Shown here: positions 1-41,886 of the stretch, in pieces
Position numbering within the stretch: position 1 is the stretch's first letter
How the letters are laid out: each line of letters begins with the position of its first letter
Source of the DNA: Alphaproteobacteria bacterium
GTDB lineage: Bacteria > Pseudomonadota > Alphaproteobacteria > Rs-D84
DNA length: 41,886 bases
Assembly: GCA_016927395.1 (NCBI GenBank)
Contig: JAFGMU010000013.1
Span: 1 to 41,886 of the forward strand
Reading direction: 5' to 3'
Translations under genes and position numbers: made by a program
Notes under the pieces: model-generated
Databases searched by the model: none
The model's input: only the letters and a program-made list of their open reading frames with translations
Told to the model about the DNA's origin: nothing

Positions 1-44
1 AAACCAGAAAAGTCAAGAAAAATCAGTACGGTATTATAATACCA

Positions 45-1757
45 TTACATTTCATTAGGGATTTTTAGACCCATTAAATCAATAACAGTTGATAGTGTAT
101 TAAATGCAATTTGAACAATTTTCATACGCTGGGCACGAATTTGTTCATCAACATCATCGCGCAGTATAGGACAGTTGTGATAAAAAGTATTTACCAGCTG
201 GCATAAATCATAGACATAGTTTGCCAAAATGTCAGTTGCACGATTATCAAATGCAACCTGCACTGTGCGTTCAAAATCCAATAATCCAATCAACAGGTTT
301 CTTTCATCTTTTGACAATTCGACAAGTTTTGAATTGTTTGTTTTTACATTTGATTTTTTCAGAACGCTGTTCAAACGAACGGCTGTGTACAGAATATATG
401 GTCCGGTGCGACCTTCGAAACTGGTGACTGATTCCGGATCAAAAATATAATCAGAACGTAAATCATGCATCAAATCATTAAATTTTAATGCAGCCAAAGC
501 GATTGATTCTGTTATTTCATTATTAATTTTTTTACCGGATTCTAAAACACGTACGCGTGCAGCATTATTTACCATTTCAATAATATCGTTCAGTCCAGCC
601 GCATTACCGTCACGGGTCTTGAACGGCTTTCCGTCGGCACCATTTATTGTTCCGTATCCAATGTGTTCCAAATTTTCTGTTGGAAATAAATTCGTTAATT
701 CCGCAACACGAAATAACTGTTCAAAATGTAATTTTTGACGACTGTCGGTCAGATAGATTATCTTATCCGGATTATCCGTAATCTTGCGGTAATACAAAGC
801 CATAATGTCGGTTGCATCATAAGGAACTGCCCCACGCGAATTATAAAACATAACCGGCGGCATCGGTGCAGTATCAGAATCTTTTTTTACAACAATTATT
901 TCTGCACCATCGCTTTTTTCCAAAAGATGTTTTTCACGCAAAATTTTTTCAACAGGTTCAATATACTTTGCAGCATTACGTTCCCCCAAAGTATTATCAA
1001 AAGGCATAATGTTTATTTTTTTTATAACATCTTCCATTGCTTTCAATGATACTGGGATAAAAACGTTATAAAGCGCATTGTATCCGGCATGACCCTTTTG
1101 AAGTTCTGCGGTAATTACACGCGCCTGTTCCATAAATTCTTCATCTGTTTTTGCCAGCTCTGCAGCGGACGGATAATAAGTATCCAATTCCTGGACAGGT
1201 ATATAATATTTTGAATAGTCCAGTTTTGAATTAAATTTGTCTTGAAAAAATGGCCAATCGGGATGAAGTTTTTTTATCCATGCAATAACCAGCCCCATTG
1301 ACCTGCCCCAATCACCAATATGATTGTATGAAATTGTATTGTGTCCCAGGAACTTTGCAATACGATTAAAAGTATCACCAACGATTGATGTTCGCAAATG
1401 TCCGATATGTAAAGACTTGGCCACATTATACGCACCATAGTCCATATCAATGGTTAGTGGGTTTGGATTTTTTATTTCGATTTTTTTATCAGCAGATTCC
1501 CAAATAAAATTGTCTTTGATTTTAATGTTTATAAATCCAGGTCCTGCGATTGAAGCGTTTTCTACAAAATCCAATTCGGAAATTTTTGGCAATAAATCAC
1601 CTGCCAGTTCACGTGGATTTTTACCGGCGGATTTGGCCATAACCATTGCAGCATTTGTTGCAAAATCACCAAATTCACGATTTTTAGGGGTTTCCAGATT
1701 TGCGTCAAATCCCAGTTTTTCATTTATACTGTTTGATACGAACTTATAAAGGTTCAT
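45..1757 (-). CDS. argS: Arginyl-tRNA synthetase
   Basis: 570 aa ORF; class I motif HIGHLRTS after GAYNVAKSL, KTRDG motif near FKTRDGNAAGLNDII, and C-terminal DALR-like anticodon domain. Confidence 0.97.
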   Translation of the reverse strand: MNLYKFVSNSINEKLGFDANLETPKNREFGDFATNAAMVMAKSAGKNPRELAGDLLPKISELDFVENASIAGPGFINIKIKDNFIWESADKKIEIKNPNPLTIDMDYGAYNVAKSLHIGHLRTSIVGDTFNRIAKFLGHNTISYNHIGDWGRSMGLVIAWIKKLHPDWPFFQDKFNSKLDYSKYYIPVQELDTYYPSAAELAKTDEEFMEQARVITAELQKGHAGYNALYNVFIPVSLKAMEDVIKKINIMPFDNTLGERNAAKYIEPVEKILREKHLLEKSDGAEIIVVKKDSDTAPMPPVMFYNSRGAVPYDATDIMALYYRKITDNPDKIIYLTDSRQKLHFEQLFRVAELTNLFPTENLEHIGYGTINGADGKPFKTRDGNAAGLNDIIEMVNNAARVRVLESGKKINNEITESIALAALKFNDLMHDLRSDYIFDPESVTSFEGRTGPYILYTAVRLNSVLKKSNVKTNNSKLVELSKDERNLLIGLLDFERTVQVAFDNRATDILANYVYDLCQLVNTFYHNCPILRDDVDEQIRAQRMKIVQIAFNTLSTVIDLMGLKIPNEM

Positions 1758-1775
1758 TTACAATTCCTTTTTCAA

Positions 1776-3056
1776 TTACAAAGGCAATACGATTCTTACA
1801 CGCAAACCGCCCAATTCACTATTTTCCAAGAACATTTGTCCACCGTGATTTTCAAATGCTGTTTGTGCAATTGAAAGTCCCAGTCCTGTTCCACCAGATT
1901 CTGAACCACGTGCTTCGTCCAAGCGAACAAATGGGCGCAAAGCATCTGCTTTTTTATCATCTGGAATTCCTGGACCATCATCTTCGATAATTACTTCGAC
2001 CTGTTCTGCGGAATCAATCTCTGTAATTCTGATTTTTTTCTTTGCGTATCTGGCTGCGTTTTCAATAACATTTCCAAAAGCGCTGGCCAATGCCATTGGT
2101 CTGGCATAAAACTGGACAGGATTTTCTGGGAATACCGTTTCAATTTTTTTGTTTCCAGCAGCATCACGAACAATACGTGTCAACATGGCTGGCAGTTCGG
2201 TCTTTTGTTCTATTTCGGGCATTTCACCGCGGGCAAAAGCCAAATACCCATTAATCATTTCTGCCATACGATCTATATCATGCATCAAATCGTCTTTTTC
2301 CGCTTCGCCTGTTTCAATACCCAGACGCATGCGTGCAAGTGGAGCTTTTAAATCATGGCTGACCGCGTTTAACATATCTGTTCTGGTGCGATTATAACGA
2401 TTTAATCTTTCTTTCATTTTTATCATAGCAACTGCAGCTTCGCGAATTTCTTTGGACCCCGATGGTACAAAACCAGGCGCGTCCAATCCGCGACCAAAAT
2501 TACTGGCTGCACGTGCAATGCTTCGAATGCTGCGTGTATGGATTATGACAAATGGTGTAATTAAAATTGATACAATTAATATTGAACCAATTAACCATAA
2601 AATAAATACGTCGGTACTGGTTGAATAAATACGATACAAAGAAGTTGCAAAAGTTGCAATTTTTCCATCTTTTGTCGGAACGTCAACAAACACCAGTCTT
2701 TTTGCTTTGTCCATATAAATAGTTGCAGGACGTTTTACTTTTGATGATAACTCGGATGCCAACATTCCAGTTTCGCGAGCGTTATTATCATTTTTTTCAG
2801 GGCGGTTTAATTTATCGTTAACTGTTACATTTATTCCTGTATCACGGCCCATTGTCATTGTGGCACTGGTTTCGCCAGCATCCATCAAATTTACCATTGT
2901 TGCAATTTCACCAGCCAAGCTGCGCGCCATAGTTCCATGAACACGTGTCCAATGGTTTCCAAAGAAAGCATTTGCAACGATAACCTGTGCGATAATCAAT
3001 GGTATCAAAACCATTAATACTGTGCGCCATAAAAAACTGCGAGGTATTAATCTCAT
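1776..3056 (-). CDS. EnvZ-like sensor histidine kinase
   Basis: N-terminal TM, second TM (FILWLIGSILIVSILITPFVII), HAMP-like region, H-box AVSHDLKAPLARMRLG, N-box NVIENAARYA, G-boxes DDGPGIPDD and GTGLGLSI. Confidence 0.93.
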   Translation of the reverse strand: MRLIPRSFLWRTVLMVLIPLIIAQVIVANAFFGNHWTRVHGTMARSLAGEIATMVNLMDAGETSATMTMGRDTGINVTVNDKLNRPEKNDNNARETGMLASELSSKVKRPATIYMDKAKRLVFVDVPTKDGKIATFATSLYRIYSTSTDVFILWLIGSILIVSILITPFVIIHTRSIRSIARAASNFGRGLDAPGFVPSGSKEIREAAVAMIKMKERLNRYNRTRTDMLNAVSHDLKAPLARMRLGIETGEAEKDDLMHDIDRMAEMINGYLAFARGEMPEIEQKTELPAMLTRIVRDAAGNKKIETVFPENPVQFYARPMALASAFGNVIENAARYAKKKIRITEIDSAEQVEVIIEDDGPGIPDDKKADALRPFVRLDEARGSESGGTGLGLSIAQTAFENHGGQMFLENSELGGLRVRIVLPL

Positions 3057-3111
3057 AAAAAACTCCGTTTTATTATTGTTAAGTTAACTTTTAATAATTT
3101 TTACCGAATTA

Positions 3112-3744
3112 TCAAGCATTAACCATTTTATAACCTTTTCCGCGAACTGTTATTATATCTAGGTTTGATAATACACTATTTAATTTGTTGCGCAAGCGTT
3201 TTGCGACCATAGGTGCCGCAGATGCAGTGTTACCAACAGGGGTAACCAATTGTTGTAACAGCTTTTTTTCTTCCCCTGACAAAGCCAATAGCTTTGGTTG
3301 TTCATTATCGGCGGTTTTAATAAAAAATTCATCATCGGCAAAAATTAAATTATCTGGCATTCCGCTGGTTTCATTAGCTAATCTATTTTTTATCATATTA
3401 TTAAGACGTAAAACCAATTCCTGTAATTGAAAAGGTTTGGCCAAATAATCATTAGCGCCACCGGAAAGACCATCAATAGCATTTTCAGGCCCCGAAAGTG
3501 CTGTTAGCATAATAACAGGTGTTTGGTTGCCAGAATTGCGAAGCCCCCGTAGAAAAGTTAAACCATCCATTCCGCCCATCATTCTATCCAAAACGATGGC
3601 GTCAGCTTGTAACTTTTGCATTATTTCTGCGCCCTGTTCTGCAGAATCTGCACTGAGTGTGTTAAACCCCGCAGCGCGCAAACCTTTTACTAGCGTGTTG
3701 CGCAACATAGAGTCATCGTCAATAATCAGAATTGTTTTATTCAT
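3112..3744 (-). CDS. OmpR-family response regulator
   Basis: Receiver domain IIDDDSMLRNTL...VLDRMMGGMDGLTFL...KPF; C-terminal winged-helix ending VRGKGYKM; adjacent to the histidine kinase. Confidence 0.93.
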   Translation of the reverse strand: MNKTILIIDDDSMLRNTLVKGLRAAGFNTLSADSAEQGAEIMQKLQADAIVLDRMMGGMDGLTFLRGLRNSGNQTPVIMLTALSGPENAIDGLSGGANDYLAKPFQLQELVLRLNNMIKNRLANETSGMPDNLIFADDEFFIKTADNEQPKLLALSGEEKKLLQQLVTPVGNTASAAPMVAKRLRNKLNSVLSNLDIITVRGKGYKMVNA

Positions 3745-3763
3745 AATATCAATATAGTAAAGA

Positions 3764-3793
3764 ATTAAAGAGTGAAAAGGCTCACTCTTTAAT
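3764..3793. terminator. Perfect 11-bp stem hairpin, possible terminator of the 3798-4733 gene
   Basis: ATTAAAGAGTG-aaaaggct-CACTCTTTAAT between the 3798-4733 CDS end and the response-regulator start. Confidence 0.5.
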
Positions 3794-3797
3794 ATTT

Positions 3798-4733
3798 TTA
3801 TTTCTGCAAAGGTTCAACCGCATATTCGCCCGGTTGTATTGTTTGCATCCCGCCAGTTGCCGACTGCATCCCATACTCGCTGTCTGTTGCGGCTTTGAAT
3901 TTCATTCCGCCATTTGAATATTCTGTTTTGAATAGTGCATATCCAGTTCCACCACCAGTGGTTGGTCCCTGAAGACCCAAAGAATAATATCCACCCATGA
4001 TTCCATAATCCAAATCAATATAATCAATATTAACCAATATTGATACGTTGGTCAGACCATCACTGGTCATATTACATGTAAATTCGCGATTTGCCAATGT
4101 TGCTTGTGAATTAATTGGAACAACAATATCCATAACGGTTGGTTCGCAAACCCTGTCTATTCCGTTAACTAAAAATTCATAAGTCATACCAACGGTTGCT
4201 TTGGACAGACCGGTTGAAATATTTACCTGGGAAACAGTTGCTTTTGGTATCTTTACCAATGCATTAGCAATACCAGCACGAACTGGGAAAGATATTCCAG
4301 ATTGCAGGCATGAACGACTGAATGGATCAGCTTCACATATATAAACACGTGAATGAGCATTCATCATGAACATATTTGCAATACTGTTAAATAAAAATGT
4401 TCTGGTAATACGGTCATTCAATTTTGTACAGCCAAAGTCGCGGCAAATAATCATCGGACGATCAGCAAATGAAACGCCTGGTAATTTTTTAGTTTCAGCA
4501 TTACGTGCATCAGTTATGTTTTGGTCATAATTTAAACTGTCAGCACGTTCCATAAAGTTATTTTCAGGTATAAAATTCACGTCATCTGGGTATGCATAAT
4601 AAGATTGTACAGGTGTTTCGGTGTAAACAGTCTGAAATCCTTGGTTTGTTGTGTCTGTTGCAAAATTGTCTGCAGCCCAAACATCACCAACAACAAATAA
4701 CGCAAAAAAAACTGTAAAAATAAGTCTTGTCAT
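3798..4733 (-). CDS. Secreted hypothetical protein
   Basis: 311 aa ORF with signal peptide MTRLIFTVFFALFVVGDVWAAD; no family recognised. Confidence 0.75.
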   Translation of the reverse strand: MTRLIFTVFFALFVVGDVWAADNFATDTTNQGFQTVYTETPVQSYYAYPDDVNFIPENNFMERADSLNYDQNITDARNAETKKLPGVSFADRPMIICRDFGCTKLNDRITRTFLFNSIANMFMMNAHSRVYICEADPFSRSCLQSGISFPVRAGIANALVKIPKATVSQVNISTGLSKATVGMTYEFLVNGIDRVCEPTVMDIVVPINSQATLANREFTCNMTSDGLTNVSILVNIDYIDLDYGIMGGYYSLGLQGPTTGGGTGYALFKTEYSNGGMKFKAATDSEYGMQSATGGMQTIQPGEYAVEPLQK

Positions 4734-4869
4734 ATTTTGACCCTTTCCCTTTCATGGAATATTAGAACAAACGCGACATCTGTGTCAAAGCAAAAATATT
4801 TATGTTGAAAATAACATTCTGAATGTTCTATAAATGATTTATAATCAATATCAAGGAAGGTATTTCAAA

Positions 4870-5529
4870 ATGGTTGACATAGTAATAACAGGTGAAAATG
4901 GAAAATTACACGCGGTATATCATAAATCTGCAGCCGAAGCTGCACCATTGGCAGTCGTGCTAAGCGGTAACCCCAGACAAAAATACCATATGAACGATCG
5001 TGTTTCGTATGCAATGTTTAGATCATTTATGGATATTGGATTTTCTGTTTTGCGTTTTGATTATCGTGGCGTCAATGATTCCGAAGGTTCAATTGGAACA
5101 ACCGCCGACAATATGTTGGACATTGCAACAGTAATTGATTGGATTCAAAATCATAACGAAGACAGTGATAAAATCTGGCTGGCTGGACATCAATTGGGCG
5201 CTTGGTATGTATTGCAAGCAATGATGCGCAGACCTGAAATTTCTGGTTTTGCGCTGGTATCACCTGATTCTTCGATTTCGGATTTTGCATTTTTGTCGCC
5301 GCGTCCAAATCGTGGTTTATTGATACAGGGTGCTGCAGAATCTGATGATTCACGTGCTTTTTCTACACATTTGACCCAGGTGTTAAAAAAACAAGCGCAA
5401 ATAGATTTAGAAACAATTCGTATTAAAAATGCCGATGCAAATTATACTGGTGCCCCAGAGTTGCGCCAAATGTATAATGATTTAAAGGCATACGTCGGCC
5501 GTGAAAACGAAGAAGACAAGTTGTTATAG
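4870..5529 (+). CDS. Alpha/beta hydrolase-like protein
   Basis: VLRFDYRGVNDSEGS and LAGHQLGAWYVLQAM (degenerate nucleophile elbow, GHQLG). Start at 4870 (MVDIVITGENG) preceded by AAGGAAGG is preferred over 4834. Confidence 0.8.
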   Translation: MVDIVITGENGKLHAVYHKSAAEAAPLAVVLSGNPRQKYHMNDRVSYAMFRSFMDIGFSVLRFDYRGVNDSEGSIGTTADNMLDIATVIDWIQNHNEDSDKIWLAGHQLGAWYVLQAMMRRPEISGFALVSPDSSISDFAFLSPRPNRGLLIQGAAESDDSRAFSTHLTQVLKKQAQIDLETIRIKNADANYTGAPELRQMYNDLKAYVGRENEEDKLL

Positions 5530-5530
5530 T

Positions 5531-6520
5531 ATGGAAAATAAAGAAAGATTTTTAGATGCTAATATCCCAGACGAAATGACGACCAGTATTCGCCCAAAAC
5601 GTATGGGTGATTTTGTCGGTCAGGAAGGTTTGAAACAAAACCTGTCTGTTTTTATTAATGCCGCGCGCGGTCGCAGTGAATCCATGGATCATGTTTTGTT
5701 GTATGGTCCCCCGGGATTGGGCAAAACCACACTTGCGCACATTATTGCAAATGAATTGGGAACAAATTTTCGTGCAACAGCCGCACCTATGTTGACCAAG
5801 CAAGGTGACTTGGCTGCAATCTTGACATCTTTGGAACCAATGGACGTTTTGTTTATTGATGAAATTCATCGTCTGCCAACTGCAATCGAGGAAGTTTTGT
5901 ATTCCGCAATGGAAGATTTCAAATTGGATATTATGCTGGGCGAAGGTCCATCTGCCAAAAGTGTCAGAATTGACCTACCCCAGTTTACTTTGGTTGGCGC
6001 AACAACACGTACGGGATTATTATCTAATCCACTGCGCGACAGATTTGGAATTGATTTGCGTTTGAATTTTTATGAACCCGTCGATTTGGCAAAAATTATT
6101 TCGCGCAGTGCAAATATTTTGGGAATTGATATTGAACCTGGGGCGGCTGATATTTTGTCAATCAGTGCGCGCGGAACACCACGAATCGCAAATCGTTTAT
6201 TGAAACGTGCACGTGATTTTGCAGCTGCAACTGGTGCAAAATCAATAAATTCCGACACTATAAAAACAACACTATTTCAATTAAAAATTGATGGTCGTGG
6301 ACTGGATAATATTGATCGCGAATATATGACTGCGATTGTAAAACATTATGCTGGGGGACCTGTTGGAATTGAAAATTTATCTGCGATATTATCAGAACCA
6401 TCAGACACAATCGAAGATGTAATTGAACCATACCTGATGCAGCAAGGATTTATTCAACGCACACCCCGCGGTCGCATTATCACTGACGCTGGATATCAAC
6501 ATTTGGGATTGGAAAAATAA
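5531..6520 (+). CDS. ruvB: Holliday junction branch-migration ATPase RuvB
   Basis: SIRPKRMGDFVGQEGLKQNL, Walker A GPPGLGKTTLA, Walker B LFIDEIHRL, GATTRTGLLSNPLRDRFG; start taken at internal M (MENKERFL). Confidence 0.97.
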   Translation: MENKERFLDANIPDEMTTSIRPKRMGDFVGQEGLKQNLSVFINAARGRSESMDHVLLYGPPGLGKTTLAHIIANELGTNFRATAAPMLTKQGDLAAILTSLEPMDVLFIDEIHRLPTAIEEVLYSAMEDFKLDIMLGEGPSAKSVRIDLPQFTLVGATTRTGLLSNPLRDRFGIDLRLNFYEPVDLAKIISRSANILGIDIEPGAADILSISARGTPRIANRLLKRARDFAAATGAKSINSDTIKTTLFQLKIDGRGLDNIDREYMTAIVKHYAGGPVGIENLSAILSEPSDTIEDVIEPYLMQQGFIQRTPRGRIITDAGYQHLGLEK

Positions 6521-6524
6521 AAAA

Positions 6525-7022
6525 ATGCAAATTCCAATTATTGCAACTTTGACCGAAGAATCTTTAGAACTACCAGTTTCCGAAAATAAAATTAAAAAGG
6601 AACGTATTGCAGCGCGTGCTGTAATTTTTAGTTTGGAAAATAAAATTGCCCTGTTTCGTCCAGATTCTAAAATTGGTTATCGAATTCCTGGTGGTGGTAT
6701 CGAAGTTGGTGAAACAATCGAAGATGCATTACATCGCGAAGTTATGGAAGAAGTTGGTGCAACAATAAAAATTAACTCAAATCCAACAGCACAATTAATT
6801 GAATTGAAAAATGAAAAAAAAACAGAACAAATAAATTTTATATTTATTGCCCAATTGGTTGAGATAATCGAATTAAATAAAAATGTAAAATGGTTAAGTC
6901 TTGACGAAGCAATCGAAGAATTGTACTTTCAAGTACCGAAAACATACAAAAATGTATTTCGCCGCATGCGGGATATAAAGACATTGGAATATATTAAAAA
7001 TATTGGTGATGATAATGAATAA
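6525..7022 (+). CDS. NUDIX hydrolase
   Basis: Nudix box GGIEVGETIEDALHREVMEEVGA. Confidence 0.9.
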   Translation: MQIPIIATLTEESLELPVSENKIKKERIAARAVIFSLENKIALFRPDSKIGYRIPGGGIEVGETIEDALHREVMEEVGATIKINSNPTAQLIELKNEKKTEQINFIFIAQLVEIIELNKNVKWLSLDEAIEELYFQVPKTYKNVFRRMRDIKTLEYIKNIGDDNE

Positions 7023-7392
7023 AATACATAAATTCCCTTTTTCAATTGCATATGCAGATACGGATGCCGGCGGGATTGTTTATCATGCACGTTATGTTGA
7101 AATCGCAGAACGCGCAAGAATGAAGTGGATGATGAACGCAACACCAAAAAATGGTGATATCGGTTTTGTTATAAAAGAACTGAAAATGCAATACATAAAA
7201 CCATTGCGTTTGGCGGATGATTTTGTTGTTGAAACACATATGACAAAATTGGGCGCAGCTTCGTTGAATGTCGAACAAAAGTTCGTGAAAAATGGAGATG
7301 TTTATGCTATACTTACCGGAACTGCAGCGTATATAGATTCTAATATGAAACCAAAACGCATACCGGATGAAATTATAAACATACTGAAATAA
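7015..7392 (+). CDS. ybgC: YbgC-type acyl-CoA thioesterase (hotdog fold)
   Basis: FSIAYADTDAGGIVYHARYVEIAERAR signature; directly upstream of tolQ as in tol-pal operons; start MNKIHK at 7015. Confidence 0.92.
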   Translation: MNKIHKFPFSIAYADTDAGGIVYHARYVEIAERARMKWMMNATPKNGDIGFVIKELKMQYIKPLRLADDFVVETHMTKLGAASLNVEQKFVKNGDVYAILTGTAAYIDSNMKPKRIPDEIINILK

Positions 7393-7410
7393 TAAAAAGG
7401 AAAAAATAAA

Positions 7411-7905
7411 ATGACAAATAGCTTTTCACTTCTTTCGCTGTTTACCAGTGGAAATTTAATAACTTTGGTAATATCGCTGACCCTTGTTGCTGCCAGTGTA
7501 TTTTCGTGGGCAATTATTATTGAAAAATTTCGCATGTGGAAATTCGAAAGACGTAACCCAACAACAATAAAGTCTGGCGATAATTTGGAATTGGTAGTTG
7601 ATAGACTTATTCGTCCGTTCGATAAAAATTTATGGTTCTTGTCAATGTTGTCATACGTTGCACCATTTGTTGGTTTGTTTGGAACAATTTGGGGTGTTAT
7701 GGATTCTTTTGCATCAATCGGTGTTAATCAATCTGTCAGTATTGGTGTTATTGCCCCAGGTTTAGCAACTGCATTAGGCACAACAGCACTTGGTTTAATT
7801 GCTGCTGTTCCAGCTGCTGTGGCATACCAGTATTTTACAAAAAAGGCAGATGATTTATACAACCACCTGGACGATGTCAGAAAAGACATAAAAGGTAAAA
7901 AATAA
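7411..7905 (+). CDS. tolQ: TolQ/ExbB-family proton channel, short form
   Basis: SPYIGLFGTVWGIM-like segment APFVGLFGTIWGVMDSF and APGLATALGTTALGLIAAVPAAVAY; followed by tolR and tolA. Confidence 0.9.
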   Translation: MTNSFSLLSLFTSGNLITLVISLTLVAASVFSWAIIIEKFRMWKFERRNPTTIKSGDNLELVVDRLIRPFDKNLWFLSMLSYVAPFVGLFGTIWGVMDSFASIGVNQSVSIGVIAPGLATALGTTALGLIAAVPAAVAYQYFTKKADDLYNHLDDVRKDIKGKK

Positions 7906-7918
7906 AAAAGTTTTTAGT

Positions 7919-8485
7919 ATGATTAATTTATCTACTTTTCCAGAATATATAAAAACAGAGCGTCTTGATTTGCGCAGGATTAAGCCGTCCAAAGAAAACG
8001 CAAATATAATATTCGATATTATTGACAACTCTCGAGAAAGTTTGGAACAATGGCAGGGATTTATTGAATATATAAGAACTCCAGATGATATGCTTAAACA
8101 ATTACAAAAACGGGATGAACAGTGGAATAACAAAACGGGTTTTTGTTTTGGAATTTTTAAAAATGATAAATTTATAGGAAGAATTAGATTTTTTAATATA
8201 AATCCTGGAGAAATTGCCAGCTGTGAAATTGGTTACTGGTTATCAGATTCCGAGACAGGTCATGGTTTTATGACAGAAGCTTTTCAAACATTAGAAAAGC
8301 AATTATTTGGAATAGGATTTAATAGAATACAAATGGAAATTGATTCAGGTAACATAAAATCTGAAAATATAGCAAAGAAAAACAATTATGTACTGGAAGG
8401 TAGAACACGTCAAAGTTCATGGGCAAAATGTTGTGGTGTATGTGATACCTTGATATATTCAAAATTAAAATCGGAGTATAAATAA
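7919..8485 (+). CDS. GNAT family N-acetyltransferase (RimJ/RimL-like)
   Basis: IKTERLDLRRIKPSKEN..., CEIGYWLSDSETGHGFMTEAFQTL, IQMEIDSGNIKSENIAKKNNYVLEG typical of Acetyltransf_3. Confidence 0.92.
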   Translation: MINLSTFPEYIKTERLDLRRIKPSKENANIIFDIIDNSRESLEQWQGFIEYIRTPDDMLKQLQKRDEQWNNKTGFCFGIFKNDKFIGRIRFFNINPGEIASCEIGYWLSDSETGHGFMTEAFQTLEKQLFGIGFNRIQMEIDSGNIKSENIAKKNNYVLEGRTRQSSWAKCCGVCDTLIYSKLKSEYK

Positions 8486-8487
8486 AA

Positions 8488-8889
8488 ATGGCACGCAGAA
8501 ATTCAAGAAATTCAGATGCAACTCTGTCTTTGACACCAATGATTGACGTTATGACCGTATTGTTGGCGGTTTTTATGGTTACAACACCAATGATGACAAC
8601 TGGTATTGATTTGGATTTACCGCGTGCAGGTAATTCAAGTATAACAGGAAATGACCATGCAATCCAAATCAGTGTTGATTCCGCAGGACGTTATTATTTG
8701 GGATCCACACAGATGGGACGCGATGAAATTGTTAATAAAATTGCCGCAATGCGTGGTGAAAATTCAAATCTGACAATTATGATAAATGGTGATTCACACG
8801 CAGACTATGGTGCGGTTATGTCAATGATGGGTCGACTAAAAGATGCAGGATTCCAACGTGTTGGTCTGCGCACTAAACTAGATAAATAA
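8488..8889 (+). CDS. tolR: TolR/ExbD-family biopolymer transport protein
   Basis: LTPMIDVMTVLLAVFMVTTPMM TM helix with conserved Asp; ExbD-like C-terminus. Confidence 0.92.
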   Translation: MARRNSRNSDATLSLTPMIDVMTVLLAVFMVTTPMMTTGIDLDLPRAGNSSITGNDHAIQISVDSAGRYYLGSTQMGRDEIVNKIAAMRGENSNLTIMINGDSHADYGAVMSMMGRLKDAGFQRVGLRTKLDK

Positions 8890-9602
8890 TGAACGATAAT
8901 AAACATTTTTCATCAGAAAATATTCTGATGTCCGTTTTTGGGCATTTGTTTTTAGTGGCAATAATGCTGACATCTTTTGCGATTGTTATTAAACATGCAA
9001 AATTGGTCGCACCCGACCGTGTTGAAATTACAGAAATTGATTTGAATAATGTGAAAGTTACAGGTGACCAAACTAAGTTATTTAACACCGATATTCCAGA
9101 AGTAAAAGACACTGTTGATTTTCCAGATAAAAAGTCAAAAAAAGACCAGGATTTTGGTGATGATAAACCAATAGAAAAACCAAGTTTGGTAGCACCCGAA
9201 AAAAAGAAAAATAAAAAATCTGAAAAACCAGTTCCAAAAAAAACTACAATTGTTCGTGTTAATCGTGAAACTGTTTCACTGGATAGAACAATGACAATTT
9301 CTGTTGTTGATGCCCTGCGTGTTGCCCTGACCCGTTGTTGGGCTGTTGATACGACCCGCAGTGATATTACGGATATTCGTGCAGTTGCGCATTTAACTAT
9401 GTATAAAAATGGTATGGTTCGTGATGTTTGGTTTGAATCGGCTGCACGCAGTCAATCAGATCCTGCATTTGCGTATGTTTTGGATACAATAAAAAATGCG
9501 TTAAAAGCATGTCAACCATTCAGAATGTTGCCAGCATCGGAATTTGAAAGTTGGGAAAAAATACAATTAACTTTTTATCCCACATCCGGAAAAATTATGT
9601 AA
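8889..9602 (+). CDS. tolA: TolA-like protein (TonB C-terminal-like domain)
   Basis: N-terminal TM, Lys/Pro-rich linker (EKKKNKKSEKPVPKK), C-terminal domain DALRVALTRCW...MYKNGMVRDVWFE; operon position after tolR. Confidence 0.82.
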   Translation: MNDNKHFSSENILMSVFGHLFLVAIMLTSFAIVIKHAKLVAPDRVEITEIDLNNVKVTGDQTKLFNTDIPEVKDTVDFPDKKSKKDQDFGDDKPIEKPSLVAPEKKKNKKSEKPVPKKTTIVRVNRETVSLDRTMTISVVDALRVALTRCWAVDTTRSDITDIRAVAHLTMYKNGMVRDVWFESAARSQSDPAFAYVLDTIKNALKACQPFRMLPASEFESWEKIQLTFYPTSGKIM

Positions 9603-9603
9603 A

Positions 9604-9637
9604 AAAAGCGCCTTGAAAAATCAGGCGTTTTTTTATT
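9604..9637. terminator. Rho-independent terminator between tolA and rnpB (likely bidirectional)
   Basis: A-tract, GCGCCT-tgaaaaatc-AGGCGT, T-tract. Confidence 0.75.
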
Positions 9638-9640
9638 AAA

Positions 9641-9935
9641 AGCTCAGATGGGCGATAAGCCGGATTCTGTACCATTTCTGGTGGACATAATTAATCTAAA
9701 CTTTACATTACTGCAAAGCTGAAGCCTTCTACCCGCCCCCAAACTGGGACTGTTAAAGGGGGCCTATTTGAAGTTGCACCGCATAGAGATTGCCCGTTTC
9801 AACCGGACTTAACCGGCTCGTCTCTGTTGCTCTGATCGTCGGGTCGCCCCGCGCGGCCGTTAGCCGCTATGCTGTCCCACGGTGTCCGGACTTTCCTCTG
9901 GCCTTGCGGTCAGCTATGTCCTGCCCATCTGAGTT
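9641..9935 (-). ncRNA. rnpB: RNase P RNA component, bacterial type A-like
   Basis: Reverse complement contains GAGGAAAGTCCGGAC near the 5' end, ACAGAATCCGGCTTATCG near the 3' end, and paired P1 ends CAGATGGGC/GCCCATCTG. Confidence 0.95.
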
Positions 9936-9939
9936 TTGA

Positions 9940-9967
9940 ATTCTATCATCGACCCATCAAAAGTCAA
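9940..9967 (-). promoter_or_regulatory. Putative sigma70 promoter for rnpB
   Basis: Minus strand TTGACT - 16 nt - TAGAAT just upstream of the rnpB 5' end. Confidence 0.6.
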
Positions 9968-9986
9968 TAATAATAAGGTTTTTAAC

Positions 9987-10016
9987 TTGCAACACTTGTC
10001 GCGTTTTTCCTATAAT
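9987..10016 (+). promoter_or_regulatory. Putative sigma70 promoter for the Cys-rich repeat protein gene
   Basis: TTGCAA - 18 nt - TATAAT upstream of the 10046 CDS, followed by AGGAAGAG. Confidence 0.6.
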
Positions 10017-10045
10017 GACCCAGGAAGAGAAAAAGAAATTATAGA

Positions 10046-12763
10046 ATGCAAAGTTTTGCAAGATTTTTTACGTTTTTATTTATAGTACTTTTTTCCGGTT
10101 CTGCTTTTGCTTCTGTGACTTGCGACCCTGGGACGTATTTGTCTGCAAATCAATCGGAATGCTCGACCTGTACTGCGGGAAATTATTGTTTGGGTGGTAC
10201 TTTTGAAACCAGTGCATCAGACCAGGGTTTAACAGTTTGCCCAACTGGTTATGACGATGGTGGTACTGGTTTAACTGCACAAAACGAATGTAAATTTCAA
10301 ACCACACCTGGTTATTGGATAGGTACAGTTAATTCATCTACAGAAATAATTTGCTCATCTAAATATTATTGTCCATCTACACTTGTAAATTATGGAAGTA
10401 ATGGTTCAAGAATTTATTGTCCAACAAATTATGATGATGGTGGTACTGGATTATCCGCAATAGAACAATGTAAATTTTTAACATATTCTGGATATTATAT
10501 TTTAAATGCAAATGATACGGCACAAACAGTTTGTCCGTCTGGTTATTATTGTCCATCGGTTTATGTTTCATATGGTCAGACTGGGGATAAAATTCAATGC
10601 CCAGAAGGTTATCGTGCTGGCAGTACGGGATACAGTTCCGAAAATATGTGTAGATTACAAACAACAGCTGGTTATTATATTGATACAGCATATTCAACAA
10701 CCCAGGTAATATGTCCGGTTGGTTATTATTGTGCAGCGGCGCTTGTTCAATATGGATCTTTGGGCAGTATATCAGCATGTCCCACAGGTTATATTGACGG
10801 TAGTACAGGCGCAAAAACAAGAAATGATTGTCAGATACTAACGACCGCTGGGGTTAACTATTCAAATTTGAACCAAACGGTTTGTCCGGCTGGCTGGTAT
10901 TGTCCTGTAATGTTGTTAAATTATGGAAATTCATCTTCATTGGGTTGTTTGGGACAAACTTATTCTGAAGCTGGTGCGTCCGAATGCACACCATGTCCAA
11001 CAAACTATGATGATAATGGAGCTAATTATAAAACAAGTGTAACAGCTTGCCGATTAAGAACAACAAATGGTACATATGTTGCAAACGCTTATGATACAAC
11101 AACTACACCATGTCCACCTGGATATGTATGTCCATACGGATATATAAATTATGGCAGTACAGGAAATATTGAACAGTGTACTGGTGCCACATATTTACCT
11201 GGTGGTGCTACAACAGCAAGTTGTTACCCATGTCCATCACCATATACATATGATACAACTGATGGAAAAAGTTCAATAAGTCAATGTGTTGCACAAACAA
11301 ATGATGGTACGTATATCAAAACATCAGGTGGCGCATTAACAACTTGTCCAGCAGGAAGCTTCTGTCCATCCGTGCTTGTTAATCATGGTAGTTTAGGAAG
11401 TATAACACAATGTACTGGAACAACATATTCCGAAGCTGGTGCTGCGTCATGTACCGATTGTCCAAGCGGTTATAATTATGATACATCTGATGGAAAAACA
11501 TCTGTTTCAAAATGTATTTTGAATTGTCCAGTTGGAACCAGAATTTTAAGCTCTGATATTGGTACATCAAATTGTTCATCCCCCAGTGGTAATTGGTTTA
11601 ATTCATCAACAGCTTTGGTTCCATATGGTTCAGTATCATTGGTAAGCTATTGTGCCAATGGTTTCACGTCTTCTGGTAATACACCAAGCGATCACGATGC
11701 ATTGAGCGATTGTAAGATGTCTTTACCTGGTGGAACTTATTTGCCGGCAACAACAGTTCAAGCAAATTATATAAAAATTACAGGTAATGGAAATACGACA
11801 GATAGTGATAATAAAGTTGTTGAACTTCAAGCATTTACATCAACTGATGGAACAGGAACTAATTATTTGGCATATTCATCAGTTGTGACAGGTACAAATG
11901 CAACTTATGCTATTAATGGAAGTTGGTTAAAATCATATTATTCATCATGTGAAACGGGTACTGGTTGTGTTTGGAATCTGGGTTCTGTTAAAACAATAGG
12001 ATCGTTCAAAATTGCAATGCATACAGATGGCAGCACATATCATGATGTTTCTATTTATACATCATTGGATGGTGTTGCTTGGACCCAAGTTATTGGACCA
12101 ATAGAAATAACAACACAAAATATTGAACCAGCAGTTGGTGAATTTGTTTTGATTTCTGCACCATTTGAATCATGTACATCTGGAACATTCAGTACAGAAC
12201 AAATTATTTCCCAAGGTACAACAACAACTTGTACGGACTGTATTACTGGTTCATACAGTGATGTTGGTGCGGATTCATGTATTGCATGTCAGGATGGAAC
12301 AACAACCAGTGCGGATGGTCAATCTTCTTGTGATACACTTTGTCCAAATAATACTGGTGATCCAACTACTACATGGGATGTTGCAACATGGATAAATAAT
12401 ACTGTTAATAATATTTGTACAACAATTGGCTGTGGTGGTGGATATTATATGGATGGTTTAGAATGTAGTCCTGTTGGTATCGGGTATTGGTCTGCAAATG
12501 GTTCTAATTCCAGAACTGCATGTGATACAGGATTGACGACAATTGGTTATGGTTTGGGTGCCGATGAATCTGGTGATTGTGGGCGTATATTGCACTTTGG
12601 AAATGATAAAATATATTTACGTAGTGATAAAGTAACGACACCATCATTAAATATAAATATCAGTGGCAAGACATTTTATGGAAATATGACAACGGACACC
12701 AAGGGTTCTTTGCGTATAACTTCTGGTGGTACTAAATATTCTGTTTATGACGATAGTATGTAA
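10046..12763 (+). CDS. Secreted cysteine-rich modular repeat protein (GCC2/GCC3 or EGF-like style)
   Basis: 905 aa; signal peptide MQSFARFFTFLFIVLFSGSAFAS; about six modules of CPxGYYCPxxLVNYGSxGxIxxC; beta-rich insert; C-terminal domain ending YSVYDDSM shared with the next ORF. Confidence 0.9.
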   Translation: MQSFARFFTFLFIVLFSGSAFASVTCDPGTYLSANQSECSTCTAGNYCLGGTFETSASDQGLTVCPTGYDDGGTGLTAQNECKFQTTPGYWIGTVNSSTEIICSSKYYCPSTLVNYGSNGSRIYCPTNYDDGGTGLSAIEQCKFLTYSGYYILNANDTAQTVCPSGYYCPSVYVSYGQTGDKIQCPEGYRAGSTGYSSENMCRLQTTAGYYIDTAYSTTQVICPVGYYCAAALVQYGSLGSISACPTGYIDGSTGAKTRNDCQILTTAGVNYSNLNQTVCPAGWYCPVMLLNYGNSSSLGCLGQTYSEAGASECTPCPTNYDDNGANYKTSVTACRLRTTNGTYVANAYDTTTTPCPPGYVCPYGYINYGSTGNIEQCTGATYLPGGATTASCYPCPSPYTYDTTDGKSSISQCVAQTNDGTYIKTSGGALTTCPAGSFCPSVLVNHGSLGSITQCTGTTYSEAGAASCTDCPSGYNYDTSDGKTSVSKCILNCPVGTRILSSDIGTSNCSSPSGNWFNSSTALVPYGSVSLVSYCANGFTSSGNTPSDHDALSDCKMSLPGGTYLPATTVQANYIKITGNGNTTDSDNKVVELQAFTSTDGTGTNYLAYSSVVTGTNATYAINGSWLKSYYSSCETGTGCVWNLGSVKTIGSFKIAMHTDGSTYHDVSIYTSLDGVAWTQVIGPIEITTQNIEPAVGEFVLISAPFESCTSGTFSTEQIISQGTTTTCTDCITGSYSDVGADSCIACQDGTTTSADGQSSCDTLCPNNTGDPTTTWDVATWINNTVNNICTTIGCGGGYYMDGLECSPVGIGYWSANGSNSRTACDTGLTTIGYGLGADESGDCGRILHFGNDKIYLRSDKVTTPSLNINISGKTFYGNMTTDTKGSLRITSGGTKYSVYDDSM
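11763..12160 (+). other. Possible discoidin/F5-8 type C-like domain within the Cys-rich protein
   Basis: YIKITGNGNTTDSDNKVVELQAF...WNLGSVKTIGSFKIAMHTDGSTYHDVSIYTSLDGVAWTQV resembles the galactose-binding-fold pattern (W-LG----I..., SxDGxxWTxV). Confidence 0.5.
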
Positions 12764-12779
12764 TTATTGAAATTACAAA

Positions 12780-14144
12780 ATGAAAAAAAAAATTATATTT
12801 TTTATTTTTTTGTTTGCGATTGTTTTTGCGAACAATGCCTTTTCAGCCCCAAGCAAAGTTACTTGTAATCCCGGAACTTATTGGGATGGATCTAACTGTG
12901 TTACATGTTTGGCACAATATTATTGCACAGGCTTTGTTAACAAAAACAAACCTTCTGCTGGGTATGGACTTACATTATGCCCAACAGGTTATATAAACGG
13001 AGGCACAGGTTTATCTTCACAAAGCCAATGTCAACTACAAACAAATGATGGTTATTATATAGCAACGGCATATTCAACAACTCAAACAATATGTACATCT
13101 GGTTATTATTGTCCTGCATCATTGATAAATTATGGTAGTACTGGTACAAGAACAGCCTGTCCAAGTGGATATACTTCTGGTGGTACAGGATTAGCTCTGC
13201 AATCTGATTGTAAATTACAGACAACAAATGGCAATTATATAGCGACTGCATACTCTACAACTCAAACAACGTGTACCGCAGGATATTATTGTCCAGCATC
13301 TCTTATTGGTTATGGCAGTACAGGAACCATAATACAATGCACAGGCGCGACTTATTCTGCAGCTGGTGCATCCAGCTGTACTAATTGTCCAGCCTCTTAT
13401 ACTGCTAATATAAGTGCCGCAAAAACAAGTGTTTCACAGTGTCAAATTCAAACAACCGATGGTAATTATATAGCTACTGCATATTCTACAACTCAAACAA
13501 CTTGTACTGCAGGATATTATTGCCCTGCTTCATTGGTAAATTATGGTAATACCGGTGAAATAATACAATGTTCTGCTGGAACATATTCAGGGGCCAGTGC
13601 TTCCAGCTGTATCAGTTGCGCGATTGGTTCATATAATACAACTAATGGTGCTACATCATGTATTGCATGTCAAAATGGGACAACAACCAACAGCATTGGT
13701 CAATCAATTTGCAACACAGATTGTTCAAATAATAATAATTATGATACTTCATGGGTTGCTGCCAATTGGAATGCTGGAAATACAGTTACAAATTTATGTA
13801 CGATAAATGGTTGCGCTGGGGGGTATTATCTTGCAACGGATACATGTGTGGATGTTGGATTAAATTATTGGTCAGCTGATGGATCTGTTACACGTACATT
13901 ATGCGATACGGGATTAACAACAATTGGTTTTGGCCCTGGGGCTGACGAACCTTCGGATTGTGGTCATGTTATGAATGTTGGTGGAACTCAATTACATTTA
14001 CGCAGTGAAAAGAAAACATCTCCTTCTTTGTATCTGCAGATAAATGGTTCAACGTATTATGGAAATATGACAACGGATATCAAGGGTTCTATGCGTGCAA
14101 ACTATAATGGAATTAACTATTCAATATATGATGATAGTATGTAA
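12780..14144 (+). CDS. Secreted cysteine-rich modular repeat protein, shorter paralogue
   Basis: 454 aa; signal peptide MKKKIIFFIFLFAIVFANNAFSA; three close CTxGYYCPASLxxYGxTG modules; C-terminus RSEKKTSPSLYLQINGSTYYGNMTTDIKGSMR...YSIYDDSM matches the upstream protein. Confidence 0.9.
   Translation: MKKKIIFFIFLFAIVFANNAFSAPSKVTCNPGTYWDGSNCVTCLAQYYCTGFVNKNKPSAGYGLTLCPTGYINGGTGLSSQSQCQLQTNDGYYIATAYSTTQTICTSGYYCPASLINYGSTGTRTACPSGYTSGGTGLALQSDCKLQTTNGNYIATAYSTTQTTCTAGYYCPASLIGYGSTGTIIQCTGATYSAAGASSCTNCPASYTANISAAKTSVSQCQIQTTDGNYIATAYSTTQTTCTAGYYCPASLVNYGNTGEIIQCSAGTYSGASASSCISCAIGSYNTTNGATSCIACQNGTTTNSIGQSICNTDCSNNNNYDTSWVAANWNAGNTVTNLCTINGCAGGYYLATDTCVDVGLNYWSADGSVTRTLCDTGLTTIGFGPGADEPSDCGHVMNVGGTQLHLRSEKKTSPSLYLQINGSTYYGNMTTDIKGSMRANYNGINYSIYDDSM
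13039..13565 (+). repeat. Three imperfect in-frame repeats at nucleotide level
   Basis: Copies around 13039, 13219 and 13450 of ...AATTATATAGC(A/G/T)AC(G/T)GCATA(T/C)TC(A/T)ACAACTCAAACAA...TGTAC...GG(A/T)TATTATTG(T/C)CC; anchor spacing 180 and 231 nt, both multiples of 3. Confidence 0.8.
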
Positions 14145-14160
14145 ACATATCTTCTTGTGA

Positions 14161-14379
14161 TTATTTTTTATTAATACCCTGCTTTTTTGCAGCATTCAGT
14201 GCCTTGACCAAAGATTGTTCTGCAATTTGTCTGATTTTTTGTGAAAATGTACGCATATTCATAGCGTCAGCAACCAAATCACCAAAAATTTGAGCAATAT
14301 ATTCAATTTGTGTTGGCGAAACTATGAAAACATCGCTGGAAATATCAGAAGTATTAAGTTTTTTAACATTTTCTCTCAT
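14161..14379 (-). CDS. Small hypothetical protein
   Basis: 72 aa ORF in the gap between convergent/divergent neighbours; helical, Lys-rich C-terminus; no family recognised. Confidence 0.55.
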   Translation of the reverse strand: MRENVKKLNTSDISSDVFIVSPTQIEYIAQIFGDLVADAMNMRTFSQKIRQIAEQSLVKALNAAKKQGINKK

Positions 14380-14481
14380 TTATAAATACCTTAGGGTTAT
14401 ACAAAAAATCATAAATTTCGGTTCTTTATGTAAAATATGTCACTTGTTTGTTAGCACTTGTGCATTATATCATAAAGAGTC

Positions 14482-14510
14482 TTGACCGCAATAGTCAAAA
14501 TTGCTATATA
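14482..14510 (+). promoter_or_regulatory. Putative sigma70 promoter for secA
   Basis: TTGACC - 17 nt - TATATA (overlapping TATAAT) about 25 nt before the secA start. Confidence 0.6.
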
Positions 14511-14534
14511 ATTCCAGACGAATAAGGAAAAAAT

Positions 14535-17144
14535 ATGTTAAAAAGTGTTCTTAAAAAAATTCTTGGTTCAGCCAATGATAGAATTGTAAAATCTTATGAT
14601 AAAACAGTGTCCCTGATAAATGATTTAGAGCCTAAATATCACGCAATGACAGATGATGAACTGCGTGCCCAGACAGAATTGTTTAAAAAACGCCTAGAAT
14701 CAGGTGAAAAAGAAAAAGATATTTTACCAGATGCATTTGCAGCCGTCCGTGAAGCTTCTATTCGTTCGGTTGGAATGCGTGATTTTGATGTTCAGTTAAT
14801 TGGCGGTATGGTTCTAAGTAATGGTCATATTGCTGAAATGAAAACCGGTGAAGGTAAAACACTGGTTGCGACATTGGCTTTGTATTTGAAAGCCTTGCAT
14901 GGCAAGGGGGCTCATCTGATTACTGTGAATGATTATTTGGCATCACGTGACGCTGAATGGATGGGAAAAATATATAATTTTCTGGGATTAACAGTTGGTA
15001 TAATTCAACATGATATGTCTGACGAAGAACGTCGTGATGCATATGCTTGTGATATTACATATGTTACAAATTCCGAACTGGGGTTTGATTATCTGCGCGA
15101 TAATATGAAATTTACAAAAGATCAACAGGTTCTGCGTAGTTTGTTCTATGCGATTGTTGACGAAGTCGACAGTATTTTAATTGACGAGGCACGTACTCCG
15201 TTAATTATTTCTGGTCCGTCTGAAGATACCAGCGAATTATACGCCAAAGTTGACGAAGTCGTTATTAAACTGTCCACCGATGATTATAAAAAAGATGAAA
15301 AAGATCGCCATGTTACATTGACTGACAAAGGTGTTGATGTTGCCACAGGATTGTTAAAAGAAAACGGATTATTGGTTGGTGAAAATTTATATGCACCTGA
15401 AAATGCGGCTTTGGTTATGCATATTCAACAATCTTTGTTGGCACATCATTTATATAATAAGAATGTGAATTACGTTGTTCGTAATGGTGAAATATTAATT
15501 GTTGATGAATTCACGGGCCGTGTTATGACGGGTCGTCGTTTTGGTAAGGGATTGCACCAAGCAATCGAAGCAAAAGAACACGTTCAGGTTCAGCCAGAAA
15601 ATCAAACAGTTTCCAGTATTTCGTACCAGAATTTGTTCCGTTTATATCCTATGTTATCTGGTATGACCGGAACTGCGATGACCGAAGCAGCAGAATTCGA
15701 AGAAATTTATAATTTGCGTGTTGTTTCAATTCCAACAAATCGCCCTGTTTCCAGAATTGATCATCATGATGAAATTTATCGTAACAAGGACGAAAAATAT
15801 TACGCAATCGTAAAACAAATAAAAGAATGTTTGGATCGTAAACAACCGGTACTGGTCGGAACAGTTTCAATCGAAAAATCCGAAGAATTAGCAAAACTAG
15901 TTCGCAAAGAATTGAACATTGAACCAGCTGTTTTGAATGCAAAACATCATGAATCCGAAGCGCATATTGTTGCCCAGGCTGGTGCACCAGGTGCGGTTAC
16001 AATTGCAACAAATATGGCGGGTCGTGGTACTGATATTAAACTGGGTGGTAATGCCGAAGATTTAATTTCAAGATTGGATGAAACAGCACCAGATTATGAA
16101 GATAAAAAGAAAGAAATTTATGACCAAATAGAAAAGAATAAAAAATTGGTTTTAGATGCAGGTGGTTTGTATGTTATTGGTACCGAACGTCATGAATCTC
16201 GCCGTATTGATAATCAGCTGCGTGGTCGTTCTGGTCGTCAGGGTGATCCAGGTGATTCAAAGTTCTTTTTAGCATTGGACGATGATTTGATGCGTATTTT
16301 TGGCGCAGCACGTTTAGATGGGATGTTGACTACTTTGGGATTAAAAAATGGCGAAGCAATAACACACCCATGGATTACCAAGGCTTTGGAAAAAGCGCAA
16401 AAACGTGTAGAAGCAAGATATTTCGAATCACGTAAAGAATTATTAAAGTACGATGACGTTATGAATGAACAACGTAATGTTGTTTATAAACAACGCGATG
16501 ATTTGATGACTTCCAAAGATCTGAATTCTTTGGTTGATGAATTAATTGCCGATGTTGTAGAAATGATTTGTGAAAAAAATATTCCAGAAAAATCACACCC
16601 TATTGATTGGAATCTGGACGGTATCCATGATACGATGATGCAAACATTTGCACTGGATATAACAGACATCGAATTGTGGAAAAAAGACGAAAGCATCAAC
16701 GAACAAAAAGCGTATGAAACTTTGCTGACTTTGGCCAAGAATCGTTATGACTATCAGAAAAATCGTTACAGCGAAGAAATGATGCAAACGGCGCAACGCC
16801 AAATGATGTTGGGTGCACTGGATTCTGTATGGAAACGTCATTTACAACAAATGGACTATCTGCAGACTGGTATCGGATTGCGTGGTTATGCCCAGAAAAA
16901 TCCATTGTACGAATATAAAAGAGAAGCGCTGGAATTATTCCGTAATACAATTAATAACTTCAAGATAATGTCGGTTTCTTATGTTTGTAGAATGGAACTG
17001 ACACGCGAAGATATAAAAGCAACAGAAGAACAACAGATAAAACACGATGCAGAATTAAATGATGCGACAACGGAACGTCGTAATGCGCCCTGTCCTTGTG
17101 GTTCTGGGTTAAAGTACAAACACTGTTGCGGTAAGTTAAAATAA
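14535..17144 (+). CDS. secA: Preprotein translocase ATPase SecA
   Basis: GEGKTLVATL, VDEVDSILIDEARTPLIISG, MAGRGTDIKLGG, C-terminal SEC-C zinc motif CPCGSGLKYKHCCG. Confidence 0.98.
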   Translation: MLKSVLKKILGSANDRIVKSYDKTVSLINDLEPKYHAMTDDELRAQTELFKKRLESGEKEKDILPDAFAAVREASIRSVGMRDFDVQLIGGMVLSNGHIAEMKTGEGKTLVATLALYLKALHGKGAHLITVNDYLASRDAEWMGKIYNFLGLTVGIIQHDMSDEERRDAYACDITYVTNSELGFDYLRDNMKFTKDQQVLRSLFYAIVDEVDSILIDEARTPLIISGPSEDTSELYAKVDEVVIKLSTDDYKKDEKDRHVTLTDKGVDVATGLLKENGLLVGENLYAPENAALVMHIQQSLLAHHLYNKNVNYVVRNGEILIVDEFTGRVMTGRRFGKGLHQAIEAKEHVQVQPENQTVSSISYQNLFRLYPMLSGMTGTAMTEAAEFEEIYNLRVVSIPTNRPVSRIDHHDEIYRNKDEKYYAIVKQIKECLDRKQPVLVGTVSIEKSEELAKLVRKELNIEPAVLNAKHHESEAHIVAQAGAPGAVTIATNMAGRGTDIKLGGNAEDLISRLDETAPDYEDKKKEIYDQIEKNKKLVLDAGGLYVIGTERHESRRIDNQLRGRSGRQGDPGDSKFFLALDDDLMRIFGAARLDGMLTTLGLKNGEAITHPWITKALEKAQKRVEARYFESRKELLKYDDVMNEQRNVVYKQRDDLMTSKDLNSLVDELIADVVEMICEKNIPEKSHPIDWNLDGIHDTMMQTFALDITDIELWKKDESINEQKAYETLLTLAKNRYDYQKNRYSEEMMQTAQRQMMLGALDSVWKRHLQQMDYLQTGIGLRGYAQKNPLYEYKREALELFRNTINNFKIMSVSYVCRMELTREDIKATEEQQIKHDAELNDATTERRNAPCPCGSGLKYKHCCGKLK

Positions 17145-17179
17145 ATTTAATATTAATAATTTTTTAATGTGGGATAAAA

Positions 17180-20100
17180 ATGGCGGGATTCGTTCATCTT
17201 CGTATACATTCAAGATTTTCTATCGGCTCTGGTACGCTGAAGATAAACGAAATCCCTGCACTTTGTATAAAAAATGGTATGACGGCATGTGCTTTGACGG
17301 ACACTAATCTAATGTCCGGTACAGCAGAATTTTCTGATGTTATGCCTAAAAATAAAATACAACCAATTGTTGGTATGGAAATTTCTTTGAATCACCATAC
17401 AGCGGATCCTAAAATTTTGCGTGAAAGCTCGTTATCAAAAATTGTGTTATTGGTCCAAAACCATGCTGGATATTTAAATCTTTGTGAACTGAATAGAATA
17501 ATGTATATGCGACACGATAATAATCATCTAGGTGCGCATATTAATTTAGAAGAACTAGAAAATCATAATGAAGGTTTAATTTGCCTATCTGGTGCACATA
17601 TTGGTCCTTTGGGAATGGCTGTTATAAATGATCAAAATGATTCCGCAAAATTTCTAGCAAAGAAATTTTCCAATATTTTTGGTAACAGATTTTATATTGA
17701 GATACAACGCCATGGATTAGAATCAGAAATTAAAACAGAACCTGTTTTTTTGGAAATTGCCCAAGAATTAAATATACCGATTGTTGCGACGAATGATGTT
17801 TGTTTTGCAACACCTGAAAATTACGAAGCCCAAGATGCTATGAGTTGTGTACTGTCCCAGACAAAAGTAATTGATCCGGAACGTCCAAGAAAATCTTCTG
17901 AACAATATTTCAAATCAACAGAAGAAATGGCAGAATTATTTTCTGATTTACCCGAAGCAATTGAAAACACATCTGTAATTGCCGGACGTTGTGCTTTTAT
18001 GGTAAACGTTCGTGAAAAACCTTTGTTACCAAAATTTGCAGAAAGTTTTGAACAAGAGTGCAAGATATTGCGTGATGATACTATGGCTGGTCTGGCAAAA
18101 CGTTTGAATCAACAAGGTATAACTGATACACAGCCGTATTATGATCAGGCCGAATTTGAATTACAGACAATCATAAATATGGGATTTCCTGGATATTTTT
18201 TGATTGTTGCAGACTATATTGAATGGTGCCGTAAAAATGATATTTTGGTTGGTCCTGGTCGTGGTTCTGGTGCAGGTTCTATTGTTGCATGGGCATTGGG
18301 AATTACAAACGTAAATCCGTTAAAATATGGATTGCTGTTTGAAAGATTTTTGAATCCAGACAGAATATCAATGCCCGATTTCGACGTTGATTTTGAACCA
18401 ACTGGTATTGAACGTGTTTTGAATTATATTTGTGAAAAATATGGTCATGATTCTGTTTGCAGAATTATAACATTTGGCAGTTTACAGGCACGCGGTGCAA
18501 TTCGTGATATTGGTCGTGTTTATGGAATTCCATATTCAAAATCCGATCGTTTATCTAAAATGATACCAAACGATGCAAAGACATTAAAAGCAGCTGTGGA
18601 TGATTCTGGTGAAATCCAAGAAATTATTCATACCGATGAAGATATGAAAAAAGTTGTTGAAGTTGCAACTGAATTAGAAGGTTCATTACGCAACTTGGGT
18701 CAGCACGCATGTGGTGTAGTTATTGGTGATCGCCCCACAACTTGTATTGCACCGGTTTATCGTGATCCTGGTAATGCACTGCCTTCTTCACAATTTGATG
18801 GACATTATTTGGAAGCAACCGGGTTAATCAAATTTGACTTTCTGGGATTGGAAACGCTTTCCATTTTGAAATATGCGATAAAGCTAATTCGTAAAACACG
18901 TGGAATAAATATTGATTTGGATAAAATCCCAACCGACGATCCAAAAACTATGAAATTATGGCAAGCCGGATTAACAGAAGGTATATTTCAATTTGATGCC
19001 CCATTTGTTCAACAAACTTTGCGAAAAATGCGTCCTACCAGCTTTTTAGAAATATCAGCTTTGAATGCATTAAACCGCCCTGGCCCAATTGCTTTTATTC
19101 CCCAGTTTATTGCGCGTATGCATGGCGATGAAAAAATAGAATATGTTCATCCCAAGGCAGAACCAGTACTGAAAGAAACATACGGAATTATTGTTTACCA
19201 AGAACAGGTTATGCAATTGACACGTGTTCTGGCTGGCTTTACACGTGGTGAATCAGACAATGTGCGCAAAGCGATGGGTAAAAAAATCGCCAAGATGATG
19301 GACGAACTGGAAGTTAAATTCTTGGATGGTTGCGAACGTGAAAAAACATTGGATAAACAGACTGCAAAAGATTTGTGGGAAAAATTCAAAGAATTCGCAA
19401 AGTACGCGTTTAATAAATCACACGCGATTGCTTATTCAATTGTTGCAAATCAATGCGCATATCTGAAGGCGAATTACCCAGCAGAATTTTTGGCCGCATC
19501 AATGTCCAGTAATTTGAATGATTCTGAACAGATGGCATTGTTTTTTGATGATGCAAAATCAAACTTTAATATAACAGTTGTTCCGCCTGATATTAATGAA
19601 AGTGAATCTTTGTTTACAGTTAATGATGGAAAAATAATTTATGGTCTGGCCGCATTAAAAGGCGTTGGTGTATCAGCAACAGATTTAATTGTTGCAGAAC
19701 GCAATGCACGTGGCAAATTTAGAAATCTGACTGGTTTTGCAAAACGTTGTGCAGGGGTTATGAATAAAAGAATTCTAGAAGCTTTTGCAAAAGTTGGTGC
19801 TTTGGATTCGTTGGAACCAAATCGTGCAAAAATATTTATGAATGCCGATACTATTTTATCTTATGCTTCTAAATCAAAAGAATTTTCAAATTCGTTATCA
19901 TTGTTTGCAAACACGGTCGAAGATGATATTTCTGAAAATCGTTTGACCAAGAATTTAATTAAAACGCCCGTATGGAGTTTTGGTGAAAAACTGGCCAATG
20001 AATTATCTGTTTTGGGATTTTATATTTCTGCGCATCCATTGGACCAGTATAAAAATCTGATTTCGCGCGCCAAGTTGGCAACCAGTGCGACATTATCACA

Positions 20101-20587
20101 ACGCGGCGATCGTATGCCTGTTCAAATTGCTGTAAATGTGAATTCTTATTCGCGACGCAGAACAAAAACCGGCAAAGATATGATAACAATCAACGCATCC
20201 GACAGCTTTGGTAATATTGATGCAGTTGCTTTTGGTGACAGTGCGGCTGAATTTGCACAAATATTATCAGCTGAAAATGTTGTTTTAATTTCTGGTAAAG
20301 TAAGTAATCGCGATGATCGTGTTTCAATTTTTGTTGATTCAATTATTCCTTTGAGTGCCTGGGTGGCCAAGGTTGCAAAAAAAATCACATTAGATATAAA
20401 AAACCAATCCGTTTTAGCTGATGTGAAAAAAATATTAGATTCTATGCCGCGCGGAAATACAAAAGTTATATTGAATCTTTATACAGGTGATAAAGTAGCA
20501 ACAATTGCTTTGCCACGTACAGTTGAACTGTCTTCAAACACAGCAACCGATTTGGCAGGATTTGGTATTAAGGTTGGAATTGAATAA
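17180..20587 (+). CDS. dnaE: DNA polymerase III alpha subunit
   Basis: PHP domain N-terminus, [36 protein letters not shown], YNFNKSHAxAY-like [28 protein letters not shown], OB fold. Confidence 0.97.
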   Translation: [1135 protein letters not shown]

Positions 20588-21427
20588 ATGAAACATATTC
20601 CGGTTCTTTTAGATAGGGTTTTAGAAACACTTGGCGATATAAAAGGTCGTATGGTCGTTGATTGCACTTTTGGTGCTGGCGGTTATACCAATGCTTTTTT
20701 GAATACGGGTGCAAATGTTATTGCTTTTGACCGTGATAAAACTGTTGTTACAACCGCAGAAAAAATAAAAACCCAATATGGCGACAGGTTTGAATTTATA
20801 AACAAGCCTTTTTCAAAAATTTCAGAACTGGAAACCCAGGTTGATGCGGTTATTTTCGATTTGGGAATTTCATCAATGCAAATTGATAATGGCGATCGGG
20901 GTTTTTCTTTTCGTTTTGATGGGCCATTGGATATGCGAATGGGTGTTGGTGATAATGCGGTTGATTTGATAAAAAAATCCACAGTTGATGAACTGACAAA
21001 AATATTGCGTGATTATGGTGATGTTAAAAAGGCTTTACCGATTGCACGTGCAATAAAAGAAACAATGCCAGAAACAACGTTTGGTTTGCGTGATTTAATT
21101 TTTGACCCACGTGATATTGCACCCGTGTTTCAAGCACTGCGAATTGCGGTAAATGATGAGCTGGGCGAAGTTAGTCGTGCATTGGAATCTGTTACAAAAA
21201 TATTAAAATCTGGTGGAATATGTGTATGTGTTACTTTTCATTCATTGGAAGACAGGTTGGTTAAAAATACATTCCGTGAATGGACCACGCCAGTTGGCGA
21301 CCCCAGAATGCCGATTGTTCAAAAGCCAGAATTTGAATTATTAAAAACATTTACACCATCGGATGAAGACTTGGGATTCAATCCACGTGCCAGATCTGCA
21401 CACTTACGTGCTGTCAAAAAGTTATAA
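20588..21427 (+). CDS. rsmH: 16S rRNA (cytosine1402-N4)-methyltransferase RsmH
   Basis: HIPVLLDRVLETL, DCTFGAGGYTNAFL, VIFDLGISSMQIDNGDRGFSFRFDGPLDMRM, FHSLEDRLVKN. Confidence 0.97.
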   Translation: MKHIPVLLDRVLETLGDIKGRMVVDCTFGAGGYTNAFLNTGANVIAFDRDKTVVTTAEKIKTQYGDRFEFINKPFSKISELETQVDAVIFDLGISSMQIDNGDRGFSFRFDGPLDMRMGVGDNAVDLIKKSTVDELTKILRDYGDVKKALPIARAIKETMPETTFGLRDLIFDPRDIAPVFQALRIAVNDELGEVSRALESVTKILKSGGICVCVTFHSLEDRLVKNTFREWTTPVGDPRMPIVQKPEFELLKTFTPSDEDLGFNPRARSAHLRAVKKL

Positions 21428-21493
21428 AAATCATATTGACCAAATGTACCAATTTTGGCTAATATCAAAAAAGAAAAGAAAGGAAGGTTTATA

Positions 21494-22009
21494 ATGAATA
21501 GATTTACGAAAACATTGTTGTCTTGTTTGGGAATATTTATTGTCTTGATTCCATCAGCCCATGCGGTTTGTCCTGTTTGTACAGTTGCAGTTGGTGCTGG
21601 ACTGGAAGGTGCACGTTTACTGGGTGTTGATGATGTAATTACTGGAATTTGGGCCGGTGGTTTGACATTATCATTATTCTTTTGGACGGCCGGATGGTTG
21701 AAAAACCGTGGTGTTAACAATGCATTTTGGCAGGTAATTGTTCCCTTTATTTCTTACTATGTTTTATTAGGGATGGTTTATCTGATGCCTGGAATTACTT
21801 TTGGTGCAAATAAATTATGGGGAATGGATAAATTTATGTTGGGAATAATCGTTGGAACGATTGCATTTTATTTGGGCGCACGTTGGTATGTTAAAATAAA
21901 GCGTGATAATGGTGGGCACGCAAAGTTTGCTTTTCAAAAAGTTGTTGTTCCAACTTCGTTTTTGTTAGCTGCAACTGCTGTATTTTCAGCAATACTTTAT
22001 TTGAAATAA
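21494..22009 (+). CDS. Multi-pass membrane protein with N-terminal CPVC motif
   Basis: RBS AAGGAAGG before ATG 21494; signal/TM then AVCPVCTVAVGAGLEGARLLGVDDVITGIWAGGL and several hydrophobic helices. Confidence 0.8.
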   Translation: MNRFTKTLLSCLGIFIVLIPSAHAVCPVCTVAVGAGLEGARLLGVDDVITGIWAGGLTLSLFFWTAGWLKNRGVNNAFWQVIVPFISYYVLLGMVYLMPGITFGANKLWGMDKFMLGIIVGTIAFYLGARWYVKIKRDNGGHAKFAFQKVVVPTSFLLAATAVFSAILYLK

Positions 22010-22031
22010 ATATATATAAGGGGAAATTGAA

Positions 22032-22631
22032 ATGGTAAAAAAATTAACATTGGATGAAATGATTGAAAAAGTTGATGCTGCAAAGAAAGCAAACCCGTTG
22101 GATTTATCATCTGACCAGGATTTATCAATTGCTTTGATGAATTTGATTTCGCTGGAAGAACATTTCTTTTTCAGTGGTGCAAAAACCGGCAAAACTGGTT
22201 TTTATGATTTAATTAATACTGTCCGCGATATGCGCAAAGAATTGATGGAAAGAATTGTAAAAAAATCCACAGCAGAAAATGGCGAAGTTTGGTGTATTTC
22301 AAAACATTTATTAGCTGCAAGTATGCGTGTAATGGAAGTTGGAACCAAGGCAAATGCTGCTGGTAAAAAAGAAGATGCACATAATCTGTTCAGCAAAGCG
22401 TATGATTTGTATTCATTGTTTTGGGGATTGAATATGGATTTGATAGATTTGAATGGTGTTAAGAAAGTTGCATCAGAAACTTATGATGAAGCTGTGTCAA
22501 AAGTTTTTCATGATAAAAAAGATGCGATTGTTGTTGAAAACAAAGCCTGCTCTGTCGAAACTGAACATAAATCCACAGTGAAACGTTTGGGTGACTGGGT
22601 TAAAAGCATGGTTAACTGCTGTATAGAATAA
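22032..22631 (+). CDS. Hypothetical soluble, largely helical protein
   Basis: 199 aa ORF with RBS AAGGGGAA; co-directional with the preceding membrane protein. Confidence 0.75.
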   Translation: MVKKLTLDEMIEKVDAAKKANPLDLSSDQDLSIALMNLISLEEHFFFSGAKTGKTGFYDLINTVRDMRKELMERIVKKSTAENGEVWCISKHLLAASMRVMEVGTKANAAGKKEDAHNLFSKAYDLYSLFWGLNMDLIDLNGVKKVASETYDEAVSKVFHDKKDAIVVENKACSVETEHKSTVKRLGDWVKSMVNCCIE

Positions 22632-22688
22632 TTTCGTGTTGATTGATTATGCCAAAAAATGGTAAAATACTGCTGGAAGAGTAGAATT

Positions 22689-24971
22689 TTGAATAAAAAG
22701 TTATTATTTTTTTTGAAAAGTTTTTCAGTTTTTCTGATTTTTACCAGTTTTTATGGTGTTACATTTGCTGCATCTGCACCTAATCCACGTTCTGGGAACG
22801 TGGTTTCTTCAAATATTTCCAGGGGGGAAAATGCAGTTGTAAAAGATGTAAGTCGGACTGCAATCCGTCGCTCGGCTGTATCCAGGGGTGTTTCAGAACA
22901 AACAAATGGCAATGTTACGAATCGTAGTGCTGCCAGACAGACTGTATATGTAAATAACAGACCAGAAGTATCTGTATCCAGATCTGCAACTGTACGTTCC
23001 GTACAAAATACTTCGTCTGCGCGTTCTGCAAGTATTCAACCAGGTTCTGTATCCAGGGCGGCTTCTTCGCGTGCAACAGCTGTTTTTGATGATGTATCAA
23101 AAATTGGTGGTGGTTATGCAACATGTCGTGAAGCATATAACACATGTATGGACCAGTTTTGTGCAAAGTCCAGTGATACTTATCGTCGTTGTTATTGCAG
23201 CTCTAAGATAGCTGAATTTCGTAATACTGAATCTGCATTGGATCAAGCAAAAACTTTGCTTATGCAGTTTCAAGATAATAATTTAAACGCGATTGATAAA
23301 ACAGCATCAGAAGTTACGGCAATGTATTCTGCAACAATTGGCGAGCAAGCAATTAAAAACGACCCAAGTGCTGCTGCAAACATGTTGTCACAAATTGGTG
23401 ACTTATTGTCTGGTAAAACCAAGGCAAATTCAACAACCAAATCGTTATCCAGCTTATCTTTGGATTTTTCATCTGATTTGGGTGATATTTGGGGTGAAAA
23501 TTCTTCTTCTGGTTCTTCTTTTGGTTTTGGCACAAATCAAGATTTGGCAAGCCTGGAAGGAAGTTCTTTGTTTTCTGCTGCCAGCAAACAGTGTTTGCAA
23601 CTTATAAAAGATTCTTGTGAAAATAATGCTGTTCTGACAATGGCTCAAAGTTCTTATAATATTTTGATAACCCAGGATTGTAATACTTATCAGAAAAAGT
23701 TGGATACGCAAAAACAGGCAGTTGAAACAACTGTCCGTGATGCAGAAAAGATTTTGCGTGAAGCAAGACTAGAAGAATATCGTTCACATAATTCAGCAGA
23801 TGTAAATGCATGTATAACCAATGTAAAAGCTTCAATTACTGGTGATATGGCATGCGGTGCAAATTATAAAAAATGTTTGGATTACACAGGCAGTTATATT
23901 GATGTTAACACTGGTGAACCAATTTATTCGCCACAATTATTCAAATTAACAGGTATAATAAATTTGAACTCGACGGGTGATGTTGTTTCGTCAAATCCAA
24001 GATTCAGCAAATTTTTGGACGACAAAAAAATATTCGCAGAAAAGGCTTTGGATTCATGTCGTGACAAAGCAACAACTGTTTGGAATGAATTTAAACGCAG
24101 TGCAATAATAGAAATTGCACAGGCCCAAGATTCAAAAATAGAAGAAGTAAAAGATAGTTGCGTCAGCACAATGAAAGAATGTTATGATACCCAGTCTGGT
24201 GCATTGGCAAGTTTTGATAATACAACTGCACAAGCATCGGGTGCATTGAATGCTTATGCTGCGCGTCAGATGTGTGCGGACAAAGTTGCTGCATGTGCTG
24301 CTTTGTATGCTACTTCGGCTGAACAGGCAGTATGTAATTTTGACAAAGATGGTCGTTTAACAAATGCAAGTCAGTGCGGAATGGCTGCCCTGTTGACATT
24401 CGTTCAAACTGTGGATAATGTAAAGGTTGCCGAAGGATGCGAAACAGCACTTACTAATTACTTAAAAGATGTTTGTACACCAAATGCTGGTGACCAAGGA
24501 TATCCATATAACTGTCGTTCAAAAACAAGTAATGAAATAAAAGATATGCTGTATGCCCGTGCAAATATTTACTGTATAGATCCAACAACCAAGAAACTTG
24601 ATGAAACTTTAATTGGTGAATCAATTACAAATTTAGTAAATGATGTTTCCGAGCAAATTGAATATCAATTAGTGGATGTTTGTGAAAGTTTGGATGGTTT
24701 CTGGCAAGATGCAAATAATACAATTGGTACATCATTAAAAGCATTTTACGGTAATGTTTATGGTGGTAATGAAAATGTTGGTAATTGGGGACGTTGTGTT
24801 CAAAATGATGTGATGGTTCGTTGTTTGGCTAATAATACAGATACTGCAATTGTTGCAACATATGACAAGGCAAAAGACGAATGTACGTTTACTGATGATT
24901 GGTATGAAAACCAATGCGGATTATTGGGTAACGGGTATTATGAAAACGGTATTTGTTATGTGGGAAAATAA
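22689..24971 (+). CDS. Large secreted Cys-containing hypothetical protein
   Basis: Probable TTG start at 22689 (RBS GGAAGAGTAG) giving signal peptide MNKKLLFFLKSFSVFLIFTSFYGVTFAASA; ATG at 22659 is an alternative. Cys cluster CREAYNTCMDQFCAKSSDTYRRCYC. Confidence 0.8.
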   Translation: MNKKLLFFLKSFSVFLIFTSFYGVTFAASAPNPRSGNVVSSNISRGENAVVKDVSRTAIRRSAVSRGVSEQTNGNVTNRSAARQTVYVNNRPEVSVSRSATVRSVQNTSSARSASIQPGSVSRAASSRATAVFDDVSKIGGGYATCREAYNTCMDQFCAKSSDTYRRCYCSSKIAEFRNTESALDQAKTLLMQFQDNNLNAIDKTASEVTAMYSATIGEQAIKNDPSAAANMLSQIGDLLSGKTKANSTTKSLSSLSLDFSSDLGDIWGENSSSGSSFGFGTNQDLASLEGSSLFSAASKQCLQLIKDSCENNAVLTMAQSSYNILITQDCNTYQKKLDTQKQAVETTVRDAEKILREARLEEYRSHNSADVNACITNVKASITGDMACGANYKKCLDYTGSYIDVNTGEPIYSPQLFKLTGIINLNSTGDVVSSNPRFSKFLDDKKIFAEKALDSCRDKATTVWNEFKRSAIIEIAQAQDSKIEEVKDSCVSTMKECYDTQSGALASFDNTTAQASGALNAYAARQMCADKVAACAALYATSAEQAVCNFDKDGRLTNASQCGMAALLTFVQTVDNVKVAEGCETALTNYLKDVCTPNAGDQGYPYNCRSKTSNEIKDMLYARANIYCIDPTTKKLDETLIGESITNLVNDVSEQIEYQLVDVCESLDGFWQDANNTIGTSLKAFYGNVYGGNENVGNWGRCVQNDVMVRCLANNTDTAIVATYDKAKDECTFTDDWYENQCGLLGNGYYENGICYVGK

Positions 24972-24987
24972 ATAAAGACGGATAATA

Positions 24988-26295
24988 ATGAAACTTAGGT
25001 CAATTATATTTTCTTTGATGATTTTTACACTAGCTGTTCCCGCTAATGCTATTAATGTGGCTTCGGGTGCACGCAGTTGGTGGGGATATAATGGCGGAAA
25101 AGATTCATCTGGTTCTGCTGGGGATTTTATGATTGCGGGTGCACTGGGTATGGCTGGTATGCATGGAACATACGATGATGAATGGGCAGTTGTTGGTATG
25201 GTTGCCCAGAAAATTGTGGAACATGGTGGATATTTCTGTCCATATCAAATCCAATGTGCAAATAAAAACAAAAAGCGTGCCAGTTGGACCATGTATTATT
25301 ATCCAACAGGATATGCATCTGTTGGTTGTTCTTGGATTTGTGAACCAGGATATGGTGGTGAAAATTGTCTTTCTAAAACCAGTTACGCCAGCTGTGATAC
25401 AAAAATTTATGGAACCAACAAAGGTCAAAAATTCGGTGGACTTTCTTTAAAAACATCTGGTGGCAATTCAAATCAAAAAGAATCAGAAGTTTCGGGTTTT
25501 AATCAATGGGGGACTGATCCAGAATCAGATGTTGTTCTTGGTATTGTAAGGTTTATGAATCATGGTGTTGTTGCTGGGCCTGTTAAAATAACCTGTGACA
25601 GGAATGGTTATAAAGATGCAAAATCATTTGTTAAAAGTGTGGACGCAGCTGTTGGAAATCAAAAGTTATTATGTGCAAACGGCTATACGGCTAATTCATC
25701 AGGTACGGATTGTGAACCAATCAGTGCGGACGCTTGTGCGACCCAGAATTTAAAATTCTGTGATAACTTTCCACGCGGCAATTATGACAGCAGTTTGCAT
25801 ACAATACAAGAATCAACAGGATGTGCAAAATATTTTTGTTCGGATAGTACCAAAGCATTTCCAAAAGTTGGGGATTTTTCATGTTCTGATTGCAGTGCCA
25901 GCATAAAAGGTGGTGTCAGCAAAATAAACGGTGTTTGTGTAAAATGTCAAACCGGACAGTATTTTGATTCAAATACCAGCACTTGCCAATCTGCTGATGC
26001 ATATACTAAATCCGATTTGCAATATGGAAAAAATGTAACCAAAAATGATAAAACTGTTACAGATCGGTGTTGGACAATGGTAACACCAGATGATTATAGA
26101 AAATGTGTTACAAGGTCAAATTTTTCACCGGTTTTTGAAGAATTACCAGTTTATGATAATGAATTAACAGGAAATAGAACAGAGCCAAATATTCCAGTTG
26201 TTACTATTACAACACAAAACAAACCAATAAAACCAAAAGATTTACAACCTAATGATTATAAATTACAAGATGGTGAAAAATATATGATTCAATAA
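24988..26295 (+). CDS. Secreted Cys-rich hypothetical protein with EGF-like signature
   Basis: Signal peptide MKLRSIIFSLMIFTLAVPANA; CSWICEPGYGGENC; CSDCSASIKGGVSKINGVCVKCQTGQYFDSNTSTC. Confidence 0.82.
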   Translation: MKLRSIIFSLMIFTLAVPANAINVASGARSWWGYNGGKDSSGSAGDFMIAGALGMAGMHGTYDDEWAVVGMVAQKIVEHGGYFCPYQIQCANKNKKRASWTMYYYPTGYASVGCSWICEPGYGGENCLSKTSYASCDTKIYGTNKGQKFGGLSLKTSGGNSNQKESEVSGFNQWGTDPESDVVLGIVRFMNHGVVAGPVKITCDRNGYKDAKSFVKSVDAAVGNQKLLCANGYTANSSGTDCEPISADACATQNLKFCDNFPRGNYDSSLHTIQESTGCAKYFCSDSTKAFPKVGDFSCSDCSASIKGGVSKINGVCVKCQTGQYFDSNTSTCQSADAYTKSDLQYGKNVTKNDKTVTDRCWTMVTPDDYRKCVTRSNFSPVFEELPVYDNELTGNRTEPNIPVVTITTQNKPIKPKDLQPNDYKLQDGEKYMIQ

Positions 26296-26296
26296 A

Positions 26297-26323
26297 AAAA
26301 AACGCCCTTCAGGGCGTTTTTTA
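26297..26323. terminator. Rho-independent terminator
   Basis: AAAAAACGCCC-ttc-AGGGCGTTTTTT hairpin. Confidence 0.88.
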
Positions 26324-26734
26324 ATCATTTCCGTTTAGGCTTTTAAGCATTTTCATAACCATTTTTCTTTGGTCATCGTTTGGTAATTTCCAATATAAGT
26401 TAATCAACAGCAGAGATTCGTTTTTACCCAATGGGTCATTATTTTTTTGTTCTGACACCCTGGCGGAACGATTGGAACGCGTTTCTTCTGGCATATTACC
26501 GGGAAGGCCCGAAAAGAAAAATGAAACAGGTGTTTCCAGTGCTGAACTGACATCAAATAGCCGAGAAGCAGAGATTCGATTTTCTGCCGTCTCGTATTTC
26601 TGAATCTGTTGAAAAGTTACGCCACAAATCCTAGCCAGGTCTTTTTGAGAAAGTCCCATCATATTGCGGCGCAGCTGCATTCGTTGACCGATATGCTCGT
26701 CTATTGACGTAGGAATGAAACTCTTTCCGCTCAT
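26321..26734 (-). CDS. XRE-family HTH transcriptional regulator
   Basis: IGQRMQLRRNMMGLSQKDLARICGVTFQQIQKYETAENRISASRLFDVSSAL. Confidence 0.92.
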   Translation of the reverse strand: MSGKSFIPTSIDEHIGQRMQLRRNMMGLSQKDLARICGVTFQQIQKYETAENRISASRLFDVSSALETPVSFFFSGLPGNMPEETRSNRSARVSEQKNNDPLGKNESLLLINLYWKLPNDDQRKMVMKMLKSLNGND

Positions 26735-26756
26735 AATTTTTTCTCCCAGAATGAAT

Positions 26757-26791
26757 TATAGGATATGAAAAACGTCCTATACTATACAGGA
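26757..26791. promoter_or_regulatory. Candidate operator between the XRE regulator and gpmI
   Basis: TATAGGA (26757-26763), inverted TCCTATA (26775-26781) and TACAGGA (26785-26791). Confidence 0.45.
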
Positions 26792-26809
26792 TTTATACAA
26801 GTTTTCTTT

Positions 26810-26838
26810 TTGTTTTGCAATCAAAAAACTGTTATAAT
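26810..26838 (+). promoter_or_regulatory. Putative promoter for gpmI
   Basis: TTGTTT - 17 nt - TATAAT. Confidence 0.5.
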
Positions 26839-26874
26839 AACGTGTTAGGCATTAAAGTAAATATCGGAGATAAA

Positions 26875-28350
26875 ATGACAAAACCCTTGGTTTTATGTAT
26901 TCTGGATGGTGTTGGTATAAGTAAAGAAAAATTGCATAATGCGGTTGTAATGGCAAAAATGCCTTTTTTTAATGGATTATTTGAAAAATATCCTAATTCA
27001 ATATTGGATGCCAGTGGCCCAGCAGTTGGTTTACCTGATAATATTATGGGAAATTCCGAAGTTGGACATATAACAATTGGTTCAGGTAGAATAGTTAATC
27101 AATTTTTGCGCAGATTTCAAATTGAAAATTGGGATAAAAATAAATCTTTGCATAATTTTATTAACGATATTAATAAATCCGGCGGAATTGTACATCTGGT
27201 GGGAATGATGTCCGATGGACGTGTTCATTCCGACATAAACGATATTATTATAATAGCAAAAAAAATTTTAGAATCAGGTTTAAAAATTTGCATTCATTTT
27301 ATATCTGATGGTCGCGATACTTTGTCACAATCTGCAAAAAACTATATAAATTTGATAAAAAAAGATCTGGGTTCCGAAATCGAATCTGGTCAGGTGTTTT
27401 TTGGAACCTTGTCTGGTCGTTATTATGCGATGGACAGAAATCAAAATACGGAACGCACCGATTTGGCTTTTGATGCAATTGCAAATAATAAATCCCAATA
27501 TCATGCAGATTCGATTGATGATGCATTGCAGATGGCGTATGATCGTGGCGAGATGGATGAATTTATTAAACCAACTGTAATTTCAGGCGATGTTTCAATC
27601 ACAGAAAAAGACGGTGTTTTATTTGGTAATTATCGCAGTGATCGTGCCAGACAGATTTTACGTGAATTATTAAAAACCGGTGCGCACATGTTATGTTTTT
27701 CACAATATGGCGAAGGTTTAGATGAATTATGCCCTGCACTGTTAACTGATATTCAGATAAAAGATACTTTGGGTCAAATATTGGCCGAAAATGGTAAAAG
27801 CCAATTGCGTATAGCGGAAACAGAAAAATACAATCATGTAACATATTTTTTTGATGCAGAAAAAAATATTGATTTTGATAATGAAGAAAAAGTTTTAATT
27901 CCATCACCAAACGTTTCGACTTTTGATTTAAAACCGGAAATGTCAGCACCAGAAATAACCAGTGAACTGTTACCCAGATTACCGAATTTTGATGTTGTTA
28001 TTTTGAATTACGCAAATGGTGATATGGTTGGTCATACCGGAATAGAAACTGCTGCGATATCTGCAATGGAATGTTTAGATAAACAGTTATCTGAATTGGT
28101 GCCTGCGGTTTTGAAGCTTGGTGGTACAATTTTAATAACAGCTGATCATGGTAATGCCGAAAAAATGTGGGATGATTCAGATAATGTTCCATGGACAGCG
28201 CATACTACAAATCCGGTTCCATTTATTGTTGTATCTAATGAAAAACATAATGTTCGTGATGGCGGACTATCGGACATTGCACCAACAATGTTAAAATTAT
28301 TAAATCTGTCTCAGCCGTCTGATATGACAGGACATAGTTTAATTGATTAA
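26875..28350 (+). CDS. gpmI: 2,3-bisphosphoglycerate-independent phosphoglycerate mutase
   Basis: LCILDGVGI, ASGPAVGLPDNIMGNSEVGHITIGSGR, FISDGRDTL, NYANGDMVGHTG, ITADHGNAEKMWD; start at 26875 after GGAGA. Confidence 0.97.
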   Translation: MTKPLVLCILDGVGISKEKLHNAVVMAKMPFFNGLFEKYPNSILDASGPAVGLPDNIMGNSEVGHITIGSGRIVNQFLRRFQIENWDKNKSLHNFINDINKSGGIVHLVGMMSDGRVHSDINDIIIIAKKILESGLKICIHFISDGRDTLSQSAKNYINLIKKDLGSEIESGQVFFGTLSGRYYAMDRNQNTERTDLAFDAIANNKSQYHADSIDDALQMAYDRGEMDEFIKPTVISGDVSITEKDGVLFGNYRSDRARQILRELLKTGAHMLCFSQYGEGLDELCPALLTDIQIKDTLGQILAENGKSQLRIAETEKYNHVTYFFDAEKNIDFDNEEKVLIPSPNVSTFDLKPEMSAPEITSELLPRLPNFDVVILNYANGDMVGHTGIETAAISAMECLDKQLSELVPAVLKLGGTILITADHGNAEKMWDDSDNVPWTAHTTNPVPFIVVSNEKHNVRDGGLSDIAPTMLKLLNLSQPSDMTGHSLID

Positions 28351-28383
28351 AAAATCCCGATTTTTATCGGGATTAATTTTTTC
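28351..28383. terminator. Bidirectional terminator between convergent gpmI and tadA
   Basis: AATCCCGAT-ttt-ATCGGGATT flanked by A- and T-tracts. Confidence 0.85.
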
Positions 28384-28819
28384 TTTTATTTTTGAAAAAC
28401 TCGCGCAGCATTGTTGCGGATTGTTCGGCATATTCTGAAAACTGCTCTACGCCTGGTTTCCAAAGATGTTTATCAGTCTCAAATATTTTTGAATTATGAA
28501 AAATTCCACCACCTTTTTCATCCATAGCTGCAAAATATATTTTTTTGATTCGTGCGTATGAAATAGCAGTCGCACACATTGCACATGGTTCCAATGTCAC
28601 ATAAATTTCACAGTTATCTAAAAATTTTGCGTCCAGTTTTTTACAGGCTTTGTTAATTGCATCCATTTCTGCGTGCAGTGTTGGGTTTTTATTTAATTGA
28701 ACTTTGTTTCGACCACGCGCAATTATTTTTCCATCACAAACAATAACGGCACCGATTGGTACATCATCATGTTGGGATGCACGTTTTGCACAAATAAAAG
28801 CTTGTTTCATAAAATCCAT
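28373..28819 (-). CDS. tadA: tRNA-specific adenosine deaminase-like protein
   Basis: Deaminase motifs HAEMDAI and LEPCAMCATAISYARIKKIYFAA; DDVPIGAVIV. Confidence 0.93.
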   Translation of the reverse strand: MDFMKQAFICAKRASQHDDVPIGAVIVCDGKIIARGRNKVQLNKNPTLHAEMDAINKACKKLDAKFLDNCEIYVTLEPCAMCATAISYARIKKIYFAAMDEKGGGIFHNSKIFETDKHLWKPGVEQFSEYAEQSATMLREFFKNKRKN

Positions 28820-28836
28820 AGTTTATACTTTAACTC

Positions 28837-29376
28837 ATGGATTCAAAATTGCAAATTATTTCGGGAAAATGGCGCGGAAGAAAATTGAACATACCTGTTG
28901 ATGCGCGACCAACACAAAATCGTGCAAGAATGGCACTTTTTAATATGTTGGAATCTTTGGAAATTCGCCCAAATAATGTTTGGGATGCTTTTGCAGGTAG
29001 TGGTGCATTTGGAATAGAATGTTTATCCAGATATGATTCAAATGTGATTTTTACCGATAAATCACAAGATTCAATAAAAACAATTCAATCAAATTTGAAA
29101 AACATAGTTGGCAAATTTTCTGTTGAAAAGACAAATGCAATGGATGTTATTAAAAAATACGGTTCCCATTCAGATTTGATTTTTATTGATCCACCATATT
29201 CTGAAACTGATATAGGAATGGCCTTTGTGCAGAGACTTTTTGGCGTTGTAAATTCCGGTACAATTTTGATTTGGGAAATTGAAAACGACAAATTTGAAAA
29301 AATTCCAGACGGTTGGGATATTTTGCGCGATAAAAAATATGGCCGTGCCAGATTTTTAATTTTAAAAAAAGCTTGA
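28837..29376 (+). CDS. rsmD: 16S rRNA (guanine966-N2)-methyltransferase RsmD
   Basis: ISGKWRGRKLNIP, RPTQNRARMALFNML, DAFAGSGAFGIECLSR, IFIDPPYS. Confidence 0.95.
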   Translation: MDSKLQIISGKWRGRKLNIPVDARPTQNRARMALFNMLESLEIRPNNVWDAFAGSGAFGIECLSRYDSNVIFTDKSQDSIKTIQSNLKNIVGKFSVEKTNAMDVIKKYGSHSDLIFIDPPYSETDIGMAFVQRLFGVVNSGTILIWEIENDKFEKIPDGWDILRDKKYGRARFLILKKA

Positions 29377-29409
29377 TTTTTCGATTATTTTAATAAATAA
29401 TGACAGCCG

Positions 29410-29429
29410 CCGACACCCTTGGAGGTCGG
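29410..29429 (+). promoter_or_regulatory. 5' leader hairpin upstream of rplY
   Basis: CCGAC-acccttggag-GTCGG with inner CC/GG pairs, just downstream of a TTGATT-17-AATAAT promoter-like sequence. Confidence 0.4.
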
Positions 29430-29455
29430 ATTAGTTTATTAAAAAAGGATAAAAA

Positions 29456-30103
29456 ATGTCTATTAAATTAAACGCAGGAATTCGCAATGTTGCTGGCAAG
29501 GGGGCCGCACGTGCAGTTCGCAATAACAAAAACATTCCAGCCGTAATTTACGGTGAAAACAAATCCCCAGTTGCGATTGAGTTAGATGGTCGCGGTTTTG
29601 AAATGCTGATTAAACAGCCAGGTTTGCGAACAAAGTTGTTTGAAATTGATGTAAAAGAAGGTAAAGAAAACGCAATGTTGGTTGATATCCAATATCATCC
29701 TGTATCAGATCGCGTTGTTCACGTAGACTTTAAACGTATCGACGTTAAAAAGCCTGTAAACGTGGTTGTACCAGTAGAAATTATTAACGCTGAAATTTCC
29801 AAGGGTTTGAAATTGGGCGGTGTATTGAACTTTGCAGTGCGTTCTGTTGCATTGGTTGGTTTAATTGAATCAATTCCAGAAAAAATCCAAATTGATTTGG
29901 CAGATTTAAATATTGGTGATTCTGTTCACGGATCTGATTTGAAATTGCCGACTGGTATCGAATTAGGATTACGTCAGGAAAATCTAGCATTTGCAACGAT
30001 TGGTGGAAAAATGGCTGAAGAAGCAGATGCCAAAAAATCTGCAAGTTCCGAAGCAGCTTCTGCAGCAAAATCTGCACCAGCAAAATCTACATCAAAGAAA
30101 TAA
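29456..30103 (+). CDS. rplY: 50S ribosomal protein L25/general stress protein Ctc
   Basis: [21 protein letters not shown]25 and TL5 C-terminal domains, Ala/Lys/Ser-rich tail. Confidence 0.95.
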
Positions 30104-30120
30104 AATTGTTTTGTTTGATA

Positions 30121-30148
30121 AAAAACCGCCATTTTGGCGGTTTTTTTA
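30121..30148 (+). terminator. Rho-independent terminator after rplY
   Basis: AAAAACCGCC-atttt-GGCGGTTTTTTT. Confidence 0.9.
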
Positions 30149-30170
30149 TATTATTATTTTTCCTATTGCC

Positions 30171-30198
30171 CTTGAAATGGATATTTTTTTAACTATAT
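30171..30198 (+). promoter_or_regulatory. Candidate sigma32-type heat-shock promoter for dnaK
   Basis: CTTGAA - 16 nt - CTATAT upstream of dnaK. Confidence 0.5.
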
Positions 30199-30233
30199 CG
30201 CACACAGATAAATATTTAATAGGAGTACAAAAA

Positions 30234-32135
30234 ATGGCAAAAGTATTAGGTATCGATTTGGGAACTACAAATTCTGCAATGGCTTTTATGGACGGAGCAG
30301 ACCCAAAAATTATCGAAAATTCCGAAGGACAACGTACAACACCTTCTGTTGTTGCAATTACAGGTGGTGGTGAACAGTTGGTTGGTGTCACTGCAAAAAA
30401 CCAAGCAGTTACAAATCCTGAAAATACAGTTTATGAAATCAAACGTCTGATGGGTTTGCGTTTTGACAGCCCTGCAGTAAAAGAAATCGCATCACTTGTT
30501 CCATATAAAATTATTGCTGGCGAAAATGGTGATGCATGGGTTGAAATCGAAGGCAAAAAATATGCCCCTTCACAAATTTCTGCGATGATTTTAGCCAAGT
30601 TGAAAAAAGATGCAGAAAGTTATTTAGGCGAAACAGTAACAGACGCTGTTATCACTGTTCCTGCATACTTTAACGATTCCCAACGCCAGGCAACCAAGGA
30701 TGCTGGTCGTATTGCAGGCTTGAACGTTTTGCGTATTGTTAATGAACCAACAGCCGCTGCACTGGCATATGGTTTGGATAAAAATAAAAACGGTACAGTC
30801 GCTGTTTACGACTTGGGTGGTGGTACATTCGATATTTCTATTTTGGAAATTGTAGATGGTGTTTTCGAAGTTAAATCCACAAACGGTGATACCGCATTGG
30901 GTGGATCTGATTTTGACGCACGCATTTTGAATTATTTAATTTCTGAATTCAAATCTGAAAAAGGTATTGATTTGTCATCCGATAAATTGGCCTTGCAACG
31001 TTTGAAAGAAGCTGCTGAAAAAGCAAAAATTGAATTGTCATCAAAAACAAGCACTGAAATCAACCTGCCTTATTTGACAGCAAATGCATCTGGTCCGGTT
31101 CATTTCAATACAACGCTGACACGTGCAAAGCTGGAATCACTGGTTGCAGATTTAATTGAAAAAACAATTGAACCATGTCGCAAAGCATTAAAAGACGCAG
31201 GTTTGGATAAATCTAAGATTGACGAAGTAATTTTGGTTGGTGGTCAGACACGTATGCCAAAAGTTATGGAAACAGTAAAAGAATTCTTTGATCGCGAACC
31301 ACACAAAGGTGTTAATCCAGACGAAGTTGTGGGCCTGGGTGCGGCAATCCAAGGCGGTGTATTAAAAGGCGATGTAAAAGATGTTTTGTTGCTGGACGTA
31401 ACACCATTGTCATTGGGGATTGAAACATTGGGTGGTGTGTTTACACGCTTGATTGATAGAAATACAACAATTCCAACAAAAAAATCCCAGGTTTTCAGCA
31501 CAGCCGAAGATAACCAGAACGCTGTTACAATTCGCGTGTTCCAGGGTGAACGTGATATGGCTGCTGATAACAAATTGTTGGGTCAGTTTAATTTGGAAGG
31601 TATTGCACCTGCTCCACGCGGCATGCCACAAATCGAAGTTTCATTTGATATTGATGCGAACGGTATTGTGCATGTATCTGCCAAGGACAAAGGCACAGGC
31701 AAAGAACAAATGATTTCTATTAAGTCTGATGGTGGTCTGTCCGAAGAAGATATTAAAAAAATGGTAGAAGAAGCTGCAAAGAATGCCGAGGCTGATAAAA
31801 AGAAACGTGAATTAGTAGAAGCTAAAAATGGTGCCGAAGCTGCGGTATTCGGAATAGAGAAATCTTTGAAAGAACATGGTGACAAAGTCAGTGCTGATGA
31901 AAAGTCTGCAATTGAATCGGCCAAAAAAGAATTGGAAGATGAATTAAAAAATTCAGATGCGACTGTTGAAAGCCTGAAAACAAAAACCGATAGCTTGAAT
32001 GAAAAAGCAATGAAACTGGGTGAAGCAATCTACAAAGCTACTCAGGAACAAGCAAACGCAGCGGGCGCAGAATCATCAGAAGAAAAATCATCTGATGATA
32101 ATACAACCGATGCAGATTTTTCTGAAAAGAAATAA
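30234..32135 (+). CDS. dnaK: Molecular chaperone DnaK (Hsp70)
   Basis: [54 protein letters not shown]; start at 30234 with AGGAG. Confidence 0.98.
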
Positions 32136-32156
32136 TCAGAAAAAACTTAGAAATAA

Positions 32157-32183
32157 AAATCCGGCAATAGCCGGATTTTTATT
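32157..32183. terminator. Terminator between convergent dnaK and the 32183-33103 gene
   Basis: AAATCCGGC-aata-GCCGGATTTTT. Confidence 0.88.
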
Positions 32184-33103
32184 TAATAATCTAAAGCTTT
32201 TGAAGCAATTTCCATGGCAATTTTATCACTATCAAATTTTCCAAGACTTTTCGCCATAGTTGTCAGTTGTGATAAATAGTCATTGCGTTTTGATTCAGAT
32301 AATTTTTCAAAAATATTTATTTTCTGTCCTTCTATATCAAATGTGAAGAAAGCGTTTATAATCTCATCAAAGGAATATTTTTTATATAATGATTTCTTCA
32401 AGATATACGATGTCGGAGATATTGAATTATTAGATAATTTTAAAATATTTTTTTTATATTCAGAATCAAATACATTCATAAAATTTGCAATTGCAATGTT
32501 AAATATTACTGTTGCTTCGCCTGGTGATATTTTATTAATTTCTAAATTATTTTTATCATCATTCAAATAATGAATATATGCAATTAATAACTGATAAATT
32601 TCCCCCGGAATATTAATATTAATTGTCGGATTTTTTGTATTATTTGATTTATATTTTATTAATTTTGTTCGTATATGAATATAAGCTGACATGTATGCAC
32701 TTATTTCATCTAACAGAATTAAAATAGTACGGTCTTGTTTTGACAAATGGTAAAGATTTTTTAGATATTTAGAATTTTCAGCATGTTTTTTTTCGTGTAT
32801 TTTTGTAAAAATTAAATGTTTATTGTGCGCATCAACTTGATTTTTTAATTCAGAATTTTCTTTTGCAATTTCGCGGTCTAGATATAATGCGTATAAATAT
32901 ATTTCATTTTTATTTGGTATATATGAACCAAAAGTACAGTTTTTATCTATATCATTTTGAGAGTTAATTTTTCTTTTTGCGACAATAAATTTTGTTTTTC
33001 GCATTGAAGAAATTTTATGACTTAAAACTTTTACAGAATTTCCAAATGCTGCTGCAAAAGTTCCTAAATAAAGCAAATAATATAGTATAGATAAATCTGT
33101 CAT
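32183..33103 (-). CDS. Hypothetical protein with N-terminal hydrophobic segment and HEKKH motif
   Basis: 306 aa ORF; N-term LSILYYLLYLGTFAAAFG; FTKIHEKKHAENSKYL; start overlaps the pfkA-like stop by 4 nt. Confidence 0.7.
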   Translation of the reverse strand: MTDLSILYYLLYLGTFAAAFGNSVKVLSHKISSMRKTKFIVAKRKINSQNDIDKNCTFGSYIPNKNEIYLYALYLDREIAKENSELKNQVDAHNKHLIFTKIHEKKHAENSKYLKNLYHLSKQDRTILILLDEISAYMSAYIHIRTKLIKYKSNNTKNPTININIPGEIYQLLIAYIHYLNDDKNNLEINKISPGEATVIFNIAIANFMNVFDSEYKKNILKLSNNSISPTSYILKKSLYKKYSFDEIINAFFTFDIEGQKINIFEKLSESKRNDYLSQLTTMAKSLGKFDSDKIAMEIASKALDY

Positions 33104-34179
33104 TTAACTTCCCCGATATAAATTCCCATGTTAACTGCAATTTTTAATAATGGATCTTCTGGTGATACATATGCATCAGATGTTTCCATATTTGGAATGT
33201 TTGGATCACATACAATATCACCATTGTTAAAAAATTCTTCTAATGAAATAGTTTTACATTTTCCATTAATCATTGCTGTCATAACAAATGTTTCATTATT
33301 TGAAATTGCATCCAATGCACAATCAGCCATTTTTAATGCCAATAATCTATCCGTTGCAGTTGTATCGCCTGCCCTTTGAATATGTTCTGGATATGCTGTT
33401 CTGTTTATAACGCCAGCCGCACTTAGTGCACGTGAAATCATGTCAGCTGGTTTACCAGAATGACCACGTAATGAAATACCTTCGGATACCATGATAATTC
33501 CATAATCGCGCGGTTGATTTTTAATGTGCTTTACTAATTCATCAATATCAAATTTTATTTCAGGAATTAAAATCGCATCAGCCCCCATTGCCATACCTGC
33601 ATTTAATGCCAAATTTCCAGCCTCGCGCCCCATTGTTTGAACAATAAACCATCTGTGATGACTGCGAGCAGTCAACATTAACTGATCGCAATAACTGACC
33701 AACTGTTGTACAGCAGTTTCAAAACCGATTGTTCTGTCAGTCATTGGAATATCCATATCAATTGTTTTTGGAATACATATCAAAGATAAATCTGCATACA
33801 AATCGCGATTTTTATATGCCAATGATAAACTGCCGTTACCACCAATTAAAATTAATGCATCAAGTTTCAGTTTATCCAATGATTTTTTCAGTTTATTATT
33901 AAATTCTTCAAATTTTCCTGTTTTTGCAGCAGTTTCAAAATTTTGTGCCGCCGCATGACCATTACAAAGAAAACTGCCAGATAATCTTACATTTTCAATT
34001 GGTAATGTTTTAGAATCAAATTTTATGACTTTTGGTGTATCATGGCTCAGGCCGTCTGTACCGTCCAAAATCCCGATAATTTCCCATCCACGGCGCATAG
34101 CACCAAAATTTAAACGGTGTATTGCTGTATTTAGACCGGAACAATCCCCACCTGTTGTCATAATTCCAATTTTCTTCAT
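33100..34179 (-). CDS. 6-phosphofructokinase family protein
   Basis: GIMTTGGDCSGLNTAI, LILIGGNGSLSLA, IPKTIDMDIPMTDRTIGFETAV, MGREAGNLAL; atypical residues so phosphoryl donor not assigned. Confidence 0.9.
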   Translation of the reverse strand: MKKIGIMTTGGDCSGLNTAIHRLNFGAMRRGWEIIGILDGTDGLSHDTPKVIKFDSKTLPIENVRLSGSFLCNGHAAAQNFETAAKTGKFEEFNNKLKKSLDKLKLDALILIGGNGSLSLAYKNRDLYADLSLICIPKTIDMDIPMTDRTIGFETAVQQLVSYCDQLMLTARSHHRWFIVQTMGREAGNLALNAGMAMGADAILIPEIKFDIDELVKHIKNQPRDYGIIMVSEGISLRGHSGKPADMISRALSAAGVINRTAYPEHIQRAGDTTATDRLLALKMADCALDAISNNETFVMTAMINGKCKTISLEEFFNNGDIVCDPNIPNMETSDAYVSPEDPLLKIAVNMGIYIGEVK

Positions 34180-34302
34180 ATTTCCCCCGATTAATTTACT
34201 TTGGGATTATATCATAAATAAGTTGACAAAGAAATATTTTTTGTAATAATATTTGTCCAGAGGGGTATGAAGAGACAGTAAATAAATATTTGGAGAACAG
34301 GC

Positions 34303-35586
34303 ATGGCTGAAAAACGAGTTAAATCAACAAAAATTGGCAAAACAAAAATATCAACTGATGACATGATAGAGGGTGCAATTGCCCGCCAAAACACATGGAT
34401 GTCGCGTCGTCGTGATTTTGCAAAAAGATTTTTGAAAAAGCTTAATATTTTTGCACGTTCTTCTAACTCTGGCGAAAAGAAAGCACGCTTGGTTGCAAAA
34501 GAAGCCAGAAAATTAAATCGTGCTACAAAATCAACAAAGACTCGTAAATCTGGATTGATGGCATATTGGTTCCCTATTCTGTGTGCTGTTGTTGTTTTGG
34601 CTATTGGCGTATGGGTTGCGTTTATCCGTTCAGACATGAATGTTGTAAAAGAAAATGATGTGACTGTTGTTGTTCCATCTGTTCCAGAACCTGTTGTCCA
34701 GGAAGTTAAAAAAGAAACTGAAAAAACAACCGTAAAAAAAGTTGAAAAAACATCAGTTAAGAAAGTTGCAAAAAATTCAAAAAAAGACACTGTAAAAGTA
34801 GTCAGTGAAAAAGTAGTCCCAAGCTTTGATATCGTACGTATTCAACCTGATGGAAACATTGTTGTTGCTGGTCGTTGGTTGCCAAAGCAAAATGTATCTG
34901 TTGTGATGAATGATAAAGTTGTTGCAACTGAACACACTGATTTGAATGGTGAATTTGTTTATGCACCTACACATGCTTTCAAACCTGGTAATTATACAAT
35001 CGGTTTGATTGGTGCAAATTCTGATACAAAATCACAAGATAAAGTTTTTATATATATTTCAGAACGCGGTTATCAAAATTCTGTATCTTTGTTAATGACA
35101 AAAGACGGCAGCAAAGTTTTGCAATCACCGAAATTGGTTGATGGCGATTTGACTGTTTCAAAAATTGATTATTTAGAAAGCGGACGCATAGTTGTTACCG
35201 GGAACGCGTTGCCACGCCTGCGTGTATCTTTGACTTTGGATGATAAATATTTGGGTTTTGCACATGTGTCTGATTATAAATATTTTGGTCTGGGTGCAGA
35301 TGTTGGAAAATTGGAACCAGGCAAAGCATACAAACTGACAATTCGTTTGCATGATGGTCAGGGAAAAACAATATCAGAAATTGTTCAGAAATTTATAATG
35401 CCTGCTGCGACTGGATCTGATGATACATTCTATACAGTTCGTCGTGGTGATTGTTTGTGGATTATTGCCAGAAACTTTATGCGCCAGGGTATTCTGTTCA
35501 GTATCATTGCCCAGGAAAATAATATTAAAAATCCTGATTTGATATTTCCAAAACAAAATCTGAAAATACCAGTGAAAGGTAAATAA
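34303..35586 (+). CDS. Membrane-anchored LysM-domain protein
   Basis: Single TM (YWFPILCAVVVLAIGVWVAFI), Ig-like/beta middle region, C-terminal LysM YTVRRGDCLWIIARNFM...IKNPDLIFPKQNLKIP. Confidence 0.85.
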   Translation: MAEKRVKSTKIGKTKISTDDMIEGAIARQNTWMSRRRDFAKRFLKKLNIFARSSNSGEKKARLVAKEARKLNRATKSTKTRKSGLMAYWFPILCAVVVLAIGVWVAFIRSDMNVVKENDVTVVVPSVPEPVVQEVKKETEKTTVKKVEKTSVKKVAKNSKKDTVKVVSEKVVPSFDIVRIQPDGNIVVAGRWLPKQNVSVVMNDKVVATEHTDLNGEFVYAPTHAFKPGNYTIGLIGANSDTKSQDKVFIYISERGYQNSVSLLMTKDGSKVLQSPKLVDGDLTVSKIDYLESGRIVVTGNALPRLRVSLTLDDKYLGFAHVSDYKYFGLGADVGKLEPGKAYKLTIRLHDGQGKTISEIVQKFIMPAATGSDDTFYTVRRGDCLWIIARNFMRQGILFSIIAQENNIKNPDLIFPKQNLKIPVKGK

Positions 35587-35846
35587 TGAACGAAAATCGT
35601 CGCAGACTTATGCAGGAAGCAAAAGAACGCAACCGTAAAAGTGGTAGTAATTGTGACGAATTTGTATCAATACTTAATGATTTAATAAAGCAAACAGCTG
35701 GAATCCCTATATTAAGCACCAGAAACCAGATAATACAAGAAATTAATAAATTAATAAAACAAATAGGTTTTACAGGGGTTAGCACAAGCACACAAAAAGC
35801 AATAGAAAAATTAAAATTAAGAATATTAAATGCAAAAAGTAAGTAA
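35586..35846 (+). CDS. Small hypothetical protein
   Basis: 86 aa ORF overlapping the LysM gene stop (TAATG); followed by a terminator. Confidence 0.65.
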   Translation: MNENRRRLMQEAKERNRKSGSNCDEFVSILNDLIKQTAGIPILSTRNQIIQEINKLIKQIGFTGVSTSTQKAIEKLKLRILNAKSK

Positions 35847-35873
35847 AAACACAGCAAAATGCTGTGTTTTTTG
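35846..35873. terminator. Rho-independent terminator (likely bidirectional, also serving the tRNA)
   Basis: AAAACACAGC-aaaat-GCTGTGTTTT. Confidence 0.85.
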
Positions 35874-35875
35874 TT

Positions 35876-35949
35876 TGGTGCGGGCGAAGGGAATCGAACC
35901 CTCACCTTCGGCTTGGGAAGCCAGCGTTCTACCACTATACTACGCCCGC
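35876..35949 (-). tRNA. tRNA-Gly (anticodon CCC), CCA encoded
   Basis: Reverse complement GCGGGCGTAGTATAGTGGTAGAACGCTGGCTTCCCAAGCCGAAGGTGAGGGTTCGATTCCCTTCGCCCGCACCA; 7-bp acceptor stem, GGTTCGATTCC T-arm, TTCCCAA anticodon loop. Confidence 0.94.
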
Positions 35950-36027
35950 GATAATTCTGACGATTTTATAACTGGTAATATCAAAAGTCCAGAATTTATT
36001 TGACTTTCCGATATTTATAATGCATAA

Positions 36028-36150
36028 TTGCCCTGCAAATCCCCAAAGATTGCTATCATTGGACTCTGGACGCGGTATGCGTATCGGAACATCAACTGGC
36101 GAGTTTTCGCTCTTGATGGTGGGTTTACGTCGTATAAAAAAAGGAAAAAA
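36028..36150 (+). ncRNA. Candidate structured 5' leader or small RNA
   Basis: Three consecutive hairpins: GCAA/TTGC (36035-36053), ACGC/GCGT (36070-36082), CATCAA-ctg-GCGA-gttt-TCGC-tc-TTGATG (36090-36118), after TATAAT at 36016. Confidence 0.4.
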
Positions 36151-36151
36151 T

Positions 36152-36379
36152 ATGATAATTGTTGGATCGGGTAGTAATTCATCAAAAGAATACTTTGCAA
36201 AAAGGGTTGAAGAAGTTTCTGGTATCTCAGTTGGTGTTGTAAGTATGGGTCATTCTAGTTCTGAAATCAATACATCTGTGGTCAGCACAAATCATAATGG
36301 TCATAATAACGCAGCTTATTTTGTGACCGACGAAAATCTTAAAAAATACTTGGAATTAACAAAACAAAAAACTAAATAA
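36152..36379 (+). CDS. Small hypothetical protein upstream of rpsP
   Basis: 75 aa from ATG 36152 with AAAGGAAAAA RBS; longer start at 36020 runs through the hairpin region and is disfavoured. Confidence 0.6.
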   Translation: MIIVGSGSNSSKEYFAKRVEEVSGISVGVVSMGHSSSEINTSVVSTNHNGHNNAAYFVTDENLKKYLELTKQKTK

Positions 36380-36393
36380 AAAAAGGAAAAAAA

Positions 36394-36873
36394 ATGGCAA
36401 CAGTTATACGTTTGGCAAGATTTGGCGCAAAAAAACGCCCTTATTACCACATTGTGGTTACAGATTCACGTAATGCACGTAATTCTGGAAATATTTTGGA
36501 AACAGTTGGTAAATACGATCCAATGCAACCAAAAGGCGATGAAAAACGCGTTATCTTGAAAATAGATGCAATCAAAGCTTGGATGTCCAAAGGTGCAAAA
36601 CCATCTGACCGAGTTTATAAATTCTTGGCTAATGCTGGTTTGTTGGCTAAAAAAGAAGCCCCAGTTCAGACCAAGAAACATTTGCAATCTGAAAAAACAC
36701 AGATGAAAATCAAAGACAAAGCTGATAAATTGGCAAAAATCGAAGCTGAAAAAGCAGCCGCAGAAGCTGCAGCCAAAGCTGCAACAGAAGCACCTGCTGA
36801 AACACCAGCAGAACCAGTTGCAGAAGAAGTTGCTGCACCAGCTGCAGAAGCAGAAGCAACAGCTGCTGAATAA
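36394..36873 (+). CDS. rpsP: 30S ribosomal protein S16
   Basis: MATVIRLARFGAKKRPYYHIVVTDSRNARNSGNILETVGKYDP plus Ala/Glu-rich tail. Confidence 0.97.
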   Translation: MATVIRLARFGAKKRPYYHIVVTDSRNARNSGNILETVGKYDPMQPKGDEKRVILKIDAIKAWMSKGAKPSDRVYKFLANAGLLAKKEAPVQTKKHLQSEKTQMKIKDKADKLAKIEAEKAAAEAAAKAATEAPAETPAEPVAEEVAAPAAEAEATAAE

Positions 36874-36942
36874 TTTTGTTGAACTTAATCGGACACTTGT
36901 TTTATTTTATGTATGAAAACAGTGTCCGTTTAATTATTAAAT

Positions 36943-37386
36943 ATGTCTGAAAATTTAAAAATCTTAGTTGGAAAAATTGTTGCCCCCCAGGGGCTGCGTG
37001 GCGAAGTTCGCGTCCAGACTTTTACATCGGATCCATCAGATCTTAAAAATTTAAAAATAGAAAATATGAATTTACAGTTCATAAGATCTGCAGGAACAGA
37101 TGTTGCTATTTGCAAAATATATGGTATAAATGACAGGAACGATGCAGAAAAATTGCGTGGGACAGAATTGTTTATTGATCGCCAGTCCCTGCCCGAATTG
37201 CCCCAAGGCGAATATTATCAGACTGATTTAATAGGTATGACAGTTATGGTTTCTGGTAAAGAAATCGGAAAGGTATCATCAATTCAAAACTTTGGTGCTG
37301 GTGATATTTTGGAACTTGAATCTGGTGAAATGATTTCTTTTATTGGCGCAGACGTGAATTTAAAAAAAGGTATAATCAGTATCTGA
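36943..37386 (+). CDS. rimM: Ribosome maturation factor RimM
   Basis: VGKIVAPQGLRGEVRV, LPQGEYYQTDLIGMTV; between rpsP and trmD. Confidence 0.95.
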   Translation: MSENLKILVGKIVAPQGLRGEVRVQTFTSDPSDLKNLKIENMNLQFIRSAGTDVAICKIYGINDRNDAEKLRGTELFIDRQSLPELPQGEYYQTDLIGMTVMVSGKEIGKVSSIQNFGAGDILELESGEMISFIGADVNLKKGIISI

Positions 37387-37437
37387 ATTGAAATAAATTA
37401 GTTGAGAATGTTATAAACCAAAAAAAAGGATATTAAC

Positions 37438-37719
37438 ATGCCAAAAATTATATCAGTTCATTCATGGGAATCCACACAATTTCAATTTGAAATATTCAAT
37501 TTGGAAACAGACCAGGGTAGTATGAAAATATATGCACCCCAGCTTATCACCGAAAAAGAAAGCGTAGTTGAAGGGAATTATATATTTTTCTGTAATCAAG
37601 TTTGTAAAAAATCTGGTGGTAAAATTTGCACAGAACACCCATTGTTAAAAAACAGAAAGTGCAGCGGACAATTTTTCTATATTCTTGAAGAAAATATTTT
37701 GAACAGTAAACAAAAATGA
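37438..37719 (+). CDS. Small Cys-containing hypothetical protein
   Basis: 93 aa, CNQVCKKSGGKICTEHPLLKNRKC; overlaps trmD start by 4 nt. Confidence 0.7.
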   Translation: MPKIISVHSWESTQFQFEIFNLETDQGSMKIYAPQLITEKESVVEGNYIFFCNQVCKKSGGKICTEHPLLKNRKCSGQFFYILEENILNSKQK

Positions 37720-38405
37720 ATTTTAATATATTGACTATTTTTCCAGAAATGTTTCCCGGTACGTTATCCGGTGGTGTTGTTGGACGCGCATTGGAAAACA
37801 AAATATGGTCATTTAACGCAATAAACATTCGTGACTTTGCAGCAGATAATTATGGCAGTGTTGATGATTCACAGTTTGGTGGTGGTGCGGGCCAAGTAAT
37901 GTTACCAGATGTTCTGGGTTCTGCAATTGACAGTATTCCGCATAAAAAACGCGGTAAAATCGTATATTTTTCGCCCCGTGGTGTTGTTTGGAATCAGTCG
38001 TTGGCACGTGAGTTTGTAAAAAATTCCAGTGATTTTACGTTAATTTGTGGAAGATACGAAGGAATTGATGAGCGTATCATCGAAGAATATGATATAATGG
38101 AAATATCTATTGGCGACTATATTCTGTCCGGCGGTGAAATTGCCGCGCAGGTTTTTATTGACAGTTTGGTTCGTCTGATGGATAATGTGGTCCATGGCGG
38201 ATTGGAAACGACCGTAAATGAAAGTTTTGAAATCGGGGGGTTGGAATGGCCGTTGTATACCCGCCCGTCAGTATGGCGTGGACGAAATGTCCCAGAAGTC
38301 CTGCTGTCTGGTCATCACGGCAACATAGAAAGATGGCGGAAACAAAAATCGGACGAAATAACAAAAGAACGTCGTCCGGAATTGCTTAAAAAACAAGGAA
38401 AGTAA
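37716..38405 (+). CDS. trmD: tRNA (guanine37-N1)-methyltransferase
   Basis: FNILTIFPEMFPG, CGRYEGIDERIIEEYDIMEISIGDYILSGGE. Confidence 0.97.
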   Translation: MNFNILTIFPEMFPGTLSGGVVGRALENKIWSFNAINIRDFAADNYGSVDDSQFGGGAGQVMLPDVLGSAIDSIPHKKRGKIVYFSPRGVVWNQSLAREFVKNSSDFTLICGRYEGIDERIIEEYDIMEISIGDYILSGGEIAAQVFIDSLVRLMDNVVHGGLETTVNESFEIGGLEWPLYTRPSVWRGRNVPEVLLSGHHGNIERWRKQKSDEITKERRPELLKKQGK

Positions 38406-38408
38406 AAA

Positions 38409-38798
38409 ATGAGCATAATTAAAAAAATAGAAGAAAAACAAATTAAAAAACTGACTGAAAACAAAAAAATCCCAGATTTCAAATCAGGTGATACTTTGAA
38501 AGTTCACGTAAAAATCAAAGATGGTGATAAATTCCGTATTCAGATTTTCGAAGGTGTTGTTATCGCACGTGATGGATCTGGTTCAAATGCATCGTTTACT
38601 GTACGTCGTGAATCATACGGTGTTGGTGTAGAACGCAAGTTCCCATTGTACAGCCCTTCGATTGAAAAAATCGAAAAAACACGTATTGGTAAAGTTCGTC
38701 GTTCAAAATTATTCTTCCTGCGCAGACTGTCTGGTAAAAAGGCACGTATCGTTGAAGATTTGGCGGCTGCTTCTGCTGAAAAAAATTCAGCAAAATAA
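38409..38798 (+). CDS. rplS: 50S ribosomal protein L19
   Basis: [60 protein letters not shown]. Confidence 0.97.
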
Positions 38799-38820
38799 TA
38801 AAAATATTGGGGTACAAAAA

Positions 38821-39183
38821 ATGAAAATTGCTAAATACATTTTTTTATTGTTTGTGCCCCTGTTCTTTTTGTCTGGTATGTCAGCAGCAAATGCATATAT
38901 CGACAAGAAAACAGCAGTTATAAAAATTATGAACAAAGCTGCTGGAAAATCTCAGACTATAAATCTTACTGTTGGTAAGCATACAGAATACGAAAAATTA
39001 AATTTATTGGTTCGTACTTGTAAACAGACAGACCCTTTTCAACCCGAAGATTTTTTTATGTTCATAGAGATATCTAAAAATTCCGAGGGAAAAATTTTCA
39101 GCAATTGGATGAGTCGTAATGACCCAGGTAAAAGTCCATTGCAAAATGCGGATTATGATTTATGGTTAGTAAAGTGTGAGTGA
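38821..39183 (+). CDS. DUF2155-type periplasmic protein
   Basis: Signal peptide MKIAKYIFLLFVPLFFLSGMSAANA; LLVRTCKQTDPFQPEDFFMFIEI...IFSNWMSRNDPG...YDLWLVKC pattern. Confidence 0.8.
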   Translation: MKIAKYIFLLFVPLFFLSGMSAANAYIDKKTAVIKIMNKAAGKSQTINLTVGKHTEYEKLNLLVRTCKQTDPFQPEDFFMFIEISKNSEGKIFSNWMSRNDPGKSPLQNADYDLWLVKCE

Positions 39184-39496
39184 GGATGATATGGATGCTT
39201 TTAAAAAACATTTGAAATTAGTTATTGGAATAGCAGTTTTGATTTTGGTTTCTGTTGGGTTCTTTTTTTATCACAAAGCCAGCAATTTAGAAAATGACAG
39301 TATGCGTCATTGGACATCAGCATCGATTGAACGTCGAAGCGCTGCGGTTAAAATTCTAACAGGTACCGAAGATAACAATGGTCTTATGGTAAAATGTTTG
39401 GATAAAGTTTCTTCTTTGCCTAATTCTGCTGATATGACTGTTCGTGATGCGGCTTCGCTTTGCTTTATGGGCATTCAATTAAAAGATAATATCTAG
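39176..39496 (+). CDS. Small single-TM hypothetical protein
   Basis: 106 aa; TM LVIGIAVLILVSVGFFFY; overlaps the preceding CDS. Confidence 0.65.
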   Translation: MSEDDMDAFKKHLKLVIGIAVLILVSVGFFFYHKASNLENDSMRHWTSASIERRSAAVKILTGTEDNNGLMVKCLDKVSSLPNSADMTVRDAASLCFMGIQLKDNI

Positions 39497-39535
39497 AAAT
39501 TATCAACCTGCAAAAAAATAAACAGAGGCAGGAAT

Positions 39536-40246
39536 TTGATAAACAAAAAATATTTAATTTTTTTAATATGTTTTGTATCACTTTTTTTCACAAATGCGCG
39601 TGCACATAGTTGTGAATATATTGGTTGTGAGTACTTGGGTGCAAAATATGTATTGAATCCACTGGGTGAAGAATTTGCACCGGATACAGACCCCTTGATT
39701 CGTGAAGATGCGTTTGATTGTGTAACATTTGTTGAAACATCTATGGCTGCTGGTGATGAAAAATCGTTAAAAAACATCAGATATAAAAATGGAAAAGTTG
39801 GCTTTTTAAACAGAAACCATTTTATTGAAACTGATTGGTTAAAAAACAATTCGAATTTGATAAAAAATGTTACAAGTTCTTTTGGTAAAACAAAAATAAG
39901 AAAGGTTACTATTGATAAAGAAAATTGGCTTAAAAAGATTCATAAAATTGTTTTCATTACACCAATAGTTAAAACAGAACTGGAATACATACCTTATTCT
40001 GAAATAAAAAACATAAAAACTGATAAATCTTTGATTGTTGTATTTGTAATGGATAATCCAAAAATTCATGCTAAAATAGGTACTGATTTGGCAATATCTC
40101 ATATTGGATTTTTATTACCGAATGGAATATTGCGCCACGCATCTTCGGACAAAAATATAGTTACAGATGTAGACTTTGTAAAATATATCAATGCACGTAA
40201 AAAGAATAAAAAGAATTTGGGCATCGCCCTGTATGAAATAAAATGA
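39536..40246 (+). CDS. DUF1460-like (NlpC/P60-related) secreted amidase-like protein
   Basis: TTG start with AGAGGCAGGA; signal peptide; YLGAKYVLNPL...DAFDCVTFVET; NGKVGFLNRNHFIETDWL; ISHIGFLL...LRHASS. Confidence 0.75.
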   Translation: MINKKYLIFLICFVSLFFTNARAHSCEYIGCEYLGAKYVLNPLGEEFAPDTDPLIREDAFDCVTFVETSMAAGDEKSLKNIRYKNGKVGFLNRNHFIETDWLKNNSNLIKNVTSSFGKTKIRKVTIDKENWLKKIHKIVFITPIVKTELEYIPYSEIKNIKTDKSLIVVFVMDNPKIHAKIGTDLAISHIGFLLPNGILRHASSDKNIVTDVDFVKYINARKKNKKNLGIALYEIK

Positions 40247-41310
40247 AAGAAAAAATACTGTGTCTTGGGATTGAATCCAGCTGCGATGAAACATCTGCGG
40301 CGGTGGTTGATTCAGACAGAAATATTTTATCGCACGTGATTTATTCACAAGTTCCCGAACATCAAAAATATGGTGGCGTTGTACCTGAATTAGCTGCACG
40401 TGCACATATTTTAGCAATAGATGAAGTTATAAATAAAACATTATCCGATGCTGGTAAAACTATTTCGGACATTGATGTAATTGCAGCTACTGCTGGACCT
40501 GGTTTAATTGGTGGGGTTTTGGTTGGTTGGATGTCAGCTGTTGGAATTGCACAAAGCACGGGTAAACCATTAGTTGCGGTAAATCATCTAGAAGGACACG
40601 CGTTGGTACCACGTTTGCGCGGTGCATCAGCCGGTGATAATAAAACAGAATCTATCAGTGTTCCATTTCCTTACTTATTGGTTTTGGCCAGTGGTGGTCA
40701 TACTATGATTTTATTGGTCAGTGGTGTTGGAAAATATGAGTTGATTGGTCAGACGCTTGACGACAGTGCCGGTGAGGCATTTGATAAAGTATCAAAAATG
40801 TTGGGTTTGGGATATCCTGGTGGGCCAATTGTGGATACACGTGCACAATCCGGTAATAAAAAAGCATTCAAGTTTCCACGTCCACTGTGTGATAAACCGG
40901 GTTGTGATTTTTCGTTTTCTGGAATAAAAACGGCCGCCAGAACATTTTTGGCAAAATACACAACACAATACACTGATGAATTTATAAATGATTTTTGTGC
41001 ATCATTCCAGGCATCCGTAGTTGATTGTATAATAAATCGTTTGGGTAATGCATTACATGATGAACGCGTTATAAATTCTGCACCAAAAACTTTGGTCGTT
41101 GCTGGTGGTGTAGCCAAGAATTCTGCAATTCGCAGTTCAATGGAAAAAATGGCAACTGAAAATGGAATGATTTTTGCAGCCCCACCATTAAACTTGTGCA
41201 CTGATAATGGTGCAATGATTGCATGGGCTGGAATTGAAAATTATCTGGTTGGTAAAGTTGTAACAGAACCAATTGCCCCCCGCCCCCGCTGGCCATTGAC
41301 AGAATTATAA
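40243..41310 (+). CDS. tsaD: tRNA N6-adenosine threonylcarbamoyltransferase TsaD
   Basis: LGIESSCDETSAAVVD, VPELAARAHI, NHLEGHALVPRL, LASGGHTMILLV, DNGAMIAWAGIE. Confidence 0.98.
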   Translation: MKEKILCLGIESSCDETSAAVVDSDRNILSHVIYSQVPEHQKYGGVVPELAARAHILAIDEVINKTLSDAGKTISDIDVIAATAGPGLIGGVLVGWMSAVGIAQSTGKPLVAVNHLEGHALVPRLRGASAGDNKTESISVPFPYLLVLASGGHTMILLVSGVGKYELIGQTLDDSAGEAFDKVSKMLGLGYPGGPIVDTRAQSGNKKAFKFPRPLCDKPGCDFSFSGIKTAARTFLAKYTTQYTDEFINDFCASFQASVVDCIINRLGNALHDERVINSAPKTLVVAGGVAKNSAIRSSMEKMATENGMIFAAPPLNLCTDNGAMIAWAGIENYLVGKVVTEPIAPRPRWPLTEL

Positions 41311-41346
41311 TTTGAAATTTTAATTTGGTTTGATATAATACAATTC

Positions 41347-41787
41347 GTGATAAAATCAAAAGAAGAATTTTATGTTGGAACACAAAAACTCGTAAAATTA
41401 TCGGGTGATTATAGTTTTATTCAATATAGATTCTCGTTACCTTATATTATAGAAAAATTACGAAGCGCTATCAGCGATGAAAAACTTTATAATATTATGT
41501 TTAATGATAATAAACATAATATGGGAAATGGATTCTGTTTGATTGCAAGTTATTATATTATGAAGAATACAGGTGGTTCCGATATTTGGTCTTTGATTTC
41601 TGGTCCGTTACATTGGTGGCTTATTCATAAACCATCTGGTAAAATTTTTGATATAACTTATGATCAATGGTCAAGATATGATTATTCTAAGGGAAAACTG
41701 GAAACACGTATTGGTAAATCACAGATATTTACGAATGAAGTTGATAAACAAGCAATGTTTTTGGCGAAATATGCAGGACTTGAATAA
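41347..41787 (+). CDS. Hypothetical protein, possible papain-like Cys-His-Asp fold
   Basis: 146 aa ORF from GTG; NGFCLIASYYI ... HWWLIHKPSGKIFDITYDQ spacing. Confidence 0.6.
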   Translation: MIKSKEEFYVGTQKLVKLSGDYSFIQYRFSLPYIIEKLRSAISDEKLYNIMFNDNKHNMGNGFCLIASYYIMKNTGGSDIWSLISGPLHWWLIHKPSGKIFDITYDQWSRYDYSKGKLETRIGKSQIFTNEVDKQAMFLAKYAGLE

Positions 41788-41886
41788 ATGATACAGAAAC
41801 CAGAACCTTTTGTTAAACCAGATATGATTTTCAGTGTTTCTGATGCGTCTGCTCTGTTAAAGGGTGTTGTTGAAACTGCTTTTCCA
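41788..41886 (+). CDS. xseA: Exodeoxyribonuclease VII large subunit, N-terminal fragment (runs off window)
   Basis: MIQKPEPFVKPDMIFSVSDASALLKGVVETAFP resembles the XseA N-terminus (xxxSVSELxxxLKxxVExxF). Confidence 0.65.
   Translation, partial: MIQKPEPFVKPDMIFSVSDASALLKGVVETAFP

Follow-up and report, generated by a model that had tools for sequence, protein, structure and literature searches.

Exported cysteine-rich modular proteins beside secA in an Rs-D84 alphaproteobacterium share a 62-residue C-terminal domain

The gene pair and its cysteine-rich modules

The window, i.e., the whole 41,886-nucleotide stretch analyzed here (contig JAFGMU010000013.1 of assembly GCA_016927395.1), comes from a genome of 779 kb that is approximately 92% complete. 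Two genes, ORF A and ORF B, lie on the same strand between rnpB and secA, separated by 16 bases, and the features of the locus are as follows:

9640..9932, minus strand: rnpB (RNase P RNA), divergent neighbor upstream
10046..12763, plus strand: ORF A, exported Cys-rich modular protein, 905 aa, 54 Cys
10046..10111, plus strand: ORF A signal peptide, 22 aa, AXA site with cleavage between SAFA and S (direct reading and hydropathy heuristic)
10121..11713, plus strand: ORF A Cys-module array, six clear YYCPxxLVNYGS modules and degenerate ones
11720..12190, plus strand: ORF A discoidin (F5/8 type C)/CBM32-like domain, residues 559-715
12248..12361, plus strand: ORF A Ephrin_rec_like (GCC2/GCC3-type) stretch
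12575..12760, plus strand: ORF A C-terminal domain, 62 aa, DCGRILHFG...YSVYDDSM (AF2 pLDDT about 92-97)
12780..14144, plus strand: ORF B, exported Cys-rich modular protein, 454 aa, 30 Cys
12780..12845, plus strand: ORF B signal peptide, approximately 22 aa (direct reading)
12864..13571, plus strand: ORF B Cys-module array, three clear modules
13578..13700, plus strand: ORF B Ephrin_rec_like (GCC2/GCC3-type) stretch, above the Pfam cut-off
13956..14141, plus strand: ORF B C-terminal domain, 62 aa
14161..14379, minus strand: small conserved ORF, 72 aa, between ORF B and secA, marking the conserved secA locus (tblastn)
14535..17144, plus strand: secA, conserved neighbor downstream of one C-terminal-domain gene

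ORF A starts with a classical signal peptide, MQSFARFFTFLFIVLFSGSAFA, followed by S, and ORF B with another, MKKKIIFFIFLFAIVFANNAFS, followed by A. The repeat unit of both proteins is a 4-Cys module with a spacing of 21-6-16-17, present six times in ORF A and three times in ORF B, with degenerate copies also at both N-termini. The Cys spacing triplet 21-6-16 occurs four times in ORF A and three times in ORF B, while no Cys triplet appeared more than twice when the residues of each protein were shuffled 2000 times; total triplet repeats came to 9 in ORF A and 5 in ORF B, never exceeding 2 in the shuffles (2000 each). A chance origin of the repeats was thus rejected by the residue shuffles.

When the proteins were searched against Pfam, ORF B passed the Ephrin_rec_like profile (PF07699) with 30.9 bits versus a cut-off of 23.1, and ORF A was borderline, with 17.9 bits by hmmscan and one stretch just above the cut-off in another search; most modules of the two proteins score below it. 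An AlphaFold (AF2) model of ORF B had pLDDT values of mostly 84-95 over residues 80-270, and Foldseek of the predicted modules returned the mastigoneme protein MST1 as the best match (E 1.6e-7). VIA-align Z scores were 7.4 for ELAPOR1, 6.4 for MST1, and 5.5-5.7 for EphA2/A4/B2, all below 8 and hence moderate, and TNFR-type chains matched as well. PF07699-type modules exceeded the cut-off in 8 of 240 Alphaproteobacteria genomes, 3 of the 8 belonging to the ORF A/B family, and were found in 0 of 14 control genomes.

Altogether, the first-pass annotation, which had described adjacent open reading frames of 905 and 454 aa with signal peptides and with six and three modules, respectively, was borne out, the module numbers by motif count and shuffles. 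Its interpretation of the modules as GCC2_GCC3/ephrin-receptor-like also holds, as judged by profile scores and predicted fold. What it overlooked is the most distinctive part of both proteins, their shared C-terminal domain, together with the discoidin-like domain of ORF A and two further paralogues.

As for disulfide formation, a DsbA-like oxidase was found in 14 of 15 genomes, and searches for DsbB and VKOR found neither. Proteins with even and odd Cys counts were equally frequent (19:19), and the even-Cys test thus gave no support for disulfides.

The discoidin-like domain of ORF A scored 23.4 bits with PF00754, below the cut-off of 28.2. Among four homologues of this domain the best PF00754 E value was 1.1e-8, and a four-sequence profile searched against the PDB matched CBM32 at 8.4e-9; L093 carries one homologue and L081 two. 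The domain is likely a diverged relative of the F5_F8 type C/CBM32 group rather than a classed member. The discoidin/CBM32 fold frequently binds sugars, and the presence of this domain makes a binding role of ORF A more likely.

The C-terminal domain and its family

The 62-aa domain in which ORF A and ORF B end has no match in Pfam or NCBIfam. With a single query it was detected in 148 of 190 genomes of the order, often in several copies per genome. Eighty matches fell in 80 proteins, always one per protein, in open frames ranging from 105 to 6344 aa, and the domain ends 15 or fewer residues from the stop in 74 of them. In the other 6, Cys-rich or other domains come after it; the domain is therefore not a strict C-terminal signal. 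Its model was confident and all-beta (mean pLDDT 88.7, about 92-97 across the domain itself), with no membrane helix. Foldseek returned no known fold with an E value below 0.001 for this model, which comprises the domain with further sequence, and in a second fold comparison the PDB matches fell on the Cys module instead.

The domain is secure in one bacterial family only, probably Rs-D84, to which Enterousia belongs. Across 289 genomes of the class, a profile search detected none outside the family, and none occurred in 18 genomes from other families of the order. The domain is present in genera g1, g3, and g10, and the family-f1 genera g4, g8, g9, and g13 lack it. The pattern scan used a narrower 8-row alignment, not the diverse 26-row one, and divergent nonfamily members could escape it.

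Just upstream of secA sit 31 of the 72 C-terminal-domain loci. At this locus the C-terminal domain has a median identity of 57% over 98% of its length, and the passengers span 368-3303 aa and are approximately 15% identical, counted over the longer protein. The 72-aa ORF beside secA gave tblastn matches in 43 locus records, some of them overlapping, with up to 82% identity. An N-terminal hydrophobic signal, judged by eye, is present in the 21 distinct secA-locus proteins, and 45 of 59 5'-complete members with the C-terminal domain have a signal peptide by a crude test; export of the ORF A/ORF B family proteins is thus well supported. The genome that carries ORF A and ORF B encodes two more paralogues, C4 (416 aa) and the Cys-rich C33, which is at least 1250 aa long, is cut by the contig end, and lacks the C-terminal domain. 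Flg_new repeats (PF09479, InlB-type) occur in several relatives and in C33 and are absent from ORF A and ORF B. Collectively, these proteins form what is apparently a large, undescribed bacterial family. The position of the pair between rnpB and secA, which had been called unusual, is correct as to its flanks; the survey of related genomes showed it to be no oddity but part of a family-wide, multicopy system with a conserved secA-side place.

The GC content of the ORF A/ORF B region is close to that of its neighbors, and there is therefore no sign of a recent foreign island; that explanation was rejected on the normal GC content, the conserved secA locus, and the lack of plasmid or phage matches. 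Scanning viral contigs with the 8-row alignment pattern yielded no confirmed relatives.

A search for partner machinery of the C-terminal domain identified none. TolC-type channels and one TcpQ-linked secretin were found in 12 of 12 genomes tested, with or without the domain, and their presence is therefore uninformative about a link to it. In one genome (G023), a C-terminal-domain gene adjoins a secretin gene.

A proposed route to the surface and its alternatives

We infer a surface or host role for the ORF A/B proteins, and the C-terminal domain may serve to place them outside the cell. Specifically, we propose, at evenly balanced confidence, that they are a lineage-specific family of secreted, rod- or fibre-like modular adhesins or fibres, sorted or anchored by the C-terminal domain. 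In the first and well-supported step, a cleavable N-terminal signal peptide would route ORF A and ORF B through Sec. The 4-Cys modules are then predicted to fold in line in the periplasm as disulfide knots, giving a stiff stalk, with some stalks bearing extra domains (CBM32/discoidin-like in ORF A, InlB-type Flg_new in paralogues). The all-beta C-terminal domain would carry the folded protein to, or keep it at, the outer surface, where the stalk may be an adhesin or surface fibre that engages host tissue, protists, mucus glycans, or neighboring bacteria. Such a role would account for a diversifying passenger alongside a fixed C-terminal domain and locus. More tentatively, and at less than even confidence, the 62-aa domain could be the recognition tag of an undescribed Rs-D84 outer-membrane export or attachment pathway, parallel in function to the type IX C-terminal domain but of separate origin, serving a large repertoire of hypervariable Cys-rich surface stalks.

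Somewhat unlikely, in our judgment, is that the C-terminal domain is instead a functional head at the stalk tip, ligand-binding or polymerizing/capping, with the proteins reaching the surface by another route or joining end to end into fibres like mastigonemes. Its well-folded, all-beta nature, the further domains that can come after it, and a stalk fold nearest to that of a filament-forming protein (PMC11015965) are consistent with a head; however, target-facing heads usually diversify, whereas here conservation is highest in the C-terminal domain and the stalk is variable, and the domain is retained on members of widely differing length and make-up. We consider it doubtful that the proteins serve a structural or storage purpose in the periplasm, for example as a Cys-rich layer comparable to the chlamydial Cys-rich envelope proteins, with the C-terminal domain binding peptidoglycan or the outer membrane from its periplasmic side: the signal peptides show only inner-membrane export and no outer-membrane translocator is linked, but extreme passenger variation at a fixed locus, a CBM32-like domain, and stalks of up to 6344 aa agree better with a role directed outward. 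Finally, it is improbable that the modules derive from a eukaryote, whether host or protist, and modulate the host by imitating its receptor or matrix modules: although they are eukaryotic in type, are rare in Alphaproteobacteria, and have precedent in earlier proposals of bacterial Ephrin-type domain gains (PMC6993872), no close eukaryotic sequence match was found (the PDB sequence search was empty), convergence onto simple Cys repeats is easy, and the family, being spread over Rs-D84-type genomes, one of them a MAG with an isolate name that points to a spring and not a gut source, is therefore not tied to one host.

Rs-D84 bacteria live in the gut, have reduced genomes, and have not been cultured; they are thought to depend on partners. 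For partner contact in this order, which includes Candidatus Enterousia, only hypothetical membrane proteins have been reported (PMC12306168). The exported stalk set offers a family-wide candidate for such contact, to one gene of which a genome of approximately 1 Mb devotes up to 19 kb, and the shared tag would provide a handle (antibody, probe, tag swap) for studying the surface of Rs-D84 cells and perhaps a new route of export.

Comparison with known systems

ORF A and ORF B resemble the Ephrin_rec_like/GCC2_GCC3 modules of thyroglobulin, ELAPOR1, and Eph receptors in how their cysteines are spaced and in predicted fold; unlike those proteins, they are bacterial and lack a membrane helix or kinase, and most of their modules are a variant 4-Cys unit with the YYCPxxLVNYGS signature. 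Chlamydomonas MST1 likewise has a long tandem Cys-rich array after its signal peptide, and its matching domain, with 26 disulfides, forms an extracellular filament (PMC11015965). Ig-like domains and a proline helix, further parts of MST1 (PMC11015965), are absent from ORF A and ORF B. With Listeria internalin InlB, relatives and C33 share the B-repeats, and no LPXTG anchor was seen.

The C-terminal domain also differs from established sorting and secretion signals. It is all-beta, has no membrane helix, and gave no NCBIfam match, which sets it apart from PEP-CTERM, GlyGly-CTERM, and LPXTG signals. Classical type Va autotransporters have a large C-terminal beta-barrel of about 250-300 aa, and the domain here is 62 aa long with no Pfam match. 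Type I (RTX-like) proteins lack an N-terminal signal peptide and have an uncleaved C-terminal signal, whereas N-terminal signal peptides are present in this family. Among 26 members, no match to Por_Secre_tail/TIGR04183-type or other sorting-tail models was found in Pfam or NCBIfam at E ≤ 1. Type IX proteins of Bacteroidota combine a Sec signal peptide, a variable passenger, and a short conserved C-terminal beta domain, with many copies per genome; the ORF A/B family, here alphaproteobacterial, may by analogy work like these type IX C-terminal-domain proteins.

Cys modules and a discoidin-like domain in the tandem proteins

ORF calls and reading of the sequence bore out the first-pass annotation, in that both ORFs have the stated lengths, carry the signal peptides and Cys modules (repeated four-Cys units) described, and lie between rnpB, upstream and on the opposite strand, and secA, downstream:

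10046-12763, + strand: ORF A, 905 aa
12780-14144, + strand: ORF B, 454 aa

The Cys spacing 21-6-16-17 repeats in register in both proteins, and none of 2000 shuffles came near this repetition. The proposed GCC2_GCC3/ephrin-receptor-like nature of the modules held: Ephrin_rec_like (PF07699) exceeded the Pfam cut-off in ORF B, whereas ORF A only nearly did. In an AlphaFold model of ORF B (overall mean pLDDT 71), the module array at residues 80-270 scored mostly 84-95. The top structural match of this model was the Cys-rich region of the Chlamydomonas mastigoneme protein MST1 (Foldseek 1.6e-7), which contains 26 disulfides and builds the filament (PMC11015965), followed by ELAPOR1, thyroglobulin, CaSR, OX40 and Eph receptors. 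Because the VIA-align Z values were only moderate (7.4 or lower), we claim for the modeled ORF B modules a module type in common with Ephrin_rec_like/MST1-like proteins rather than close homology. In the class, PF07699 is a rare domain: it exceeded the cut-off in 8/240 genomes, three of them from the window's own family, f1, and in 0/14 control genomes. An alphaproteobacterium of another family (G381:C32:13950-22248) carries 18 Ephrin_rec_like matches, all within two adjacent ORFs, one of 1830 aa.

ORF A residues 559-715 have counterparts in one protein of the genus-mate and, as two copies, in a 1670-aa relative. A profile built from these four sequences matched CBM32 domains of alginate lyases (8.4e-9), and all four matched F5_F8_type_C (best 1.1e-8), with ORF A by itself below the Pfam cut-off. 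Judged from these matches, a carbohydrate-binding-like role is likely. Two more paralogues are encoded in the genome (779 kb, 46 contigs): a protein with InlB-type Flg_new repeats that runs to 1250 aa or more and is truncated by a contig end (C33), and a 416-aa protein (C4).

The shared C-terminal domain and its distribution

ORF A and ORF B both end in a separate domain, 62 residues long and 55% identical between them, that the first-pass annotation overlooked. It is predicted with high confidence to be all-beta, and searches of Pfam and NCBIfam with proteins carrying it gave no match to the domain above chance level. Each of the 80 such proteins in the loci read out has exactly one copy, ending within 15 residues of the stop in 74/80; the other six continue into further domains, in four cases a second Cys-rich domain. 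A signal peptide was detected, by crude means, in 45/59 5'-complete ORFs. The open frames span 105 to 6344 aa, some being truncated by contig ends; the longest (L107 708-19739, - strand) occupies 19 kb of a genome of ~1 Mb. The second Cys-rich domain (CWCR...W.F...C...CA..C..., ~115-130 aa; loci L081, L082, L084, L140, L179, L076 and L077) is usually C-terminal, sometimes immediately behind the first C-terminal domain, and had no Pfam match in two examples checked.

A single-sequence search found the C-terminal domain in 148/190 genomes of the order, often several times per genome, essentially all in f1 with one borderline match outside. A profile search recovered many remaining f1 genomes, such as 8/11 genomes of genus g10 missed by the single query; it found the domain in none of the g4, g8, g9 or g13 genomes tested and in 0/18 genomes from the order's other families. 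Across the class, 3/289 genomes were positive, all f1. A pattern scan of ~85,000 species returned 49 loci, whose records all bear the label Alphaproteobacteria, Rickettsiales, proteobacterium, Pseudomonadota or unnamed bacterium; two species among them are named Candidatus Enterousia. Since g10 is Enterousia, a genus of GTDB family Rs-D84 (PMC12306168), we infer that f1 is Rs-D84. The genus-mate of the window's genome is the MAG Zod_Metabat.441, so membership is not obviously bound to gut samples.

Literature searches on Enterousia and Rs-D84 turned up no title or abstract that treats this protein family or its terminal domain, and an Rs-D84 genome paper mentions hypothetical membrane proteins only (PMC12306168); both therefore appear to be undescribed.

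A fixed tail and a changing passenger at the secA locus

A gene with the C-terminal domain lies immediately upstream of secA, on the same strand and 0.35-1.25 kb away, in 31 of the 72 loci with sufficient downstream DNA, some genes perhaps being counted through two overlapping locus records. Between the two genes in the window lies a further ORF:

14161-14379, - strand: 72-aa ORF between ORF B and secA, opposite in strand to both; conserved in 43 locus records

It is kept in nearly all secA-adjacent loci (identity up to 82%) and matched no Pfam family above the cut-off. The 21 distinct 5'-complete proteins compared at this locus range in length from 368 to 3303 aa. Their C-terminal domain shows a median identity of 57% across 98% of its length, whereas for the passengers, the remainder of each protein, the best alignment yields identical residues amounting to a median 15% of the longer protein. 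An N-terminal signal region was discernible by eye in 21/21. A fixed export signal and tail around a varying middle is the pattern expected of surface proteins under diversifying pressure, as we infer these to be. Altogether, proteins of the ORF A/ORF B type are very probably exported, modular Cys-rich stalk proteins; that they form an outward-facing adhesin or fiber is somewhat favored, and the chances that the C-terminal domain serves as a sorting or anchoring module are about even.

Predicted disulfide formation and export in relation to known systems

A DsbA-like thioredoxin-fold protein was found in 14/15 genomes tested (the window's genome and 14 related ones), and neither DsbB nor VKOR was found in the same set. 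A DsbA-like protein without DsbB/VKOR occurs in anaerobic, fermentative makers of Cys-rich proteins. Cys parity gave no support for disulfides.

As for the route of export, none of the T9SS-type tail models in Pfam and NCBIfam matches the C-terminal domain. TolC-type proteins and one secretin per genome were found in 12/12 genomes of the order tested, whether or not these have the C-terminal domain, and are candidates at best. The secretin of the window's genome has a neighbor:

7734-10305 of locus L180 (G000:C17): TcpQ-like protein, then lipoprotein-type secretin

This pair resembles the outer-membrane unit of a type IVb pilus/TCP-like system.
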